In this document: positions 1-64,000 of the stretch, in pieces
Numbering within the stretch: the first letter of the stretch is position 1
Layout: each line of letters opens with the position of its first letter
The notes under the pieces: model-generated
What the model was told of the DNA's origin: nothing
The model's input: the letters and a program-made list of their open reading frames with translations, nothing else
The model's database searches: none
Position numbers and translations under genes: made by a program
Source of the DNA: a virus
Strand: one strand, 5' to 3'
Length of the DNA: 64,000 nucleotides
Virus record (IMG/VR): IMGVR_UViG_3300010389_000013
Coordinates: 1-64,000 of that record

Positions 1-18
1 GGCGGCCGAAAGTTTGTG

Positions 19-219
19 TTACTTAAGGACGTGATGGTAGTCTATACTTTTGATGCAGAATCCCGCTGCATTTGTTATCTCTTCTACGAGGTCATCACCA
101 TCATCTGCTTCCCAAAATGTGCCAATGTAGTCATCATAAACGTCACCCATCTCTGCCTCAGTCAAAGGATAGAGATCGTTATCAAAATCAAACTCAATCG
201 CTGTTACTTGGTACTGCAT
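19..219 (-). CDS. Small acidic conserved-type hypothetical protein (66 aa)
   Basis: I do not recognise a function. The product is acidic, with many Asp/Glu and Tyr residues and no membrane segment or catalytic motif. A GGAG sequence lies upstream of the ATG. It is the last gene seen of a run of short minus-strand genes that continues off the left edge. Confidence 0.7.
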   Translation of the reverse strand: MQYQVTAIEFDFDNDLYPLTEAEMGDVYDDYIGTFWEADDGDDLVEEITNAAGFCIKSIDYHHVLK

Positions 220-232
220 CAGTTGTTGTTAC

Positions 233-427
233 TCACTCCTCCAACAGTTCGGGGTAGTATTCTTTGACTTCTTCAATCAACTCAGTGACAGTGTACTTGT
301 CCAGATTCTCGTCAAACTGATCATAAAGGATTCTCATCATGTCCTTGATGTCCATACCATCCAAGATGGTGTTGATATAGTTTGCTTGCAGTTCGTCGCG
401 GTCAATGATGTTGTCTTGCACAGTCAT
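233..427 (-). CDS. Small acidic helical hypothetical protein (64 aa)
   Basis: Unassigned. The protein is acidic, with a probable helical core (MDIKDMMRILYDQFDENL) and a charged C-terminus ending PELLEE. An alternative ATG lies three codons upstream at 436; neither start has a convincing ribosome binding site. It sits 13 bases before the next small gene, so co-transcription is likely. Confidence 0.65.
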   Translation of the reverse strand: MTVQDNIIDRDELQANYINTILDGMDIKDMMRILYDQFDENLDKYTVTELIEEVKEYYPELLEE

Positions 428-447
428 TGTTGTCATTTAGTGTGTGA

Positions 448-567
448 TCAGTTGTTGATGTCGGTCAGGTCAACTCCTACGTTCCCGTCCTCATCTTCAA
501 CGAGAACAGTTTCAATATCTGGCACGTCAAAGATTTCGCCAGGCATGTCTTGAATCTCGTCCCACAT
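448..567 (-). CDS. Possible 39-aa acidic protein
   Basis: Unassigned. The reading frame is open further upstream but only with a GTG start and low-quality composition; the part after the ATG at 567 is acidic and protein-like (MWDEIQDMPGEIFDVPDIE). The ribosome binding site is weak. About 170 bases between this gene and the next upstream one hold nothing I can assign. Confidence 0.45.
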   Translation of the reverse strand: MWDEIQDMPGEIFDVPDIETVLVEDEDGNVGVDLTDINN

Positions 568-738
568 AGGTCTCGTTTGTGTCAACAATGGTAGTATGGC
601 AGACATCGGGGTAACAATCAAGGGGGTGTGTGCCACTTGTCGGATTGTCACTGGGGCAATCATTGAAGTGGCACAGTACATCAACCACAACAGATTGTGA
701 TGCTGTAGGATGACAATCTGTGCCATAAGTGACACAAA

Positions 739-873
739 CTAACTCTGAGTTGTGTAGTCTACCTCTAGTGGTAGACTGTGACAATCATCGTAGTAGTTAG
801 TGTCACTAACTCCTAGAAGACTATCTTCTAGTAACTGTTCTTGCAGTTCTTGATACATTTCTTCTACAGTCAT
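739..873 (-). CDS. 44-aa acidic hypothetical protein
   Basis: Starts ATG at 873 and reads MTVEEMYQELQEQLLEDS before a Tyr/Asp-rich tail. No family recognised. It is the first gene downstream of a good host-type promoter at 901-929, which supports it as a real, probably early-expressed gene. Confidence 0.65.
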   Translation of the reverse strand: MTVEEMYQELQEQLLEDSLLGVSDTNYYDDCHSLPLEVDYTTQS

Positions 874-900
874 AGTAACACTTACTATAGGGTACTAATA

Positions 901-929
901 GTTATACTAGAGATAACCTATTTTGACAG
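901..929 (-). promoter_or_regulatory. Sigma-70-type promoter
   Basis: On the minus strand CTGTCA (924-929), a 17-base spacer and TATAAC (901-906). It points at the 44-aa gene starting at 873 and probably drives the short genes down to the left edge. Confidence 0.6.
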
Positions 930-1051
930 TTTAGTGTAACACTTTTTACCGATTAACCACAAAAACCAGGGAAAGAGTTCATTATTACAACTGGTCGGTA
1001 AAATGTTAGACACAGTTAAAGGTTAATTTCCGAAAAGTACAAAAAACAGAA

Positions 1052-1088
1052 AACCCCAAGAATCTCAAAAGTTGAGAAACTTGGGTTT
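1052..1088 (-). terminator. Rho-independent terminator
   Basis: On the minus strand an AACCCAAG/CTTGGGGTT stem extended by CTCAA/TTGAG pairing, followed by TTTTCTGTTTTTTG. It lies just after the stop of the 108-aa gene at 1095. Confidence 0.7.
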
Positions 1089-1094
1089 CGTCAA

Positions 1095-1421
1095 TTATGC
1101 AAATTCAGCGAAAGTGTAACCGTTGGTGAACTCGTGAACTACCTTGTTATCGCGAATGAACCACTCAAACTGTTGCTGAAACACACCGTCAGTGTATGCA
1201 TTGCAGAACTCGTTGATGATAGCGTTCAGACGAGATTTGGTGGTATTAGACTGCCAACCGCCATCGTAGACAGTAACGAAGTCATCACCAACCTCAGCAA
1301 TCTTGTTGCCGTGAAGGTGAACAATAGAGACACCATCTGCAGTGGTGACAGTAGTGTTAGCGAGAGACCAGTTCTTGCCTGCCTTGATAGCAGCATTCAT
1401 GAGAGACTCAATCTTACGCAT
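1095..1421 (-). CDS. Conserved cyanophage hypothetical protein (108 aa)
   Basis: A compact soluble protein beginning MRKIESLMNAAIKAGKNW, with a central HGNKIAEVGDDFVTVYDGGW stretch of the kind I recall as widespread in cyanomyoviruses. Function unknown. It is followed by a strong terminator, so it probably ends a transcript that starts upstream of the 54-aa gene at 1467. Confidence 0.8.
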   Translation of the reverse strand: MRKIESLMNAAIKAGKNWSLANTTVTTADGVSIVHLHGNKIAEVGDDFVTVYDGGWQSNTTKSRLNAIINEFCNAYTDGVFQQQFEWFIRDNKVVHEFTNGYTFAEFA

Positions 1422-1466
1422 GGTGTGGTTAGTGAAGTTTACGTGAGGGACTGGGGAGACTGCAGG

Positions 1467-1631
1467 TCAGGCGACCTTAGCAGCATCAGCAGCACCCTCA
1501 AGTTTGCCGAGCAACTGATTCAGCACGAGGTCGGTGCTGTTGTCGTCTTCCATGAAGGGGCAGTCAGCAGCACGCTCAAGTGCCTCGGTGAAGACTGCAA
1601 TCTGCTCAGCGGTGAAAGTGACGGTGATCAT
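1467..1631 (-). CDS. 54-aa hypothetical protein
   Basis: Unassigned. Reads MITVTFTAEQIAVFTEALER and ends in an Ala-rich helix. Its leader, from the -10 box to the start codon, nearly matches that of the gene starting at 9440, which supports the chosen ATG. Confidence 0.7.
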   Translation of the reverse strand: MITVTFTAEQIAVFTEALERAADCPFMEDDNSTDLVLNQLLGKLEGAADAAKVA

Positions 1632-1659
1632 GGTCGGTTGCGTTGATGAACTTAGTATA
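1632..1659 (-). promoter_or_regulatory. -10 box plus repeated leader
   Basis: Minus-strand TATACT (1654-1659) followed by a leader containing CATCAACGCAACCGACC directly before the ATG. The same arrangement occurs at 9441-9470. I see no good -35 box at 17 bases. Confidence 0.5.
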
Positions 1660-1672
1660 GGGCAGGGAGGGG

Positions 1673-1900
1673 TCAGCGGATGTCGCCGTGTACCACTACG
1701 TCAACTGGCACACGAGAGACAGTGTAGCGACTGATCTGATGCGAGAATTGACGCCAAGACTCTACAGTCTCATTCACGATGCGATTGTGCTGACGATCAG
1801 CACCCTTAGCAGTGCTGCACTTGCGACACTTGCGAAAATAGATGATCGGGTGCTCAGGTGACTCAAAGGTGTCAATCTCAACCTTGTAGAAGATGTTCAT
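1673..1900 (-). CDS. 75-aa hypothetical protein
   Basis: Unassigned. It has a CRKC pair (KCRKCSTAKGAD) that could be half of a zinc site, but no complete zinc-binding motif. It starts after CAGGAG in a leader shared almost exactly with the gene at 1969-2235. Confidence 0.7.
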   Translation of the reverse strand: MNIFYKVEIDTFESPEHPIIYFRKCRKCSTAKGADRQHNRIVNETVESWRQFSHQISRYTVSRVPVDVVVHGDIR

Positions 1901-1902
1901 GC

Positions 1903-1936
1903 GAACTCCTGACGACTTCTATACAATACACGAGAT
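1903..1936 (-). repeat. Promoter/leader repeat, copy 1
   Basis: A 34-base element containing TATTGTATAG and CAGGAG on the minus strand. It differs at one position from the copy at 2239-2272. It supplies the promoter-like box and ribosome binding site of the 75-aa gene. Confidence 0.75.
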
Positions 1937-1968
1937 CGGGGGCATTACAACCCCCTGTGTGCCACTTC

Positions 1969-2235
1969 TCAGACCATCACAAGGGCAGGCGACTTCTTGA
2001 CACTGAAGGACATAAAGTTGCCACACTCAATGGACATACCCTCTGTGCCGAACTCTTCAACAATCTCCCACGATTCATGGTCTTGTTTGATGATAACAGC
2101 ACCAGTACAGTTAGCATCTGCAACGTGTGCCTGATAGAAACCATAGGCAAAGTTGATGTTGCTGCTAACACTTTTCTCGTTGAAGAACCCATGCTCGCTG
2201 TCACCAAACCCGATCACTTTGTAGAGGACAGACAT
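1969..2235 (-). CDS. 88-aa hypothetical protein
   Basis: Unassigned soluble protein starting MSVLYKVIGFGDSEHGFF. The ATG at 2235 is preferred over an upstream in-frame start because it follows the CAGGA site of the repeated leader. The N-terminus (YKVIGFGDSE) loosely resembles that of the next gene (YKVEIDTFES), so the two may be diverged paralogues sharing a leader. Confidence 0.7.
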   Translation of the reverse strand: MSVLYKVIGFGDSEHGFFNEKSVSSNINFAYGFYQAHVADANCTGAVIIKQDHESWEIVEEFGTEGMSIECGNFMSFSVKKSPALVMV

Positions 2236-2238
2236 AAC

Positions 2239-2272
2239 GAATTCCTGACGACTTCTATACAATACACGAGAT
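2239..2272 (-). repeat. Promoter/leader repeat, copy 2
   Basis: Second copy of the 34-base promoter and Shine-Dalgarno element, here in front of the 88-aa gene, with one mismatch to copy 1 at 1903-1936. Confidence 0.75.
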
Positions 2273-2301
2273 GAGGTCGTCTGGGGGATTCAGTGGACAG
2301 T

Positions 2302-2463
2302 TCAAAAACTGTCCTCATAGTAGTCGGTTTCGCGTTTGAACTTTGCTACCTTCTTCTTTGACTGTCTTCGGATGTTCTTCACTTCATACCCGAAGTCTTC
2401 AAATTCGTCTTCAAACTGATAGCGTGGGTTATCAGTATCACGGCGATAGTTCTTCTTACTCAT
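2302..2463 (-). CDS. 53-aa highly charged hypothetical protein
   Basis: Starts MSKKNYRRDTDNPRYQFEDE. An acidic middle is followed by a Lys/Arg-rich stretch (RRQSKKKVAKFKRE). Such mixed-charge small proteins are typical of phage early regions and may bind nucleic acid or host proteins, but there is no direct evidence for a role. Confidence 0.65.
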   Translation of the reverse strand: MSKKNYRRDTDNPRYQFEDEFEDFGYEVKNIRRQSKKKVAKFKRETDYYEDSF

Positions 2464-2504
2464 TGTCTTGGATTACTTACCTCTAGTTTATCCTTAGGGT
2501 GAGA

Positions 2505-2747
2505 TTATTTAGTTTCAACAAGGGCACCACTTTGGATCTGTTGGTGTAGAAACCGCCCAACAGATGCTTTAGAATCGTTTAGTTCAATACCAGTGAGTTC
2601 TTTACTCAAACTCTCAGTAAATTCAGTGGTATTTTGACATTCAAACGTATATTCTTTAGTAGTATTGCTATTATACACGATTTTGACAGTATTATCAAGG
2701 ATTTCAACAGATTTAACGGCAGAACTGTTGAAATTGTTGTAAATCAT
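2505..2747 (-). CDS. KTSC-like small protein (80 aa)
   Basis: The first half (SSAVKSVEILDNTVKIVYNS then KEYTFEC) has the beta pattern of KTSC-type domains, where a Ser-containing N-terminus is followed by a short strand-turn-strand unit. The second half is helical. The biochemical role of such domains is unclear to me, and the family match is by eye only. Confidence 0.55.
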   Translation of the reverse strand: MIYNNFNSSAVKSVEILDNTVKIVYNSNTTKEYTFECQNTTEFTESLSKELTGIELNDSKASVGRFLHQQIQSGALVETK

Positions 2748-3133
2748 GGTGTGTTTGGCAGAAATGGTTAAAGTTTAACTCTGAAAGAATCTGAAAAACT
2801 CAAAATACTTAAAAATTAAGATTCTCAATAAAATGAAAATATTGAAAATCTCAATAATCTAGTTTTTTGACTTTTTGAGATTTTGAGAAAAGCGGCAGGA
2901 AGACCCCTTTGCCTCATGACAGTAGTATAGGGTACTTCGGATGGTTTCTGAGGGTTTGTGGACGGTTTCAGAGGTGTCACAGTGCTTCTTGACTTTCGTT
3001 AGGTCGCGTGCTAAGCCAACATCTCCACCGCACCTTACCCCCATTTAATTAACCTTTTTTTATTATTGATTCTCATTAAGACTATCTTATTGAGAACCCT
3101 TGCTATGACTAACGCGGAAGCACCTTGAAAACC
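2748..3133. other. Intergenic region with repeated TTGAGA/TCTCAA motifs
   Basis: No convincing gene. It is AT-rich with many TTGAG/CTCAA words. Two near-identical TTATTGATTCTCATTA words (one centred near 3070, one just inside the next gene near 3140) and a related inverted copy near 3092 stand out. A minus-strand TATACT box lies at 2924-2929, followed closely by an ATG opening a 30-codon basic reading frame that I do not call. Confidence 0.6.
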
Positions 3134-3295
3134 TTATTGATTCTCATTAGCAACGTGTCTTGTCACTGCTAGTATATTTTGCCCTGGGTTGAGATCTTTT
3201 ACAACTTGTGCTGCATCTTCATAGTCAATAGCATCTACTACAGTATGGTATCTTACCATGTGATATTCTTCATCCCATGTTTGTACTGAATACAT
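3134..3295 (-). CDS. 53-aa hypothetical protein
   Basis: Starts MYSVQTWDEEYHMVRYHTVV and continues DAIDYEDAAQVVKDLNPG, a small alpha/beta pattern. Unassigned. The start codon region overlaps the stop of the 74-aa gene upstream, indicating translational coupling. Confidence 0.7.
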   Translation of the reverse strand: MYSVQTWDEEYHMVRYHTVVDAIDYEDAAQVVKDLNPGQNILAVTRHVANENQ

Positions 3296-3519
3296 TATTT
3301 GAATCCTTTACTGTTAGTTTGCTTTGACTTGACATCAATGACTTCTACATGGGATAGCATGTTTAAATGATTAGATTGAAACCACACTACTCTGAGTTGT
3401 TCGTAGTCTTCAAATGTAATTGTTTGTTTATCCTTTGTGTGTAGTTGATAGTGATGTCTATCGTATGGTTTATGCGACGTTTGCGTGAACCAATTGTTTG
3501 TCTGTGATGATGGTGTCAT
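3295..3519 (-). CDS. Conserved cyanophage small protein (74 aa)
   Basis: Has the pattern HHYQLHTKDKQTITFEDYEQ then WFQS and a C-terminal SKGF, resembling a small protein I recall as recurrent in cyanomyoviruses. Function unknown. It overlaps the upstream gene by about 50 bases in another frame. Confidence 0.7.
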   Translation of the reverse strand: MTPSSQTNNWFTQTSHKPYDRHHYQLHTKDKQTITFEDYEQLRVVWFQSNHLNMLSHVEVIDVKSKQTNSKGFK

Positions 3520-3745
3520 GATAGATTGACTCTCTATAACCTAGGTATTCTATTTGATTGTAGAACTGATTGTAAACCACGATGAGAACATGATGTTTCT
3601 TATGCATGGAAACTAGATCATCTGCTTTTGGTTTAGTTGCTACTTCTAGTGTGAAGTAATCATCAGTGATACAGTATACCCAACCTTCATGTTCTTGGTA
3701 TCGCGATACGTATCGTACTCTATCGTTAACCTTTGGTGAATACAT
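3470..3745 (-). CDS. 91-aa hypothetical protein with SH3-like start
   Basis: The first 40 residues (KVNDRVRYVSRYQEHEGWVY then DDYFTLEV) have the look of a small beta-barrel domain of the KOW/SH3 type. The rest is His/Tyr-rich. No specific family is recognised. It directly follows the oxygenase-like gene at 3745. Confidence 0.6.
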   Translation of the reverse strand: MYSPKVNDRVRYVSRYQEHEGWVYCITDDYFTLEVATKPKADDLVSMHKKHHVLIVVYNQFYNQIEYLGYRESIYHDTIITDKQLVHANVA

Positions 3746-4200
3746 TATTTAAAATTAAAGTTAATGTTAGCACGGTATTGTTGATCAGAGCATGTAGTAG
3801 AATGATGTGGTATTTGTGGGTCAAATAAGAGAAGTCTATTTGCCACTGATTCTACTGGTGTGCCATTGACTACAGTGAACCCATTATTTGTGTTCAGGTA
3901 TAGTATAGCACCTCTATGTGGGAAATCACCATCTACATGATCTTTGTGATGATAAACCTTGTGAGTACGTGGGTAAAGATTTGCTTTAATGCGATAGAAG
4001 ATCTTTGACTGTAGTATCTCACCTAGGGGGAAGAGTTCTTTGATTGTTACCTTGATGTTGTGTGTGAAGTAGCAATGATCTTCTATGCCCATACCAGATA
4101 CATTCTCTTCTATGAACCATGGAAGAGAACGTTCTTTAAGGAATGCATTAACGATAGCGTCAAACTCATCCTGTGGTAGGACATTATCAATGATCTTCAT
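3745..4200 (-). CDS. 2-oxoglutarate/Fe(II) oxygenase-like protein
   Basis: 151 aa. The metal-binding pattern is visible: HHKDHVDGDFPHRGAILYLN with His-x-Asp-type residues, then NRLLLFDPQIPHHST and YRANINF, matching the HxD...H...R order of prolyl-hydroxylase-like dioxygenases on a jelly-roll fold. T4-like cyanophages commonly carry several; substrates are unknown. It lies within the overlapping small-gene chain, and its start overlaps the upstream stop. Confidence 0.7.
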   Translation of the reverse strand: MKIIDNVLPQDEFDAIVNAFLKERSLPWFIEENVSGMGIEDHCYFTHNIKVTIKELFPLGEILQSKIFYRIKANLYPRTHKVYHHKDHVDGDFPHRGAILYLNTNNGFTVVNGTPVESVANRLLLFDPQIPHHSTTCSDQQYRANINFNFK

Positions 4201-4379
4201 TATTGTGGTTCACATACAAGGTATTGATAATAGTTACCGTAAGTATCTTGTGCTTGACGGCAGAAATACATTGGGTTCTTTGGTTGTAATGATGCGATCT
4301 CATTAAGAGTGATCAATGCAATAGCAAATTGTATGAATGGGAGGACCTTTACGATTGTCTCACGGTAGTTGTTTTTCAT
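4200..4379 (-). CDS. 59-aa protein with one membrane segment
   Basis: A hydrophobic helix (VLPFIQFAIALITL) near residues 12-25 follows a short basic N-terminus. The remainder is polar with two Cys. It is coupled to the upstream gene by an ATGA overlap. Probably an inner-membrane or secreted small protein; role unknown. Confidence 0.7.
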   Translation of the reverse strand: MKNNYRETIVKVLPFIQFAIALITLNEIASLQPKNPMYFCRQAQDTYGNYYQYLVCEPQ

Positions 4380-4600
4380 TCAAATACAGGGATAATATTT
4401 GGATTCCATTCTTCTCTGACTGCTTTCATGACATGAGTAGGGACGCCATAGTATCCCATATGCATCCACACACAGTCAACATATTCTAGATCTTCACGAT
4501 CTACGAGTGGATTGAAAGCATCACAATAGTGGACAATCTCATATGGGACTTGAACTTGTTTCCATGTGATTGGTTCTTCAACATAGTATGGTACAGTCAT
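4376..4600 (-). CDS. 74-aa hypothetical protein
   Basis: Unassigned acidic protein (MTVPYYVEEPITWKQVQVPY) with ATGA overlaps on both sides, which supports the start and shows it belongs to the same coupled transcript. Confidence 0.7.
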   Translation of the reverse strand: MTVPYYVEEPITWKQVQVPYEIVHYCDAFNPLVDREDLEYVDCVWMHMGYYGVPTHVMKAVREEWNPNIIPVFE

Positions 4601-4680
4601 TTAGGTTTTTTCACTCCCCAAGTCATTTCAAGTGCAATAGTAAGCAATATGATGAAAGCAAAGATGAATAGAGTCGTCAT
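4597..4680 (-). CDS. 27-aa membrane microprotein
   Basis: Reads MTTLFIFAFIILLTIALEMT with a short basic tail, a single transmembrane helix. ATGA overlaps at both ends make it a convincing link in the gene chain despite its size. Confidence 0.65.
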   Translation of the reverse strand: MTTLFIFAFIILLTIALEMTWGVKKPK

Positions 4681-4790
4681 GGGTTATGGTTCTTATTCTC
4701 TTTAATTTTATTATAGATGGTGAAACCTAGGGCACCGATACCAATGCCAACAATACAGCAAACAATCATGTGAATAAAGTGATGGGTCAT
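4677..4790 (-). CDS. 37-aa membrane microprotein
   Basis: Single transmembrane helix (MIVCCIVGIGIGALGFTIY) with a basic C-terminal tail. It is coupled by overlaps to the 27-aa gene downstream and the 37-aa gene upstream. Function unknown. Confidence 0.65.
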   Translation of the reverse strand: MTHHFIHMIVCCIVGIGIGALGFTIYNKIKENKNHNP

Positions 4791-4903
4791 TAGTTTGGAA
4801 AGTACATCATAGTAAGAGTAAAGATCACAAAGATCATGACTGTGAAGATCATTAAACCTACACCTGCAGGTATGATCCAGTCAGGCATAGGTTCGTGCTT
4901 CAT
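4790..4903 (-). CDS. 37-aa membrane microprotein
   Basis: A short polar start is followed by a long hydrophobic helix (VGLMIFTVMIFVIFTLTMM). The ATG overlaps the stop of the 57-aa gene upstream (ATGA), and its stop overlaps the next start (TAATG). Confidence 0.65.
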   Translation of the reverse strand: MKHEPMPDWIIPAGVGLMIFTVMIFVIFTLTMMYFPN

Positions 4904-5073
4904 TCGTCTGTCAGATGATCAGCACACTCTAGTGGTGTGCAATGGGCAGGGTCATAAAGATGATCTAGAATCTCTCCTAGTTCATCATACCGCTTGGTAT
5001 TCATATGTTGCAGTGCTTCTGTTTGTGCTTTACGCACAATTGCTTCTACTTCTTGCCATTGACGCTGATTCAT
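4900..5073 (-). CDS. 57-aa hypothetical protein
   Basis: Helical N-terminal half (MNQRQWQEVEAIVRKAQTEA), then an acidic tail with two Cys. It begins at a TGATG overlap with the 66-aa gene and ends in an ATGA overlap. Unassigned. Confidence 0.7.
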   Translation of the reverse strand: MNQRQWQEVEAIVRKAQTEALQHMNTKRYDELGEILDHLYDPAHCTPLECADHLTDE

Positions 5074-5273
5074 CAGACATCCCTCCGTAGTGTCTTAAGG
5101 TATTCTAGCACATAAGACCGAACATACATCAACTCATGATAGCATTTCTGATTATGAGCACATTGACGTAGTGCAGGATCTGGTTTGAGTACAGACTCAA
5201 CAAACAGATCTAATCCCCTATTGAATTTAATATCTTGTGCTTCATCATCAGTAATGCTATTCTGATCCTTCAT
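5073..5273 (-). CDS. 66-aa hypothetical protein
   Basis: Unassigned helical protein with two Cys (QCAHNQKC). Its start overlaps the stop of the AbrB-like gene, so the two are translationally coupled. Confidence 0.7.
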   Translation of the reverse strand: MKDQNSITDDEAQDIKFNRGLDLFVESVLKPDPALRQCAHNQKCYHELMYVRSYVLEYLKTLRRDV

Positions 5274-5464
5274 CCGATCTTCCTCAGTATGATAGTATTA
5301 TCTAGTTGCAAATCCCAATCTAACATATCACCTGTATTCCATTGTAATTGTTGCAACAATTCTTCAGGGATAGGGAGCAGGAGATCATCACCGTCCTGCT
5401 CCAGTGTAACAGTATAACTTGTACTTGGGATTGTATCGCTCAATGTATTTTCGGGCATGGTCAT
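5270..5464 (-). CDS. AbrB/MazE/SpoVT-like DNA-binding protein
   Basis: 64 aa. After a short lead, YTVTLEQDGDDLLLPIPEEL then GDMLDWDLQLDNTIILRK has the swapped-hairpin beta pattern of AbrB/MazE antitoxin-type transcription factors (strand, pI-P-L-L turn, G-D-x-l-W, strand). No toxin gene is recognisable next to it, so a regulatory rather than toxin-antitoxin role is more likely. A second ATG at 5458 could be used. Confidence 0.55.
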   Translation of the reverse strand: MTMPENTLSDTIPSTSYTVTLEQDGDDLLLPIPEELLQQLQWNTGDMLDWDLQLDNTIILRKIG

Positions 5465-5546
5465 GGCATGTAAACCAACACTTTTTCTTTTCAGTCTGAT
5501 CCTCTAGGAAATAGGGGAACGTCTCAACATATGGGAACAGTTCAAT
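5388..5546 (-). CDS. Protein-like frame with no ATG start (52 codons)
   Basis: The frame reads IELFPYVETFPYFLEDQTEK, then WFTCHDHARKYIERYNPKYK, which looks genuinely coding. There is no ATG, GTG or TTG in the useful region. The first candidate is ATT at 5546, overlapping the TGA of the upstream acidic gene as ATTGA. It may start at AUU, be reached by frameshift, or have lost its start. It overlaps the AbrB-like gene by 77 bases. Confidence 0.4.
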   Translation of the reverse strand: MELFPYVETFPYFLEDQTEKKKCWFTCHDHARKYIERYNPKYKLYCYTGAGR

Positions 5547-5847
5547 CTTGCGACTGTTCGTTACCTTGATTTCCGTAGGTTTCTTCGTTGGTCGCTTGGA
5601 TGTAGTCGTCTTGGACGAACTTTTCCGCGTTGGCGATGTCTTGCTGGAGTTCTTCTGCGGTTTGGTTGACTTGGATTCTTTGGTTGTTAACGTACTCAGA
5701 TTCTGCGAGAGCTTTTTCTGCGTAGTCACTGATGAGTCGGATGAAGTCTTCCGCTGTCCACGTGTTGAAGATTGCTTCGTTGGGGTCGTTTTCGTCCCAC
5801 GAGATTGTGAGCGTACCGTCTTCGTTTTCATTGACTTCAATTGCCAT
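5542..5847 (-). CDS. Acidic 101-aa hypothetical protein
   Basis: Starts MAIEVNENEDGTLTISWDEN and continues as an acidic helical protein. Composition matches neighbouring phage genes. A competing Ser/Thr/Lys-rich frame over the same DNA is judged a shadow. Overlaps the upstream gene by 11 bases. Confidence 0.75.
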   Translation of the reverse strand: MAIEVNENEDGTLTISWDENDPNEAIFNTWTAEDFIRLISDYAEKALAESEYVNNQRIQVNQTAEELQQDIANAEKFVQDDYIQATNEETYGNQGNEQSQD

Positions 5848-6181
5848 CTTCTTTACTAATTAGTTCGTATGGTGTCAGTGCTTCATTCAATGCTTCAAAT
5901 ACATTCTCTTTGAATGAACGATATGGAATGAACAACTCATCATCATCAGTCTTGTATTCTGGGCGTGTTTCTTTGAACTGACGCTCACATTCATACACAA
6001 GATTGGATACAATGTCATTGATCACTTCAATGGACTTTGGTGTGATTGTTTCCCATTTGTATCCAGGGAACATATCATCTTTAACACGATCTAGCATTGC
6101 TTTCTTACATTGCCATTGATCATCAAAAATGTTGAGAAACTCTTGCCAATCGTCTTGGGATTTGAAATCTGGGATACTCAT
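5837..6181 (-). CDS. 114-aa hypothetical protein
   Basis: Soluble, helical, acidic; starts MSIPDFKSQDDWQEFLNIFD. No motif recognised. ATGA overlap with the upstream 49-aa gene confirms the start. Confidence 0.75.
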   Translation of the reverse strand: MSIPDFKSQDDWQEFLNIFDDQWQCKKAMLDRVKDDMFPGYKWETITPKSIEVINDIVSNLVYECERQFKETRPEYKTDDDELFIPYRSFKENVFEALNEALTPYELISKEDGN

Positions 6182-6327
6182 AGTGCTTCTACCTTTGCTT
6201 TTACTGATTCGGGGGTTGCTCTTACTTGATACGTTACTTCATCTCTACGGGACAGTTCTGAAAGAATCTCAGCAGCAATATCCCAGAGTTCAGTTGTGTG
6301 TCTATGATTGTAGGGCCAGTTAGTCAT
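6178..6327 (-). CDS. 49-aa hypothetical protein
   Basis: Reads MTNWPYNHRHTTELWDIAAE. Both ends overlap neighbours as ATGA, so the gene fills the gap exactly. Unassigned. Confidence 0.65.
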   Translation of the reverse strand: MTNWPYNHRHTTELWDIAAEILSELSRRDEVTYQVRATPESVKAKVEAL

Positions 6328-6557
6328 TTGTTCTTCTCACAATAAAGGAAATACTTGTATTCAGCAACTTGGTGTGGTGCGTATCTTACTACATCACACT
6401 CTTTATACTTATCAACCACTTCAAATGATGCTTCATTGATTGGTGTGTCATTCATTGATAAGGCTCCAACGATTAACATAGCAATACCAACAATACCAAG
6501 AGTAACTGCTACACCATTACGAAACTCTTTGAATGCTACTTTGTCATCTTCAGTCAT
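6324..6557 (-). CDS. 77-aa membrane protein
   Basis: A charged N-terminus precedes one transmembrane helix (VTLGIVGIAMLIVGALSM, about residues 18-35). The C-terminal part has two Cys and is Tyr-rich. Probably an inner-membrane protein expressed with its overlapping neighbours. Confidence 0.7.
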   Translation of the reverse strand: MTEDDKVAFKEFRNGVAVTLGIVGIAMLIVGALSMNDTPINEASFEVVDKYKECDVVRYAPHQVAEYKYFLYCEKNK

Positions 6558-6910
6558 TGCTTTACTCGTTCAAGATAATCTTTACCCTGTTGATACAGAT
6601 TATCAATCAGATCATTAATGTCAGCAGTGGGAATACTATCAAACTCATGGTTAAAGTTCTCATACCTCAACGCATCAAGCATACACTCAAGCGTCATTGC
6701 CTGTTGAAATTCTGGTGTGATAGGTGTGCCATGTGATAGACCAGAGCATTCTGTATTATAGAAACGATTGTAACGCTCAAGGATACGCTGACTTCTTTGT
6801 TCATGTTCCCACTGTTCCTTCTCAATCTCTGCAAGTTTCAGCATAGCATTACCATTCTCTTCATAGAGTTTATCAAGTGCTTCTAATGCTTTTGTTTCTT
6901 GTTCAGTCAT
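6554..6910 (-). CDS. 118-aa helical hypothetical protein
   Basis: Starts MTEQETKALEALDKLYEENG; a long charged helix suggests a coiled coil in the first 55 residues. The ATG at 6910 is chosen over one at 6931 because it overlaps the upstream stop only slightly. Unassigned. Confidence 0.7.
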   Translation of the reverse strand: MTEQETKALEALDKLYEENGNAMLKLAEIEKEQWEHEQRSQRILERYNRFYNTECSGLSHGTPITPEFQQAMTLECMLDALRYENFNHEFDSIPTADINDLIDNLYQQGKDYLERVKQ

Positions 6911-7085
6911 TTTTCTTTTCCCGTCGTTCATCTGCCCTTTTCCTCATCATAGCATTTTCCTGAATAATCTCACCAAGTTTCATCAGTTCTTGTTTTAGTT
7001 CAGGTGTAGAAGTCTTTGCGACATCATCATAGAATACTGTGATAGCAGTTGTAAGAAGAATCAGTTGTCTGTATGTGAGATTCAT
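6903..7085 (-). CDS. 60-aa hypothetical protein
   Basis: N-terminal hydrophobic helix (YRQLILLTTAITVFYDD) then a charged helix ending in a Lys/Arg-rich tail. Unassigned; it sits head to tail between overlapping neighbours. Confidence 0.65.
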   Translation of the reverse strand: MNLTYRQLILLTTAITVFYDDVAKTSTPELKQELMKLGEIIQENAMMRKRADERREKKND

Positions 7086-7375
7086 TAAAGTGCCCCTGGT
7101 CGGTAGTCTCCTGACTTATACCTACGATACTTTGCTAAATTGCATGGATTAAAGTCAAGCACATCAAAGCGAAGTTCAAACTTCCTCCACCTAAATGTGA
7201 AACCAATGTCACGAGGACCAATGCCAATGATCAAGAATGGCAACCATTCAGGAGCAGGAAATTCATCCCATTGAACTACCATATCAATGAGAGCAAAACG
7301 ATTGGAGATTGGGAGCAGTTGGAAATACCACTCATCACCAAAGTCTTCATAGTGGCAGTAATCAAAGAGTTTCAT
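7085..7375 (-). CDS. 96-aa aromatic-rich hypothetical protein
   Basis: Rich in Trp, Phe and Tyr with alternating strands (FTFRWRKFELRFDVLDF), suggesting a small beta-sheet protein. Overlaps the upstream gene as TGATG. Unassigned. Confidence 0.7.
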   Translation of the reverse strand: MKLFDYCHYEDFGDEWYFQLLPISNRFALIDMVVQWDEFPAPEWLPFLIIGIGPRDIGFTFRWRKFELRFDVLDFNPCNLAKYRRYKSGDYRPGAL

Positions 7376-7806
7376 CAGGACACTCCATCAGCACTATCTA
7401 CCCAATCACCTTTGATCTTGGGTTCACTCACAACATTCTCTTTGTAGTGAGCGTTCATCTTCGCCCATTGTGCGTCACGCTCTTTCCACTCCTGGTATTT
7501 CTTCTCCAGGTCCTCATCCATCGTGATCTCATACTCTTTACAGACCTTACGCTGCTCTTCTTCATGCACACAGTCATTGAATACCAATGACATAGCACTG
7601 CTACGAATAGTAGCAGGATCCATACCTACACAGAGGAGAAACTTTTCAAATAGTTTGAAATATTGCTTACAGTTAAGATCTGCTGCTGGTGCAGTGATGA
7701 GATAATGTTCTTCAGGGATAAAATCATCATCAGTCCAGGAGGATGTCCCATAGGTTGGTGTGAAGGTTGCATCAAACTTAAATTGAACTTCTGCTTCGTA
7801 GGTCAT
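7375..7806 (-). CDS. 143-aa hypothetical protein
   Basis: Begins MTYEAEVQFKFDATFTPTYG, beta-like, with a long charged helix in the C-terminal third. Unassigned. Coupled to the upstream gene by ATGA. Confidence 0.7.
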   Translation of the reverse strand: MTYEAEVQFKFDATFTPTYGTSSWTDDDFIPEEHYLITAPAADLNCKQYFKLFEKFLLCVGMDPATIRSSAMSLVFNDCVHEEEQRKVCKEYEITMDEDLEKKYQEWKERDAQWAKMNAHYKENVVSEPKIKGDWVDSADGVS

Positions 7807-8006
7807 GAGTATGTTCGCATGAATTGATCAAGTGTGAAGATGTCGTCGGTCTGGGTCTCTTCTACCAGTTCATCATAGGATAGATCCTTGATAGCGTCAA
7901 GGTATTGTTCTGGTGTGCAGTCTTCCTCTGGGTCAAAATCATCGTGGCATAACCACTCATACTCTTTGACCAATGCATCAATCAGTTCTTGATTAGTGTA
8001 GGTCAT
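7803..8006 (-). CDS. 67-aa acidic hypothetical protein
   Basis: Starts MTYTNQELIDALVKEYEWLC; strongly acidic. Its ATG overlaps the TGA of a GTG-initiated gene upstream. Unassigned. Confidence 0.7.
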   Translation of the reverse strand: MTYTNQELIDALVKEYEWLCHDDFDPEEDCTPEQYLDAIKDLSYDELVEETQTDDIFTLDQFMRTYS

Positions 8007-8128
8007 TGCTCGTAGTTGTAATAATAAAACAAGAAGGCACGAATGTTAGGAGACACACCAAGAGAGTAGCAACAGTCCAGATATGATGTAAACTCAGACT
8101 GTAGTTCCTTCGTCAGTGCTATCTCCAC
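8003..8128 (-). CDS. 41-aa protein with GTG start
   Basis: GTG start after CCAAGGATC, reading (V/M)EIALTKELQSEFTSYL and ending in a Tyr-rich FLFYYYNYEQ. It has no ATG, but it fills the gap between its neighbours and ends in an ATGA overlap, the rule in this region. Unassigned. Confidence 0.55.
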   Translation of the reverse strand: MEIALTKELQSEFTSYLDCCYSLGVSPNIRAFLFYYYNYEQ

Positions 8129-8204
8129 GATCCTTGGAGAGGTTTCTGATGTCATACAACAATTGCTCTGCTCGTGAGTATTCTTTGTTGGTGTATGCGG
8201 TCAT
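8094..8204 (-). CDS. 36-aa hypothetical protein
   Basis: Reads MTAYTNKEYSRAEQLLYDIR and a polar tail. The frame stays open upstream inside the next gene, but only this end looks protein-like. Ribosome binding site is weak. Unassigned. Confidence 0.5.
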   Translation of the reverse strand: MTAYTNKEYSRAEQLLYDIRNLSKDRGDSTDEGTTV

Positions 8205-8208
8205 GTAC

Positions 8209-8436
8209 TCAAGAATTAACTTCTTGGTCGTAGAGTTCGGCAAGTTCTTCTTCGTCATAGAACAGAGTGATTTCTGATTCGTGATTCTCTGGGTCCATCC
8301 ACTCATACCACTCATCAGCGAAGCAGATAGCATCATCGTGACGATCTTCAGCAATCAACTGACGGAAACGATCACAGACCCACTCACAAATACGGTCACG
8401 CTCTTGGGAGATACGAAGGGCATCAATGTTGTTCAT
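8209..8436 (-). CDS. 75-aa hypothetical protein
   Basis: Acidic helical protein starting MNNIDALRISQERDRICEWV. ATGA overlap with the upstream gene. Unassigned. Confidence 0.7.
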   Translation of the reverse strand: MNNIDALRISQERDRICEWVCDRFRQLIAEDRHDDAICFADEWYEWMDPENHESEITLFYDEEELAELYDQEVNS

Positions 8437-8726
8437 AGTTTGATCAGGGTCAGTTTGTTGTTGAGGTGGTCGTAAGAGACGAATTCTACGTCCTTAGGCA
8501 GTGACTCAATGATAGCACGAGTAAACTCAAGTGTAAAGCGACCATGGTAACGCCAGAAGCGGCGATACTCATCACTGTACTGCTCTGCTGTCGTGTTGAT
8601 GGGAACAGTATACTCACCACGAGTGTAACGTGCTGGCAGTGGTGCTAACATCTTCTTGATGTCAGAGATGATCATTGGTGCAGCGTGTTGTGGTTTGGTC
8701 TTGGTGTACTGTGAACGGTAAATCAT
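8433..8726 (-). CDS. 97-aa hypothetical protein
   Basis: Basic protein starting MIYRSQYTKTKPQHAAPMII. No recognised motif. ATGA overlap with the upstream gene places it second in the transcript from the promoter at 8978-9006. Confidence 0.7.
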   Translation of the reverse strand: MIYRSQYTKTKPQHAAPMIISDIKKMLAPLPARYTRGEYTVPINTTAEQYSDEYRRFWRYHGRFTLEFTRAIIESLPKDVEFVSYDHLNNKLTLIKL

Positions 8727-8950
8727 TTGACAAAGACCTCTTGAGTGTATTCAGTGTGCAGTTGTGCTGCTTGCTTCAGATAATAGCACATGTGTGCCAC
8801 ATAATCCACGTCTTCTTCGTTTGGTTCAAAATCGTAAGCACAATCCCAGTCAACAGTGCCGTCAGCATTGACAGGAGCACCATAGAAATGATCACCATCA
8901 AGGGCAAAAGCGTGATCGTCAGCAACAAGATAGAACTGAGGAGCAGACAT
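8723..8950 (-). CDS. 75-aa hypothetical protein
   Basis: Starts MSAPQFYLVADDHAFALDGD; acidic and aromatic. First gene after a strong host-type promoter, with GGAGGA-type sequence upstream of the ATG. Unassigned. Confidence 0.75.
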   Translation of the reverse strand: MSAPQFYLVADDHAFALDGDHFYGAPVNADGTVDWDCAYDFEPNEEDVDYVAHMCYYLKQAAQLHTEYTQEVFVK

Positions 8951-8977
8951 TGGAGGAGAAAGCGAGTGAACTAGAGT

Positions 8978-9006
8978 AATTTAGCAGAGAAAGGGCAGAA
9001 TGTCAA
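8978..9006 (-). promoter_or_regulatory. Strong sigma-70-type promoter
   Basis: Minus-strand TTGACA (9001-9006), 17-base spacer, TAAATT (8978-8983). The -35 box overlaps the stop region of the 145-aa gene. It probably drives the coupled small genes leftward from 8950. Confidence 0.75.
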
Positions 9007-9440
9007 CGCTGGTACAGGTAACCACCTGCCCAATCGCAGTTCTTCAGCACGTCTTCACGCTGAGAGATGATGCGGAGATCAAAACGGACACCCTTGGCAG
9101 GTGCTTTGAAAGAGGCAGACTTGTACAGTTCACCAGTCTTCTTGTCAACAAATGCGTGGACAGAGCGAGAACCAGACTCAGTAACCATGATGATCTTGTG
9201 GTACTTGCGACCAGACTCTACAATGAACTTGTAGTGGTCACCATTCTTGATGTTCTCAATCTGCTGCTCATGAAACTCACGGTTGGAGGTAGCAGCGAAG
9301 AACTTCTGACGCTTGATGCTGCTCTCAATGTAGTCCTGCTCCAGGGCATCACAGAGCATCAGGGACCACTTGCGGACATTCAGTTCAATGGTGTTGCGAG
9401 CATCAGCGGTGGCACAGAAGTCAGCGAAGGTGGCGGTCAT
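9003..9440 (-). CDS. Conserved cyanophage hypothetical protein (145 aa)
   Basis: Starts MTATFADFCATADARNTIEL. The second half contains a beta segment (HKIIMVTESGSRSVHAFVDK then GELYKSASFKAPAKG) similar to proteins I recall in most cyanomyoviruses. The frame is open further upstream, but the ATG at 9440 follows the repeated promoter/leader element. Function unknown. Confidence 0.75.
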   Translation of the reverse strand: MTATFADFCATADARNTIELNVRKWSLMLCDALEQDYIESSIKRQKFFAATSNREFHEQQIENIKNGDHYKFIVESGRKYHKIIMVTESGSRSVHAFVDKKTGELYKSASFKAPAKGVRFDLRIISQREDVLKNCDWAGGYLYQR

Positions 9441-9470
9441 GGGGTCCGTTGCGTTGATGTAACTAGTATA
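9441..9470 (-). promoter_or_regulatory. -10 box plus repeated leader
   Basis: Minus-strand TATACT (9465-9470) and a leader with CATCAACGCAACGGACC, nearly the same as at 1632-1659. Confidence 0.5.
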
Positions 9471-9474
9471 GGGT

Positions 9475-9600
9475 CTAGGAGAGCAGTTCAAGCACCTCGT
9501 GGGACAGTTCCTCAACTGGCATGTCCTTCTCAACCTCAATCACGTCGTATTCTTCGTCCAGTTGATCCAGGAGCCAGCGGTCAAGCATTACTTCATTCAT
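9475..9600 (-). CDS. 41-aa acidic hypothetical protein
   Basis: Reads MNEVMLDRWLLDQLDEEYDV and ends in LELLS; very acidic. Its stop lies just before the -10 box of the next gene. Unassigned. Confidence 0.65.
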   Translation of the reverse strand: MNEVMLDRWLLDQLDEEYDVIEVEKDMPVEELSHEVLELLS

Positions 9601-9603
9601 GGT

Positions 9604-9744
9604 TCAAAAAAGGGTGAGTTGTTCAAAGTTAATGTGGTCACAGCAAGAGTCATCGTCTTGCAAATCTAGCATGTCGGTGTCAACATGCTTGAGGAGTTTG
9701 CCGAAGAGAAAGTCAACAAACTCCTGATTCTGTTGGTTGATCAT
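9604..9744 (-). CDS. 46-aa hypothetical protein
   Basis: Reads MINQQNQEFVDFLFGKLLKH with an acidic, double-Cys tail. Preceded by CAGGAAG at good spacing. It overlaps the upstream gene by 32 bases in another frame. Confidence 0.6.
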   Translation of the reverse strand: MINQQNQEFVDFLFGKLLKHVDTDMLDLQDDDSCCDHINFEQLTLF

Positions 9745-9979
9745 CGGTCTTCCTGATGGTCTTGGAGAAATCTAGGTTAGCATGGTATACGATGTTGAAC
9801 CTATCGCATACCTCTTTGAGTGACGGATCTTGTTTTGGCACTGGTTTGTGACCAGCAGCACGTAGTTCACGCCAAGATAGCACGTCACCGTGAGGACGTT
9901 GTGCTTTGTAAAATGGTTCCAGGGCAGCATACTCACGTACAGTGAGTGTATGTCGTGGCGGCAAAGAACCTTGTTTCAT
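9713..9979 (-). CDS. 88-aa hypothetical protein
   Basis: Starts MKQGSLPPRHTLTVREYAAL; basic. The ATG at 9979 overlaps the stop of the membrane protein upstream (ATGA), so it is preferred over an in-frame ATG at 9985. Unassigned. Confidence 0.65.
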   Translation of the reverse strand: MKQGSLPPRHTLTVREYAALEPFYKAQRPHGDVLSWRELRAAGHKPVPKQDPSLKEVCDRFNIVYHANLDFSKTIRKTDDQPTESGVC

Positions 9980-10131
9980 CGGCAATCTGGGTGTGGTTGT
10001 GGTAGTGTAGCACAGATGCGGGAGATACGCTCCATCTGTTCAATGTTACTCTCTCCTTGATAGACCATCTTCATCATGGTCATGGAAGCAAGAACGAGAA
10101 ATACTACAAAGAGAGGATTTTTAAAAGACAT
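9976..10131 (-). CDS. 51-aa protein with N-terminal membrane helix
   Basis: Reads MSFKNPLFVVFLVLASMTMM, a signal-anchor-like helix, then a polar part with two Cys. Possibly an inner-membrane or exported protein. Overlaps both neighbours. Confidence 0.65.
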   Translation of the reverse strand: MSFKNPLFVVFLVLASMTMMKMVYQGESNIEQMERISRICATLPQPHPDCR

Positions 10132-10288
10132 TAGTCCACTTGGTGTGGTTTGCTTTGGTGATACGTCCTTCTGCTAACATGTTATCACACACATTACAGA
10201 AGACTTGGAACTTCTCTTCACGGTTGAGCACATGCGGTTGAGCACATGTGGCAATCACCTTGAGCATTTGTGCTTTGGAAGTAATCAT
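10121..10288 (-). CDS. 55-aa hypothetical protein carrying a 14-bp tandem duplication
   Basis: Starts MITSKAQMLKVIATCAQPHV and continues LNREEKFQVFCNVCDNMLAE; it contains CNVC. A perfect 14-base tandem repeat at 10221-10248 lies in the coding part. Removing one copy would bring a stop into this frame, so the present reading frame depends on it. Unassigned. Confidence 0.6.
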   Translation of the reverse strand: MITSKAQMLKVIATCAQPHVLNREEKFQVFCNVCDNMLAEGRITKANHTKWTNVF

Positions 10289-10446
10289 CAGAAGTTCAGG
10301 TAAGTGTTGTCAGGATAGATGCCCATTTCTTCACAACGGCACTCGTAAGCAATACGCTTAAGCATCTCAATGTCCATCTCTTCAATGCTCTGGAGAATGG
10401 TGCGACGGAGTTGAAGGTCAATGGTGTCGTCAGTGATCATGGGCAT
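10288..10446 (-). CDS. 52-aa hypothetical protein
   Basis: Reads MPMITDDTIDLQLRRTILQS, helical and Cys-containing (YECRCEEMG). A second ATG at 10440 could be the start. It follows a TATACT box at 10473. Unassigned. Confidence 0.65.
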   Translation of the reverse strand: MPMITDDTIDLQLRRTILQSIEEMDIEMLKRIAYECRCEEMGIYPDNTYLNF

Positions 10447-10472
10447 GGGGTTGTTCCCTTGACTACCTTAGT

Positions 10473-10478
10473 AGTATA
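10473..10478 (-). promoter_or_regulatory. -10 box (TATACT) upstream of the 52-aa gene
   Basis: Minus-strand CTCTATACTACTAAGGTAGTC. The AAGGTA downstream of the box recurs at 12653 and 13412, suggesting a shared element. Confidence 0.4.
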
Positions 10479-10481
10479 GAG

Positions 10482-10658
10482 TCAATCCATCTCACATGCG
10501 AGGTAGCCTAGACACTTCACCAAGTGTCCCTCAACCTCAGAATCTGACAGACCATGGCGGGATGCTGTCTCACGCACAGTGGCGATGGGAGCACCCCACA
10601 TCAGGTCAATCAGAAACTTCAGTTCAGGGGCAGTCAGGGGGACTTCAGCGGTCTTCAT
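10482..10658 (-). CDS. 58-aa hypothetical protein, possible helix-turn-helix
   Basis: Starts MKTAEVPLTAPELKFLIDLM, then APIATVRETASRHGLSDSEV, a stretch that could form a small helix-turn-helix. Four helices are likely. Unassigned; a regulatory role is only a guess. Confidence 0.6.
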   Translation of the reverse strand: MKTAEVPLTAPELKFLIDLMWGAPIATVRETASRHGLSDSEVEGHLVKCLGYLACEMD

Positions 10659-10710
10659 AGGGCAGAGGGGTCACAGGGGCATTACAGGCGATCCTAGAGG
10701 GGTCTCAGCG

Positions 10711-10872
10711 TCATTCTCCCATGATGGGGATCACGTCAACCGTGCTAACGTCGGGATCTTGTTGGATATTCTTTACGAAATGCAGTACATCTTCATCATT
10801 AAACATGACAACAGACTGACGCTTACTGTGCATACGGTCTTGACGTTGCCACCACTCAATGCGATACTTCAT
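10711..10872 (-). CDS. 53-aa hypothetical protein
   Basis: Reads MKYRIEWWQRQDRMHSKRQS then a VVMFNDEDVLHFVK alpha/beta pattern. ATGA overlap with the 123-aa gene upstream. Unassigned. Confidence 0.65.
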   Translation of the reverse strand: MKYRIEWWQRQDRMHSKRQSVVMFNDEDVLHFVKNIQQDPDVSTVDVIPIMGE

Positions 10873-11240
10873 AGATGAGAACCTTTTTGGAATTTGTGAA
10901 TGTCACCAAGAGTGACGTGGGCAGCATACTCATAGGAGGTGGTGCCGTCATCATTATACACTGGATTCTGCTGTGCGGGAAGATTCTTTACAAAGTCATT
11001 GAGATCAACTTCACGATGTCCCATCATAAGAGACCTGAGAGCAACTGCCTTGTCCATTTCTTTTTTGTGATAATCTATCACATCCTGCACACAAGATAGC
11101 ATCTCTTCATATGTCTGTCGTGCAGATACTTTGTCATCTTGGAGGTAATCATCAATCGCATCTTGCATACGATTTTTACGCTGCTTTGCATACTCAGCGT
11201 TCCAATCAACGTTCAATTCAGGGCGTCCTTCAATAGTCAT
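10869..11240 (-). CDS. 123-aa hypothetical protein
   Basis: Starts MTIEGRPELNVDWNAEYAKQ; largely helical and charged. No motif recognised. Confidence 0.7.
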   Translation of the reverse strand: MTIEGRPELNVDWNAEYAKQRKNRMQDAIDDYLQDDKVSARQTYEEMLSCVQDVIDYHKKEMDKAVALRSLMMGHREVDLNDFVKNLPAQQNPVYNDDGTTSYEYAAHVTLGDIHKFQKGSHL

Positions 11241-11242
11241 AA

Positions 11243-11338
11243 TCAGAATTTAATGGATCTCCATTCTAGTTGGTATACTGCATCAATGTCAACTAAATTG
11301 CGGGAAACGTAATCTTTCATTTCCTTACGATTGTACAT
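11243..11338 (-). CDS. Possible 31-aa protein
   Basis: Reads MYNRKEMKDYVSRNLVDIDA and fills the gap between its neighbours, overlapping the upstream stop by 14 bases. Supported only by position and composition. Confidence 0.45.
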   Translation of the reverse strand: MYNRKEMKDYVSRNLVDIDAVYQLEWRSIKF

Positions 11339-11504
11339 CAGAATCGCTGGTCTCTCGTCCAGAAACTCTATCCTCCACACTTCGGGTTTCGCTTTCATTT
11401 TGTTTTACCACAGTGTCGTTATTATGTAGACCTAGTTGGCGTCTTTTTTCATATAAGTCAGGGTGGGGTGCATAGAGCGGACCCTGATAATCTTTCTTCT
11501 CCAT
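11325..11504 (-). CDS. 59-aa charged hypothetical protein
   Basis: Starts MEKKDYQGPLYAPHPDLYEK. The ATG at 11504 follows GGAGGT at ideal spacing, two bases after the oxygenase stop. The C-terminal third is Ser/Asp/Arg-rich and probably disordered. Unassigned. Confidence 0.65.
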   Translation of the reverse strand: MEKKDYQGPLYAPHPDLYEKRRQLGLHNNDTVVKQNESETRSVEDRVSGRETSDSDVQS

Positions 11505-11506
11505 AG

Positions 11507-12106
11507 TTACCTCCATACTGGACCAGTGAACCACCCAACTAGTGCATGTCTGACACCACGTGTGATTGGTGATACTTTATGAGACTGTCTTGAATCAAAC
11601 AAAACTAGTGTACCTCGCTCTCTTGATTGTTTGGTGTTCTTTTCTGACTCACTGACGCGGAACATTAGATCTCCACCATCATAGTCATCACTATCTGATA
11701 GTTGTAGAGAGAACGATAACTTACGCACCGTCTCTTTCTTCTGTGTCACATAGTAAAGATTGCGTGACTCATCATTGTGCCAATCATAATGTCCTCCTTC
11801 AGTATACACTGAGTATTGAAAGTGACCACCACTGATGCCAGAAATATCATAGCGAAAGTGTTGATCATTAAGGTGATTCACATAGTATGATACCATCCCA
11901 GCAACCCACTCAGTCTCGGGAATCCAGTGAATGTCAGTCTTTCTCTGTATATCATCAGTTTCATATTTGAACTGCTGATCCTCTAGATTCCTGACGTGTG
12001 CCTCATGTGTCTCTCTGCTACCATACTGATTGACAATAGCATCACACACATCTTTAGGCAGACGTGTTTGTACTGATATGACTACGCTGTTGATGGTTAC
12101 ATCCAT
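11507..12106 (-). CDS. 2-oxoglutarate/Fe(II) oxygenase (prolyl-hydroxylase type)
   Basis: 199 aa. The iron site is clear: GGHYDWHNDE (HxD type), then GTLVLFDSRQSHKVSPITRG with the distal His and the Arg that binds 2-oxoglutarate, followed by RHALVGWFTGP. DYDGGDLMF before it is the usual core strand of the P4H/PKHD fold. The substrate is unknown; proposed roles for phage members are hydroxylation of nucleic acid or virion protein. It is co-transcribed with small unassigned genes. Confidence 0.85.
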   Translation of the reverse strand: MDVTINSVVISVQTRLPKDVCDAIVNQYGSRETHEAHVRNLEDQQFKYETDDIQRKTDIHWIPETEWVAGMVSYYVNHLNDQHFRYDISGISGGHFQYSVYTEGGHYDWHNDESRNLYYVTQKKETVRKLSFSLQLSDSDDYDGGDLMFRVSESEKNTKQSRERGTLVLFDSRQSHKVSPITRGVRHALVGWFTGPVWR

Positions 12107-12387
12107 TACATGAAATTTAGTACAGTTGGTGTCAGTGGTTTGAGAATCTGCATCGCACTATATGGTGTGGTTTTATCAATGTCAACCACAGATCCTACTT
12201 GTTTTGAGTTGATTGGAGCGTGATATTGTTTTGTCTTTGGTTTGTAAAATCCCCATACTGATCTAACTTGCTCGGAAGTGTAGCTAAATTGATAGTGGTT
12301 AACACACCAAATACGAACAACACCACGCTTGGGAGTGTCAAATTCATAGGAATATCCTTGTGGTGGGACATGGGGAAACTCTATCAT
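12106..12387 (-). CDS. 93-aa hypothetical protein
   Basis: Aromatic-rich, starting MIEFPHVPPQGYSYEFDTPK, mostly beta. The stop overlaps the oxygenase start as TAATG, suggesting coupled expression. Unassigned. Confidence 0.7.
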   Translation of the reverse strand: MIEFPHVPPQGYSYEFDTPKRGVVRIWCVNHYQFSYTSEQVRSVWGFYKPKTKQYHAPINSKQVGSVVDIDKTTPYSAMQILKPLTPTVLNFM

Positions 12388-12629
12388 CAGCAGTACACGG
12401 GGGAGTAATCAGAACCTTGGTATGCTTCAGTGTTGAAGTCAGAGACCTCAGCACCGTTGGCGAGATAGTTACGGATGTCGTAGAGAGCGTCAGACTTGAC
12501 ACGGGTGGAGAAGGAAGTCATCTGCTGAGAGATCTCTTCAGTGGGGTGCCAGATCACACGCTTGACGAAACGCTTGCCACCAGCGACAGGGAAGAAGTCA
12601 ACCTGGGTGGCAGAGGTTTGGAGTTGCAT
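12387..12629 (-). CDS. 80-aa conserved-type hypothetical protein
   Basis: Starts MQLQTSATQVDFFPVAGGKR. Unassigned. First gene after the TATAAT box at 12653-12658, followed by coupled genes leading to the oxygenase. Confidence 0.65.
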   Translation of the reverse strand: MQLQTSATQVDFFPVAGGKRFVKRVIWHPTEEISQQMTSFSTRVKSDALYDIRNYLANGAEVSDFNTEAYQGSDYSPVYC

Positions 12630-12652
12630 GGGTGTCTCGTGATTACCTTGTA

Positions 12653-12658
12653 ATTATA
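12653..12658 (-). promoter_or_regulatory. -10 box (TATAAT) with AAGGTAA downstream element
   Basis: Minus-strand CCCTATAATTACAAGGTAATC. The TACAAGGTAA segment is repeated exactly after the box at 13412. No clear -35 box. Confidence 0.45.
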
Positions 12659-12706
12659 GGGGATGCGGGGACGACGCGGAAGGTCGGGTGGACAGTTCCA
12701 CAACTG

Positions 12707-13237
12707 TCACCACTCATCCACGCTCTTAACCCAAGGTTCTGCTAGAAGTGCTGCGACCTTGGTGCAGATGTAATCATCGTTACCAATCTTTCCGCCACCC
12801 TGCTGATGAGCAAACAGACCAGAGTCCAGGTTAGCAATGAAATCTTCCTTGCTGAACCACACCAGGCGAGCATCTTCCTCATCAGGATTGATGCCAAAGA
12901 AGATCAGACGCTCCCAATCCTTATCACGAGAGATATGATTGATGATGAAAGAATCTTTCTTGACACCACCTTTCTTGTTACGAGTGGCAAGAGAGAATTT
13001 AATCTCAGTCAAGATACCATCAATCACACGGTCATGCCCTGCGGTAGATGTAGCGGCACGTTCAACAAGACACTGCTCTTCTTCCATATAGTGAGAGACA
13101 AATCGCTCACCAAACTCACCCTTTTGTTTGGGTGACATGAACACATAACCTCGGAACATGGTATCATGCCAAGGATCTTGTGCGTTAGCGTCAATGTAGT
13201 CACGGAGACCACTGTTTTCAATGAGAGTGTCAAACAT
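12707..13237 (-). CDS. PD-(D/E)XK nuclease-like protein
   Basis: 176 aa. After an N-terminal helix with KGEFGERFVSHYMEEE, the sequence AGHDRVIDGILTEIKFS fits a PD-(D/E)XK core (Asp, then E-x-K). A second motif-like region follows (WERLIFFGINPDEEDARLVW). This fold covers restriction enzymes, resolvases and repair nucleases, so the exact role is open. ATG at 13237 is taken over an upstream TTG. Confidence 0.55.
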   Translation of the reverse strand: MFDTLIENSGLRDYIDANAQDPWHDTMFRGYVFMSPKQKGEFGERFVSHYMEEEQCLVERAATSTAGHDRVIDGILTEIKFSLATRNKKGGVKKDSFIINHISRDKDWERLIFFGINPDEEDARLVWFSKEDFIANLDSGLFAHQQGGGKIGNDDYICTKVAALLAEPWVKSVDEW

Positions 13238-13239
13238 AA

Positions 13240-13386
13240 TCAATACTGTTCGCCGTCACGTGCTTTAGCGGGTACATGGGCAAGGTCAACAAATGCCATT
13301 GCTAGTTCAGAGAATGAGTTGGGCACTACCACAACACACAGACCAGCAAAAGCGATGCCTAGGCAAGTTCTCCAGAGATACTCCAT
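13240..13386 (-). CDS. 48-aa exported or membrane protein
   Basis: Hydrophobic N-terminal half (CLGIAFAGLCVVVVP) like a signal anchor, then a polar tail. First gene behind a terminator/promoter composite at 13412-13445. Unassigned. Confidence 0.65.
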   Translation of the reverse strand: MEYLWRTCLGIAFAGLCVVVVPNSFSELAMAFVDLAHVPAKARDGEQY

Positions 13387-13411
13387 GAACTGGGGAAGCG
13401 TTTACCTTGTA

Positions 13412-13417
13412 AGTATA
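13412..13417 (-). promoter_or_regulatory. Extended -10 promoter (TGCTATACT)
   Basis: Minus-strand GTGCTATACTTACAAGGTAA immediately after the T-run of the terminator at 13422-13445. The TGn extension may compensate for the lack of a -35 box. Confidence 0.55.
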
Positions 13418-13421
13418 GCAC

Positions 13422-13445
13422 AAAAAAAGGGCACCGCAGTGCCCC
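13422..13445 (-). terminator. Rho-independent terminator
   Basis: Minus-strand GGGGCACTGCGGTGCCC followed by seven T. It closes the transcript of the oxygenase gene ending at 13457. Confidence 0.85.
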
Positions 13446-13456
13446 GTGACAGTTTT

Positions 13457-14038
13457 CTAACTGTCCTTCTTGTCTAGACGAATGTTATCTGGTGGTGTAA
13501 CTATAAAATTAAATGCAAAGATTGTCCGTGGTTTGTCGGATAGATTTGGTCTTGCAAAATGATCTGCATATGCAGGAAAAATAAACAATGATCCTTCCTT
13601 ACAATTTGGTATCTCTATCTGTCTTTTGTTACCATCCCAGAAACTAGGAAGACTCTCATAGAATACAGTTGAGGTGTGAACTTCTGGATCAAAGTCCACA
13701 TAACATGTTGCAGAGAACCCCTTGTATCCATGATTGTGTATTGCCTGCTCCATGTTTGTTCCAGATGTCTGTGACCATGCCATTGTAATATTATATCCAG
13801 CGGCACCAATTTCTCTTCCAAACTGTTGAATTGACTCGCCAAATACTTCATTGGTAAATTCAGCAGCAGCACTTGTCCTCTCAGGATCAAACCTGATGGG
13901 ATCGTAGTTGCTCAATGGTTGATAACTACCCTTGACATATGGATTCTTCTCCATAAATTCATAGATTCGTTCTTTCTTTTCTGCCCAATTATCCAACTGA
14001 ATAAGAGAACATGGCCACGGCATTAACTGTCTTATCAT
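13457..14038 (-). CDS. 2OG-Fe(II) oxygenase superfamily protein
   Basis: 193 aa. Contains NHGYKGFSATCYVDFDPEVH, then GSLFIFPAYADHFARPNLSD and RTIFAFNF, which fits the 2OG-FeII_Oxy_5-type family found repeatedly in cyanophages. The residue order His...Asp/Glu...His...Arg is plausible, but I cannot assign every ligand. Last gene before a strong terminator. Confidence 0.65.
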   Translation of the reverse strand: MIRQLMPWPCSLIQLDNWAEKKERIYEFMEKNPYVKGSYQPLSNYDPIRFDPERTSAAAEFTNEVFGESIQQFGREIGAAGYNITMAWSQTSGTNMEQAIHNHGYKGFSATCYVDFDPEVHTSTVFYESLPSFWDGNKRQIEIPNCKEGSLFIFPAYADHFARPNLSDKPRTIFAFNFIVTPPDNIRLDKKDS

Positions 14039-14268
14039 TACTCCTCATCTACACGATCTACTGAGGCAATATCACAAACTGGCACCTCATGTTCACCACC
14101 AACAATATACCATGGCATCATCTGCCCATGATACTCAGGGTGTGCCTGATACTCTTCAGTATATTCAAAGTCACCGAGATACTTTAGTTCGCTTTCGGGA
14201 ATATCGTGATCGCGTAACATTGCTTGTAGCTGCAAGTGCAGTAGCTCGGGTTGCGTAGGTACTTTCAT
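14038..14268 (-). CDS. 76-aa hypothetical protein
   Basis: Starts MKVPTQPELLHLQLQAMLRD; acidic. GGAG five bases before the ATG at 14268 decides the start. It overlaps the end of the DUF4385-like gene by 98 bases in another frame. Unassigned. Confidence 0.65.
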   Translation of the reverse strand: MKVPTQPELLHLQLQAMLRDHDIPESELKYLGDFEYTEEYQAHPEYHGQMMPWYIVGGEHEVPVCDIASVDRVDEE

Positions 14269-14722
14269 TAGATCTCCATTGTTTACGAAGTTGTTGGTAT
14301 TTGGTATCATATGCTGCGAGATCTCTCACTCGCTTGAAGATTTGTGCTGCCCTTGCTTTTACATTCGTGAGGCAATCTTCCTCACAGGTAGATACACTCC
14401 CATTTTCTGCATATTTGCGTCCCGAAGAGTGATTGGCATACCGTCTGGCACGAGTGAATCCCATCTCAAGGAATTTCCTTGCCATGTCCATCCCAACGAA
14501 ATCATTCCGTCGTTTATACTCACAGAACATCTCGTATATTTTATTAGAAGATGTAGTAGCCGTTTCTTCATCTACAAAACGCCAATGAGCACAAATGTCG
14601 TTAGTGTAAGGGCGAACCAATAGGACTCCTTGCTCTCCCCTTCCAATACGATAAAGTTTGCGAGTTTCTGTATCTGTAAAGTCAAGGTCCTCATAAGGAA
14701 GTTCATAACAAAACTCAAGCAT
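14171..14722 (-). CDS. DUF4385 family protein
   Basis: 183 aa. The family signature is clear: YRIGRGEQGVLLVRPY, then HWRF, DFVGMDMARKFLEMGFTRAR and RYANHSSGRKY. This family occurs in bacteria and T4-like cyanophages and has no known function. The last 30-odd residues (after KQWRSNES) look like read-through into the next gene, suggesting the original stop codon was lost. Confidence 0.8.
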   Translation of the reverse strand: MLEFCYELPYEDLDFTDTETRKLYRIGRGEQGVLLVRPYTNDICAHWRFVDEETATTSSNKIYEMFCEYKRRNDFVGMDMARKFLEMGFTRARRYANHSSGRKYAENGSVSTCEEDCLTNVKARAAQIFKRVRDLAAYDTKYQQLRKQWRSNESTYATRATALAATSNVTRSRYSRKRTKVSR

Positions 14723-14770
14723 GGTGTCCTACTGACGCTCTGCTACCCTAGCACAGGCGTCAGGGGGTTG

Positions 14771-15112
14771 TCAATAGTTCTGCCAGATAATATCTCCATA
14801 TGGGTCAACCACATATGCTTTGAAGAAGTGATCTGAGTCTGGACACTGAGACTCACGTGGGAACCAAGACCCAGCATTAAGAGATGCTACGGTTTCATCT
14901 TCAAATCTAATTGTGTTGAAAATACCCTGTTTAATGATATCCAAAACATAATCATCAACAAATTCCTCATACCATGCAGCAACAGTATCTTTAGTTGCCT
15001 GTGATAATCTATTATAATCAGTGAGATCAAAATAAATTAGACAGCATTGATATCTCTGTGCATAAGATGCAACTAAATCATATAATTGCAATTCGTTTCC
15101 TTGAACAATCAT
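14771..15112 (-). CDS. 113-aa hypothetical protein
   Basis: Starts MIVQGNELQLYDLVASYAQR; acidic helical protein. ATGA overlap with the upstream 303-aa gene places it at the end of the structural transcript. Unassigned. Confidence 0.7.
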   Translation of the reverse strand: MIVQGNELQLYDLVASYAQRYQCCLIYFDLTDYNRLSQATKDTVAAWYEEFVDDYVLDIIKQGIFNTIRFEDETVASLNAGSWFPRESQCPDSDHFFKAYVVDPYGDIIWQNY

Positions 15113-16020
15113 GCTGCACCTCCATTTTGCTCATCAATCTGAGATTGTAAATGTGCGAGGAGCTCATCCAACCATATTTTTCTTTGATCTCTTTCTTCTT
15201 GTGTGAGATCTTCTTCATCCATTGCTGGGGGTGGATTGGTTGCTTTCTCATATTCCAGGAGAAGAACACTGAAGTAATTGTTTTCAGTCAATGACTTCAT
15301 GACAAGATAGTTTGCAATCTTATCTCTGAATAGTTTCAGATAATGTCTACCAATAGGCAAGAACTGCTCATCAGTTGACAAATACTCAATGTCTGGGTTG
15401 TCAACAGCAAATACTTTTGTATAAAAATCGGGAGAAATGGGGAACTTAGTTCCCTCTGGGTTAGTTGAGAACTCAGTTGTATCTGTCAGATCTCTCAATT
15501 TAGATCTGTATAGCATATACATTTGCTTGCCAGCATCATCCAATGGACTATCTGCACCGATTGCCCAGTCAGTTTCTGACAACAGAAAGTTTCTAGCAAG
15601 ACGCAGAGAGAATGGAGAAACTGCTTTCTGCTTTTGATACATTCTTGCCAGTTCTTGTTGGAACTCAGCATTTTCAATTGAATCAATTAAATAGAAACCT
15701 TCAACTAGTTTATTCTTGAGTTCTTCTGCTTCGGATACAGCAACCTGCTCCATTTCATAGTCAACCCACTGATATTCTCCTGTGGAGAAATTTTTCTTAT
15801 ACTTTCTACGCTTAGCATAGAATGTATTGTTGGTGTACCAGTTAAACATAATGAGTTTATCCTTATCACTATCCCACAGAGGATAGAGGAAAGGCACTAG
15901 TTCATCATTCCAGTAAGTTTCTGGAATAACTTTGATCGTTCCGTTGTAACTGATCTCTTGCTGAACTACATCAAGTTGCACCTGTAACACAGGCATATCA
16001 GCTGAATTAAAGGTTGACAT
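15109..16020 (-). CDS. 303-aa protein following the tail-fibre genes
   Basis: No recognised domain. Helical and acidic, with an aromatic N-terminal third (VIPETYWNDELVPFLYPLWD). Its place directly after the collar/fibre genes and its size suggest a virion-associated or fibre-assembly protein. That role is inferred from position only. Confidence 0.65.
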   Translation of the reverse strand: MSTFNSADMPVLQVQLDVVQQEISYNGTIKVIPETYWNDELVPFLYPLWDSDKDKLIMFNWYTNNTFYAKRRKYKKNFSTGEYQWVDYEMEQVAVSEAEELKNKLVEGFYLIDSIENAEFQQELARMYQKQKAVSPFSLRLARNFLLSETDWAIGADSPLDDAGKQMYMLYRSKLRDLTDTTEFSTNPEGTKFPISPDFYTKVFAVDNPDIEYLSTDEQFLPIGRHYLKLFRDKIANYLVMKSLTENNYFSVLLLEYEKATNPPPAMDEEDLTQEERDQRKIWLDELLAHLQSQIDEQNGGAA

Positions 16021-16048
16021 ACTATCTAATATTAGTCTCCGAGTATAT

Positions 16049-19000
16049 TTAGAACGCTTTGATTAGGTACTTACAAAGTCTGTATGGGTGAATCAGAGGA
16101 ATATCAAAATCAGGATCCAATGTGGCTTGTGGTTCTACCTTGGTGGTTGACTTTAATGTAAGTCTTGCATCGGTAGCACCTACTCCAGAACTATATGTAA
16201 TTGATGGTCCAGTCTCACCCTGAACAGTGTATGCTAGGGAGTCAACTGCTGGTTTGGAGATTGCACCAGCACTAGGAACAAATACCAACTCCGTTACTTT
16301 CTCTTTCCAGTAAATGATCTCCGCAATACCATAATGATCTGTTTCAGCATCATTATCATTTGCACCACTCACATTAGCACGTGGTTGCTCAATTTTAATT
16401 TTAGTATTATTTTGCTTTGCTACTGCTGGTAATGCAACAGTATAAGTATACCACTTAGTATCACCAGAAGCACCATCCCATGATTCAGATACAGCAGGAA
16501 CATCACCAATGAGAGGATCTGTTCTAGTTGCATTTGGATTGATAATAGTATCAATTAGGTTCCAGGTTGTTGATCCTTCTAATTGATAATACATGCGAAC
16601 AACTTCTTCTGGAGTATCACCACCATTGACTCCATTTCCTCTACATGCTTTGATAGAAATATAGTTTACATTTGATGTGTCAACTGGAACAATCTCAGCA
16701 TATCTAGTTTTTGATGTTTGGTTGTTTAGACCACCAAATTTAAGATACTTTGTATATCTCTGAGAAGAATTACTTGCCAAAACAATCGCATCTACAGTTC
16801 CTGCTCCAACATCAATTGTCGCCGTTGCAACAGTTTCCCCGCCAGCACCATTCAGAACATAAACATATGGTATCTCAGTATATCCACTACCACCAGAAGT
16901 TAAATTGATTGCACCGACTGTACCATTACCTGTCAATACTGCTGTTGCTGTTGCACCAGATCCACCGCCACCAACGATTTTAACATCAGGAACTTGTGTT
17001 AGTGGTAGTTTGAAGTTGCCAGCAGTTCCAGTTCCTGCACCAGAACTATAGATATCAATATCCCAATCATCGGCGGTAGCAGAACCACGCTCTACAATAT
17101 CACCGATTGATACTGTTGTATTACCACCCTCGTAACCAACAATCTTACCAAGACCAACTTTGACATATCCATTTCCACCATTAGCAGTAGATCCACTAGA
17201 ACTACCAGATGCAGATACACCAGCACCACCCTGTCCAACATAAATTTCTGCTGTTGATGGACTATCAAGATCGTTCCAGTTTACATTACCACTCCAAGCA
17301 GCAGCACCACCGCCTCCACCACCACCAGGAGTCCAATAGTCGTTGTTATATGTAACAACCATTCTGACTTTTCCTGTTGTTCTCCCAGAAGTGGATAGAT
17401 TTCCATTGGTAAAGTAGTCGGAACGATAAGAACTTACTCCAGTATTACCACATCCACCACCACCGTGACCACCATCACCAGCAGGACCACCACCAGGACC
17501 AGCAGAACCACCACCGTTACCAGAACCACCGAAAGTTAGACCGTTGACGGCACAACCGCCTCCACCGCCGCCACCGCCGCCACCGACGCAACCATAGGCA
17601 CCACCAGTACCACCAGCACCAGCACCTAGAGGACTTGTAGTTGCCTGCAGTCCAACTGGTGCTCCACAACCGTTTGTACCAGCACCATTATCATATCCAG
17701 TAGCACCAGCACCGCCGCCGCCACCAGCACCAACGACAATTTGAGATCCTCTCAACAGAAGTGTTGATGCACCTCCAGCACCTCCATCAGCATCATTATG
17801 ACCAGAACCACCCGTTCCACCCCTTCCAGAGTGACTTGCAGTACCACCAGAAGGTTGACTATTGCTAGACTGTCCATCTCCACCATTATATCCAATTTGG
17901 ACAGACCACGTATTTTGTGCAAACGTGCTTAGTTGATCTGATCTCAGTTCAACATATACTCTTGAACCATAAGATCCAGACCATCCACCACGGGCATTAC
18001 CGCCCTTTCCACCATGAACATAGAATGCAGCAGAAGTTGCATTAGTTACACCAGCAAGACTAAAACTACCATCACTGGTCCTTTCTGTATCTATAGTACC
18101 GCTCTGACCACCAACGAATACGTTAACACCAGCACTACCAGCACCATAAAGAACTCCGTCTACACCACCACCAAGGAAACCCTGCAATCCACCAGTGTTT
18201 GGATTGTTGGGATAATCTGCATATGGATATCCATTTCCAGATACACCATTACCACCATCACTTCCATCTAAACCATCAGCACCGCCAGTTCCTTCTGAAC
18301 CAGTTGATGACTTAGTTCCACCATCCCCACCAAGTCCACCCTGTAATCCACTTGATCCATTACCTCTTTGTCCACCACCAGCAACGATATTAATAGCACT
18401 GCCATCACCAATTTTTAAACTACTATTAGTTCCATTGTTTCCACTAATGGTTCCTGCAGCACCAGAACCACCGCCACCAACAACTTCATAGTTAAGAACC
18501 GATGGAGATCCTGTAATATTACCTAGGTTGATATAATATGGACCACCAGGAGTTCCGAATGTCCACACATCAGAGTAGTCATAAATTGGCGTTCCACCAG
18601 TAACAACGTTTCTTCCACCAATGGTAGAATTAGACTGAAATCTCAAAAATTCTGGGTCTGGAATGAATGTCTGGAATTCATATGATCCAGCACCTTGAGC
18701 ACCAGATGCCAGATAATACTGTTCAGATTCTGGTACTGTTGGGTCCTGAAGAGTTCCATTACCACCATCACCACCTTTATAATCAAAAACATCATATGTT
18801 GCAACCGTATTGTCATCGTTTGGTAGTCTTAACAATCCATGTTTATGGGTGAAAACAGTACCAGTAGTTGGATACCATCTCGTAACTCTTCCACTGCCCA
18901 ATCTATAATCTTGAAGATATCTATCACCACTACTCTCTTTAATCCAACTCTCACCGCCAGGTATAGAGTGATACACACTATGACTATGCTGGAATACACC

Positions 19001-19885
19001 AGATAGTTTAGTTTCTCTCATAGTAACAGTGACAGTCTGACTTCCAATAATGTCGCAACCAGTCGTTTCAACTACCTGATCATATCCAGATGTAACAATT
19101 CTGCCGAGAGAGAAGAATTCATCTTGAGATTCTCTAGCAAAATACCACTGTCCTCCAGTGGTTCCAACGCCAAGAGATGAGTTACCTGCGTTTGGTGAGT
19201 TATTTCCAAATACTGGACTGTTTCCTACAATTTTTTTTGCTTTTGTATCTGGTACAGCAAATGTTCCAAGATATGGATCTCCCCACCATTCAAAAACATT
19301 TGCTTTATTGATACCCCTAACACCACCAGTATCAGGATCAATTCTAACTACTGCCTGAGCACCAGAACCACCGCCACCAGAAAATGTAACGCTTGGTGGG
19401 TTTTGCCAATCATATCCAGAACCAGATTGGATGATATTAACTGAAACAACCTCTCCAGATTGTATATCAATAACAGCAGATGCAGTTGCTTGAATTTCAA
19501 TACCACTTACAGGTGGTGGATCAACAGTAACAGTGGGATTTGATGTATATCCAGATCCCCCGTTTGTTACATCAATTCCACTACTAGATCTACCACCATA
19601 ATCATTTCCAATGATAGAATATAGAGCAGGATAATCTGAAATATTATACTCAGATCCATCACAATACAGATATCCTTCATGTGTATATGCTGGATTATCA
19701 CCAGTTAAATAAGCATTTCCTGAAGTCTCATTTAATGCTGGGTAAGAACCACCTGCTTTGACAAAATTATGGTCAAGACTATTAGCAGTGGTTTTAAGAT
19801 TAGGTACAATGGATCCGATTGGTGTTGTGTCCACCAACATATCTGTTAAAAATCCTTGTCTGGCGTTTCTATAACTCTGAGTCAT
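16049..19885 (-). CDS. Tail-collar/glycine-rich adhesin-type tail protein (1278 aa)
   Basis: The N-terminal 100 residues carry a phage tail-collar unit (EGYLYCDGSEYNISDYPALY). The middle, roughly residues 470-850, is extremely Gly-rich with runs such as GGGGSGAAG and GGAGGTGG, interrupted by short variable loops. Such stretches in T4-like adhesins can form polyglycine II helices presenting receptor-binding loops. The C-terminal part returns to beta-rich sequence. ATG at 19885 (MTQSYRNARQGFLTDMLVDT) is chosen because it abuts the upstream stop. Likely host-recognition component. Confidence 0.8.
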   Translation of the reverse strand: MTQSYRNARQGFLTDMLVDTTPIGSIVPNLKTTANSLDHNFVKAGGSYPALNETSGNAYLTGDNPAYTHEGYLYCDGSEYNISDYPALYSIIGNDYGGRSSSGIDVTNGGSGYTSNPTVTVDPPPVSGIEIQATASAVIDIQSGEVVSVNIIQSGSGYDWQNPPSVTFSGGGGSGAQAVVRIDPDTGGVRGINKANVFEWWGDPYLGTFAVPDTKAKKIVGNSPVFGNNSPNAGNSSLGVGTTGGQWYFARESQDEFFSLGRIVTSGYDQVVETTGCDIIGSQTVTVTMRETKLSGVFQHSHSVYHSIPGGESWIKESSGDRYLQDYRLGSGRVTRWYPTTGTVFTHKHGLLRLPNDDNTVATYDVFDYKGGDGGNGTLQDPTVPESEQYYLASGAQGAGSYEFQTFIPDPEFLRFQSNSTIGGRNVVTGGTPIYDYSDVWTFGTPGGPYYINLGNITGSPSVLNYEVVGGGGSGAAGTISGNNGTNSSLKIGDGSAINIVAGGGQRGNGSSGLQGGLGGDGGTKSSTGSEGTGGADGLDGSDGGNGVSGNGYPYADYPNNPNTGGLQGFLGGGVDGVLYGAGSAGVNVFVGGQSGTIDTERTSDGSFSLAGVTNATSAAFYVHGGKGGNARGGWSGSYGSRVYVELRSDQLSTFAQNTWSVQIGYNGGDGQSSNSQPSGGTASHSGRGGTGGSGHNDADGGAGGASTLLLRGSQIVVGAGGGGGAGATGYDNGAGTNGCGAPVGLQATTSPLGAGAGGTGGAYGCVGGGGGGGGGGCAVNGLTFGGSGNGGGSAGPGGGPAGDGGHGGGGCGNTGVSSYRSDYFTNGNLSTSGRTTGKVRMVVTYNNDYWTPGGGGGGGAAAWSGNVNWNDLDSPSTAEIYVGQGGAGVSASGSSSGSTANGGNGYVKVGLGKIVGYEGGNTTVSIGDIVERGSATADDWDIDIYSSGAGTGTAGNFKLPLTQVPDVKIVGGGGSGATATAVLTGNGTVGAINLTSGGSGYTEIPYVYVLNGAGGETVATATIDVGAGTVDAIVLASNSSQRYTKYLKFGGLNNQTSKTRYAEIVPVDTSNVNYISIKACRGNGVNGGDTPEEVVRMYYQLEGSTTWNLIDTIINPNATRTDPLIGDVPAVSESWDGASGDTKWYTYTVALPAVAKQNNTKIKIEQPRANVSGANDNDAETDHYGIAEIIYWKEKVTELVFVPSAGAISKPAVDSLAYTVQGETGPSITYSSGVGATDARLTLKSTTKVEPQATLDPDFDIPLIHPYRLCKYLIKAF

Positions 19886-19887
19886 AA

Positions 19888-21261
19888 TTAGATTTTGATT
19901 AGATATTCCATTACGATGAAGGGAGCACAAGCGGAATCAACAGAAACAGAAGAATCTGTTCCGATTGACATTGTTGTACTTAAATTTTCTGGCGGCACAA
20001 CAATTGCTCTTGTTTTAATTGTATAATTATGTTCTCCTCTATCCAGATCAATACGGTGATTATGTAGAGTTGGGTCTGTTCCAGCGGCAATTGTTAAATC
20101 AACTGTATCTGTAACAATATTCTCAACGTCTGTTGTAGCAGTGGCATCATTTACAGAATCGTTTGATTGTAAAGGAACAACATCATGTAAACTGTTGTTA
20201 TCAAAATCTAGTGGAACTCCAGGATATCCCTGGGCATATGTGACTGGAACTTGATTTGTAAATGATGCGTCATCACCAGCACCAACACGAACACATATAC
20301 CAAAAGCTGATTCTGCGTTTTTAAATCTGACAGTATTACTACCATCAGGAGAACCCTCCAACTCAGCACCATCCAAGTCGTATTGATCATTTGATATACA
20401 ATTGTATGTATATTGTCCAGCACCAAAAATACAACCACCCCAGTAAACTGTTTCCTGTTCACCAACAACAAATTGCTGTCTGGAAGTTGGTCCACCACCT
20501 TCTCCAGGACTCCACTTGCTCATTGCTCTGCATGGTTCCTGAGCACTTCCTGGCTCTCCACTACTATTTGTAGTAGCATCTAACCAGTCCTGAATTGCAA
20601 TAGTAGAAGCGTTTCTATAACTAGTTCTACCTTCCGCAACTGGATTATTGCTAGAACTTTCTAGAACTGAGAGATTTCTTGCTCTTACAGCACTATGAAA
20701 GTGCGTATGGGGATGAACTGCGTTTTCTTCAACTCCCTCAGAATCTGTGTAATGAGTATCACCAGCATAATTCCACCCAGGTCTACCACGAATTGGAATC
20801 TCCTGACTTGGGACAGTAATAGATCCAGAATATGTAATGTTTACATCTGTACCAATTGCTGATGCAACCTCAATGCCAATACCAGATCTACTAACTTCAT
20901 TTCCTAGAGCATTATCCAATCGTATGTTATTATACAAACCAGCATTAGCACCAGAAGTTGGTTCTGGATATTTAGAACCAAGATCTGGAACCATAAACTG
21001 AGTATCAGCTAATTCATCAAAGAATGTTCCGTCTGCATTTCGTCTAGCAAACTTACATGCAGTTCCTACCCCTAAGACTGCTGCTAGTGCAGGATAATCG
21101 TCAGCAAGGTATTTCGTGCCATCACATTTTAAGTAACCTGCTGGCAAATTTTGTGCGTTTAATGCGTTTGTAGGGTCGCCTTCATATTGAACTGGCCAGA
21201 TAATAACCTGACCAGTTAAGTTTCCATATTTTGCTCGTTCTTTTGCGTAAAATGCTGGCAT
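19888..21261 (-). CDS. Tail-collar-domain structural protein (457 aa)
   Basis: Contains GYLKCDGTKYLADDYPALAA near residue 40, the tail-collar signature, followed by VPDLGSKYPEP (the usual pDLr-like motif). The C-terminus ends in a compact FIVMEYLIKI strand like its neighbours. It lies directly between two related genes; all three probably arose by duplication and form short fibres or baseplate-attached adhesins. Confidence 0.75.
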   Translation of the reverse strand: MPAFYAKERAKYGNLTGQVIIWPVQYEGDPTNALNAQNLPAGYLKCDGTKYLADDYPALAAVLGVGTACKFARRNADGTFFDELADTQFMVPDLGSKYPEPTSGANAGLYNNIRLDNALGNEVSRSGIGIEVASAIGTDVNITYSGSITVPSQEIPIRGRPGWNYAGDTHYTDSEGVEENAVHPHTHFHSAVRARNLSVLESSSNNPVAEGRTSYRNASTIAIQDWLDATTNSSGEPGSAQEPCRAMSKWSPGEGGGPTSRQQFVVGEQETVYWGGCIFGAGQYTYNCISNDQYDLDGAELEGSPDGSNTVRFKNAESAFGICVRVGAGDDASFTNQVPVTYAQGYPGVPLDFDNNSLHDVVPLQSNDSVNDATATTDVENIVTDTVDLTIAAGTDPTLHNHRIDLDRGEHNYTIKTRAIVVPPENLSTTMSIGTDSSVSVDSACAPFIVMEYLIKI

Positions 21262-22955
21262 CAGTATGCTTTGATAATGAACGTCATGGTAACATTTGGT
21301 TGTGAGGTATCACATGTAATATTTAGAGCATTTTCTAGACTATCAGCGGTAAGTGAAGACCCATCTGCATCATTTGCTGTATGCGATGGAGGACTTGCCA
21401 TAGATCCAATTGTCTGATTAATTTCAAAACTTCCGTGGTTATGTGCTCTAAAAGACTGCTCTGTTGGATCTTTATTTTCCTTGGCAAGGTTAAGCGACAT
21501 TGGCCAAGAACCATGCCTAAAAGTAAGATCAACTGTACCACTATTTCTTGCAGGAAGATTTATTCTAACTTCATACACTGGATTTGCTTCAGTTCCCGTA
21601 TTTTCAATACTTTGAACCATACTTCCCTCACGCAAATAGTGGTACTTATTGTCCCTGTCTTGAGTATTCACGTACATTAGTGGTGTGATCTTATCATATT
21701 GATACCAATTAATGGCACCAACACTATAACTTCTTCTGAGATCCGTTCCAGCAGGTAAAGTAAATGTATTAGACTCTGCCGTAAGAGTAACGCCAGACAC
21801 AGTAAATACTGGTGCTGTTTCTGGATCATCAATCAATCCATCTGCTCTAATTGGAGATCCAGTATTGTAACCAAAGAAATTGGGTCTAGACCTTTCTTCC
21901 ATTGGTCTTGGGAAGTATCCAGTATGACAGGGAGTTTTGTGTGTATCTACTGGCACAGTGTCAATGATTTGATCTGTCTGCTGTCTAGCAAAAACAGTTT
22001 GTGTATAAGTCGTAGATGCCTGTCCAGATCCACCGCCTGCCTGAAGAATATCGGTTGTAGTCCAGTTGTCTTCACCAGCAGGAACAAATCCCCAATAATT
22101 TTTTCCCGTGCTGTCGTTAACAAACTCCATAAAAGTATCACACCTAGGAAGAGTGTTTTCCTTAGTTGGGTCACCATAAAATGTCAATCCTACAGCACCT
22201 TCTTGCCATGTAGTTGGTTCAGATTCTGCAAGTTGACATGTGTTTGGACCTTCAGTTGGGTCACAAGGACCACCAGTGCTTGCTTCACCCGTCATATCAA
22301 TACCCTGGTCAGTTCTGAATACCATCGGACCAGAAGCGTTCGGGTTAACTGAGCTCAAACTATCACTATGACCGTGAGATGGTGTATGATTGATTCCCAG
22401 TTTTCTGTTTAAAGTATAAACTGTTTCCAAAAAGTCTGGTGCTGTCAGGGTAATATTATCAAATTTAAAATATAGATTTCCTGCCAAGTTTAGTGAGAAA
22501 TCAATATCACAACTTGCTTCATATGTTGTGTTAATAATTTCTGTTTCGCCAAAATCAACGATTAAATCGCCAAGTGTGCTTCCCTGCGAATCGTAAACAG
22601 CGTCAGCTGGATTAGTCTGACCCATCTGATATGCAGGATCATCTAAGTAAGATCTTTCAAGATCCATCATTACGGTATTAGATAACTGAGGAAGTCTAAA
22701 TGTTCCTTCTGTTCCGTAATATGGAAACTGATAATGATTTCCACCACTATCAGTCATATCACCACCGTAGGTGTCTCCTAACGCCGCTGCTAATAGTGGG
22801 TAATCAGCAGCGTTAAGTGTTTGTCCTGTACAGGTAATCCAACCTTTAGGGATATTAGACTCTAGGAATCCAGTACCCCCATCCCCTCCCCAGGGCATGA
22901 TGGTGCCAATCTTGGCAGCCCTCATGGTCTTTAGTGAATCGTATCTTACTGTCAT
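21261..22955 (-). CDS. Tail-collar-domain structural protein (564 aa)
   Basis: Begins with IGTIMPWGGDGGTG, then GWITCTGQTLNAADYPLLAA and FRLPQLSN, a canonical tail-collar unit of the type in T4 gp12-like proteins. The C-terminus ends VTMTFIIKAY, resembling the ends of the other two collar proteins. No enzymatic motif. Virion adhesin or short tail fibre by family and context. Confidence 0.8.
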   Translation of the reverse strand: MTVRYDSLKTMRAAKIGTIMPWGGDGGTGFLESNIPKGWITCTGQTLNAADYPLLAAALGDTYGGDMTDSGGNHYQFPYYGTEGTFRLPQLSNTVMMDLERSYLDDPAYQMGQTNPADAVYDSQGSTLGDLIVDFGETEIINTTYEASCDIDFSLNLAGNLYFKFDNITLTAPDFLETVYTLNRKLGINHTPSHGHSDSLSSVNPNASGPMVFRTDQGIDMTGEASTGGPCDPTEGPNTCQLAESEPTTWQEGAVGLTFYGDPTKENTLPRCDTFMEFVNDSTGKNYWGFVPAGEDNWTTTDILQAGGGSGQASTTYTQTVFARQQTDQIIDTVPVDTHKTPCHTGYFPRPMEERSRPNFFGYNTGSPIRADGLIDDPETAPVFTVSGVTLTAESNTFTLPAGTDLRRSYSVGAINWYQYDKITPLMYVNTQDRDNKYHYLREGSMVQSIENTGTEANPVYEVRINLPARNSGTVDLTFRHGSWPMSLNLAKENKDPTEQSFRAHNHGSFEINQTIGSMASPPSHTANDADGSSLTADSLENALNITCDTSQPNVTMTFIIKAY

Positions 22956-22966
22956 CTTTTCTTAGA

Positions 22967-25900
22967 TCAGAGTTCCATCAACCACCAACCGCGTAGTGAT
23001 GGTGGAATTGTTCTTGCATCTGCAGATCCTTCAATGTCAACCGAACCAGCGTAAACTAGACCGAATGATGCATTTCTAGACTGAATGACAAGTTCGCCTG
23101 AATCCCATGCTGTTGTTAGTGTTTGGTTAGCACCAGCGTCAATTCTTGATCCAGTTGTATCACCTTGAATTGCAGTAGCGATATTGTTAATCTTCTTCGC
23201 TCTGATGATTAGACTTGTGTTGTATGTCAGGTTTCCACTGAGTTCAACAAATCTGATCATATCACCAGTTTGAGCATTATCTGGTAGATAAAGAACCATA
23301 TTGCTACCGCTAGAAGCATTGACCATGTAGTTGTTATTAACTTGTAGTGGGTTGTCCTGTTGCTGACCAATGCCAGTTGTTGGATCAAACGCGACATAAG
23401 TGTGTCTTCTACCACCATTGCCAGTCCAATACTTCTCAATTCCGAAGGAGTCAATAGCGTTGTTCTGATAGATTCTAAAGTCTTTAGCACCCTCAGTTCC
23501 ACCAACTCCCGTTCCACCAAGGTTGTCAATGTGGAACATGACTTCAGTTCCCTGCTCATCCTCATAGAGCTTACCTTTCTGGTAATAACGCTCACCAAGA
23601 TAAACATCACCTTCGCGGTTTGTAACTCTAAATGAAGTCTCAGTAGAGCAGATGCCATTCTGCTGACAATCATCATAGTAGACTTTCAGATCACCATAGA
23701 ATGTAGCAGCACCCTTGAGGGTCATGCCATTAGTATTTTCAATGGGGTCTTCAATAGATCCGTCACCAGCGTGACCATCATCATTGGAGATAGAAAGAAC
23801 TAGAGTCTGTCCATCAGAACCATACATCCTGAATGCACCACTGTATAGTGTGACATCATCATAGATCTTAGTATTACCACCACCAAATAGATCAACAATT
23901 GGTGTTGTAACTGCATTAGGATATCTGATGCTCTTAGGAAGTTTAATCGCAAAGAATGCATCAAGAGATCCATCAACACTATCTGGCAAGAAGAACTCAT
24001 TACCAATTCTAACGAGAGTGATATAATCAAGTTTTGGTGAGATTAGATCAGCATCACGGAGTGTGATTTCTAGTCTTAGATCACTGGTGTTTGGTGTTCT
24101 TGCCTTGAGTGCAGTAGCACGTGCTCCTTGTGTTGCGGGAATATCATGTAGGAGTGTTGTTGTTCTGTCATACTTATCAAGTTTGACAACATTGACACCA
24201 GCAGCGAAGTTTTGTGCTGTTGTTCCTTCTTTTCCACGACCGCCAGTAGGATATCCAGCATTGCTGGAAGTTGGTAGGAAGAAATTACCACTCTGTTCGT
24301 ATGGAGTGTCTGTAATTTGAATGATCTCAATCTGAGATCCATCAACATACATTGCACATAGATCACCGACGCTAAATGCATCAAGATTTGACTGAATTTG
24401 AATGTTGCTAGTAGCAGCAACGATAGAAGTTGCGAGAGTTGTGAATGGTCCACCACTAATTACAGACTGTGGATTGTGTCTATAAACATGTACTGCATCG
24501 GTGTCAGCGGTATAAGCTGCAGGTGAAGTTCCAAATGCCTCAGCAACCATGAATACAGTACCATGGACATTTCCAATGGTTGTATCACCCGTGCAGGTAT
24601 CAACCTCAAAGGTTGTGATTGGAATTGTATTACCATTTGTGATGGTAAGTTTGTTGTTGGTTGGTGCGTTAGTAAATGGAGTTGTGCAGCTACCATTTAT
24701 AGACAGTTGACCGTTAATGGTTGTGGTTTCTGAATTGAAAATTGTATCGCCAGTTGTTGTGTCAACCTCAAATACAGTCTCTTCATTTGCAGTATCACAA
24801 CCATTCTTGATCTTGAACTTCTTGGCAATTTGATCAAGAAGTTCCTTGACCTTGAAGACTTCACCAATATCAAATACACTGTTGTTTGCACTTGATTCTC
24901 TACCGATGATTACATAATCACCGATGGCAATAGAACCACCAAACTGTGCGAGATAAACGTTCTCATCATTACCAACATCATCAATTGCTTGCTCGGTCCA
25001 AGTAGCATCAAACTGTACGATACACTTGTAGATAGCAGTTCTATCTGGATGTGCAGTGCTGACACCAGTGAAAGTACCGAATGGTTCTCTTTCAACAACA
25101 ATGTAGTAAGGGGCAATGCTAATTCTTGGTAGAGAAACAACTCTTACAAATTCAACATTGCTTCCAACTGAGTTGGTATTGTATCTGAAATTGGTGATGC
25201 CATAGTTGTCATATTGATATCCACTGATGACCTGCTGATAAATCTGGAATGTAACACCAGCACCTTGTGACTGAATTGGAATGTCAAGTTGCAGAGTGGC
25301 ATAATTCTTAGATTGATCAACCCATCTTACAAATGTTGGCCAAGTAGATGGATCATTATCAGTCAGATCTGTTGGTGCGATGAATCCCGCAGAAGTCCAT
25401 GTTACACCATTATCGGTGGAATAACGGATCTGTAGTCCTTCATTTTCAGCATCTGGTATTTCGCCACCATTGCTACCATTACCAACAAAAACATCAATCT
25501 CAACACTAGTGACAGATCCATTGTTGTTCAAGAATGAAGCATCAATTTCACTGAAAGTGACGTAACGTGGACCAGTTGTAGTTTCTTGGAAGATTGAACG
25601 GAATCCAAGATATCTCTGACCAGCGTCAAAACCACCATCGTTTCCTACACCAGTACCAGAATTAAAGACTCTAACACCGCCTCCAACGTCTGCAATAATG
25701 CCCTGTGGAGCATTGCCATCAAGGTAGGTGCCGAACTGTGCTTCTACAACAGATGCTGTTGCAGAGTCAGGAGAATCAATCAACAGGATGTCATTCTCTT
25801 GGAAGTATGGATTGCCATTAGCATCCAGTGACTCTCTGAGAAGTGGTAGATAGTATTGGTTACCAGTTAGTGCTGGTAATGTCTGAGGTTCAATCTCTGG

Positions 25901-28900
25901 GTTGCCACCGATGTTGGTGATTTCCTGCTGATAGTTAACACCACCCCAGTTGCCGCTACCAACCGTGTCAACCTCGTTATACTGAGAATCTCCACTGACA
26001 TATCTCTGAACGTCAATTAGATCAACATTGCTATTGAACAAGTTGTTGCCAAGAATACCAGTTACATGAGCAATTCTGTTACTTCCTGCTTGTGCTCTAG
26101 TTGCAACAAATGAGTATGATGCAAATCCACCACATAGAGTCATATCAGAGTTGAATCTAGCAGTAGAATCAACGATCAGATTGTTTCTGATTGTGGTGCT
26201 ACCACCCTGACCACCGATGGTGATCTGTGATGCGTTGGTAGCAAAGTCAAGGACAGAAGTTGCACTGTTTCCTGCGAAGAACTCAACAGTTCCTGCAGTA
26301 GATGACAATCTAACAGTGTCAGTTAGACCTCTTCTGGTTCCTAACTGGAAGTCACCAGCAGTCTTGAATGACTTAGTACCAATCTGAGTGAATGATAGTG
26401 ATTCGTTGTTGTTATATGCACCACCAATGGTGATCTTAGAGATGTTAGATTCGGTGTCTGGTGTATTGCCGATCCAGATGTTGCTATGCAGAGATGCATT
26501 GCCAACGTAGATGAACTGATCCTCAGTTGTGGTATTGAGTAAGTTTAGAGTTCCTACCTTGTTACCAACATTAAGTGTACCAACGAAAGGTGTATCAGTA
26601 AATAGGTTGACAGTTCCAGTTGTCTGTGAAGTTCTAACTTCAGCAACTGTACCGTCATCGCCATTGACTTCAATGTCATGCTCAAAGCGAGCATCATCAG
26701 TGAATCTTGATAGACCATCAACAACTAGTGCTCTGTCTAGTTCAGCGTTGGTTACGTTAATACCAACACGACCACCGTTTGTAGTAGCAACTCTTAGTGT
26801 TGCCTCATTGTTTGGAGTTGCACTATCACCACCAACTAGAAGTGCATTGTCCTGTGCAACCTCAGTTCTGTTAGCATATACACTGTGATCAAGGAAGTCA
26901 GAGATAGTCTTACCACTGATGAATGCAGTACCAACAACGTCTAGGTTTGCACGTGGATCAGTGTTAACATCAGTCCATGCAGTTTGATAAGCATCATGCT
27001 CTGCTCTTGCTACAGTATTGATACCAAGCTTGAAGTCACCGATTGTTCCAGTTGTGGTTCTGATTGACTCAGCACCAAGAACACCAAACTCTTTCCAAGA
27101 AGAGTTGGAGAACTCCATTCTTACATTTGGATTCAGAGCATATTCAGCAGACCAAAGTCTTGGGTTATCGTTGGAAACATTACCTCTGTTCTCAACGATT
27201 GCAATCTGACAAGATTGTGCGGTAGGATCAAATCCATTTGCAATGATCTGCCAGGTTCCATTGAATCCAGAATCACTGAAGTTACTGATTCTAATCTGTG
27301 ATCCACTCGTAACACCAATCTGTTCGTTGGATAGGTTGTTACCCCAGTTGATTGTAATGACAGTGCTGCCATTCATCTGGAGGTTAGCAATGTTCGCAGT
27401 TGGAACAATAGCGAAGAAGTTAGCGTAGATCCATCCAAGTGAACCAGTTCTGCCTACCTCATTGCCCTTGAGCAGCATATCGCCTGCCTTAGGACCACCA
27501 GCATTGCCGTACTGTACTGCCTGAAGTGAATCAAGTGATGTACCAAGACCAGTGCTATAGAGTGGCGTCTGGTTTGGTGCCATGTTGGATCCTTCAGAAC
27601 CAACTACATGGTTCTGGATCTTGTATCCTTGTGCTGCACCATTTGATCCGCGTGGGTTAAACTGGAAGACTGAAGCAGCAACTCTGTTTCTTGCGATAAC
27701 AATATCGCCATTTGTATCCTGGTTAAGGAACTGATTTGTCTTGTCAAGTGATCCATCATCACCATCGCTAGGTGATACGTTAGAGATGACCTGCAGTGCA
27801 TAGTCTCTAACTCTACCAAGAACGTTGATGACAACTGGTGAGTTGAATGTGCTTGGACGATCCTGTGCATCACCACCATTGACAGTGATGTACTCGTTGA
27901 AGGTTACAGGAGTATCAAACGTGGTAACGAGGTTACCGATATCTTCTGTATCATCATCCGAATCAACTAACTGTGCAGATTCTAGGAACTCTTCCTCACC
28001 AGTGATAGCGTCAATCTTACGGTTACCGATGTAGAGGTCACCGTTGGAGTTTAGACCAGTGTAGAAGACGAGACCACCATCTTGCTTCTTAGACTGTGCA
28101 TAGAAGTCTTGAGTTGGGGTGAGAACAATCTCCTGTCTAGCAGGTAGACCAGTGGAGTAGTTACCAGGACCGAAACCAAGATATTCAAACGTGTGGTTAC
28201 CAGCACGAGCAATAGATGGTCTACGAAGTTCAACGTAGAGTCTCTGATCAGAAACAACTGTGCTGTCACCAGCAATAGGAATACGACGATCTTCTGAACC
28301 AGAAGATGCATTACCCTTCTGTGCTCTAAGTCTGTTATCTACAGTAGAAGAGACCTGAGTGTAGGTGTTCTGTGACAGTGCAGGTTGCGAAGTGAAGTCA
28401 AGTGCCATCTCACGGGTCATTGAACCCTTGAAGTCGTTGACTGTAACTAGACCGTGAGTGTAGTTATCTGCAGCAGAATATGTTGCAGGAGGATCAACCT
28501 CAGTTGCATCCAACTGCTTGAACCAAAGAGGATCGTTCTTGTAGTTCAGTGGATATAGTTTGCTGATTGGCTGGGAGAACTTGAAGTTTCTGAAGTTACC
28601 CTGGTTACCAGCACCAGTTGGGAATGGTGAGATGTTACCACGAACAGCGGTTAGATAGTAAATACCATCTTGCTGACCGAAGATACGACGCTGAATCTCT
28701 TCCGTGTCAAAGATGTAGAAGGTATCTTCTAGTTCACCAGCATCGGTTACAGACTCAACATAGTATTGGATGTTAGCATCGTCAGTGATGATATCACCAG
28801 GAGTTACACTGTAGACTGCAGCACCATTCTGTCTGTAGTAGTATTCTGGATATCCCTTAGCGATAAGATCCTTGATGTACAGAGACTTACCAAAGTCTGC

Positions 28901-31900
28901 ATCTGCAAGTAGATCAGCAAATACAGCACCCTGTGAGAATCTGATGTTATCAAACTGAGAGTAATCAATCTTACCAACAACACCCTTGAGGATGAGGTGC
29001 CACTCATTAGTTCCAGGAACGTTGAGTACAGCATGTAGATAACCGTAACCAGAAGAGTTACCGAACCACTCAATTCTGTTAGTAGCATCTAGTGACTGAG
29101 TTCTATCAGCAACGAATGTTCCTCCCTGAGGAGCAGTAATCTTGACCGTTGTGAATGTCTCATTTAGTAGACCGAGGTTTGTAATGCCCTGGTCAAAGAC
29201 GGTCATTTCTAGATATTCATTGCCATCATTAGCGTCAATGAAATATCTACCAGACTGAATTGTCATGGAGACATAGTTTTGTGTCTCAATGATCTTGGCG
29301 TACTGAGTGCCACCTACGATGTCCTTCTTAAATGGATCGTATGCGTTCTCTTCATTGAGGCTGTTAGTGATAAAGTCTTGTGCGGTATAACCGATGACTT
29401 CATTTAACTGCACTGGGTTGAAGAAACGTGCCTTGGTTACAGAACCAGCAACAGGTCTCAGTACAAGTTTTTGCGGGAGAAGTTTTCTGGTCTCGTCCTT
29501 ACGCATCTTAATGGAGAAACCATTGATGGGATCACGGACTGCCTGCAGATACTTAGGAATGACATAACGTAGACGATAGATACGCTCATCTGCATCTCTT
29601 TCGTCCTTAATTCTTTCAAACCAGGAGTCATTGGTCTTATCTTGACCCGAGAGATCACTGTATGCAGTCTCATGGAATCTGGTGAGGATGCTGTAATCAT
29701 ACTCAGGATCACTAGAATTCTCAGAGTGATTCTCTACCTGTAGATACCACTTACCATATACAGTTGGGGTTGTACCTGGGGTTGGATATGTTGGGTCAAA
29801 TCGCATTGGCGATTCACGCTTATCAGCAAATGCCGAGAAGTCGTATGTACCAGGCTGGAATGTAATTGGGTTTACATCACCAATTGCATCTGCCTTGGTA
29901 GCGTGAATAGTAAATACTTTCTCGTTCTGATAACGTGCCCAGAAGAATCTATCTTCCTTGATTCTACCATTACCATCAGCAACCGATGGATCAGCAGCAT
30001 ATGCAGCACCAACTAAAGGTAGTGCTCCACCCTCGTTTGCACGGAAGAATACCTGATGACCAGTGATGTTATTGAATGGAACATCAAAGATGTGAGGAAC
30101 ATCAGTTCTGATACCAGAGTTGACAGCAGTATCAAGCACACAGGAATACTGGTGTAGATCATAGTTGTCATCTAGAACAAACTGATAAACATCAATCTCA
30201 ATATCTGGATCAATAGCTTCTACTTCAGCAGAGTGGATGTAGATACCAGCAGCAGCGTTCTCTTTGCTGCTTGCAAGCATCAACTTGGTTTGATCAGATC
30301 CATCAAACGAACCAGCGGAAGAGTAATCTTCTGGTTTGGTAGTTCTACCAGGAGCGATGACATAATACTTCTCGTTGGTAGTGAAACCGTTTGGAAGTCT
30401 GATCTTTCTCTTGTCAACGTCAACGTACTGATTAGTTACTGTATCGTAGCGAGGACGTGGTACAAGGCGTATAGGAGTTCCAGTCTCTAGATCGTGTGGA
30501 TTAGATCCCGAACCGTCTCTCAGGGTCCATACAGTCGCTCTAGAAGCGAGTTCTGTGGTGAGTTGGGTTGGTTCGTTTCTTGGAACAGTGTTGAGACCAG
30601 TCTGAATAATCGTCGTGATGTTTGCAAAATACTGACGAATCGTGTTTGCCTGGTCAACACACTCAGGATATGTGGTGTGCTGAGTGATCGTCTCATCAAC
30701 AGTAGGTGTATACTCGCTGGTGTAAGTTCCAGCGGTTAGAGTGAAGTATAGATAGGAGTTAGTGCTGTTAGCATTAGCATTAACAGAAGGACCGAATGCA
30801 AGTCCAAGTGGAGATGGTTGTCTCTCAATAGACTCTAGGTAACCAGGATTTGCAATGGTGTCGGTAATGATCTGGAACAGCGTTGTGATCGCAGATGCAA
30901 CATTCTGACAAGAACCATTAGAAACAGTTCTCTGGATGCTATTGAGTGAAGAAGGAGTAAGAACTGCGTTCTGTACAATACCGAATAGAGTATTGATTGT
31001 AGTTCTAGCATCCTCACAGGATCCGACAGAAACGCTTCTAGCAACACCAGCAAGAGATGCAGGGGTGGTTACTGCGTTAGTTACGATAAGAGTAAGATCG
31101 GTGATAGTTGAAGCAACGTCTGCACACTGAGTTGCAGCGTCAATAGTGATAGTATTATCAAACGTTTGAGTGAAACCATGAGATCCAGCGATCGTGATAG
31201 GATCGTTTCTCATTGCCTGAATCATCAGGTCACGTGCAAAGTTTAGAGACTCAACTGTCTGTGACTCTTCACCAGCAACATGAGCACCCTGTACATATAG
31301 GTTTGCCATGTCCCAGGTACGATCATTACCACCATATGCAGTGTTGTAGGTTACTTCCTCAACAAAGTCCATGATGTCATCAATACAATCCTGTGCATTA
31401 CCTGTTGGGGTTGTGAATCCAGGATTGTTTGCAAGCATCAAATCATATGCTTCATATGCAATCAGATTCTTATTAGCAATGATGAGATTACGTGCATCAC
31501 CATTACGATCAACTACAGGATCTGGTTCTTCGTAAGTGATGGTGTTGTCATAAGTTTGTGATAGACCATGTGAACCAACGACGAGAACCTTCTGGTTTCT
31601 CATTACCTGAGCAGCCATCTCTTTTGCCTGCTCAAAGACATAATTGGTCTCTGCCTCTTCTCCTGCTACATGAGCACCATGTACATAAGAATAGGATGCA
31701 TCCCAAGTCTTATCGTTGCCACCATATGCTAGGTTATCAGCAACTGCTTCTAGGAGATCTACAACGTCATCAATACAGTTCTGATTGCCACCAGGGACAG
31801 AGAATGCAGGATAGACAGTGAGCATTCTCTCAACTGCCTCATTAGCGATGAGGTTCTTATTAGCGAGAATGAGATCTCTTGCATCACCATAGCGATCCTT

Positions 31901-34783
31901 AACTAGTTCAGGTGCCTCATAAGTGATGCTGGTGTCCTTAGTCTGAGTCAGACCATGTGTACCAAAGATAAAGACATCTTCATTGCGTTGTACCTGAATT
32001 GCCATGTCCTTGGCATACTCAAATACACGAATTGACTCTTGCTCTTCACCAGTGATATGACTACCAGTTTCATAGAGATATGCAGCATCCCATGTCTCTG
32101 CGTTACCGCCATATGCAGTGTTCTCAGCAACTGCTTCTAGAACGTCTACAACGTCATCAATACAGTTCTGGTCACCACCAGGAACAGAGAAACCAGGGAA
32201 GTCAAGATGCATTCTAGCAACTGCTTCTGCTGCGATGAAGTTCTTGTTAGCAAGGATAAGATCCTTTGCATCACCATAACGATCAGTTACGAGTTTCTTC
32301 TCAGAGTAAATTGCCTTCTGACCAATCTCAATGGTTGTGCTGTCAATAACACGCTTAACATAGGTGTTATCTGGGATGACAGGAGATGCAGGGCGAGTAG
32401 CACCATTGTTTAGTTTGCCATCAGTAAACTGAGAAGGATCGTAGTCAGCAACCAGCATACCAGTGACAATACCAGAAGTATCGCCAACATTGACAATTGA
32501 GCTAGCAGCAGTTGTTGAACAACCCTGACGCTGATATGAGAAGTTTCTCATCGCAGCAATTGCTAGATCTCTAGCGTAGTTGTAACCCTCTAGAGTCTCT
32601 GTTAGTTCACCAGTGATGTATGATAGGTTATTACCAACGTAGTATGCTTCTGCTGCTTGTATGGTGTTGATGTTGCCACCGAGTCTCAAGTCTTGTACAG
32701 TAGCATCAATTAGATAACCAATGTCACGACGGCACTTGTCAATCGTGATGTTCTCTTTGATTGTGATTGCTGGATACTTACCAGTGATGTATCCATATGC
32801 TTCATATGCAATGAATTCTTTGTTTTCTTCAATTCTGTTTGCAGCGTCAAGGTTCTTGTGGTTGATTGTGACGCCACTGGGATTCAAGATGTCAGCAGTT
32901 GCAGTAAACTTCTTGAAACCATTTGGGGTTAGAGTTGCATTGAAGATGTTGTCAGCACCAGCACTTCTAGGTGTCAGTTTGACATAGAGTTTTTCATCAG
33001 TTCTTGTACCGATTCTAAAACCATCAATAGACGCTGCTGGACGTGATGTTGGATCAAATCCATCATCATTGCCTAGGTATAGTTTGGTATGGTTGTTGGG
33101 ATCGTTGGATGCCTTAACGTCAAGCGTATAGTAAGCATTCTTCTTCGTGTTGCCAGTAGTTTCTGGAACAATCTGAGGAGGAATAATATCAGTGATGTAT
33201 CCACCCTTATCCTGGTTGAACGCAAATCCTTTGAAACCAATTGCGTGGAGTGAGGTGTTACCGAAGTTGGAGTTAGAGTTGGTGATGGACATGTCACCAC
33301 CACTTTCCATTAGGAAGTGATCAGCGAAACCAACAGCGAAGATAGAAACGTTCTGGATGAATGCGTCTTCAGTTGCTCTAACGTGGAAGTTTCTCCAGTC
33401 ATCCTTCCAGTATGCATCACCCTTGGTGTGATAAGGAACCGTAGCAAATGCATCAGTTAGAGATGCTTGGTTAAAGGTATTAGTAAACTCGTCGTAACGG
33501 ATGAATGCTCTATCGTCTTTCTGTAGCGAAACACCCGTATACTGAGCGATAACCATTGACTTAAAGCCTGTTGCCTTAAGACCGTTTGCCCAGATACCGC
33601 AAATACCCCAGGTAGAACGAATGGAGCAGTTAAAGACATATGGTGATGCAGACTCAACGGAGTCAACCTCTGCCTTAACAACAGCGTTAGCACTCAGACC
33701 ATTCTGTGCCGTATAAGTTGTGCCGCTAACGAGACTTACAGTCGTTCCAAGGGCAGCAACTGTACCAGCAATCTGATAACTAAACTTCCTTGCATCTACA
33801 AGGTCAATAGATGAAATTGGGAACGTACCATTGAGTTGATCGTCAAGACCATTGTTCTCAATAGCGATAAACTGGTTTTTGAAGTAACCGTGGTTAACTT
33901 TTGTGGTGACTTCAACAGTGATGGTTCCTGCTGGTGAGGAATCTGTACACTTGATGCTCTCAATAGAGCGAAGGTCAGATAGAGGACCAACAATTCTAGT
34001 CTCCTGAATTCTATCAGAGAATTCGCCAGGATCATCAATAGTTGGTTGATACTCAGAGAATGCCTTTGCAATCTTTTGATAGTACAGACCTAATTCTTCT
34101 TTGTCTGCATATTCAAAGACAGTCAGTTTGTGGTGCGAATAGTTAGGAATCGCGAGTTGATCCCACTGACCATTTTGATAGTAAACTTTACCTACACCTT
34201 CGTTTCTATCATAAAGTGGCGAAGATGGTTCTAGGTCACCGTCTTTAATGGTGAACTGCCAGAAGTAACATGCACCAGTTACGTTAAAGATTGCTGAACG
34301 TCTTTCTAGTTTATCAGCAGGATCAGGAACGTATAGTGGGCGAACAACGGTTCTACGAAGGTCATAACCAACGAGGGATGAACCTCTAGGTAAGATAGCA
34401 CCACCTTCGGTGTTGTTGAAGAGATATAGTTTGTTGTTTGGATCAGAAATGTCTAGGTTTGAACTATCAGTCCACTCGTTTAGTGCTTGATCAAACGAAA
34501 AAGCATCAATACCATTAGTATCTACAAGACCTGGGCGGTTATCAATATAGTGATTACCAGGCATCAACATGATCGTGAACTGGTCAAAACGATCATTGTC
34601 AGGACCAGGAAGATACGAATACCTAGCGATTTCTAGGAATGCTCTCTGGATAGACTTGAATGGTCTAATTGGTGAATTACCTCTGTTATTCAGCTCATCC
34701 GACGCATTAAAATCGTCAGGGGAGACATACAAATACTTACCAGTTTTAGAGCTGATAAGGTTGTCAAGTCTAGTCAAAGCCAT
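22967..34783 (-). CDS. Giant virion structural/tail-fibre protein (3938 aa)
   Basis: Nearly 12 kb encodes one protein. The N-terminus (MALTRLDNLISSKTGKYLYV then GNSPIRPFKSIQRAFLEIAR) is typical of large cyanophage structural proteins. Residues about 830-1220 contain three tandem ~129-residue repeats (DRYGDA(R/K)DLILANKN...AYGG...), with a degenerate fourth copy before them and three short Cys-containing repeats after. The rest is beta-rich, consistent with a long trimeric fibre. It is read from a TATAAATA late promoter; the ATG at 34783 is preferred over a TTG at 34792. Confidence 0.85.
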   Translation of the reverse strand: MALTRLDNLISSKTGKYLYVSPDDFNASDELNNRGNSPIRPFKSIQRAFLEIARYSYLPGPDNDRFDQFTIMLMPGNHYIDNRPGLVDTNGIDAFSFDQALNEWTDSSNLDISDPNNKLYLFNNTEGGAILPRGSSLVGYDLRRTVVRPLYVPDPADKLERRSAIFNVTGACYFWQFTIKDGDLEPSSPLYDRNEGVGKVYYQNGQWDQLAIPNYSHHKLTVFEYADKEELGLYYQKIAKAFSEYQPTIDDPGEFSDRIQETRIVGPLSDLRSIESIKCTDSSPAGTITVEVTTKVNHGYFKNQFIAIENNGLDDQLNGTFPISSIDLVDARKFSYQIAGTVAALGTTVSLVSGTTYTAQNGLSANAVVKAEVDSVESASPYVFNCSIRSTWGICGIWANGLKATGFKSMVIAQYTGVSLQKDDRAFIRYDEFTNTFNQASLTDAFATVPYHTKGDAYWKDDWRNFHVRATEDAFIQNVSIFAVGFADHFLMESGGDMSITNSNSNFGNTSLHAIGFKGFAFNQDKGGYITDIIPPQIVPETTGNTKKNAYYTLDVKASNDPNNHTKLYLGNDDGFDPTSRPAASIDGFRIGTRTDEKLYVKLTPRSAGADNIFNATLTPNGFKKFTATADILNPSGVTINHKNLDAANRIEENKEFIAYEAYGYITGKYPAITIKENITIDKCRRDIGYLIDATVQDLRLGGNINTIQAAEAYYVGNNLSYITGELTETLEGYNYARDLAIAAMRNFSYQRQGCSTTAASSIVNVGDTSGIVTGMLVADYDPSQFTDGKLNNGATRPASPVIPDNTYVKRVIDSTTIEIGQKAIYSEKKLVTDRYGDAKDLILANKNFIAAEAVARMHLDFPGFSVPGGDQNCIDDVVDVLEAVAENTAYGGNAETWDAAYLYETGSHITGEEQESIRVFEYAKDMAIQVQRNEDVFIFGTHGLTQTKDTSITYEAPELVKDRYGDARDLILANKNLIANEAVERMLTVYPAFSVPGGNQNCIDDVVDLLEAVADNLAYGGNDKTWDASYSYVHGAHVAGEEAETNYVFEQAKEMAAQVMRNQKVLVVGSHGLSQTYDNTITYEEPDPVVDRNGDARNLIIANKNLIAYEAYDLMLANNPGFTTPTGNAQDCIDDIMDFVEEVTYNTAYGGNDRTWDMANLYVQGAHVAGEESQTVESLNFARDLMIQAMRNDPITIAGSHGFTQTFDNTITIDAATQCADVASTITDLTLIVTNAVTTPASLAGVARSVSVGSCEDARTTINTLFGIVQNAVLTPSSLNSIQRTVSNGSCQNVASAITTLFQIITDTIANPGYLESIERQPSPLGLAFGPSVNANANSTNSYLYFTLTAGTYTSEYTPTVDETITQHTTYPECVDQANTIRQYFANITTIIQTGLNTVPRNEPTQLTTELASRATVWTLRDGSGSNPHDLETGTPIRLVPRPRYDTVTNQYVDVDKRKIRLPNGFTTNEKYYVIAPGRTTKPEDYSSAGSFDGSDQTKLMLASSKENAAAGIYIHSAEVEAIDPDIEIDVYQFVLDDNYDLHQYSCVLDTAVNSGIRTDVPHIFDVPFNNITGHQVFFRANEGGALPLVGAAYAADPSVADGNGRIKEDRFFWARYQNEKVFTIHATKADAIGDVNPITFQPGTYDFSAFADKRESPMRFDPTYPTPGTTPTVYGKWYLQVENHSENSSDPEYDYSILTRFHETAYSDLSGQDKTNDSWFERIKDERDADERIYRLRYVIPKYLQAVRDPINGFSIKMRKDETRKLLPQKLVLRPVAGSVTKARFFNPVQLNEVIGYTAQDFITNSLNEENAYDPFKKDIVGGTQYAKIIETQNYVSMTIQSGRYFIDANDGNEYLEMTVFDQGITNLGLLNETFTTVKITAPQGGTFVADRTQSLDATNRIEWFGNSSGYGYLHAVLNVPGTNEWHLILKGVVGKIDYSQFDNIRFSQGAVFADLLADADFGKSLYIKDLIAKGYPEYYYRQNGAAVYSVTPGDIITDDANIQYYVESVTDAGELEDTFYIFDTEEIQRRIFGQQDGIYYLTAVRGNISPFPTGAGNQGNFRNFKFSQPISKLYPLNYKNDPLWFKQLDATEVDPPATYSAADNYTHGLVTVNDFKGSMTREMALDFTSQPALSQNTYTQVSSTVDNRLRAQKGNASSGSEDRRIPIAGDSTVVSDQRLYVELRRPSIARAGNHTFEYLGFGPGNYSTGLPARQEIVLTPTQDFYAQSKKQDGGLVFYTGLNSNGDLYIGNRKIDAITGEEEFLESAQLVDSDDDTEDIGNLVTTFDTPVTFNEYITVNGGDAQDRPSTFNSPVVINVLGRVRDYALQVISNVSPSDGDDGSLDKTNQFLNQDTNGDIVIARNRVAASVFQFNPRGSNGAAQGYKIQNHVVGSEGSNMAPNQTPLYSTGLGTSLDSLQAVQYGNAGGPKAGDMLLKGNEVGRTGSLGWIYANFFAIVPTANIANLQMNGSTVITINWGNNLSNEQIGVTSGSQIRISNFSDSGFNGTWQIIANGFDPTAQSCQIAIVENRGNVSNDNPRLWSAEYALNPNVRMEFSNSSWKEFGVLGAESIRTTTGTIGDFKLGINTVARAEHDAYQTAWTDVNTDPRANLDVVGTAFISGKTISDFLDHSVYANRTEVAQDNALLVGGDSATPNNEATLRVATTNGGRVGINVTNAELDRALVVDGLSRFTDDARFEHDIEVNGDDGTVAEVRTSQTTGTVNLFTDTPFVGTLNVGNKVGTLNLLNTTTEDQFIYVGNASLHSNIWIGNTPDTESNISKITIGGAYNNNESLSFTQIGTKSFKTAGDFQLGTRRGLTDTVRLSSTAGTVEFFAGNSATSVLDFATNASQITIGGQGGSTTIRNNLIVDSTARFNSDMTLCGGFASYSFVATRAQAGSNRIAHVTGILGNNLFNSNVDLIDVQRYVSGDSQYNEVDTVGSGNWGGVNYQQEITNIGGNPEIEPQTLPALTGNQYYLPLLRESLDANGNPYFQENDILLIDSPDSATASVVEAQFGTYLDGNAPQGIIADVGGGVRVFNSGTGVGNDGGFDAGQRYLGFRSIFQETTTGPRYVTFSEIDASFLNNNGSVTSVEIDVFVGNGSNGGEIPDAENEGLQIRYSTDNGVTWTSAGFIAPTDLTDNDPSTWPTFVRWVDQSKNYATLQLDIPIQSQGAGVTFQIYQQVISGYQYDNYGITNFRYNTNSVGSNVEFVRVVSLPRISIAPYYIVVEREPFGTFTGVSTAHPDRTAIYKCIVQFDATWTEQAIDDVGNDENVYLAQFGGSIAIGDYVIIGRESSANNSVFDIGEVFKVKELLDQIAKKFKIKNGCDTANEETVFEVDTTTGDTIFNSETTTINGQLSINGSCTTPFTNAPTNNKLTITNGNTIPITTFEVDTCTGDTTIGNVHGTVFMVAEAFGTSPAAYTADTDAVHVYRHNPQSVISGGPFTTLATSIVAATSNIQIQSNLDAFSVGDLCAMYVDGSQIEIIQITDTPYEQSGNFFLPTSSNAGYPTGGRGKEGTTAQNFAAGVNVVKLDKYDRTTTLLHDIPATQGARATALKARTPNTSDLRLEITLRDADLISPKLDYITLVRIGNEFFLPDSVDGSLDAFFAIKLPKSIRYPNAVTTPIVDLFGGGNTKIYDDVTLYSGAFRMYGSDGQTLVLSISNDDGHAGDGSIEDPIENTNGMTLKGAATFYGDLKVYYDDCQQNGICSTETSFRVTNREGDVYLGERYYQKGKLYEDEQGTEVMFHIDNLGGTGVGGTEGAKDFRIYQNNAIDSFGIEKYWTGNGGRRHTYVAFDPTTGIGQQQDNPLQVNNNYMVNASSGSNMVLYLPDNAQTGDMIRFVELSGNLTYNTSLIIRAKKINNIATAIQGDTTGSRIDAGANQTLTTAWDSGELVIQSRNASFGLVYAGSVDIEGSADARTIPPSLRGWWLMEL
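31120..32290 (-). repeat. Three tandem ~386-bp coding repeats
   Basis: Within the giant gene, matching segments start near 31459, 31847 and 32232, spaced 388 and 385 bases. They encode VDRNGDARNLIIANKN, KDRYGDARDLILANKN and TDRYGDAKDLILANKN. Related but diverged sequence continues to about 32860. Confidence 0.75.
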
Positions 34784-34823
34784 ATTACTCAACCGCTGCG
34801 GTTACTAAGATCTGATCTCAGAT

Positions 34824-34831
34824 TATTTATA
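34824..34831 (-). promoter_or_regulatory. T4-type late promoter TATAAATA
   Basis: Perfect TATAAATA on the minus strand, about 40 bases before the giant structural gene. In T4-like phages this box is read by the phage late sigma together with gp33, which is also encoded here. A short palindrome (AACCGCAGCGGTT) lies between promoter and start. Confidence 0.8.
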
Positions 34832-34851
34832 CAACTCTAATGGGCGGTTTA

Positions 34852-34925
34852 CGGGACTGATGGGACTTGAACCCACGGCACCCTGCGTGACAGGCAGGTA
34901 CTCTAACCAACTGAGCTACAGCCCC
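34852..34925 (-). tRNA. tRNA-Asp (GTC)
   Basis: Acceptor GGGGCTG pairs with CAGTCCC, the anticodon loop CTGTCAC gives GTC, the T-arm has GGTTCAAGTCC, and the discriminator is G as expected for Asp. CCA is not encoded. Confidence 0.9.
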
Positions 34926-34928
34926 AAA

Positions 34929-35000
34929 CTCCCAAGGCAGGATTTGAACCTGCGACCGAGCGATTAACAGTCGCCTGCTCTGCCGCTGAGCTACTTGGGA
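34929..35000 (-). tRNA. tRNA-Asn (GTT)
   Basis: Acceptor TCCCAAG/CTTGGGA, anticodon loop CTGTTAA (GTT), T-arm GGTTCAAATCC, discriminator G. Four bases from tRNA-Asp. Confidence 0.9.
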
Positions 35001-35025
35001 ATGTTCGCTATTTGCGAATAGCGAA

Positions 35026-35097
35026 TGGAGAATAGGGGATTTGAACCCCTAACCCCCTGCTTGCAAAGCAGGTGCTCTACCGTTGAGCTAATTCCCC
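35026..35097 (-). tRNA. tRNA-Ala (TGC)
   Basis: Acceptor GGGGAAT/ATTCTCC with one G-U pair, anticodon loop TTTGCAA (TGC), T-arm GGTTCAAATCC, discriminator A. It lies directly downstream of the tmRNA coding piece. Confidence 0.9.
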
Positions 35098-35104
35098 GAA
35101 AGGG

Positions 35105-35381
35105 GCATTTCACCCCAAAGAGTCTGTTGGATTAGAAGGTAGACTTAACCCCCATCTCCCCTTATGGGTCAGGCAACAGCAGCTGCTTGACGGGAGAATG
35201 CAACGATGTTATTCGCTGCGGTGTCAGATGTGTTTGCATCTATTTGGTGCTTATCCAAGCAGGTTTCAGTCACGCTCCTTATACCCCGTCAAAACCATGG
35301 CACCCCCTCGCATGGAGGTGAGGGGAATTGAACCCCTGTCCGAAATGTAGGTGGCGTCACCTATTCTCTCAAAAGAGAGAA
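35105..35381 (-). ncRNA. ssrA: Circularly permuted (two-piece) tmRNA
   Basis: The acceptor half comes first: TTTCGGACAGGGGTTCAATT then CACCTCC-A (35313-35320). Only five bases later comes the 5' half, GGGGGTG (35301-35307) followed by TGGTTTTGACGGGG. GGGGGTG pairs with CACCTCC, so the two pieces rebuild the tRNA-like end after processing, as in cyanobacterial permuted tmRNAs. The tag frame at 35237-35172 (stop at 35169) starts GCA after AAATAGAT and encodes 22 residues beginning ANTSDTA and ending ANNIVAFSRQAAAVA. That core resembles the marine cyanobacterial tag but is N-terminally longer and ends VA. Outer ends are approximate. It would rescue ribosomes stalled on host mRNAs. Confidence 0.88.
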
Positions 35382-35455
35382 AGCCACAAGTCGGACTTGA
35401 ACCGACGACCTACGGTTTACAAAACCGTTGCTCTATCCAGCTGAGCTATAGTGGC
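35382..35455 (-). tRNA. tRNA-Thr (TGT)
   Basis: Anticodon loop TTTGTAA gives TGT; T-arm GGTTCAAGTCC; acceptor GCCACTA/TTGTGGC has one T-T mismatch. Its 5' half contains the stop codon of the cpeT-like gene at 35433. Confidence 0.87.
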
Positions 35456-35912
35456 GTATAAACTCTAGGTGTCCCCATTGAGAACCCCAGATTTTTTGGT
35501 TTGTCTTCGGGTCAATCCCCGAGTCCATAACCTTGTAACTATTGTAACCTAAGATGATGTCGTTTGTCAAGTACGTTGTGACGCCTTTCCAATTGACCCA
35601 GCAGTTACAATCTGTATTGTGACCGTGGTACTCGTTTCCCACCGACTCAAATATTGTATCACATCCCTCTTTGTATGTCAAACCATCTAGAGTGAAATTT
35701 TTGACGCGAAATTTTTTCCCTTCTGGGCAAATACGCATCCGAAATTCCCTGTATGGATTGTTCTGGGAATGATAGTATGCTTGCTTACCATAGAACCAAT
35801 CTTCATCAATTCTCTGGTGGGTGATGATTATCCTAGCATATCGCGTAGGATGCTTCATTGCTTGTAAACGATTATCAAATGTGCCTTCTAGATAATCATG
35901 AAACTGAGTCAT
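35433..35912 (-). CDS. cpeT: CpeT-like phycobiliprotein lyase family protein, copy 2
   Basis: 159 aa. The family pattern is visible: FHDYLEGTFDNRLQAMKHPT, RYARIIITHQRI, then YGKQAYYHSQNNPYREF and a central Cys. CpeT/CpcT lyases attach bilin chromophores to phycobiliproteins; cyanophages often encode CpeT. The C-terminal eight codons and the stop lie inside tRNA-Thr, so the end may be recent. It is close in pattern to the copy at 36929 and sits downstream of pebS. Confidence 0.75.
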   Translation of the reverse strand: MTQFHDYLEGTFDNRLQAMKHPTRYARIIITHQRIDEDWFYGKQAYYHSQNNPYREFRMRICPEGKKFRVKNFTLDGLTYKEGCDTIFESVGNEYHGHNTDCNCWVNWKGVTTYLTNDIILGYNSYKVMDSGIDPKTNQKIWGSQWGHLEFIRHYSSAG

Positions 35913-36177
35913 CAGGCATTAGGTCAGGATTACAAACTTCAACTTGAAACAAGAGTGGGTGACATTCTTCAGAGATTAGATAGTCAGATGCCCTATACAT
36001 GTACTCCATTGTGAATTCTGGATTCAAAGCACATTCGGACAAGATCCACTTATCTTGCTTTTGATCATCTTCAAGAGTATCAAAAGTAAATGGCATTCCT
36101 GCAATGAAGTACATTTTCACTGGAACGTTATCCACAAAGCAATGCATTGTTGAGATTTCGTATCCAGCAAACGCCAT
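35896..36177 (-). CDS. 93-aa hypothetical protein between pebS and cpeT
   Basis: Starts MAFAGYEISTMHCFVDNVPV; acidic, Met- and Cys-rich, no membrane segment. It overlaps the start of the downstream cpeT copy by 17 bases and has a GATAAATA late-promoter-like box just upstream. Context suggests a role with pigment enzymes, but nothing in the sequence shows it. Confidence 0.6.
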   Translation of the reverse strand: MAFAGYEISTMHCFVDNVPVKMYFIAGMPFTFDTLEDDQKQDKWILSECALNPEFTMEYMYRASDYLISEECHPLLFQVEVCNPDLMPDDSVS

Positions 36178-36200
36178 CGGTTTATTGCAGGTTGTTGCAG

Positions 36201-36839
36201 TTATTTATCAGCATATGAAAACAAAAAGTTGTTAACGTAATCTTCTGAAAAGTCTTTGCCAAACTTACTTGCCATATATCCAGCAACAGGGTCTAACTCC
36301 AGCATATACTTGTCAAAATCAGCATAATAAGAGGTATCATGCTCGGTGGGTCTAGCAAATGCCAGCAACTCTTCATATGCTCTCACATATCGCTTGAAAT
36401 TATTCAAGTGATTTGGGATCTCATCACGTGTACATTTGCGAACATAAATGTACCGAGAGAAGTGATTTCCTGCCTCAAAGAATCTGATATCTTTGTCAGT
36501 ATTGTCAATCATGTCACTCAGCAAGTATAGAATCACTGGATGATTGAAATCTTTATGTGGGGTAGGATGCTGGAAGTCAAAAACAAGAATAACTTTCTTC
36601 TCAAAGAAACACATCAAGTCCATGCCGAAGCAAGGAAGATCTTCACCTGTCTTTGGATAGACAATATTGTTATAGATGTCTGTCTCTCCACATCTAATAA
36701 TTGTCTCTCGTGACTTTAATACATGACTTCCAGTGTAGAGTTTTGACTCCAGCACTGCATCTTTAGACACTGAATGAGACGACTCATGCTCTTCCAGTTT
36801 CAGGTGATCTACAAGAAAATCTCTATACTCTTTCCACAT
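36201..36839 (-). CDS. pebS: Phycoerythrobilin synthase (ferredoxin-dependent bilin reductase)
   Basis: 212 aa. Contains YPKTGEDLPCFGMDLMCFF and KKVILVFDFQHP, then FFEAGNHFSRYIYVRKC and a C-terminal YVNNFLFSY, all typical of cyanophage PebS. The two acids used for biliverdin reduction in PebS correspond to Asp74 (GMD) and Asp183 (LELDPVAGYM), both present. PebS converts biliverdin to phycoerythrobilin in two ferredoxin-dependent steps; the related PcyX enzyme is an alternative. ATG at 36839 is used because the longer frame begins inside tRNA-Leu. It lies between two cpeT-like genes. Confidence 0.88.
   Translation of the reverse strand: MWKEYRDFLVDHLKLEEHESSHSVSKDAVLESKLYTGSHVLKSRETIIRCGETDIYNNIVYPKTGEDLPCFGMDLMCFFEKKVILVFDFQHPTPHKDFNHPVILYLLSDMIDNTDKDIRFFEAGNHFSRYIYVRKCTRDEIPNHLNNFKRYVRAYEELLAFARPTEHDTSYYADFDKYMLELDPVAGYMASKFGKDFSEDYVNNFLFSYADK
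36202..36209 (-). promoter_or_regulatory. Late-promoter-like box GATAAATA
   Basis: One base off TATAAATA, overlapping the last codons of pebS and about 25 bases upstream of the 93-aa gene. It could give late transcription of that gene and the cpeT copy. Confidence 0.4.
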
Positions 36840-36854
36840 GTTTGTACTCAATAA

Positions 36855-36938
36855 TAGGAGTGGGGGGACTTGAACCCCCACGAGTTAATTCTCAGCGGAT
36901 TTTAAGTCCGATACGTCTACCGATTCCGTCACACTCCC
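36855..36938 (-). tRNA. tRNA-Leu (TAA)
   Basis: 84 bases with a long variable arm, anticodon loop CTTAAAA (TAA), T-arm GGTTCAAGTCC, acceptor GGGAGTG/CACTCCT with a G-T first pair, discriminator A. Its first ten bases contain the stop of the cpeT-like gene upstream. Confidence 0.9.
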
Positions 36939-37396
36939 AAGGGTTTGTCTGTTTTCTGGAATTCATATATGACATTGCTGCCCCATACTACTTTTCCATC
37001 TCGCCATCCTTGGTCTCTACTCTTATAGTAGGAACCGTTGAACTTCACGGTAGATTTTAGCATACCGCCGTTGATAATGCAAGCATCAGTTTTCACTCTG
37101 CCATCATAATGATCTCCAGCATCAAAGAACATCATATCACAGCAGTGATTGTGTTCTTTCCAGTCTGGTTCCCAGTTCTGAACTATGATAACTCCTTGCT
37201 GCTCAAAGACTTTATGCCATTTTTGCCTGTAAGGATTATCTTCACCTATGTAATGATACCACTGCTTTGATTTAAACAAATTGTCACCGATACGCTCCCA
37301 CTTGAGTTTGATGTGGGCATATCTGGCAGGATCTCTTGCTGCTTGAAACCAATTGTCGTAGAACCCTTCAAGTTTATCACAAAATTCTTTTACCAC
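36929..37396 (-). CDS. cpeT: CpeT-like phycobiliprotein lyase family protein, copy 1
   Basis: About 155 aa. Shows EFCDKLEGFYDNWFQAARDP, RYAHIKLKWERI and QWYHYIGEDNPYRQKW, the same blocks as copy 2 and CpeT proteins. There is no ATG; GTG at 37396 (overlapping the upstream stop, with GGAG ten bases before) or TTG at 37405 are the candidates. The frame ends inside tRNA-Leu. Likely acts with PebS on host phycoerythrin. Confidence 0.75.
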   Translation of the reverse strand: MVKEFCDKLEGFYDNWFQAARDPARYAHIKLKWERIGDNLFKSKQWYHYIGEDNPYRQKWHKVFEQQGVIIVQNWEPDWKEHNHCCDMMFFDAGDHYDGRVKTDACIINGGMLKSTVKFNGSYYKSRDQGWRDGKVVWGSNVIYEFQKTDKPLGV

Positions 37397-37971
37397 AACC
37401 AACAAACTCCAGAATAACGAATACCTGTTTGAACCTCGGTTACTCTATGTGGATACAGGTATATGGAAGGAAACATAATAATATCACCCTTACCTAGGGT
37501 TACAAAATAATCATCCCAAAAAACGAGATCACCACCAGTATAATCATCATTAAAATTTATAATAACACTGGTAACGGGTATGCCTTTTGATTTACCATCA
37601 AATAATGAGTAAATATGATCAAAATGTGGTCGCATCATCTGACCAACTTCATACTTATTAAGTCTAAGATTAGAATATTGGTAGAAAGAAACTGAAGCAT
37701 TAGCATTGTTTTCAAAAGATTCCGTTTCTTGATAATAATTAATGCTATCAAAAAGAAAAGGATGAATTATTTTTTGAATGTCTGGTTGAGGCATTAATAC
37801 TGATAATTCTTTAGTATCTTCAGAATAAGATGAATCCGATCCTTTATCATACCAAGAGTGTTTTTCCCAAGAACGATCTTCTATATCAGAAACTATACCA
37901 TCACATATTTTAGGTGGTATTACACTTTTTCTATGTAGAATATGATCACTTAGTTTAGATGAAGATTGCAT
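37390..37971 (-). CDS. 2-oxoglutarate/Fe(II) oxygenase
   Basis: 193 aa. Iron ligands are visible as MMRPHFDHI (HxD) and YLYPHRVTEVQTGIRYS (distal His and Arg), with DDYTGGDLVFWDD and GKGDIIMFP between, the usual P4H-type core. Substrate unknown. It overlaps the start of the cpeT-like gene by seven bases, so the two are probably co-translated. Confidence 0.85.
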   Translation of the reverse strand: MQSSSKLSDHILHRKSVIPPKICDGIVSDIEDRSWEKHSWYDKGSDSSYSEDTKELSVLMPQPDIQKIIHPFLFDSINYYQETESFENNANASVSFYQYSNLRLNKYEVGQMMRPHFDHIYSLFDGKSKGIPVTSVIINFNDDYTGGDLVFWDDYFVTLGKGDIIMFPSIYLYPHRVTEVQTGIRYSGVCWLW

Positions 37972-38210
37972 TATGAAAACATTCCTTTATCACTCATGTA
38001 TTTAAGAGTCTCCTTCAAATTGCCACGATGATCTAAACCAATAGCAATTTGTGGATACTCTGCTTCTGATCCAAATTCTGCTCTAAACTGTTTGTCACTG
38101 AAATCAGCACCCAGTAAGAATTCTTTTACATCCTGACCACATGCCTCAAGAACCATAACTGCACGTTCAGATTCTTGACTACCGTTACCATAAACTAGTG
38201 CTTGAATCAT
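37971..38210 (-). CDS. Glutaredoxin-fold protein without the active-site cysteines
   Basis: 79 aa. QALVYGNGSQESERAVMVLE followed by VKEFLLGADF and YPQIAIGLDHRGNL has the beta-alpha-beta pattern and cis-Pro region of glutaredoxins, but the CxxC position reads GNGSQES. It is therefore unlikely to be a redox enzyme. Alternatively it is an unrelated small alpha/beta protein. Confidence 0.5.
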   Translation of the reverse strand: MIQALVYGNGSQESERAVMVLEACGQDVKEFLLGADFSDKQFRAEFGSEAEYPQIAIGLDHRGNLKETLKYMSDKGMFS

Positions 38211-38374
38211 TTTTGTTCGTGGTTGTACTCAATTACAATTTTTTCGTGTTTGGTAGTTCTATCACAGCAAGTGTAATACTTTGCTTCACCACCTAATATC
38301 TTACAAATATTGTCTAGTTGCGTTTTAACAGCAAATTTTCTAAAATCTTCGTCAATCACGTTGTCGCCAATCAT
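38207..38374 (-). CDS. 55-aa hypothetical protein
   Basis: Starts MIGDNVIDEDFRKFAVKTQL and has a CC pair (YYTCCDRTTKHEK). ATGA overlap with the gene downstream. Unassigned. Confidence 0.65.
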   Translation of the reverse strand: MIGDNVIDEDFRKFAVKTQLDNICKILGGEAKYYTCCDRTTKHEKIVIEYNHEQK

Positions 38375-38663
38375 CAGGTTTGTCTTGTTTGAACCAGTCA
38401 ACGATCTCATCCGCACCTGAGAACCCTGTACGATGATTAGATGGGTCGGGATCTCCTAGTCCCATCTTATTCATAAAATCATCCATACTGCCCTCCTCAA
38501 TCCCCTTGGACTGACGACGTGCTTTGTTTAACCATTCTCTAGCAGTTGTATGTGCCTTTGCTAGTTTTTCTGCCCAGATCATATCTGAGAGATCTACTGC
38601 TTCGTTGTTCGCGATCTTTTTACAAATGCCTTCTAAGCGAAGACGGTAGGCGGTAGAAAGCAT
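38352..38663 (-). CDS. Conserved cyanophage protein (103 aa)
   Basis: MLSTAYRLRLEGICKKIANN, WAEKLAKAHTTAREWLNKAR and a C-terminal GLGDPDPSNHRTGFSGADEI match a protein I recall as conserved in T4-like cyanophages. Mostly helical. Function unknown. Confidence 0.75.
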   Translation of the reverse strand: MLSTAYRLRLEGICKKIANNEAVDLSDMIWAEKLAKAHTTAREWLNKARRQSKGIEEGSMDDFMNKMGLGDPDPSNHRTGFSGADEIVDWFKQDKPDDWRQRD

Positions 38664-38665
38664 AC

Positions 38666-38863
38666 TTATTCATCCGAAAGATAGTGCTCTAGTTGGTTGA
38701 TCCTTTGAAACTCTTGGTACGCTGCCTCAGAGCGAATGTGAAGAACATCACGAATATCATCCATGATAAAAGTCGGATCTATACCATCATCTAGATATTT
38801 ATCTATGGCTTCCTTAAGATATCGGTATCTATGCCACTCTTGGGAATAGGGTTTGTAGTGCAT
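38666..38863 (-). CDS. 65-aa hypothetical protein
   Basis: Starts MHYKPYSQEWHRYRYLKEAI; charged and helical. The ATG at 38863 is the first after the promoter at 38886, so the longer frame upstream is rejected. Unassigned. Confidence 0.65.
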   Translation of the reverse strand: MHYKPYSQEWHRYRYLKEAIDKYLDDGIDPTFIMDDIRDVLHIRSEAAYQEFQRINQLEHYLSDE

Positions 38864-38885
38864 AATATAGTAGACATATGCAGAT

Positions 38886-38891
38886 AGTATA
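38886..38891 (-). promoter_or_regulatory. -10 box (TATACT) fused to a terminator
   Basis: Minus-strand TTTTTTTGTACTATACTATC, directly after the terminator at 38896-38923. Same layout as at 13412 and 60821. Confidence 0.5.
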
Positions 38892-38895
38892 GTAC

Positions 38896-38923
38896 AAAAA
38901 AAGAGGGGTGTCAAGCACCCCTC
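38896..38923 (-). terminator. Rho-independent terminator
   Basis: Minus-strand GAGGGGTGCTTGACACCCCTC followed by seven T, just after the mini outer-membrane protein gene. Confidence 0.85.
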
Positions 38924-38946
38924 AATTTTATGTTATGGTGTCAGAA

Positions 38947-39318
38947 TCAGAAGGAATACTTCAGACCGACCTTAGTGCCGTATCCACGGTCAACGCTGGA
39001 AGAACCAGAACCGACAAACGAAACTTCACCGTAGAGACCGAGATTTTCGGTAGCAGTAACACCGATGCCTGCCTTACCAGAAGGAACGGTGTCAACGTCG
39101 CCGCCATCGGGACTCTTGACAGTAGCACCTGCTTGGACGTAGTAAGAAGCAGCATCACCGATAGGACCTTCGTAGCCAACGTGCAGGTCAGTAGCAGTGC
39201 CAGTGTAGTTAGAACCAGTGAAACCAGAGTTTGCCTCTACGTTAACGTAGGGTCCTGCAAGGGCAGCACCAGCGAAAAGGGGAGCAGCAGCTGCAGCTGC
39301 GATTACAGATTTGATCAT
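38947..39318 (-). CDS. Secreted mini outer-membrane beta-barrel-like protein, copy 1
   Basis: 123 aa. A clear signal peptide (MIKSVIAAAAAAPLFAGAAL-A) is followed by GPYVNVEA, alternating amphipathic strands with Gly/Tyr, and a terminal VGLKYSF. The C-terminal Phe is the outer-membrane insertion signal of beta-barrel proteins. At this size, at most a small barrel is possible. It has its own promoter and terminator, so it is a separately regulated unit. A paralogue lies at 56064. Possible roles are host envelope modification or superinfection exclusion; neither is shown. Confidence 0.75.
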   Translation of the reverse strand: MIKSVIAAAAAAPLFAGAALAGPYVNVEANSGFTGSNYTGTATDLHVGYEGPIGDAASYYVQAGATVKSPDGGDVDTVPSGKAGIGVTATENLGLYGEVSFVGSGSSSVDRGYGTKVGLKYSF

Positions 39319-39344
39319 TGAAATTACCTCGTTAAATTTACTTG

Positions 39345-39389
39345 CGGAATGGTTACCCGCAGATGATGGACTGAGTTGTCTCAGTCGCA
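39345..39389 (-). promoter_or_regulatory. 5' leader with two hairpins
   Basis: In the minus-strand leader, GACTGAG-ACAA-CTCAGTC forms a 7-bp stem and TGCGG/CCGCA a second one. They may stabilise the mRNA. The ribosome binding site GAGGT follows nearer the ATG. Confidence 0.45.
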
Positions 39390-39396
39390 TGGATTG

Positions 39397-39426
39397 ATTA
39401 TAGCACATGATGCGGGTCGCGGTCAA
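39397..39426 (-). promoter_or_regulatory. Sigma-70-type promoter of the mini outer-membrane protein gene
   Basis: Minus-strand TTGACC (39421-39426), 18-base spacer, TATAAT (39397-39402) with a TGTGC extension in front of the -10 box. Confidence 0.75.
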
Positions 39427-39560
39427 GGAGTTGGTGCGAGTAATTGAGGCACTTCTCTCATTTGCTACAGGAGTAATTTATCACGGCAAGTTGCCAAAAA
39501 CAAGCCCCCTTGTGCCAGTTTTTGATACGGATAACCGATGGGTCTGATAAGGTCGGGTTA

Positions 39561-40667
39561 TCAGTTCAGGTATATCAAGGCACCTTGGATCTTCATGTCC
39601 GTTTTTGCTTTGAGGGAAACCGCACCTGCAAGTGACTCAACACTAACGTCCCCTAGAGCAGATGTGACATCAACTCCCTCACCAGCAGCAATATTGACCT
39701 TTGCCCCTGCTGCTGAAGTAAGTGCTAGTCCTGCAAACTGCGTAAGTGCTCCTGCTGTAGCAGTCTGTGTAATATTTCCAACAACTGAGGTGAAGTTCAT
39801 GTTGCCCAGCAACGCATCCACAGTAAACGAATATACTCTATCAACAATTAAAGGGGTAGAGAGTACAGCACCAGCAACTTCTGTCTTAGATACACCACCA
39901 ATAGTCTGCTGATAGTCACCAAGAATCTGCCAGTTGACGTGTCCTGGCGAGATGATATTTACAGATGCTCTTGGATCAAACTGAAGATCTGTCTTCTCTG
40001 CAACCGTTGTTGACTTCTGTCCAAGAACTTCCTCAACACTAGTATCACAAGTCTGTTTGATCTTACCAGCATTCAGTTGAATCTCACCGCCACCATTTGG
40101 ACCTGCTTGAATAAGAACCTTAGATTTACCAATCAAAGAAAGAACATCAGCTGCTTCAATAACAACTTTAGTTGCTCTCAATCGCAACTCTCCATGACAC
40201 TCAGTAATAGCATCACCATAATAGAGATTTGAACATGCTAGTTTATCAGTTGCAGATGTCTCAGATGTATCAGATCCCTCACCCTCAGTGGGTGATTTTG
40301 TGCTAGCAGACGCCTGAGTAATAACTGGTCCCTCATACTTTGCCAGTTGCCCACCTTTTGCATTGATAATAAATCTACCACCACATGCCTTACCGTTGCC
40401 ACCAGAACCAGACAGCATCATGATATCTCCATTCTGCTGAATAGAGATACCCATGCCATTTAGTTTATTCCTGATTTCAAGATCTCCATCATCTAAGATG
40501 GCATACCTCTTGCCATTGATAAGAACTGTAATCTCACGTGTGACTTCAGTATCCTGAGTCTCATCTGGTGTTTTGGGTGGTTTTGAATCTTTATTAGCAA
40601 ATTCGTTGGAACGATTGCGATTTACGCCCCTATCTGACAGAATTTTATCTTCAAATCTTTGTGCCAT
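39561..40667 (-). CDS. Spike/beta-helix protein, gp5 C-terminal-like (368 aa)
   Basis: After a charged start (MAQRFEDKILSDRG) comes a region with repeated short strands (LINGKRYAILDDGDLEIRNK, GELRLRATKVVIEA, VLIQAGPNGGGEIQLNAG), the pattern of the triangular beta-helix needle of phage spikes. The C-terminus repeats VDVTSALGDVSVESLAGAVS. AGGAG precedes the ATG at 40667. In T4 the needle is part of gp5; here it is a separate gene next to the OB-fold hub protein. Confidence 0.65.
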   Translation of the reverse strand: MAQRFEDKILSDRGVNRNRSNEFANKDSKPPKTPDETQDTEVTREITVLINGKRYAILDDGDLEIRNKLNGMGISIQQNGDIMMLSGSGGNGKACGGRFIINAKGGQLAKYEGPVITQASASTKSPTEGEGSDTSETSATDKLACSNLYYGDAITECHGELRLRATKVVIEAADVLSLIGKSKVLIQAGPNGGGEIQLNAGKIKQTCDTSVEEVLGQKSTTVAEKTDLQFDPRASVNIISPGHVNWQILGDYQQTIGGVSKTEVAGAVLSTPLIVDRVYSFTVDALLGNMNFTSVVGNITQTATAGALTQFAGLALTSAAGAKVNIAAGEGVDVTSALGDVSVESLAGAVSLKAKTDMKIQGALIYLN

Positions 40668-40678
40668 GATTACAACTC

Positions 40679-43537
40679 CTAGGGACAATCAATATATTTA
40701 CCAGTTCCGATCTTCGCAGATCCAACTGTGACTCTTGCTTCTGGATCCAAGCAAGCAAACGATGGGATATATCTTGCACCATATCCACCACCACCTAAGA
40801 TCTTCACCTCAGGATAGCGATCAAATACAATAGATCTATTCTTGACACGAACACTAATCACTTTACCATCTTGAATAACTGCCTCAGCAACATCAGGATC
40901 TCCATTGATATAAACCGTAGGTTCTGAAGTATATTGTCTACCAGGACTTAGCATGGTAAATGAGTCAATGATACATTCTTTGCCAGCATTTTTAGGTGAG
41001 TTGAGTTTGTATCCAAATCCTGGATCAGTAACTCTAACTTCCTTAAGAAGTCCATTTTCATCCAGCAAAGGAATTGCAGATGCTCTATTACCTTCACCCG
41101 TGATGATAATAACTGGTGGTTCAACATAAGGTGTGCCTGGATTATCAATTGGAATTTCAATAAATCCACCACCAGGATCTGTGATTGGTCTACCAAATGT
41201 TGGAGTTCTTCTTCCACCATCGGAACCAGGAATAGTTGATGAACTATCATCAGAAGCTGCCTGATCCTCATCACTAAATCCTTCAGTATCAGAAAGAATC
41301 AATACACTGGTTTGAGCACCAGTTCCGATGATTCCAAATATAATGGTTTCTGTATCCTCAATGGTGTCATCCTCTGCAATTCCAACAATAACTCTTGCCG
41401 AATTGTTTTCAATAACACAAGTTCCAGAAAGACTATTACTCACAATATCACTTGGAGTAATACCATTACCGAACAATCTATAATAGAGGGTGGTTCCTGT
41501 TGCAACATTTGTAGTTCTGATTGTGTAGGTGATAAATTCACCTTCCTTTACAGTATTTCTATCTGCAGTAACACTATATGTTGGTGGAGCAGTGAGATCT
41601 TGATCATCATCACCACCGTCACCACCATCGCCTGGGTCTGTGACTGCAGGAGGATCTGCTACGGGGACTGGATTGGTGGATGGTGGTGGTGGAGGACTTC
41701 CTGGGGTTACAGGGGTTGTGGGGTCTCCTGTGGTAGGCGTAGGAGTTGTTGTGCGAGAGTCTCCAATCACACATCTAGCAACAGTCTGAGACGCTACTGC
41801 AGTGATAGTGCCAGGAGTATCTCTGGAAATTCTCATAAAGAAATCTTCATCAATCTCACTTTCACTATCAGCAAAAGTTCTTACAGAAATAGTCTTGCTG
41901 GTTTCACCAGGAGAGAATCCTAGGATTCCACTCTTCTGTTCATAATCCAAATCTTTTGTTGCAGATCCATCTCTCGTAGAGTATCTAACACTAGAAGAAA
42001 CATCAAGATATCCACTACGTGTAACCGTAAATACTGCTACATCTCCTTCTTCTACATTCAAATCAGAAATAGAATACTGGATAACCAGCGGTTCTACTGG
42101 ATCTTGGATTCCACCGATAGTGATGACTTCAGTATCTTCAAGTGTATTTCCTTCGTATGCTTCATCACAAGTATACTTAGACCAATCCTCACCTGTGGCA
42201 GGGAAGAGATCATCAGTAATATTCTTCAATAGATCATCTAAGAAATCACCATCTCTCTCCTCTGTCTTACAATCGGTACAGATAGTAGTAGTCTTAGAAC
42301 ATTTTTTGCCAGGACCATCACAAGAAATGCCAAGCAAATCTAAGACATAGTTGATAGTGTCACCAATAATATTGATGGCAGATGCTACTGCACCAAGAAT
42401 ATCTTCAATAGGACCAAGAACGTTTGCAAGAAGTTCTTCCATCAACGACTGAATTTTATTGATGAGACCCTCAACCAATTGATCAACAATACATGCTGCT
42501 GCTTTATAGATCTCAAACAGATATCCAAAGATAAGATCTTCCAAAAAGTTAGCAAGACGATCTCCAAGGTCTGCCATCTGACACCCAACATCATCAAGGA
42601 TCTCATCAAAGAATGCAGTGACAGCACTCAATGAGTTTCCTGTTTTGTTTGGATAGATCAACAAATTAATAAGGTCTTTAACTGCGGCTTTTAACTTCTC
42701 AAGAATAAACCCTTTTACTGCAGCAACAAAGGTTTCCATAACAAGAATACCTTTATTGACATACTTTCTGCCAATTTCAATAGCATCATATAATTCTCCA
42801 GATAGTTCACCAACAAGATACGTTCCCAATTTACCGTCGTTTCTCTGAGTCTCATACAGCATCTCAGAGAGCAGTCTCTTAAATGTATTTGTAAGGTCAG
42901 TCTCTTTGCCACATTTGTCAGCGATCTCTACACAGAAGTTGATTCCTGCTGGATTTGTAGTTGTATTCTGTGCGTATTTTGCCTTTAGAAAATTAGTGCT
43001 ACCACTAGATATCGTTGTTCCTTCTTCTTCAACTGTTGCACCAGTATGTGCATGTCCAGCTTCAGTTACCGTAGGTTTTGCCGTGGCTTCATCGTCCTGA
43101 TCAAAAGCAACCTTATTTACATCATCAACATATGTTGTAAATGATTTACATCCAGTTTGACCAGGAGTGGGATCTGTATCATCAGCATCTGTTTTTGAAT
43201 TTGCAACTCTACCAATAGATCCCATGATCATTGGTTGCTGTTTATCATTATCTAAGAAGAATCCAACTACCCAGACGCCAGGTCCGAGTTGATCAGATAC
43301 AGATGTTGCACCACCAGGGGTGTGTGGATTGGTCACAGGCATCATTACCATTGCCCATGGCAAATCCTGCGTGTCTACGACATCACAAGATTGAGGGTGA
43401 TATCCAACAATTCTGACTCTATACCTGCCAGACTGTTTGAAGTCACCCTTCTTATCAGATTCAATTTGACCAATCCACCAAGAGAATCCATCGGATCCAA
43501 TTTGGTTTGTTGGGTAAAGACTACTCAACGCATCCAT
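40679..43537 (-). CDS. 5: Baseplate hub protein, gp5 OB-fold type, with Calx-beta domains (952 aa)
   Basis: The first 120 residues (FSWWIGQIESD, GRYRVRIVGYHP, GPGVWVVGFF, PMIMGSIG) match the gp5/VgrG-type OB fold. A long helical section follows. About residues 510-610 and again 700-790 look like Calx-beta domains (LNVEEGDVAVFTVTRSGYLD, then DLDYEQKSGILGFSPGETSK), separated by a Pro-rich linker. No lysozyme domain is seen here. ATG at 43537 is taken; a TTG at 43546 is possible. Confidence 0.75.
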   Translation of the reverse strand: MDALSSLYPTNQIGSDGFSWWIGQIESDKKGDFKQSGRYRVRIVGYHPQSCDVVDTQDLPWAMVMMPVTNPHTPGGATSVSDQLGPGVWVVGFFLDNDKQQPMIMGSIGRVANSKTDADDTDPTPGQTGCKSFTTYVDDVNKVAFDQDDEATAKPTVTEAGHAHTGATVEEEGTTISSGSTNFLKAKYAQNTTTNPAGINFCVEIADKCGKETDLTNTFKRLLSEMLYETQRNDGKLGTYLVGELSGELYDAIEIGRKYVNKGILVMETFVAAVKGFILEKLKAAVKDLINLLIYPNKTGNSLSAVTAFFDEILDDVGCQMADLGDRLANFLEDLIFGYLFEIYKAAACIVDQLVEGLINKIQSLMEELLANVLGPIEDILGAVASAINIIGDTINYVLDLLGISCDGPGKKCSKTTTICTDCKTEERDGDFLDDLLKNITDDLFPATGEDWSKYTCDEAYEGNTLEDTEVITIGGIQDPVEPLVIQYSISDLNVEEGDVAVFTVTRSGYLDVSSSVRYSTRDGSATKDLDYEQKSGILGFSPGETSKTISVRTFADSESEIDEDFFMRISRDTPGTITAVASQTVARCVIGDSRTTTPTPTTGDPTTPVTPGSPPPPPSTNPVPVADPPAVTDPGDGGDGGDDDQDLTAPPTYSVTADRNTVKEGEFITYTIRTTNVATGTTLYYRLFGNGITPSDIVSNSLSGTCVIENNSARVIVGIAEDDTIEDTETIIFGIIGTGAQTSVLILSDTEGFSDEDQAASDDSSSTIPGSDGGRRTPTFGRPITDPGGGFIEIPIDNPGTPYVEPPVIIITGEGNRASAIPLLDENGLLKEVRVTDPGFGYKLNSPKNAGKECIIDSFTMLSPGRQYTSEPTVYINGDPDVAEAVIQDGKVISVRVKNRSIVFDRYPEVKILGGGGYGARYIPSFACLDPEARVTVGSAKIGTGKYIDCP

Positions 43538-43542
43538 ATCAA

Positions 43543-43755
43543 TCAATCATCGTAGACTTTACACTCAAGTGCAGATGGATTAGCATCACAATACAACTCA
43601 AGTGGAGTAGGATCATGATGCTCTTCTGGATGACGCTCTGCGTATGCTTTTAATTCTTCTAGTTCGCCTTCAATATGACGACGGCGTTGAGGTGAGAGTT
43701 GAGGATTAGCAAGTTCCTCTTTGTCTGCTTCAATATGCTTTTCAATACTATCCAT
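43543..43755 (-). CDS. cp12: CP12-like protein
   Basis: 70 aa. The C-terminus LELYCDANPSALECKVYDD matches CP12 (Cys-x3-Pro-x4-Cys then acidic YDD). CP12 uses this disulfide loop to hold GAPDH and PRK inactive and so block the Calvin cycle. The N-terminal Cys pair of some CP12 proteins is absent; instead a charged helix (EADKEELANPQLSPQRRRHI) leads in. It lies between two hub genes, so it is expected to be expressed with structural genes. Confidence 0.75.
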   Translation of the reverse strand: MDSIEKHIEADKEELANPQLSPQRRRHIEGELEELKAYAERHPEEHHDPTPLELYCDANPSALECKVYDD

Positions 43756-43764
43756 AAAACCTCC

Positions 43765-45165
43765 TTAGTTTACTTTACTTTCTTTGTCTTTGATACCGTA
43801 AGAATCACGAATTAATTCTAGCACAGTATATACATTTTCACCTGGGATGTCAAACTGATGATTCAAATGTTTAATGAGATAGGTTCCACTATGTTCTGGA
43901 TCCCACACTTCTCCCTGTTCGCGTTGCTGCTCTGATTTTTGATCAGGAATTCTAACTTCAATTTTGTCACCAGCACAAAGTTCTAGGTGTCCCGTTATAG
44001 AAATTGTCAACACTTGATTGAACATTAAACCAAGTCTAGAGATACCCTGTGAAAGATAATCTTTTTGGCGGTCTAAATATTCAGACTTTTCTGTGGCAAC
44101 TTCAGTTCCACTATACCAACACTCATTATTTACAAGTGTTGACATTACCCTAGATGGATATTCAGACAAAGTTGTCTGCCCAACTGGCAATTTTGTTTGA
44201 CTGCCCATATGGACCATATCGTCCCATGCATCCTTTAAAGAATAAACAAACTCCTCATATTTTCCAGTATTTATGTCAAGGTAATGAATGATTGATGAAT
44301 ATGTTCCTTCTCTCAATTTCTTCATCATGTCAATTTCTTGACCATAGATAATTTCTTGAATCTTGTAAGTTGATTCATTTCCAGATGTCTTTCCAGGAGA
44401 CCATGTGTAGTTACTTCCAACTGCTGGAGTTGAATCAATAGAACTCAATTCATCAATTGATTTATATACAAACCCCTTTCTGGTTTGAAAGAATAAGAAT
44501 CCAGCTGTTCCTTTTGCTTTTTGAGCACCAGCACCCACATCGCTAGTTGTGGGTGATGATGATGTTGAAGCTCCTGGTTTGCTGGTCTTTTTAGATGGTG
44601 CTTTCTTTGCTACTGTTTTTGATTGCAACGATCTAATTACTGCAAATGGAGTCTTCTTTGCTGGTAGCATTTTAATTCTACCCTCAGACTCTTGTGCAAA
44701 AATTTGTCCAGGAGAAACTCCAAGTTTTTCTCTTAATAGTTTTGATGTAATTTCTGTTGGAGTTCCAGTCTGTATTGTATTGACTCTCATTCCCTCATTA
44801 ATAAGACCCTCAACAGATATCAAACAAAGTGTATAAACTTGTTGTCTATCTGCACTAGAACGATTTGATACTTTCCAAACTCGGAATTCATATGAGTATT
44901 CATCTCCATTAACATCTTCAACTTCAAAAACTACCTTTTCAAATCCTTGAATTGGCATTGAAGAAATTAGGTTTTCTTGATTATCAACAACTACAGCGGT
45001 TGCACCAAATGCTGGGTAAAATAAATCTTCGTGGTATTGCACATGAGAACACATTGCCAGTAAGTTGGCATATGGTTTTTCATTTTCTTCTCCCGCTTTC
45101 CAAATAGAAATTTGTTTTGTTGTAAATGAAGAAGCGTAAGGTTTTGCTTTAGGATCCTGTGCCAT
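43765..45165 (-). CDS. Baseplate hub protein, gp27-like (466 aa)
   Basis: Mostly beta with FRVWKVSNRSSADRQQVYTL, VEGLINEGMRVNTIQTGTPT and a C-terminal DKIEVRIPD...SGTYLIKHLNHQF, a layout like the trimeric hub of T4-like and other contractile tails. A Lys/Ser/Thr-rich linker lies near residues 190-215. Placement beside the gp5-like spike genes supports a gp27 role; the match is by pattern, not alignment. Confidence 0.6.
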   Translation of the reverse strand: MAQDPKAKPYASSFTTKQISIWKAGEENEKPYANLLAMCSHVQYHEDLFYPAFGATAVVVDNQENLISSMPIQGFEKVVFEVEDVNGDEYSYEFRVWKVSNRSSADRQQVYTLCLISVEGLINEGMRVNTIQTGTPTEITSKLLREKLGVSPGQIFAQESEGRIKMLPAKKTPFAVIRSLQSKTVAKKAPSKKTSKPGASTSSSPTTSDVGAGAQKAKGTAGFLFFQTRKGFVYKSIDELSSIDSTPAVGSNYTWSPGKTSGNESTYKIQEIIYGQEIDMMKKLREGTYSSIIHYLDINTGKYEEFVYSLKDAWDDMVHMGSQTKLPVGQTTLSEYPSRVMSTLVNNECWYSGTEVATEKSEYLDRQKDYLSQGISRLGLMFNQVLTISITGHLELCAGDKIEVRIPDQKSEQQREQGEVWDPEHSGTYLIKHLNHQFDIPGENVYTVLELIRDSYGIKDKESKVN

Positions 45166-45168
45166 ACA

Positions 45169-47535
45169 TCAATAAGGAGAGGGAAATAATGCACCGAATC
45201 CTGGGTCTCCCATATTTGAAATGTGAGACATTGGAGGGGCTTCACTACCGCTGCCTGCTGCGGTTTGATTATTTATGAAGATGGGATCAAGTTGCTGTAC
45301 TTTGGCACTCATCTTATTGAAAAAGGCATTCTTTGATCCAGACTCAACAATAGATGCATTTTGTTGCGGTCCTCTCTGAGTTGGTCCATGAACTGATTCA
45401 TAGATCCGCAACCTCTGCATTTCAGACAATTTTGGATCATTATACATTGCATTTGGTCCCGTTACCTGATCATATGCAGCAGTTCCTTCAGGGAACAACA
45501 TATCTGAAAGGAAAGGAACTCTAGACAATTTACCCAACAATCTACCAACAGGAGCTAATGCTCTCATAACAGCAGCACCTCTACCAAGTCCAGAAATATT
45601 AGACATAACCTGAGTTCCTTGTCCGCTAGTTAACTGCTGTGCCAACCTCTGTCTAAGGGCACTAGTTCCTGCAGCTCCACCTGCATTAGAAATTGGTTTA
45701 TTACTAAGAATTTTCTCTGCAAGAACTCTACCCTTATCAAAAGTTTTTGGTTGAACAACTCTCTGTGGTTCAATCATATCAATAAACATATTTCCCGTGG
45801 CACCACCAGGAGTGATAGATCTAATAATTCCACCTCCTGGTTTTACATACCTGTTAGCACCCCTCATAGTAGGAGCAACATATGCACCTCTCCCCAATAA
45901 AGGACGAGATCCTCTTCCAAATAAAGTGGGTTTAGGAACTTGGAATGGTGCTCCACCAGAAATAGCATTAAATCCCTGAGCTCCCATACCAGTAAAACCA
46001 GCACGGACACCACCATATGACAACCCAGGACCACCTGCACCATATCTTCTTCCGCCACCTTCACCACGTCCAGTAAAGACGCCAAGAGGATCCCACCATG
46101 CTCTTTTCTTACTTGTTGTAAATCTCCTAGTTTTTTTCTGTCTTTCCTCCGTTTCTTTTTCTGCAGATTTTCCACGAATTAAAGAATTTGTAATCGTATT
46201 TGAAACTCCAAAAGCTGCAGCAAGAGGAGATGAAATCTCTTTTAATTGCTGTGCTACTCCACCAGCAAGACCGCCCATATTTGAAACTGCCTCTTGCATC
46301 ACATTCATGGTAATAATACCCGCTGCCTTAACAGGAAACTCCATTGCTTTCTGAAGATCTTCACCCATTTTGGTAAGATCAGGAATATTATTATCAACTG
46401 CCACAGACTTTTCAAAAATCTTTGGACCCATAGATGGTAGTGGAGTATCACTAACTGCAGGAGATTTTGTTCCTGTTTCATATGCTTTTGCCATCATGGG
46501 TGGTTTTCTAATCTTCCCATCAACGGCACTTGGTTCCCCCTGAGTGTAATTATTATCCAGGGGAACAATCATTTCATCACCATGAAGTTTAGCAAGATAT
46601 CCACTATCTGGACCAGATGCTATACCTCCCCTCTCAAATCCTTCAGATCCACCAGCAAAAGGAAGAGACAACTGCTCCTCTCTTTCCCTGGCAGAATCTT
46701 TGATATCTTCCAGAAGGTTTAACTGAACAATATTAGACTTTGTATCTTCTGGCTTTATGAGAGCTCTCGTATCAGATAAATCTCTTTCTATTTCTTGCTC
46801 AGATTCTCTCTCATTTATTTCAGATTTGTCTTCTTGTAATTTAGCAAGATTGTTCTGATTTCTCAATGCATCAATAATCGCATCAAGTTTAGTTTCAAGC
46901 AGATCGGAATTTTGCTCAAGTTGTTTGACGGTTCCAAAGACACCCTCTTTTGCTTGGATTACGTCATTCTCAGCATCATCAAGTCTTTCGTTAATAGATG
47001 AAAGTGTAGCATTCAGTGATTTGATTACTTCAGCAAGATACTTACCGAGTTTCGCATCTTTTACCTTTACTGGTTTTTCACTAGTCGTTGGTTTTAATGG
47101 TGCTGTAGATGATGATGGAACTGCAGGAGTTTGTGGTCTCACTTGAGCAGACAATGGAGCACCAACAGCGACATTCGGGAAAGGTTGTCCCGCTTTTGCA
47201 GCTTTCTGTACTGCCATTGGTAGTGGACTGCTCTGTCCACGATTAAAATAATCAGATGCTAAAGGTGATGCAAATGGTGTTGATTGTCCTCTTGAAATCA
47301 GATCCCTAGTGTTTGTTCTTGGTACAAAGCTATTTCCCAGTGTATTTCTGATGATATCATCACGTACAGACCTCCCCAAAAATTCACCACGTTTCAATTG
47401 AGGATCAACACCATATTTTTCTGCCAATGCTTCTGCTTTAGCACGATTAGTCTTAGCGTCACTAATGATGTCAAAAATCTTCCCGACCATAAAAGACGAG
47501 AAGTCTCCACTAAATGTAGGTGAAAAATTTGCCAT
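45169..47535 (-). CDS. Tape-measure/hub-associated protein, paralogue (788 aa)
   Basis: The N-terminus FSPTFSGDFSSFMVGKIFD resembles that of the next gene (TKTYSGDFSSFIAGKLLN), so the two are paralogous at least there. Residues 170-290 form a coiled-coil-like section (NATLSSINERLDDAENDVIQ). The C-terminal half is Gly/Pro/Arg-rich with low complexity. No enzyme domain seen. Probably a tail-interior or hub protein. Confidence 0.6.
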   Translation of the reverse strand: MANFSPTFSGDFSSFMVGKIFDIISDAKTNRAKAEALAEKYGVDPQLKRGEFLGRSVRDDIIRNTLGNSFVPRTNTRDLISRGQSTPFASPLASDYFNRGQSSPLPMAVQKAAKAGQPFPNVAVGAPLSAQVRPQTPAVPSSSTAPLKPTTSEKPVKVKDAKLGKYLAEVIKSLNATLSSINERLDDAENDVIQAKEGVFGTVKQLEQNSDLLETKLDAIIDALRNQNNLAKLQEDKSEINERESEQEIERDLSDTRALIKPEDTKSNIVQLNLLEDIKDSAREREEQLSLPFAGGSEGFERGGIASGPDSGYLAKLHGDEMIVPLDNNYTQGEPSAVDGKIRKPPMMAKAYETGTKSPAVSDTPLPSMGPKIFEKSVAVDNNIPDLTKMGEDLQKAMEFPVKAAGIITMNVMQEAVSNMGGLAGGVAQQLKEISSPLAAAFGVSNTITNSLIRGKSAEKETEERQKKTRRFTTSKKRAWWDPLGVFTGRGEGGGRRYGAGGPGLSYGGVRAGFTGMGAQGFNAISGGAPFQVPKPTLFGRGSRPLLGRGAYVAPTMRGANRYVKPGGGIIRSITPGGATGNMFIDMIEPQRVVQPKTFDKGRVLAEKILSNKPISNAGGAAGTSALRQRLAQQLTSGQGTQVMSNISGLGRGAAVMRALAPVGRLLGKLSRVPFLSDMLFPEGTAAYDQVTGPNAMYNDPKLSEMQRLRIYESVHGPTQRGPQQNASIVESGSKNAFFNKMSAKVQQLDPIFINNQTAAGSGSEAPPMSHISNMGDPGFGALFPSPY

Positions 47536-47538
47536 CTA

Positions 47539-50500
47539 CTATGCCCCTAGCACTGCCATGCGATATTGATCAACATAATTAATAGAAGATCCACCCCTAC
47601 TACTTATAACAGGAGAATCTGAATTTGATGCGACAACATTGTTTATAATGTAAATTTGCTGGACCATTGAATCCTCTTCCATGTCCTCCAGTAAACTACT
47701 ATTAGATTGAAGTTGATTGACTCTATTATTTTTAGTGGGAATTAGTCCTTCATTAAAAGTTTCATTTGATCTGTTTAGTCCATCATCAACTCCCTTTTTA
47801 ATTGCACCCCCAAGGGCATCAAAAAAGTTTTTAATCGTCAAATCTGGTAGTAACGGAATACCTGCACCAACTCTTCCTTCTCCAACGATTCCACGACCAA
47901 CTTTCTTTGGTCCAACAATTTGCTGAGGACCACTCAATAATAATCTCTGTTCCGTTTCAATTCTAGTAGGAGCAGGACCACCACGCAACAATTCATCCGC
48001 TGCCTGTCTCATGTTCCCCTGTTCTAATGCCGCAGATAATTGGCGATATCCACCATATGCATTACCCATGCCAGCATTATATTCAAACATAATCAAAGCA
48101 GCTTTCTGTTGATCTGACATACTCTTCCAATGTTTGATATTTTTAGACAATCCCAGTTCAATTCTATCAATATCTTTTCGCAAAATTTGTTTTGCCTGAC
48201 GAACAGTAATAGGTTTGGTTCTCATGGTAACTCCACGCATACCAGCAGAACCATAACCAATTGTTGGTTGACCCACACTATCAAGATAAGGGTAAATCAA
48301 TGTATCATCGGTTATATCTCCCCATCTCTGATTGCTAACGACACTTCTTCCTCCAGGTTTGATGTAATCATTTACGCCTGGTGTTAATGAAGACAATGCC
48401 TCATCCTTAGATAATTCATGTAAAGCGATGCTCCTATGTCCACCACCGCCACCACCGCCAGATGAAGTGGGTGCTGTTCCACTTGCTAATCCATCAGCAA
48501 ACCATCGCAAAACGCCATTATCTGCATTAAATCCAATTCCATTAACGTGCAAAGAAATGTGGGGGTAAATTCCATTATCTGCAGATACAGATCTACCAGA
48601 GGCACCCTGATAACCAATTAAAGTTCCTTTTGGAATTACTTGTCCCTCACTGCTACCTCTATATGGTAAATCTCTGAAGTGTCCCATAAGAACTTCATAT
48701 TCTTTTCCATCTTTTTCAAAATAATAAGAACCATAATATCCAAAACCAGATCCACTAGGACCCAATGCATCAGCAGTTCCTTGCAATCCAACAGATGGGT
48801 TTCCGTCAGTTCCCTTTGACCTGTAAATTAAATCAACTGGTGCATAAATTGGCGTTCCAATTCCACCAGGAAGATTCATGTTTAAACCCGTTTGCTCGCC
48901 ATCTCTATCTCCAGCAGGACCAATCCAAGTTCCAGATGCATAACTACCATTTCTTCCAGGATCACTTGCGGTAGTGGCAGGTCTTGAATTTCTAGCTATA
49001 ATTCTCTTTGCTTCTTCTTCGGTGATTTCAGAATCCAATCCACCAAGATCATTTGTTTTATAATATGTTACGGTGTTACCGCTAGTCATTTTAACAGCAG
49101 AATTTGGTGCATTATATTCCAGATCATACTCAGGAACTACCGTGTTTAGAGGTGCTGGAGGACCGCTTGTAGGACTCTCATCATCATCTTCAGATTTCTT
49201 CTCCTCGTCTTCCGATTTGGGAAATATTTCTCTCTTAAAATCATTTTCCAATGAAGAAAGAATTGATAATTGACCCGTTTTGCCAATTTTGCTTGATATT
49301 GGCATTCTTACAATATCAAATGACAATCCAGATTTTTTCAATTCCGACTTCACTGCTTGACCCTGACCAGCACTATCAGCAAGAGATACAGCAGCAGATA
49401 CTAAAGTAGAACCTACCGAATCAATTGATTGTTGATATGATTTCATCATATCTTCTCTATCTTTAGATCCTAAGATTGCTTCAGTTCCATGGAGAATTGC
49501 GGTTCCTGGTTTGGTAAGTTCAGTTCCCTGCTCATATTTTTGTTGTGGTAATGTATTAAGAGGATCAAATCCAAGATCTCTAGCAATATCAAACGCAGTA
49601 AATCCCCACCCTAAAATAGGAATAGCAGATCCCAAACTCATAAGACCACCAACAGTATCCTTTTGAGAAAATCTATACGCTGCCTCAGCAACTGCAATTC
49701 CTGTTCCAATGCCAGGAATAAATTTTCCTGCTTTTCCTAAACCTTTTGTTGCTGCAGTCTTTCCAGATTTTGATAGTGCTGACGCACCAGCTCTAGAAGA
49801 AAGTTCTTCAGTGACCTCCCTTCCCATCGTAGAAGTTACTTTTTTTGCCTTACCAGATGCCCTAAGATTTTCAGCAGATGATCTCAATCTTGCAACTTCT
49901 TTAGGATCCATCCCATCCGCAATCAAATCATCAAAAACTTCATCTGGAATTCCATTTTTCTTCAAAAATCTGGGAAGATCATCAACTCCCAAGATTTCAT
50001 CTTCAAATTTACCACCTTGTCTAGTAAGTTCATTAAACAAAGACTGAGCATCACTTGCTTTTCTTGTAGCTGTAACACCCTCATCAATTGAACTCATTGG
50101 TGGTCTTCCAATAAGATCATCCAAAATTTTAGCACCAGGACTTCTTCTAGCAGTTTGACCAAGAGCTTCTGCTAAAGTGTCCTTTCTCTTAGTGCTGTAT
50201 CTTAATTCTTTATATCTCTTGAAAGCTCTAGCATCTAGACTCGCTCCAAATCCCCTCTGTGCAAGACCAGAAACAGCACGAAGAACACTACCAACCGTTC
50301 CTTTTTTTCCCCTAAGAGAATCAAGAAATTTTCTGAGAGCAGCACCACCCCTACCACGCAACATATCTGCTGCCACACCGAGAATGTCTCCAAGGACATC
50401 AGATTTTTTACTCTTACTATCAGTAATTGATTGTAATTTTCTGGTAGTAGATAGGTCTTTTTCCGCTTCTAGTTCATTTTCTCGCCTTTTTACTTCTGAT

Positions 50501-51093
50501 TCATCGGCAATTTTTTTCTGATAATCTTGCTGTGCCGAAAAAATTTCTAAGATCTGATCAAATCTTGCACCAAGCATCTCATTTTGATCAAAAATGAGTT
50601 TTTGAGTATCAATTAGAGTATTCTTTACTGAAGCAACATCGCTTGATAATTCTCTAACTCTAGAATCAGCAAGAGAGATCTTTTCATCAAGACCCCTCCC
50701 TAATAATTTTGATACTCCCCTTCTCGTATCAGTGTCTTTTACAGGAATAGAGTCGTCCTCCTTTAAGAGTTCTCTTTCTGCACCATCAAGATCAGATTTT
50801 GGAGTTTTTTTTAAATCATCAAATTGAGCCCTATATCTTGCTTCTTTATTTGATTTTCTATTTGTTTCTGCAGCCGATTTTCTTGGATCTAAGTTTCCAA
50901 GAGTTCTATTGTAAAGATCACCGCCAAACTCGCTTTGAAGTGCTTTCGCGAATAAAGATCCTGGTCTTGCTTTTTCTAAATTTTCAGTCTCTCTTCTATC
51001 ACTCTCACCTTTTGCCATTCCAGCAGCATTCAACAGTTTTCCAGCAATGAAACTGGAAAAATCGCCACTGTATGTTTTAGTGATATTTGACAC
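47539..51093 (-). CDS. Tape-measure/hub protein with M23-like and lysozyme-like domains (1184 aa)
   Basis: GTG start at 51093 overlaps the stop of the gp51-like frame (TAGTG). The N-terminal half is helical with coiled coils. Around residues 760-850 is a degenerate M23 peptidase-like region (MGHFRDLPYRG, GYQGASGRSV, then YPHISLHVNG) in which the usual HxH is changed. Around residues 930-1050 is a GH24 lysozyme-like domain (YLDSVGQPTIGYG, QQKAALIMFEYNAGMGNAYG); the catalytic Glu position appears to be Asp. It probably sits in the tail tube or hub and locally opens the cell wall. Confidence 0.7.
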   Translation of the reverse strand: MSNITKTYSGDFSSFIAGKLLNAAGMAKGESDRRETENLEKARPGSLFAKALQSEFGGDLYNRTLGNLDPRKSAAETNRKSNKEARYRAQFDDLKKTPKSDLDGAERELLKEDDSIPVKDTDTRRGVSKLLGRGLDEKISLADSRVRELSSDVASVKNTLIDTQKLIFDQNEMLGARFDQILEIFSAQQDYQKKIADESEVKRRENELEAEKDLSTTRKLQSITDSKSKKSDVLGDILGVAADMLRGRGGAALRKFLDSLRGKKGTVGSVLRAVSGLAQRGFGASLDARAFKRYKELRYSTKRKDTLAEALGQTARRSPGAKILDDLIGRPPMSSIDEGVTATRKASDAQSLFNELTRQGGKFEDEILGVDDLPRFLKKNGIPDEVFDDLIADGMDPKEVARLRSSAENLRASGKAKKVTSTMGREVTEELSSRAGASALSKSGKTAATKGLGKAGKFIPGIGTGIAVAEAAYRFSQKDTVGGLMSLGSAIPILGWGFTAFDIARDLGFDPLNTLPQQKYEQGTELTKPGTAILHGTEAILGSKDREDMMKSYQQSIDSVGSTLVSAAVSLADSAGQGQAVKSELKKSGLSFDIVRMPISSKIGKTGQLSILSSLENDFKREIFPKSEDEEKKSEDDDESPTSGPPAPLNTVVPEYDLEYNAPNSAVKMTSGNTVTYYKTNDLGGLDSEITEEEAKRIIARNSRPATTASDPGRNGSYASGTWIGPAGDRDGEQTGLNMNLPGGIGTPIYAPVDLIYRSKGTDGNPSVGLQGTADALGPSGSGFGYYGSYYFEKDGKEYEVLMGHFRDLPYRGSSEGQVIPKGTLIGYQGASGRSVSADNGIYPHISLHVNGIGFNADNGVLRWFADGLASGTAPTSSGGGGGGGHRSIALHELSKDEALSSLTPGVNDYIKPGGRSVVSNQRWGDITDDTLIYPYLDSVGQPTIGYGSAGMRGVTMRTKPITVRQAKQILRKDIDRIELGLSKNIKHWKSMSDQQKAALIMFEYNAGMGNAYGGYRQLSAALEQGNMRQAADELLRGGPAPTRIETEQRLLLSGPQQIVGPKKVGRGIVGEGRVGAGIPLLPDLTIKNFFDALGGAIKKGVDDGLNRSNETFNEGLIPTKNNRVNQLQSNSSLLEDMEEDSMVQQIYIINNVVASNSDSPVISSRGGSSINYVDQYRMAVLGA

Positions 51094-51281
51094 TATCTAT
51101 TCTTTGCTGCTTCTTGTTTTTGTTTGACCTCTTCAAGGTATTGCATGAGGAAGGTCGTGTAAACTTCCCTCTCCCACGGAATCCAATTTTCAATCTCAGT
51201 CAAAGAATATTTATGGTACTGCATCAAAGCAAAGTTCATTTTATAGTACCCTTCCAGGTTATTCTGAAAGAGTGCTATGCG
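51093..51281 (-). CDS. 51: gp51-like baseplate hub assembly protein, probably made by frameshift from gp26
   Basis: The frame encodes 62 residues, RIALFQNNLEGYYKMNFALM then QYHKYSLTEIENWIPWEREV, typical of cyanophage gp51. There is no ATG, GTG or TTG before the conserved NNLEGYYK block; the first ATG is inside it at MNFALM (with GGAAGG upstream). The frame is -1 relative to gp26 and joins it at a T TTT TTC heptamer. So the full product is most simply a gp26-gp51 fusion, with a short internal start as alternative. Confidence 0.7.
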   Translation of the reverse strand, partial: RIALFQNNLEGYYKMNFALMQYHKYSLTEIENWIPWEREVYTTFLMQYLEEVKQKQEAAKNR

Positions 51282-51988
51282 AAAAAACTCTGAAGACCCT
51301 CAATAGTGTAATCAGACGAAACTCCAGTATTTGGATTTACGACAGAAAACTTATGACTGAGTTTTGGTGAAGTTGCGTAGAATTGTTGAATCTTCTCAAA
51401 TTGTTTTGTAGTCAGACTATCAACGAATTCACGAAATTCTTTCTTCGTTGTGGTAGAAGAATCGTAAACATCTTCACCTTGGAAAATCTGATCAATGCTA
51501 TCAGCAATAAAAGTATAAACTTGCTCAGTTTCCATATCTTTCTGCAAAAACTCGCGATCTACGAATTGCTGCATACTAGGGTAATTCATGATAATGCCAA
51601 ACTCATCATCAAACATGATTTTTTTATCATGTCCTTCTGGTTTGAAAACCTCAACTTCGTTAATATTGATATTTGCCTCAACTTGCGTTTCGTTGTCGTC
51701 AAGACAAGTAACAGTCAATGTGATCATTTCACCAATAGACGCTGCTCTGATCTTAAGAAACAAATACTCAAGATCAAAGCTAGGGAGAGATTCTACTTTA
51801 ATTCTTGAAATAACGCAATTTTTGATTAGATCCTTAACCGCACTAGTAATCTGCTTTTCGTCTTGTGACTCCAATGCGAGTAAAAGAACTTTTTCCTCTT
51901 TTACCAAAAATGGACGATATCTAACAGTTTTTCCATTGGAAGGTAATTCCAACTCATAAGTTGGATACCCAGGGGTTGGCAAAGCCAT
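51275..51988 (-). CDS. 26: Baseplate protein gp26 (T4_baseplate family)
   Basis: 237 aa. PTPGYPTYELELPSNGKTVR then YRPFLVKEEKVLLLALESQD is the hallmark of gp26-like proteins. Its position after a tail-tube-like gene and before gp51 and the tape-measure-like gene matches that of tail-assembly chaperones in other phages. GAGGT precedes the ATG, with a GATAAATA late box upstream. The last codons (AGT TTT TTC GCA TAG) contain the frameshift heptamer. Confidence 0.8.
   Translation of the reverse strand: MALPTPGYPTYELELPSNGKTVRYRPFLVKEEKVLLLALESQDEKQITSAVKDLIKNCVISRIKVESLPSFDLEYLFLKIRAASIGEMITLTVTCLDDNETQVEANININEVEVFKPEGHDKKIMFDDEFGIIMNYPSMQQFVDREFLQKDMETEQVYTFIADSIDQIFQGEDVYDSSTTTKKEFREFVDSLTTKQFEKIQQFYATSPKLSHKFSVVNPNTGVSSDYTIEGLQSFFA
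51281..51287 (-). promoter_or_regulatory. Predicted -1 ribosomal frameshift site T TTT TTC
   Basis: In the gp26 frame the minus strand reads T TTT TTC GCA TAG, a canonical X XXY YYZ slippery heptamer one sense codon before the stop. Slipping back one base continues CGC ATA GCA into the gp51-like frame. Confidence 0.6.
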
Positions 51989-52012
51989 AATATGTACCTC
52001 AGGTCGTATATT

Positions 52013-52020
52013 TATTTATC
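52013..52020 (-). promoter_or_regulatory. Late-promoter-like box GATAAATA
   Basis: Minus-strand GATAAATA, one base from TATAAATA, about 25 bases before the gp26 start. It abuts the direct repeat that begins at 52021. Confidence 0.5.
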
Positions 52021-52074
52021 GCGACTTTTTGACCAAAAAATTGGCGGAAAAAATTTTCCCAGTTTCATGGAATC
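52021..52074 (+). repeat. 54-bp direct repeat, copy 1
   Basis: Aligns without gaps to 55806-55859 at 45 of 54 positions. Contains the near-palindrome GGAAAAAATTTTCC. It lies in the intergenic region between the tube-like gene and gp26. Confidence 0.8.
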
Positions 52075-52091
52075 AAAAAATTGATTTTGCC

Positions 52092-52829
52092 TCAGGGATT
52101 TTCGGGTGTTACTGGTGCAAATGGATCATCCCTACCAATCGGAATTCCGTTCACTGTTTTTGGTTGTGTTGTGATATTTTCTGTCTGATTTGCATACGAG
52201 ACTGTATGCCTTGTATAGTAGAAATTAGCGGTGCATCTGGTAACCTGAGATGATCCATAGGAGAGAGGAACCGCATCAATAGAATATGGATAACAATTCT
52301 CCAGAATGTATGCCATTGGTGCTCTACCATTAGAAGCAGTACCATTTGGTTCTGTTTTAACGATTCTAAGTTTACAAGTATAATCATCCATATACCTAAG
52401 ACGATTCACTCTCTGGGTGTTTTGTTCTTTTGCTCCAAGAGCTCCCTCTAAATTACCATTGCTGTATCCAGTGATTGGTTCGCTAAAGATATAGTCATAC
52501 CAAGCAGAAAGGAATTTTAATGCAGTAAGATCTGCATCTAGCAGAAACCCCAGACTCAAATCAGTAAAAATTCTAGTATGTGGATATGAGATCGGTCCTT
52601 CTCCCAAATATCTCCCCGTGATTTGTGCAGTGCCAGATTGAACGTTTGGTAGTTGTGCTTCATCACAAAGCATTGTCACAACATCTTTACTATCACCCGA
52701 ATAAAATTTACTAACAAAATCTAAATTTTTGCCACCAAAATCAAAGATAACATCAAATCCAGTAGTCATGGACATTCCGCCCTTGACTCCCATTTTTTTC
52801 ATGAACTCGTTGATCTTTGTTACTGCCAC
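52092..52829 (-). CDS. Tail-tube-like protein (gp54/baseplate tube initiator candidate)
   Basis: 245 aa. Blocks such as VVTMLCDEAQLPNVQSGTAQ, RIFTDLSLGFLLDADLTALK and CTANFYYTRHTV fit the tail-tube fold shared by gp19, gp48 and gp54. The start appears to be GTG at 52829 (an ATG at 52802 is the alternative), with a CATAAATA box upstream. It is divergent from gp4 and immediately precedes gp26. Confidence 0.55.
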   Translation of the reverse strand: MAVTKINEFMKKMGVKGGMSMTTGFDVIFDFGGKNLDFVSKFYSGDSKDVVTMLCDEAQLPNVQSGTAQITGRYLGEGPISYPHTRIFTDLSLGFLLDADLTALKFLSAWYDYIFSEPITGYSNGNLEGALGAKEQNTQRVNRLRYMDDYTCKLRIVKTEPNGTASNGRAPMAYILENCYPYSIDAVPLSYGSSQVTRCTANFYYTRHTVSYANQTENITTQPKTVNGIPIGRDDPFAPVTPENP

Positions 52830-52861
52830 CGCTAAATAAAATCGTGGGACTTTATATATTT

Positions 52862-53296
52862 ATGGCGTACTCTGGACTGTATAAACCAATCAATCCAAAG
52901 AAGTACCGTGGCAACCCATCTCGCATCATCTATAGATCACTATGGGAACGTAAGTTCATGGTGTTCTGTGATAATAATCCCTCAATTTTAGAGTGGGGTA
53001 GCGAAGAAGTTATTATACCATATCGCTGCCCAACCGATGGTAGATTACATCGTTACTACCCAGACTTCTACATCAAAGTTCGCGAAAAGTCTGGACAGAT
53101 TACGAAATATATCATTGAAGTAAAACCCAAGAAACAAACAACACCACCGAATGACAAAAACAAAAGGACTGCTGCCTATAAGCGGGCTGCCCTGACGTTC
53201 ATGAAGAACCGTGCCAAATGGGACGCTGCTCAGGACTTCTGTGAGGATAGGCAGATGAATTTTTTAATCCTAACAGAAGACCACCTAGGAGTATAG
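52862..53296 (+). CDS. 4: Head completion protein gp4
   Basis: 144 aa. Starts MAYSGLYKPINPKKYRGNPS, with RSLWERKFMVFCDNNPSILE, WGSEEVIIPYRCPTDGRLHR and YIIEVKPKKQT, all blocks of T4 gp4. The E-x-K after a buried strand recalls a nuclease-like (TnsA/PD-(D/E)XK) fold; in T4 gp4 acts in head completion before tail joining. First gene of the only plus-strand cassette. No strong Shine-Dalgarno is seen. Confidence 0.85.
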   Translation: MAYSGLYKPINPKKYRGNPSRIIYRSLWERKFMVFCDNNPSILEWGSEEVIIPYRCPTDGRLHRYYPDFYIKVREKSGQITKYIIEVKPKKQTTPPNDKNKRTAAYKRAALTFMKNRAKWDAAQDFCEDRQMNFLILTEDHLGV

Positions 53297-53300
53297 ACCA

Positions 53301-53993
53301 ATGGCACAAGGATTTGCAACCATCCAGCGTAACTCTACAAAAGAGAACACTGGATACACAACTCTGTTTGAAAAGATAACAGAAATGACAGGAGGATCAA
53401 AGCAATCTTTCTCGTGGTACAAAAACGCTGTTAAGAAAGCAGCATCGGATTACAAAAAAGATCCGAAGAAACTAATCAGAGAAGAACGAGTTGACAGTAG
53501 AGGAAACGAAGAAGAACCAGATGAAAACTTACTAAGGCGTTATGCTGTTTCTGGTCACCTTTATATGTTTGAATATGAAGCAAAGATGAGACATCTTCCA
53601 TACTATGATACATTTCCACTCGTTTATGTAATAAAAGCGACTCCAACAGAATTCTGGGGTGCGAACCTACACTATATGTCACCAAAGAAAAGAGTTATAG
53701 TGGTGCAAAGATTATTAGAGGGAAGGATTGACATTCCTCGCCTATGCTTCCATAAATACTTAATTGAAAAAGTTGATGGGTTCATGTTGGACCTAGCATC
53801 TGCTGAATGGGACACTGCTATTCTATTGCCAATAGAAAACTTTGTTAGAACTGTGAAGGGTTCCAATAAAACTTTACCATACACGAAAGAACTTGTATGG
53901 GAAGATGTGGATGAGAGTTACTATGACCGAATCAAAACAAGAAGGGTCATTCGTGGTTATGGAAAACCAAGAGACACAAAGATGGTAAAATAA
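53301..53993 (+). CDS. Conserved T4-like structural-region protein, unassigned (230 aa)
   Basis: Contains FSWYKNAVKKAASDYKKDPK, GHLYMFEYEAKMRHLPYYDT then FPLVYVIKATPTEFWGANLH, a pattern I recall in T4-like genomes beside gp4 and gp53 without being able to name it. It could be a head or baseplate protein. The upstream gene ends four bases earlier and the next starts immediately after. Confidence 0.6.
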   Translation: MAQGFATIQRNSTKENTGYTTLFEKITEMTGGSKQSFSWYKNAVKKAASDYKKDPKKLIREERVDSRGNEEEPDENLLRRYAVSGHLYMFEYEAKMRHLPYYDTFPLVYVIKATPTEFWGANLHYMSPKKRVIVVQRLLEGRIDIPRLCFHKYLIEKVDGFMLDLASAEWDTAILLPIENFVRTVKGSNKTLPYTKELVWEDVDESYYDRIKTRRVIRGYGKPRDTKMVK

Positions 53994-55151
53994 ATGGCAG
54001 CATACCAACCAAAACAGGGTGACTATTATAAGGAAACAAACGACGTTTATTGGTATTGGAACGTTGGTGCGTTTGGTGCTGGATCGTGGACAAATACTAA
54101 TGTTAGAGGAAAAGCAAAGCCATCGTACTTAACTGGACAAGAAGTTGACAGGGTTACAAAGGAACCAGTTTTACCAATTAGTCTAAACTTAGCAACATCC
54201 ACACTCAGTGGTGCTATAGAAACCCCAGCAGTTTCCTCAACCGTAAGATATCCAGCAAATATTCAGTTTGATTCGGATACTGACTATGTGGTATTTCAAT
54301 TTGGTAAATATAAACCTCCATTTAGCCAAGAAAGTGACGCTGGAATAAATGTAAACTCATACGAAGCATACAACAATTCTATCAGAGACTTAGAAATCCA
54401 AACAATATCGGTAAAAAAAATAGATGGGTCTGGAGATCTGAGAGAAATTAAGAGTATCATGTTACCTATGCCTCAAGATCTAAGTAATGAACTGAAAAAT
54501 GACTGGCAAGGAAAATCATTTACAAGAATGGGCAAGGCATCTATTTCCGCTGCCGCTGGTGGTGCGTTTTCAACACCTATTAAAGCAGCTCAAGATCTAT
54601 CTGGAAATATGAATGCTTTAAGGGAAGCGTTGACAACAACAGTCCTCAATAAAATTCCAGGTGTTGGTGGAAACCTTACAGCAAATGATATCTCTGGATC
54701 TACCAGAGGAGTCGTTCTAAATCCAAACGCAGAAGTCTTGTATGACTCTCCAAACCTAAGAGAAATTGGAATGACTTTTAAAATGGTTCCAAGAAACAGT
54801 GATGAAGCGGCAGATATTAAATCAATCTGCGATGCTTTTAGAATGGCATCATCTCCAATCTATGGTGGTGCTGGACAACTACTTACAGCTGGAGGAGAAG
54901 CTGAACAAATCAGTCAAGATAACTTCATCAGAGTTCCATTTCTATGTAAATTTACTTTTAGAAAAGGTTCATTGGATCACCCCTGGATACCACAATTTAA
55001 ACCCTGTGCCATCACAAGAGTTCAAGTAAACTACACTCCCGATGGAACTTATGCTACATACAGTGACGGTAGTTCCGTGGCAACAGAGTTAAGCATCAAC
55101 TTCCTAGAGAGCAAACTCATTTACCAATCAGAAATTAACAACGGTTTCTAA
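53994..55151 (+). CDS. 48: Baseplate tail-tube cap protein gp48
   Basis: 385 aa. The C-terminal third has a tube-type domain (HPWIPQFKPCAITRVQVNYT then DGTYATYSDGSSVATELSIN) common to gp48 and gp54. The N-terminus is Trp/Tyr-rich (WYWNVGAFGAG). Length is close to T4 gp48. Translationally coupled to gp53, whose ATG overlaps its stop. Confidence 0.7.
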   Translation: MAAYQPKQGDYYKETNDVYWYWNVGAFGAGSWTNTNVRGKAKPSYLTGQEVDRVTKEPVLPISLNLATSTLSGAIETPAVSSTVRYPANIQFDSDTDYVVFQFGKYKPPFSQESDAGINVNSYEAYNNSIRDLEIQTISVKKIDGSGDLREIKSIMLPMPQDLSNELKNDWQGKSFTRMGKASISAAAGGAFSTPIKAAQDLSGNMNALREALTTTVLNKIPGVGGNLTANDISGSTRGVVLNPNAEVLYDSPNLREIGMTFKMVPRNSDEAADIKSICDAFRMASSPIYGGAGQLLTAGGEAEQISQDNFIRVPFLCKFTFRKGSLDHPWIPQFKPCAITRVQVNYTPDGTYATYSDGSSVATELSINFLESKLIYQSEINNGF

Positions 55152-55804
55152 TGTATTTTTCACTCATCCCAGACATCAAATATGATTTGAAACCAATCAG
55201 TTATCCGTTCTCGGAATCTGATTATATTACTGCAAAAAATTTCTTCAGAAGATATCAAGTCAATCCAGACATCTTTGACTATGCTATCTTTTATAAAAAA
55301 TATTCAATAAAAAATGGTGAGAGAATTGAAAATATCTCTGAAAAATACTATGGCAATTCTTTTTATGATTGGGTTATTATTCTAACAAACAACTTTATAA
55401 ATCCACAGTTTGCTTTACCACTTGATTCAGAGACCCTAAGAAAAAGTGTGGAGTATAAGTATGGTGAACTAGAAGCATATTCTAACATCCACCACTATGT
55501 CACCAGTGAAGTAAAGAATGGTGATTTGATTGCACTGCAAGCAGGATTAATTGTTGATCAGAATTTCTATAGTTCTCCATTCACTTACTGGAATGGATCT
55601 CAAACCGTAACGGTTCCTGGAAATACTGTGAGTTCCCCTGTGACTAATTACGAGTATGAAGTAGAGGAAAACGAAAAGAAAAGAGAAATCTTCATCCTCA
55701 AAGAAACTTACTTCAGAAGATTTGTAGAGGAATTCAAAACTAAAAACCTCTACCAAGAATCATCTGACTTCATCTCCAAGAGATTAAAAAAGGTCGCAGT
55801 TTAG
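55151..55804 (+). CDS. 53: Baseplate wedge protein gp53
   Basis: 217 aa. ISEKYYGNSFYDWVIILTNN then FINPQFALPL is the LysM-like block seen in gp53 proteins. The C-terminus is charged and helical (FRRFVEEFKTKNLYQESSDF). The stop lies in the loop of the terminator hairpin that ends the plus-strand cassette. Confidence 0.8.
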   Translation: MYFSLIPDIKYDLKPISYPFSESDYITAKNFFRRYQVNPDIFDYAIFYKKYSIKNGERIENISEKYYGNSFYDWVIILTNNFINPQFALPLDSETLRKSVEYKYGELEAYSNIHHYVTSEVKNGDLIALQAGLIVDQNFYSSPFTYWNGSQTVTVPGNTVSSPVTNYEYEVEENEKKREIFILKETYFRRFVEEFKTKNLYQESSDFISKRLKKVAV

Positions 55805-55815
55805 TGCGACCTTTT
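55788..55815 (+). terminator. Rho-independent terminator ending the plus-strand cassette
   Basis: AGGTCGCA/TGCGACCT stem with a GTTTAG loop followed by TTTT; A-rich upstream, so it may also work for minus-strand transcripts. Its right arm begins the second direct repeat. Confidence 0.75.
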
Positions 55816-55859
55816 GAGCGAAAAATTTACGGAAAAAATTTTTCCAGATTTATGTAATC
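55806..55859 (+). repeat. 54-bp direct repeat, copy 2
   Basis: Partner of 52021-52074 with nine mismatches and no gaps. It contains GGAAAAAATTTTTCC and starts inside the gp53 terminator. Confidence 0.8.
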
Positions 55860-55860
55860 G

Positions 55861-56064
55861 TTAATCAAAATTTGAAATGATACGCTTACACTCTTTCAAG
55901 TTTTTCTTACAGAAGGCATGAACATAACTGTTCGCATCTGTACTCATAGTATAGTGAGCGTGAGTGTGTGCTAGTTCAATCACCGCCAAGAACCCAACAC
56001 ACAGGGCTACGAAGTGGCATATAGGACTTGTGGCACAGCATGTTAGGTTCTTTTTGAAGTCCAT
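55861..56064 (-). CDS. 67-aa membrane protein
   Basis: One hydrophobic segment (ICHFVALCVGFLAVIELA, about residues 15-32), several Cys and a Cys/Lys-rich tail. Its ATG overlaps the stop of the mini outer-membrane protein gene (TGATG), so the two are probably made together. Confidence 0.6.
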   Translation of the reverse strand: MDFKKNLTCCATSPICHFVALCVGFLAVIELAHTHAHYTMSTDANSYVHAFCKKNLKECKRIISNFD

Positions 56065-56420
56065 CAGAAGCGATACTTAGTGCCGACTTCAACTTTCCAG
56101 TCAGTCTTAGTGTCAAAACTGAGTGCCTCAAACTTTGCCTTAGCAGAGAGTTTGTCGGTCAGTTTGATGCCAGCACCAACTTCAGCGGCAACGAAACCAT
56201 CAACACTAGCACCATCGGGTGCTTTAGCACCGCCACCCAATTCTACATAGGGGGCGACTTTACCAAGTTTCCAGTCGTAACCAAGACGTGCTTGATTTAC
56301 AGTTTCCTTATATGTGCTGTCAGATCCTTTGAATTCCGATTTGGTGGAAACGTAGGGTCCTGCAAGGGCAGGTGCTGCGATCATGGGCAGTGCCAGAGCA
56401 GCAAGAGCGATTGCTTTCAT
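56064..56420 (-). CDS. Secreted mini outer-membrane beta-barrel-like protein, copy 2
   Basis: 118 aa. Signal peptide MKAIALAALALPMIAAPALA, then GPYVSTKSEFKGSDSTYKET and amphipathic strands ending VEVGTKYRF. The mature start (GPYV) and the terminal aromatic match copy 1 at 38947, so they are paralogues. Likely exported to the host outer membrane; function unproven. Confidence 0.75.
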   Translation of the reverse strand: MKAIALAALALPMIAAPALAGPYVSTKSEFKGSDSTYKETVNQARLGYDWKLGKVAPYVELGGGAKAPDGASVDGFVAAEVGAGIKLTDKLSAKAKFEALSFDTKTDWKVEVGTKYRF

Positions 56421-56453
56421 TTGTTTTTCCTTTAGAGTAGGGTTTGTGTCATT

Positions 56454-56483
56454 AAAAAAGACCTCTGTATTCTAGCAGAGGTC
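56454..56483 (-). terminator. Rho-independent terminator after gp32
   Basis: Minus-strand GACCTCTGCTAGAATACAGAGGTC followed by TTTTTT; separates gp32 from the mini outer-membrane protein gene. Confidence 0.85.
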
Positions 56484-56528
56484 CGTATATTTAGAGTTAA
56501 GGATCAGTTAATGTTTGATCCCTGACAA

Positions 56529-57431
56529 TCACTCTTCAGCAAGACGAGCAAAGTAGGACAGAGCATCGTCATCATCAACGACTGCCTCTTCCTTTACAGG
56601 AGAGGGAGCAGCAGTCACACGACTACGGAACGACGAGGGTTCAGGAGCAGCGACAGGTTCATACTCTTCGTCATCCACAGAGGGGACGGAAGCAGGACGT
56701 GAACCAATGCCAAGCACCATGTTCAGACGACGCTCAAGATCCTCGTAGGACTTGAACTGGTCTTTGTTAGTGAACGCTTCCAGAGAGTGCTCGGACTTCC
56801 AGATGCCTTCCAGTTCATCATCGTCTGCACTGAGAGCAGAGACACTATCAAACTCAGAAGAATCATAGTTCCAGTAACCAGCAACTTTCTTGATCTTCAG
56901 TTTGAAGTTAGCACCTTCCCAAAGGTCAAAGACATTGACGGGGGTCTCGTCTTGGAACTCGGGTTGCATAGCAGCAAGGATCTTGTCATGGATCTTCTTG
57001 CCATACTTGTAGAGGAACACCTTGCCCTCGTTCTCAGGGTGCTTAGGATCCTTCACGACAAGGATGTTACTGTAATACTGGAGCTTACGCTTCTGCTTAC
57101 GAGCAGTCTCTTTGTCTTCATCACTACCGCTGTTCCAGAGACGGCGGTTGACTTCACCAACGGGATCCTTCTCGTTGAGAGTGGTCAGGGAGTTCTCAAT
57201 GTACCAACCACCAGGACCTTGGAAGGCATGGGAGTACAGTTTTGCCCAGGGGATAGTCTCACCTTCAGGGGCGGGGAGGAAACGGATAACAGCGTACCCG
57301 TTGCCAGAAGCGTCAACCTCTGGTTTCCAGAAACGGTCATCAACGTTCTTACCGCTGGATGACTTTTCAAGTTCCTTCTGGAGGAAGTCAAAGTTGTTCT
57401 GGGATTTACGCTTCAGATCTGCGAATGACAT
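56529..57431 (-). CDS. 32: Single-stranded DNA-binding protein gp32
   Basis: 300 aa. N-terminal KRKSQNNFDFLQKELEKSSS, then NGYAVIRFLPAPEGETIPWA and the OB-fold core (KLYSHAFQGPGGWYIENSLT), and an acidic C-terminal tail (VVDDDDALSYFARLAEE) that recruits replication partners in T4. The zinc-binding Cys/His cluster of T4 gp32 is not seen. GAGGT lies before the ATG, and the gene has a strong promoter and its own terminator. Confidence 0.9.
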   Translation of the reverse strand: MSFADLKRKSQNNFDFLQKELEKSSSGKNVDDRFWKPEVDASGNGYAVIRFLPAPEGETIPWAKLYSHAFQGPGGWYIENSLTTLNEKDPVGEVNRRLWNSGSDEDKETARKQKRKLQYYSNILVVKDPKHPENEGKVFLYKYGKKIHDKILAAMQPEFQDETPVNVFDLWEGANFKLKIKKVAGYWNYDSSEFDSVSALSADDDELEGIWKSEHSLEAFTNKDQFKSYEDLERRLNMVLGIGSRPASVPSVDDEEYEPVAAPEPSSFRSRVTAAPSPVKEEAVVDDDDALSYFARLAEE

Positions 57432-57485
57432 TCGGATTACCTCGGATTAGTTTGGATTTGGTTTGTGATGCCCTATCACTCAATC

Positions 57486-57515
57486 ATTATACATGGGCAC
57501 AGGGTAGGGCGTCAA
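57486..57515 (-). promoter_or_regulatory. Promoter of gp32
   Basis: Minus-strand TTGACG (57510-57515), 18-base spacer, perfect TATAAT (57486-57491). The -35 box overlaps the end of the DUF1825 gene. Confidence 0.75.
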
Positions 57516-57856
57516 TCCCCTGTGCCACTTTTCAAGATGTCCTGAAACTCACGGACCTTGCCCAGGAGTTCGTCAAACATATCATTAGGGCTGAGATTAT
57601 TATTCCCACCCAACAAAACAACTGCTTGCTTGATGCTTTCAGCAACAGACTTTGCTTCTGGGTCATCACTCAAACAGATGCGAGCATGAAAGATCTTTTG
57701 TTTTTCAATTAACTTTTCCAGTGCCTCAAAGTATTCCAACTTTCTCTCTTTATCTAAGAGAGTAAGGTTCATGGCACAACGAAAACAAAACTCTTGTAAC
57801 ACGGTCATCTCTTGGATCTCACCGCGTACTAATTCAGACTGGAAAAAACTACTCAT
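57512..57856 (-). CDS. DUF1825 family protein
   Basis: 114 aa. FFQSELVRGEIQEMTVLQEF, KLEYFEALEKLIEKQKIFHA and a C-terminal MFDELLGKVREFQD match DUF1825, a small helical family of cyanobacteria and their phages with no known function. It lies between gp33 and gp32, so it is probably an early replication-time gene, perhaps acquired from a host. Confidence 0.75.
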   Translation of the reverse strand: MSSFFQSELVRGEIQEMTVLQEFCFRCAMNLTLLDKERKLEYFEALEKLIEKQKIFHARICLSDDPEAKSVAESIKQAVVLLGGNNNLSPNDMFDELLGKVREFQDILKSGTGD

Positions 57857-58077
57857 TACACCAACATCAACTTTGCTCTGGACGTTTTCTTGATGAAGTT
57901 TAACTTCTGTGCTTCATATTTAAGCTTCTCTTTCAATGGTTTTGAGATCAACTTGGGTACGGATTCCACTTCAATCTCATTTAGTTCACAAAGATGCAGC
58001 ACCGCATCAATGTAGTTCATGTCTTGATTACTGAGAGCTATTTTTTCAACTTCTTGAGAGAACTTCGCACTTGTCAT
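57856..58077 (-). CDS. 33: Late transcription coactivator gp33
   Basis: 73 aa. MTSAKFSQEVEKIALSNQDM then NYIDAVLHLCELNEIEVESV is the conserved core of cyanophage gp33. In T4 gp33 binds RNA polymerase and links the sliding clamp to late promoters. ATG at 58077 is preferred because the longer frame overlaps the exonuclease gene. The TATAAATA boxes in this window are its likely targets. Confidence 0.75.
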   Translation of the reverse strand: MTSAKFSQEVEKIALSNQDMNYIDAVLHLCELNEIEVESVPKLISKPLKEKLKYEAQKLNFIKKTSRAKLMLV

Positions 58078-58081
58078 AAAT

Positions 58082-58780
58082 TTATCTTCCAATAAGTTCT
58101 TTTTTTCCATATCGTGTCTTGTATTCGTCTATGTACTGGATTAATTGCAAAAGATATTCCTTCTTAGGCGGAACAACCTTGACCTGTGTCTCTCCGTTTT
58201 CACAGGCAACGATAGTAACGAGTTGCTTAACACTCAATCCATAGATCTCTTGAAGACAACAAGCGTATGCTGTTTCCTGAACAAAGTAATCGTATAAGTA
58301 ACTATCTTTCTTTGGTTCAGCAGCAGTCTTGAAGTCAATGATAGATAATACTCCATCAAATTCAGCGATGCAATCAACGCGACCAGCAACTTCTAGATGG
58401 TCGGAATAAAGTGCTGCCTCTTGTAGGTAAATATTATTTATGCGGTCTAGGACATCCCTAGAATGATGAAACATAAGTACAGGAAGAGGATGCTGCTTGT
58501 ACTCCTTCAGTTGTAGGCGATTGTTTAGATAATCTTCCGTGATGCTGTGGTATTTTGTACCACGACCTGCGGAACGTGCAGAGATATTCGCTGCTTTTTC
58601 TTTACCGACACGTGCTCTCCACTTAGCAAGACCTGCTTGCTTCTTAGAATTATTGCTAATCACAGTGGTGATTGACGGATATTGATTGCCAGATGGTGTT
58701 AGATAGACACGTTTTCCATCTACCATTTCTGCGGTCATCTCAACAGGAGTCAGATCACCAACATGATTAAACAATTGCAT
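58082..58780 (-). CDS. PD-(D/E)XK exonuclease
   Basis: 232 aa. YPSITTVISNNSKKQAGLAK and RGTKYHSITEDYLNN precede the catalytic block EVAGRVDCIAEFDGVLSIID-FKTA, in which Asp, Asp and the FKT Lys fit the PD-(D/E)XK site. QETAYACCLQEIYG follows as in RecB-type nucleases and MGME1-like phage exonucleases. Probably acts in replication, recombination or host DNA turnover. Its start touches the PhoH stop. Confidence 0.75.
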   Translation of the reverse strand: MQLFNHVGDLTPVEMTAEMVDGKRVYLTPSGNQYPSITTVISNNSKKQAGLAKWRARVGKEKAANISARSAGRGTKYHSITEDYLNNRLQLKEYKQHPLPVLMFHHSRDVLDRINNIYLQEAALYSDHLEVAGRVDCIAEFDGVLSIIDFKTAAEPKKDSYLYDYFVQETAYACCLQEIYGLSVKQLVTIVACENGETQVKVVPPKKEYLLQLIQYIDEYKTRYGKKELIGR

Positions 58781-59529
58781 TACAAACCAAGCGTCAATTT
58801 ACTAATTAGATAAGACTTCACAAGTCCAGAGCGAACAATATCATTCACTCCAAATTCTACCATAGAAAACTCTTCCATGTTCTCTAGGATGCGTTGGAAG
58901 TCAAGGATACCAGTGCGTTCATTTGTTTTCTGTAGGTCAGACTGATTGACATCACCACAGAAACAAATCTTACTGTCCTGTCCAATACGAGTCATGATTG
59001 AATCAAGTTCGTGGAAGTTCAGGTTCTGACACTCGTCAACAATAACGATAGCATTGTCTAGTGTAGTGCCACGAAGGAAAGATGTAGACCAGAAAGAGAT
59101 AGTCTCCTGATGCTTAAGATTCTCATAGAGCATCTCAAAACTATTGTCATCAGGCATCTCAAACATGTGCTTCACCATATTCTTGTAAGGAATCTGATAG
59201 AGCGATGCTTTATCTTCGTGTGTGCCAGGGAGGAATCCAATCTCTCTGGTTGCTACAAGTGAACGGACAATGTAGAGTTTCTCATAAGGAGATTCTTCAT
59301 TCAGGATATCCTGCAGTGCTAAGTACAAAGCAATGAATGTTTTACCTGTACCTGCCGCACCATAGGCAAAGATGTTTTTGCCTTCACCCCATTGATCAAA
59401 GAACAACTCTTGGTTGTCTGTCAGTGGTGTGATATCTAGAAGGTAAGACTCATTGATTGGTTTCTTACGCTTCAATTGCTTCCGTGACATTCCTTGTCCA
59501 GGTGCTTTGTTGCCTCTACCTCTTGCCAT
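58780..59529 (-). CDS. phoH: PhoH-like P-loop ATPase
   Basis: 249 aa. Walker A GAAGTGKT at residues 57-64, Walker B IVIVDECQN at 161-169, with VRSLVATREIGFLPG and an FCGDVNQSDL segment typical of PhoH. PhoH is common in marine phages; it is an RNA-helicase-like ATPase with an unclear role, though the family name reflects phosphate-starvation control in E. coli. The N-terminus is basic. Confidence 0.9.
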   Translation of the reverse strand: MARGRGNKAPGQGMSRKQLKRKKPINESYLLDITPLTDNQELFFDQWGEGKNIFAYGAAGTGKTFIALYLALQDILNEESPYEKLYIVRSLVATREIGFLPGTHEDKASLYQIPYKNMVKHMFEMPDDNSFEMLYENLKHQETISFWSTSFLRGTTLDNAIVIVDECQNLNFHELDSIMTRIGQDSKICFCGDVNQSDLQKTNERTGILDFQRILENMEEFSMVEFGVNDIVRSGLVKSYLISKLTLGL

Positions 59530-59532
59530 AAT

Positions 59533-59796
59533 TTACCACTGATAACTATCTTTGTGTCGTGTTGAGTTCCCGTAACCAGGAACTTGTTTTACCTTGGCCA
59601 TCACATCCTTCCAACCAGGATGTGTCTTGGACATTTTATCACGCCAGTCACCGACTTCGCCAGCACTAGCACAACCTTGAGACCAATCTTTGTCCCAGTC
59701 AGGATTTTCTTCTTTCCACTGGACGTACTCTGCCATGGGCATGTAGAGTTCTTTTGTTTCTCCAGTCTTTAAATTTTTAACAGGATAAGTAGGCAT
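59533..59796 (-). CDS. FmdB-like small protein lacking zinc cysteines (87 aa)
   Basis: MPTYPVKNLKTGETKELYMP then EYVQWKEENPDWD and a Gly/Lys/Asp-rich tail resembles a cyanophage protein often called FmdB-like. The zinc-ribbon Cys pairs are missing (one Cys only), so regulation by zinc binding is unlikely. Its ATG overlaps the thyX stop (TGATG). Confidence 0.6.
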   Translation of the reverse strand: MPTYPVKNLKTGETKELYMPMAEYVQWKEENPDWDKDWSQGCASAGEVGDWRDKMSKTHPGWKDVMAKVKQVPGYGNSTRHKDSYQW

Positions 59797-60446
59797 CAAT
59801 TCCACTCCAAAGCTTCAGCACAAACAGGAAATTGTTCCACAAAGATTTGCTTACAGGCGTTAGCAATATCCATGTGTTCTTTCTGAGTACCATGGGCACT
59901 CCGTAGATCTATATAGTGGATCCAAGAACGAACAGATCCTGTCATGTAGATACGGGTGGGTGTTGCCAATGGCAATACAAAACGAGCACACTCCTTTGCG
60001 ATTCCCATCTCTAGCATGTGCTTGTAGATGTCCATACCACTCTGGAAGTGTCGCTTGATAGTGATCTCAAGTTCTTGTTGAACGAAAGGATCAACATCAT
60101 CAATAGAGTTCTGACGGTTCTTAGTATCCTGACGGCGAAGATCAAACATAGGGATCTCATCTGCCAAGAGAGAACTGTCAGCATACCGCTGAGAAAACTC
60201 TTGATATGTGAAGGATCTATGACGCAAAATTTGAGCTGCGATACCCCTGGTGGTATTGATCTCAAGGGTCATGTGTGCCTGCTCAAAGACGCTCCAGTGC
60301 CCATGCTTGATGCAGTAGGACAGGAGACCAGCAACCTTAGGATTGTCCTGGTTGTTCGGGTTGCTGACTCTCGCCACGTACCCCATCATCTTCTCCGCTT
60401 CGGGAGTCACTGACACTAGATTGACCAACCCATGTTGTTGCTTCAT
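59796..60446 (-). CDS. thyX: Flavin-dependent thymidylate synthase ThyX
   Basis: 216 aa. The ThyX motif is present as RHRSFTYQEFSQR (residues 75-87), followed by SSLLADEIP and, near the end, RSWIHYIDLRSAHGTQKE. ThyX makes dTMP from dUMP with folate and FAD, supplying thymidine for phage DNA. Length matches the family. The upstream small gene overlaps it by 110 bases. Confidence 0.92.
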   Translation of the reverse strand: MKQQHGLVNLVSVTPEAEKMMGYVARVSNPNNQDNPKVAGLLSYCIKHGHWSVFEQAHMTLEINTTRGIAAQILRHRSFTYQEFSQRYADSSLLADEIPMFDLRRQDTKNRQNSIDDVDPFVQQELEITIKRHFQSGMDIYKHMLEMGIAKECARFVLPLATPTRIYMTGSVRSWIHYIDLRSAHGTQKEHMDIANACKQIFVEQFPVCAEALEWN

Positions 60447-60612
60447 TCTTAAATCCTTTACTCAGTCGTTCACGTTTTGCAGCGAGATCTCTCTTGGCAG
60501 TGAAGAGTGCTTTCTTCATGTACAAGATCTCTTCATTACTATACAGCATCGGGTTCTTTTCCGCAAGCTTGATCGCTTTCTTTGCTGCTTTGATTGTATC
60601 CTTGTATCTCAT
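60337..60612 (-). CDS. Small basic protein with 3' end overlapping thyX (91 aa)
   Basis: MRYKDTIKAAKKAIKLAEKN followed by YSNEEILYMKKALFTAKRDL is a conserved-type basic helical protein. GGAGG precedes the ATG at 60612. The last 35 or so residues, rich in Ser/Gly/Gln/Glu, come from reading into thyX and look non-conserved, so the original stop was probably lost. Function unknown. Confidence 0.65.
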   Translation of the reverse strand: MRYKDTIKAAKKAIKLAEKNPMLYSNEEILYMKKALFTAKRDLAAKRERLSKGFKNEATTWVGQSSVSDSRSGEDDGVRGESQQPEQPGQS

Positions 60613-60631
60613 TAAGGGATTTCCTCCATGT

Positions 60632-60796
60632 TTAATCCGCATACCCGTCGTCGTCATCACGACCCTGATAGAACCCAAGCTTGGGGTTTCCTATCTCGCT
60701 TTTGTAAGCGTTAACATCGGAATAAACCTCGCTCTCAAGTGCATTAGTCAGAGACTTGAGGTTCTTTACGATGAGTTTTAGTCTCTCTTTATCCAT
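60632..60796 (-). CDS. Conserved-type small cyanophage protein (54 aa)
   Basis: MDKERLKLIVKNLKSLTNAL then ESEVYSDVNAYKSEIG; a short helical protein with an acidic DDDDGYAD end. I recall close relatives in other cyanomyoviruses, none with a function. First gene after the composite promoter at 60821. Confidence 0.7.
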   Translation of the reverse strand: MDKERLKLIVKNLKSLTNALESEVYSDVNAYKSEIGNPKLGFYQGRDDDDGYAD

Positions 60797-60820
60797 GTAT
60801 TTATTCTAACATGTGTCAGG

Positions 60821-60826
60821 ATTATA
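60821..60826 (-). promoter_or_regulatory. Extended -10 promoter (TGCTATAAT) fused to a terminator
   Basis: Minus-strand TTTTTTTATGCTATAATCC directly after the terminator at 60831-60857; TATAAT is perfect and preceded by TGC. Confidence 0.6.
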
Positions 60827-60830
60827 GCAT

Positions 60831-60857
60831 AAAAAAAGGAGGGGCGTCAACCCCTCC
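60831..60857 (-). terminator. Rho-independent terminator
   Basis: Minus-strand GGAGGGGTTGACGCCCCTCC followed by seven T. The stop codon of the gene at 60847 lies inside the hairpin. Confidence 0.85.
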
Positions 60858-61014
60858 TGTTACTTGCTTCAACTTCAAGCAGACGCTCAAAGTATTCATG
60901 CAAGTGCATATTATAGCAGGACCAGTATGTTACTCCTCTATATTTGAGTTGATAACAACTGGGTGGTCTGCTATCTTTATCCATGTCATCATGATGATAG
61001 ACATAGTTTTCCAT
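60847..61014 (-). CDS. DUF4278-like small protein (55 aa)
   Basis: Starts MENYVYHHDDMDKDSRPPSC and contains QLKYRGVTYWS, the YRG(V)xY motif of DUF4278. A start at 61086 is also open but would overlap the upstream gene by 70 bases; the chosen ATG is one base past that gene's stop. Cyanobacterial family of unknown function. Confidence 0.55.
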   Translation of the reverse strand: MENYVYHHDDMDKDSRPPSCYQLKYRGVTYWSCYNMHLHEYFERLLEVEASNRRG

Positions 61015-61015
61015 A

Positions 61016-61180
61016 TCACTTGTTATAAGTGTGACCGCGATAGCAGAATGTTCCATGAACTTCTTCAGCACCTTGCTGGCACTCATAGCGAACACCACGA
61101 TAAGTGGTCATCGCAATCTGAGCATCGTGAAGTGCTGCTTGCTTCTGGATCTGCTTCTTGATAAGGGTTAGTGTGTTCAT
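61016..61180 (-). CDS. DUF4278 family protein (54 aa)
   Basis: MNTLTLIKKQIQKQAALHDA then MTTYRGVRYECQQG and FCYRGHTYNK; two YRG-x-x-Y motifs identify DUF4278, common in cyanobacteria and cyanophages, function unknown. It pairs with the related gene immediately downstream. Confidence 0.7.
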   Translation of the reverse strand: MNTLTLIKKQIQKQAALHDAQIAMTTYRGVRYECQQGAEEVHGTFCYRGHTYNK

Positions 61181-61223
61181 TGTAGGTACTCCTAAAGAAA
61201 TGAGATAATTAAATCCCGTTCCT

Positions 61224-61418
61224 TCAGTCGTGTGCGTCCTTGCTATCAAAACAATGAGGATCTGTATGATTCATCCAGTGGATGAGAAGATCAGATTTCT
61301 CAAAGGGAGTGAAAAGAGTTGTCTCTTCCAATCCTTGCTTCAACCATTCATAGTCTTCACAGCGAAGATAATTCTCCACTGGGACATGACTAAAGAAAAT
61401 CAAAGCGAGTGATAACAT
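61224..61418 (-). CDS. Small protein with N-terminal hydrophobic segment (64 aa)
   Basis: MLSLALIFFSHVPVENYLRC then EDYEWLKQGLEET; a short hydrophobic start that could be a signal or anchor, followed by an acidic soluble part. First gene after the promoter at 61483-61511. Function unknown. Confidence 0.65.
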   Translation of the reverse strand: MLSLALIFFSHVPVENYLRCEDYEWLKQGLEETTLFTPFEKSDLLIHWMNHTDPHCFDSKDAHD

Positions 61419-61482
61419 AGGATGAACGCTCCGTTCCGCGACTTACTTGCGTCCCACCCGAGAGCGGGATGAACGTATGGTT

Positions 61483-61511
61483 ATTATACCATACTATGTA
61501 TGCTTTGACAA
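61483..61511 (-). promoter_or_regulatory. Sigma-70-type promoter
   Basis: Minus-strand TTGTCA (61506-61511), 17-base spacer, TATAAT (61483-61488). Drives the 64-aa gene and probably the DUF4278 pair. Confidence 0.75.
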
Positions 61512-61530
61512 TTGTATTGGTTAATACAGT

Positions 61531-61950
61531 TTATGGTTCGTAATGCCTAACCATATACCGCTCCAGTGCTCTGACACCAGCAAGAGTGTCACCTGCCCTA
61601 GAAATACTGACATTACAATCATCACAAATGTATCCACGGAACTCCCCTGTGATATGGCAATGATCTAATTGTAGTGACTTGCGGTAAGGTCCACTAGGAA
61701 CTTTACCACAACAATCACAAGGAGTACCGTCTGGTGGTTTGGGATAGAGTTTTTTAAGATCTCGGATTACTTTCGCTTCTTTACGGATGCAATCTTTACA
61801 ATCAATATTGATGCGTTTCTTTATTTTACCTTCACCACGACGACTAAAGCAGTCAATTGGTTTTACAATACCACATTTCCTACAGGGTTTAGTCTTTGGT
61901 AGAAAGGAATCGGAAAGATTTACTTCTTCTTTTTTCTTGGATCTTGCCAT
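61531..61950 (-). CDS. Recombination endonuclease VII-like HNH protein
   Basis: 139 aa. Four CxxC pairs are visible (PCRKCG, CKDC, PCDCCG, CDDC), and LQLDHCHITGEFRGYICDDC then NVSISRAGD is the HNH signature of the endonuclease VII family (LDHxHxTGxxRGxLCxxCN). The family includes T4 gp49, which cuts Holliday junctions during packaging; homing-type relatives also exist, so the role is probable, not certain. Confidence 0.8.
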   Translation of the reverse strand: MARSKKKEEVNLSDSFLPKTKPCRKCGIVKPIDCFSRRGEGKIKKRINIDCKDCIRKEAKVIRDLKKLYPKPPDGTPCDCCGKVPSGPYRKSLQLDHCHITGEFRGYICDDCNVSISRAGDTLAGVRALERYMVRHYEP

Positions 61951-62174
61951 AATTTAGGATTGGTTCTTCCCTCAGTTTGTCTCATGCTAATTACATTGCG
62001 ATACTTGTCCCAATAGTAATCAAAGATTTCTACCCTCTTTCCAGCAGTAACGATGTCATAAACAACACCGTTACCATCATCAAACTCTATCAAATATGCC
62101 GTATGTGGTAGAGATCTATCTTGTGCTAATTCAGGATCACAGTTAGCATGAATGATATTTACTCCACTCGCCAT
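61920..62174 (-). CDS. Conserved cyanophage protein (84 aa)
   Basis: MASGVNIIHANCDPELAQDR then SLPHTAYLIEFDDGNGVVYD and RTNPKLWQDPRKKKK; I recall this as a standard cyanomyovirus small protein near endonuclease VII. Function unknown. The ATG at 62174 sits just after the upstream stop. Confidence 0.7.
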   Translation of the reverse strand: MASGVNIIHANCDPELAQDRSLPHTAYLIEFDDGNGVVYDIVTAGKRVEIFDYYWDKYRNVISMRQTEGRTNPKLWQDPRKKKK

Positions 62175-62175
62175 A

Positions 62176-62607
62176 TCAAGACCTACCACCCCATTTAATT
62201 TGTGGGAATGCCTCTTCCACACATGCCTTTGTAATCTTCCAACGTTTACCGATCTGCTTGTCCTTTGCAAGACAGAGAACTTCTGCCTCGCCAGAATGAA
62301 GACCTTCAAGCATCTGGATAAACATCATCTCACGCTTCGCTTGCTTGACGCTAGAACCACCCTTAAAGAAGTGGTGGAGCAGTCTGACCTGCTGCTCCAG
62401 TCGCGTGTGTTCTGTGCCCTCTGGTGCCTCGTTAGCGTTGTAAGGAGGGGTTCCTGGTGGGAGCAAACTAACTAGAGACTCATCAAAATTTACAATTAGA
62501 ACAGACCTCAATGCCTGGGAGTTGTACTCCTGCAGCAGTGTGATCTTTTCTTTTTTAGTCTTAGCGTTGGATACTTTCTGGAGCACCTCATGCATCAAAA
62601 GTTTCAT
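62176..62607 (-). CDS. DUF6433-like T4-type protein (143 aa)
   Basis: MKLLMHEVLQKVSNAKTKKE, NEAPEGTEHTRLEQQ and MFIQMLEGLHSGEAEVLCLA match a helical family recurrent in T4-like phages that I know as DUF6433, without known function. GAGG nine bases before the ATG at 62607 favours this start over 62613. Slight overlap with the membrane protein gene upstream. Confidence 0.7.
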   Translation of the reverse strand: MKLLMHEVLQKVSNAKTKKEKITLLQEYNSQALRSVLIVNFDESLVSLLPPGTPPYNANEAPEGTEHTRLEQQVRLLHHFFKGGSSVKQAKREMMFIQMLEGLHSGEAEVLCLAKDKQIGKRWKITKACVEEAFPQIKWGGRS

Positions 62608-62821
62608 CGTCATCGTCCTCAATAAATCTCACTGATAATAGTTCTTCGTTAATAACAAGTCCTTCGTCATCATACATCTCGGGATGCATGTTCTGGAACT
62701 CTTCTCTGGTATAGAAATAGTCATGCATAAAGTCTTTAACTGTCCACCCTGCTACAACCCCGACACATAAAAATATGAAAGATGATGTTGCCGAGAAAAA
62801 TAGGATTGTTGCCGTTTCCAT
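62588..62821 (-). CDS. 77-aa membrane protein
   Basis: Single N-terminal transmembrane helix (ILFFSATSSFIFLCVGVVAG), then an acidic cytoplasmic part (HDYFYTREEFQNMHPEMYDD). Recurrent-looking cyanophage gene; function unknown. Confidence 0.7.
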   Translation of the reverse strand: METATILFFSATSSFIFLCVGVVAGWTVKDFMHDYFYTREEFQNMHPEMYDDEGLVINEELLSVRFIEDDDDETFDA

Positions 62822-62840
62822 ATTCCAACTCCTGTTGTGG

Positions 62841-63014
62841 TTACTGCCTGCCCCACCTCAGTTCCAAGTTAAATTCAACTTTACGTTTGAGGAGGGAGAA
62901 TGTTTGCTTGAACCCAAAACCTCTCATGGGTTTTGGTGCCTTGTCTTCTTTAGCCCTCCTTAGCATGAGCTCTATGCCCTTATTTATGTTGATATCCTTA
63001 TCATTTTTTGGCAC
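62841..63014 (-). CDS. 57-aa basic protein with GTG start
   Basis: Reads (V/M)PKNDKDININ then KGIELMLRRAKEDKAPKPMR and FSLLKRKVEFNLELRWGR. GTG at 63014 overlaps the end of the glutaredoxin gene. It fills the gap between glutaredoxin and the membrane protein gene. Basic and helical; unassigned. Confidence 0.6.
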   Translation of the reverse strand: MPKNDKDININKGIELMLRRAKEDKAPKPMRGFGFKQTFSLLKRKVEFNLELRWGRQ

Positions 63015-63246
63015 TTACAAAACCCTCTTTCACTAAGAGTTGTGCTACTTCAACCAGACTAGTGTAATGTTTTTCGTCAATTACAGTAAAAGGAAATCCA
63101 ACTGCATCGGGAAAATTTTTTCTGAAATTTGATTTGTTGCTTGAGTCAATTAGTTCTTCCTGATACTCCAAATTTGCTCGTTTAAACAGTTCTTTTATTT
63201 GTGTACAATAAAAGCACCCAGGGGTTGTATAAACTTTAATCTCCAT
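63001..63246 (-). CDS. nrdC: Glutaredoxin
   Basis: 81 aa. KVYTTPGCFYCTQIKELF has the CxxC active site at residues 11-14; FPDAVGFPFTVID supplies the cis-Pro strand and HYTSLVEVAQLL the last helix. In T4-like phages such proteins (NrdC) reduce phage ribonucleotide reductase. Starts a few bases after the psbD terminator. Confidence 0.88.
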   Translation of the reverse strand: MEIKVYTTPGCFYCTQIKELFKRANLEYQEELIDSSNKSNFRKNFPDAVGFPFTVIDEKHYTSLVEVAQLLVKEGFVSAKK

Positions 63247-63273
63247 AAAAAAAGAGGGTCTGTAACGACCCCC
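63247..63273 (-). terminator. Rho-independent terminator after psbD
   Basis: Minus-strand CTGGGGGTCGTTACAGACCCTC followed by seven T. The nrdC ATG follows immediately, so nrdC needs read-through or its own promoter. Confidence 0.85.
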
Positions 63274-63279
63274 AGTATA

Positions 63280-64000
63280 TCACAGAGCGTTGCCTCTTGG
63301 CAACACTTCTTCAGGAAATACAAAGTTTTCGTGTGGTTGGTCTACTGGAGCCATCCAGGCACGGAGTCCTTCATTGAGGAGGATGTTTTTCGTATAGAAC
63401 GTTTCAAACTCTGGATCCTCTGCTGCTCTAACTTCCTGAGACACAAAGTCATAAGCACGAAGATTGAGTGCGAGACCAATGATACCAATAGAACTTGTCC
63501 AAAGTCCCATGACAGGAACGAAAAGCATAAAGAAGTGCAACCAACGCTTATTGCTGAAAGCAATACCAAAAATCTGAGACCAGAATCGGTTAGCAGTGAC
63601 CATGGAATAAGTTTCCTCTTCCTGAGTCGTATCAAATGCCTTGAAAGTGTTTGCTTGTTCACCATCTTCATACAAAGTATTCTCTACTGTAACACCGTGG
63701 ATTGCAGAAAGCAATGCACCACCCAGGATACCTGCCACACCCATCATATGAAATGGATTCAGTGTCCAGTTGTGAAATCCTTGGAGGAAAAGAAGGAATC
63801 TAAAGATTGCTGCCACCCCGAAGGATGGAGCAAAGAACCACGAGGACTGACCCAGTGGGTAGATAAGGAATACGCTGACAAAGACAGCAATAGGACCAGA
63901 GAACGCAATAGCATTGTAAGGACGAATACCGACGAGACGTGAGATTTCAAACTGCCGAAGCATAAAACCTATGAGAGCAAAGGCTCCGTGGAGCGCCACA
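63280..64000 (-). CDS. psbD: Photosystem II D2 protein, C-terminal two thirds (runs off the window)
   Basis: 239 residues are present out of about 350. [40 protein letters not shown] and [16 protein letters not shown] are D2 core helices, with the His ligands of the chlorophyll and iron sites in AIHGV and the later HFFM segment. The C-terminus ends VLPRGNAL as in host D2. Phage psbD keeps photosynthesis running during infection. The start lies beyond position 64000, and no frameshift is seen in the part present. Confidence 0.95.

Follow-up and report, generated by a model that had tools for sequence, protein, structure and literature searches.

A two-piece tmRNA with a remodelled tag frame in a cyanomyovirus tRNA cluster

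Setting and anatomy of the tmRNA gene

The DNA considered here (the window) comprises 64000 bases out of a 64151-base virus record. It is a cyanomyovirus fragment, as judged from DNA matches to T4-like Synechococcus phages (e.g. S-H9-1, S-WAM2 and S-RSM4) and from its proteins, which include tail fibre, baseplate hub and CpeT-like antenna proteins. On the minus strand, the genes run in the order tRNA-Thr, tmRNA, tRNA-Ala, tRNA-Asn and tRNA-Asp. The tRNA-Thr(UGU) gene (35382-35455) lies directly upstream of the tmRNA (35102-35381) and tRNA-Ala(UGC) (35026-35097) directly downstream, both on the same strand, and their borders at 35382 and 35097 agree with the placement that had been proposed from the sequence-only reading of this DNA. 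Two CpeT-like antenna protein genes (35433-35912 and 36929-37405) are found just upstream of the tRNA/tmRNA cluster, and the first of these frames overlaps the 5′ end of tRNA-Thr. The window also holds an unusually long open frame of 3941 residues (22967-34792) that matches short tail fibre and tail fibre families. Promoter-like sites upstream of the cluster (35681-35653 and 35570-35541, 11/12 matches) were not used because the number of such sites in the region does not exceed chance, and a terminator call at 35320-35301 is the tmRNA acceptor stem itself.

That the phage encodes a circularly permuted tmRNA, as the earlier reading had claimed, was borne out by covariance-model search and by ARAGORN. 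The cyanobacterial model RF01851 (cyano_tmRNA) matches 35398-35102 over all 288 model positions with 165.8 bits (gathering score 70, E 6.5e-46), the permuted model RF04321 (tmRNA_permuted) scores 86 bits, and ARAGORN calls a permuted tmRNA (tmRNA*) with a tag identical to the one first read from the DNA. A second, one-piece tmRNA called by ARAGORN at 35026-35287 was rejected; it is completed by the 3′ half of the adjoining tRNA-Ala, and such a call recurs in just two other loci.

The acceptor piece begins directly after tRNA-Thr with a 5′ hairpin (UUCUCUC-UUUU-GAGAGAA, 35364-35381; model alignment and fold), continues through the T arm (AGGGG-UUCAAUU-CCCCU, 35321-35337; covariance-model alignment) and ends in the acceptor 3′ strand CACCUCC (35320-35314) with discriminator A73 at 35313; a CCA end is absent from the encoded sequence. 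After a 5-nt spacer, UGCGA (35308-35312), whose removal would be expected to yield two RNA pieces, the coding piece opens with the acceptor 5′ strand GGGGGUG (35301-35307). The suggested order of acceptor piece, five-base gap and coding piece thus stands, and GGGGGTG and CACCTCC rebuild the stem with 7/7 pairs, including the G3-U70 alanine identity pair. Towards its 3′ end the coding piece carries a pseudoknot (35120-35159), with stem GGGGGU/ACCUUC and a loop AGUCU that pairs with AGACU, followed by a 3′ terminal hairpin, GGGGUGAAAUGCCCC (35102-35116), placed by model alignment and phage comparison.

For comparison, a permuted tRNA-like-domain pattern was used to collect 74 viral stretches and at least 120 host stretches. 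All seven acceptor pairs are formed and G3-U70 is kept in 81/81 phages and in the 120/120 hosts listed, bearing in mind that the search pattern fixed U70 and some other acceptor positions while leaving position 3 free, so that part of the stem was pre-selected. The phage stems differ from one another by compensatory changes (GGGGGTG/CACCTCC, GGGGATG/CATCTCC, GGGGGCG/CGCTTCC and GGGGACG/CGTCTCC) and from the host stem GGGGCTG/CAGCTCC. The spacer measures 4-9 nt in phages and 5-25 nt in hosts among the matches listed. The conserved pseudoknot expected of a genuine tmRNA was recovered in relatives, its pairs being kept by compensatory changes across 32 unique phage rows of the class with long tags described below; no downstream pseudoknot was apparent by eye in two examples of the short class (loci L023 and L015).

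The tag frame and its hairpins

The tag frame occupies 35237-35172 (22 codons) and closes with a UGA stop codon at 35171-35169, located from the sequence and by ARAGORN. Its 22 residues fall into an N-terminal extension of seven codons, ANTSDTA (35217-35237), a core, ANNIVAFSR (35190-35216), and a C-terminal module, QAAAVA (35172-35189), which corresponds to the host-like module QAAPVAA shortened by one codon. Tag sequences were legible in 71 phage and 118 host loci, with ANNIVRFSRQAAPVAA as the host tag. Among the 118 host tags listed, all have 16 residues except for one of 17 by our parsing, and they end in PVAA (116) or LVAA (2), in line with the length of about 16 residues and the PVAA end that the earlier reading gave for marine cyanobacterial tags. 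ARAGORN host tags beginning VTANN or AKPVTANN were artefacts of start choice and were trimmed. The window tag lacks this host trait of roughly 16 residues ending (P/L)VAA, which is not a defining trait of tmRNA; its ending, AAVA against (P/L)VAA in the hosts listed, upholds the altered AAAVA terminus first noticed in the sequence.

Among the 71 phage tmRNAs there are 25 distinct tags, in two classes. In the long class (53 sequences) the tags have 21-31 residues and are built from A[NK]xxxxA, ANNIV[AV]F[ST]R and a C-terminal module that is 5 to 15 residues long; in the short class (18 sequences) they have 14-16 residues, lack the extension and end mostly in AVAV, VVAV or PSLV. The enlarged tag with a seven-residue extension is a real feature, present in the 53 long-class phage sequences and absent from the hosts sampled. 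Phage tag ends include TVAA, LATA, LVTA, AAVA, AVAV and PSLV. Since one extension occurs with different C-terminal modules (ANTSDSA with STVAA, TRTLATA or TRELATA; ANTSDTA with STVAA or QAAAVA), the C-terminus behaves as an exchangeable module. Within the short class, five loci (L023, L061, L027, L058 and L080) share the tag ANKIVSFRRTAVAV and three (L015, L035 and L066) have ANKIVAFSRTS[VL]PSLV; ribonucleotide reductase and primase genes lie near the tmRNA in two of the short-class contigs checked. The S-SSM7 group (L006, L017, L016, L018 and L040) has 31-residue tags with an extra near-perfect hairpin inside the tag (UUCUCUCGUAUUCUUACGAGAGAA in L006), which encodes SRILTRE-like residues.

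An A at position -4 is a resume determinant in E. coli tmRNA. It precedes the outer alanine codon in 71/71 phages, whereas in the long class this position is C or T ahead of the inner, core alanine codon. Measured from the conserved GAC of the tRNA-like domain, the resume codon lies at a distance of 50-53 in hosts among the matches listed; in phages the outer alanine lies at 49-52, or at 42-43 in those lacking a small hairpin, and the inner alanine of the long class at 63-72. Because host-like spacing and A(-4) fit the outer alanine only, we take it as the resume codon, which in the window is GCA at 35237-35235. By these two criteria the first alanine of the extension is the predicted resume codon and the extension a translated frame, and the same evidence rules out the extension as an artefact of ARAGORN.

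Selection on the tag differs between its parts. Among unique long-class sequences, the core shows pS 0.420 and pN 0.012 (ratio 0.03), with off-frame controls on the same DNA giving pN/pS of 6.3 and 4.1; in the extension pN/pS is 0.60, with off-frame values of 1.35 and 1.16 for the long class. Given ratios of 0.03 and 0.60, these comparisons indicate that the core is held as a peptide under strong purifying selection and that the extension peptide is constrained loosely. The result bears on a reading in which the phage gene serves for rescue only, as a backup or resistant copy for host tmRNA that is depleted or cut by phage or defence nucleases, with differences in the tag being neutral. Such a role would suit the location inside a tRNA cluster, the acceptor stem unlike that of the host copy, and the retention of the tRNA-like domain, G3-U70, pseudoknot and hairpins while the tag ends wander. 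However, conservation of ANNIVAFSR as a peptide, with silent codon changes, means that the tag is not free, and we consider this reading possible but rather doubtful.

The resume codon of the window is predicted to lie within a hairpin, UAGAUG-caaaca-CAUCUG (35225-35242), which also contains the A at -4. In the long class this takes the form (U)AGAUG-6 nt-CAUCU(G), with extension codons 3-5 as the 3′ arm, and 75/84 cells are paired in register compared with 18-34 in shifted registers. In the AKTDTPA group the hairpin has switched to UAUCUG/CAGAUA, with two pairs altered on both sides and Ser4 changed to Asp. Single resume hairpins fold modestly (mean z -1.3), so the argument for this element rests on covariation, possibly from a small number of events. 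In hosts the resume site is occupied by another hairpin (GCGAAC/GUUCGU or GCUAAC/GUUAGU). As to the origin of the extension, a tandem duplication of the core is tempting (ANNIDTA-ANNIVAF) and was rejected: a clear win over shuffles was obtained in 1/20 sequences only, and that one local match has an uncorrected p of about 0.007. Most short-class phages have ACAGAT directly before ANKIV or ANNIV, as does the long class before its resume codon, and this shared context is consistent with insertion of the extension after the resume codon.

A second hairpin (35155-35197; MFE -19.2 kcal/mol, z -2.99) holds the C-terminal tag codons and the stop. Each of the classes folded places its last tag codons and stop in such a hairpin, although the sequences are unrelated (z from -1.8 to -6.3). 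Relative to QAAPVAA, the one-codon-shorter QAAAVA of the window leaves the stem of this hairpin intact and reduces its loop from 7 to 4 nt. The change in the peptide thus appears to be driven in part by RNA structure, with the extension doubling as a hairpin arm and the C-terminal codons lying in the second hairpin. That two hairpins may explain much of the peptide difference is absent from the sequence-only account.

Relatives and lineage

At E 1e-4, matches in the phage collection to the tmRNA itself were found in 16 records representing five or six named phages, namely S-CAM1, S-CAM3, S-SSM7/S-SSM6a, Sf-FS3 and Marine virus AG-345-P14. These are direct relatives of the window gene that differ in their tags: ANTSDSAANNIVAFSRSTVAA, AKSSDTA...DELVTA, AKTSDVA...TRELATA and AKTDTPA...IRQLATA. 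With relatives in only 16 phage records at the search sensitivity used, the tmRNA would seem dispensable for most cyanophages. A BLAST search with a short-class locus returned mostly tRNA and no named short-class phage among the matches listed. GenBank features under the matches inspected read 'hypothetical protein' or nothing, and none of these records annotates the tmRNA. 'Hypothetical protein' coding sequences overlap the tmRNA in S-CAM3 (L002 555-695), S-SSM7 (L006 604-822) and Sf-FS3 (L001 936-1145). The overlap is limited to the tmRNA 3′ end in Sf-FS3; the calls in S-CAM3 and S-SSM7 are likely spurious.

In a tmRNA tree, a branch with 100/100 support parts the hosts from all phage copies, among which the long and short classes are partly mixed; the tree is unrooted, was built from 167 columns leaving out the tag and has bootstrap values that are not fully settled. 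Given this separation, the tmRNA looks like a long-term phage-resident lineage, and recent capture from a host finds no support there. The same split, together with the compensatory pairs and purifying selection, in the main refutes the notion of a passive relic, i.e. a host gene acquired by chance and now decaying. Sporadic occurrence among cyanophages is what such a relic would predict, but we find the relic reading scarcely credible. One locus on the phage side, L046, is a viral contig that carries psbA; its tag (ANNIVSFSRQAAPVAA) resembles that of hosts and so, probably, does its acceptor stem. It could be an intermediate, or have been acquired more recently.

Proposed function and the fate of tagged proteins

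We estimate a probability of roughly 0.8 that the gene specifies a functional, phage-resident two-piece tmRNA which is processed and charged by the host, acts with host SmpB to rescue ribosomes during lysis, and adds a probable degradation tag whose difference from the host tag is hairpin-driven. The anatomy, pairings, translated frame, selection on the core peptide and phage-only lineage are established by comparison of sequences, and from them we infer processing, charging, use during infection and proteolysis along the following lines. The transcript would be cut by host tRNA-processing enzymes, with RNase P acting at G1 and a 3′ processing enzyme at A73, leaving acceptor and coding pieces held together by the acceptor stem and by the helix beneath it. 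The host would add CCA, and alanyl-tRNA synthetase would charge the molecule via G3-U70. Host SmpB would then bring it to ribosomes that have stalled on truncated mRNAs, such as are expected in lytic infection, and the ribosome would switch to GCA at 35237, add alanine plus ANTSDTAANNIVAFSRQAAAVA, and stop. The main gain for the phage is probably the freed ribosome, and the tag, with its small nonpolar end, most likely continues to signal degradation. The difference from hosts would have arisen as the phage lineage rebuilt the resume and tag-end hairpins but retained the frame, the core peptide and a nonpolar end. Points counted against this reading are the 5-nt spacer (some hosts also have 5 nt), the weak constraint on the extension peptide and the patchy distribution among cyanophages.

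SmpB would have to come from the host, since no SmpB gene was found in 16 phage records, four of which are complete named phage genomes, in a search that matched 10/14 control genomes. Lack of a phage SmpB would also be compatible with a decoy that inhibits host trans-translation. For this there is precedent in the molecule of mycobacteriophage DS6A, which consists of the tRNA-like domain only and possibly titrates SmpB (PMC4131195). Unlike the DS6A form, the window tmRNA has a full tag frame, a resume determinant, a stop codon and a selected peptide, all superfluous for a decoy, which makes this explanation very improbable. Other mycobacteriophage tmRNAs and that of Bacillus phage G are likewise phage-encoded, but belong to hosts and lineages unrelated to cyanobacteria (PMC4131195).

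The first reading of this DNA had raised the further idea that the phage may redirect ribosome rescue, or tag host products for another fate than the host tmRNA does. As a phage-specific degron, the altered tag would make decay slower or faster, or direct it to a different protease, to the benefit of the phage. The VAA end is invariant among the host matches listed, and the 25 phage tags vary at the penultimate residue (A, T, P, V or L) and the last (A or V), the latter being nonpolar in 25/25. Terminal residues do make a difference in a cyanobacterium: of three ssrA tags compared in Synechocystis, LVA was the strongest, AAV weaker and ASV weakest (PMC3446811). Yet some phage tags have host-like ends (QAAPVAA, STVAA), an RNA hairpin constrains the C-terminal codons such that drift within this constraint can explain the change, and the -VA end of the window tag resembles the strong degron. 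By analogy across tags and species, the window tag may be degraded well, and slower decay is easier to envisage for phage tags with -AV or -LV ends. It is plausible that tagged proteins meet a different fate, though we hold the degron reading, too, as possible but rather doubtful; that the remodelled tag is a device which gives tagged proteins a phage-chosen fate during takeover, for instance slower ClpXP degradation or another protease, strikes us as unlikely, if far from negligible.

The two-piece tmRNA of the cyanobacterial hosts (RF01851; Synechococcus, Prochlorococcus, Cyanobium) shares with the phage gene the permuted order, the acceptor stem with G3-U70, the resume context, the tag core ANNIV-FSR, the tag-end hairpin and the pseudoknot. 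The phage gene differs in its seven-codon extension and new resume hairpin, its altered C-terminal module, its other acceptor pairs and its own lineage. Phage-borne two-piece tmRNAs were already known, as the tmRNA passages of PMC9004378 make clear: 53 had been counted, 50 of them from marine or aquatic samples, and in the tree given there the cyanobacterial-type ones are shared with phages. Those of Methylophilales phage Melnitz and marine pelagimyophages are likewise two-piece and from marine phages, but of the alphaproteobacterial type (PMC9004378). These passages hold no discussion of altered tags or resume hairpins. A tmRNA database contains 79 phage sequences (PMC11915505). No description of remodelled phage tags was found in the part of the tmRNA literature that was searched. 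New here are an extension that, judging by covariation, doubles as an arm of the resume hairpin, and C-terminal codons predicted to sit in a second hairpin.

Several public phage genomes carry an unannotated tmRNA, some under overlapping 'hypothetical protein' calls, and viruses appear to remodel the marking of failed proteins. The rebuilding of a resume-codon hairpin via translated codons lets one see directly how, in tmRNA, RNA structure and peptide limit one another. The phage tag ends and the two tag classes form a natural set of degron variants that bears on why phages carry tmRNA, be it for ribosome release or for control of protein decay.
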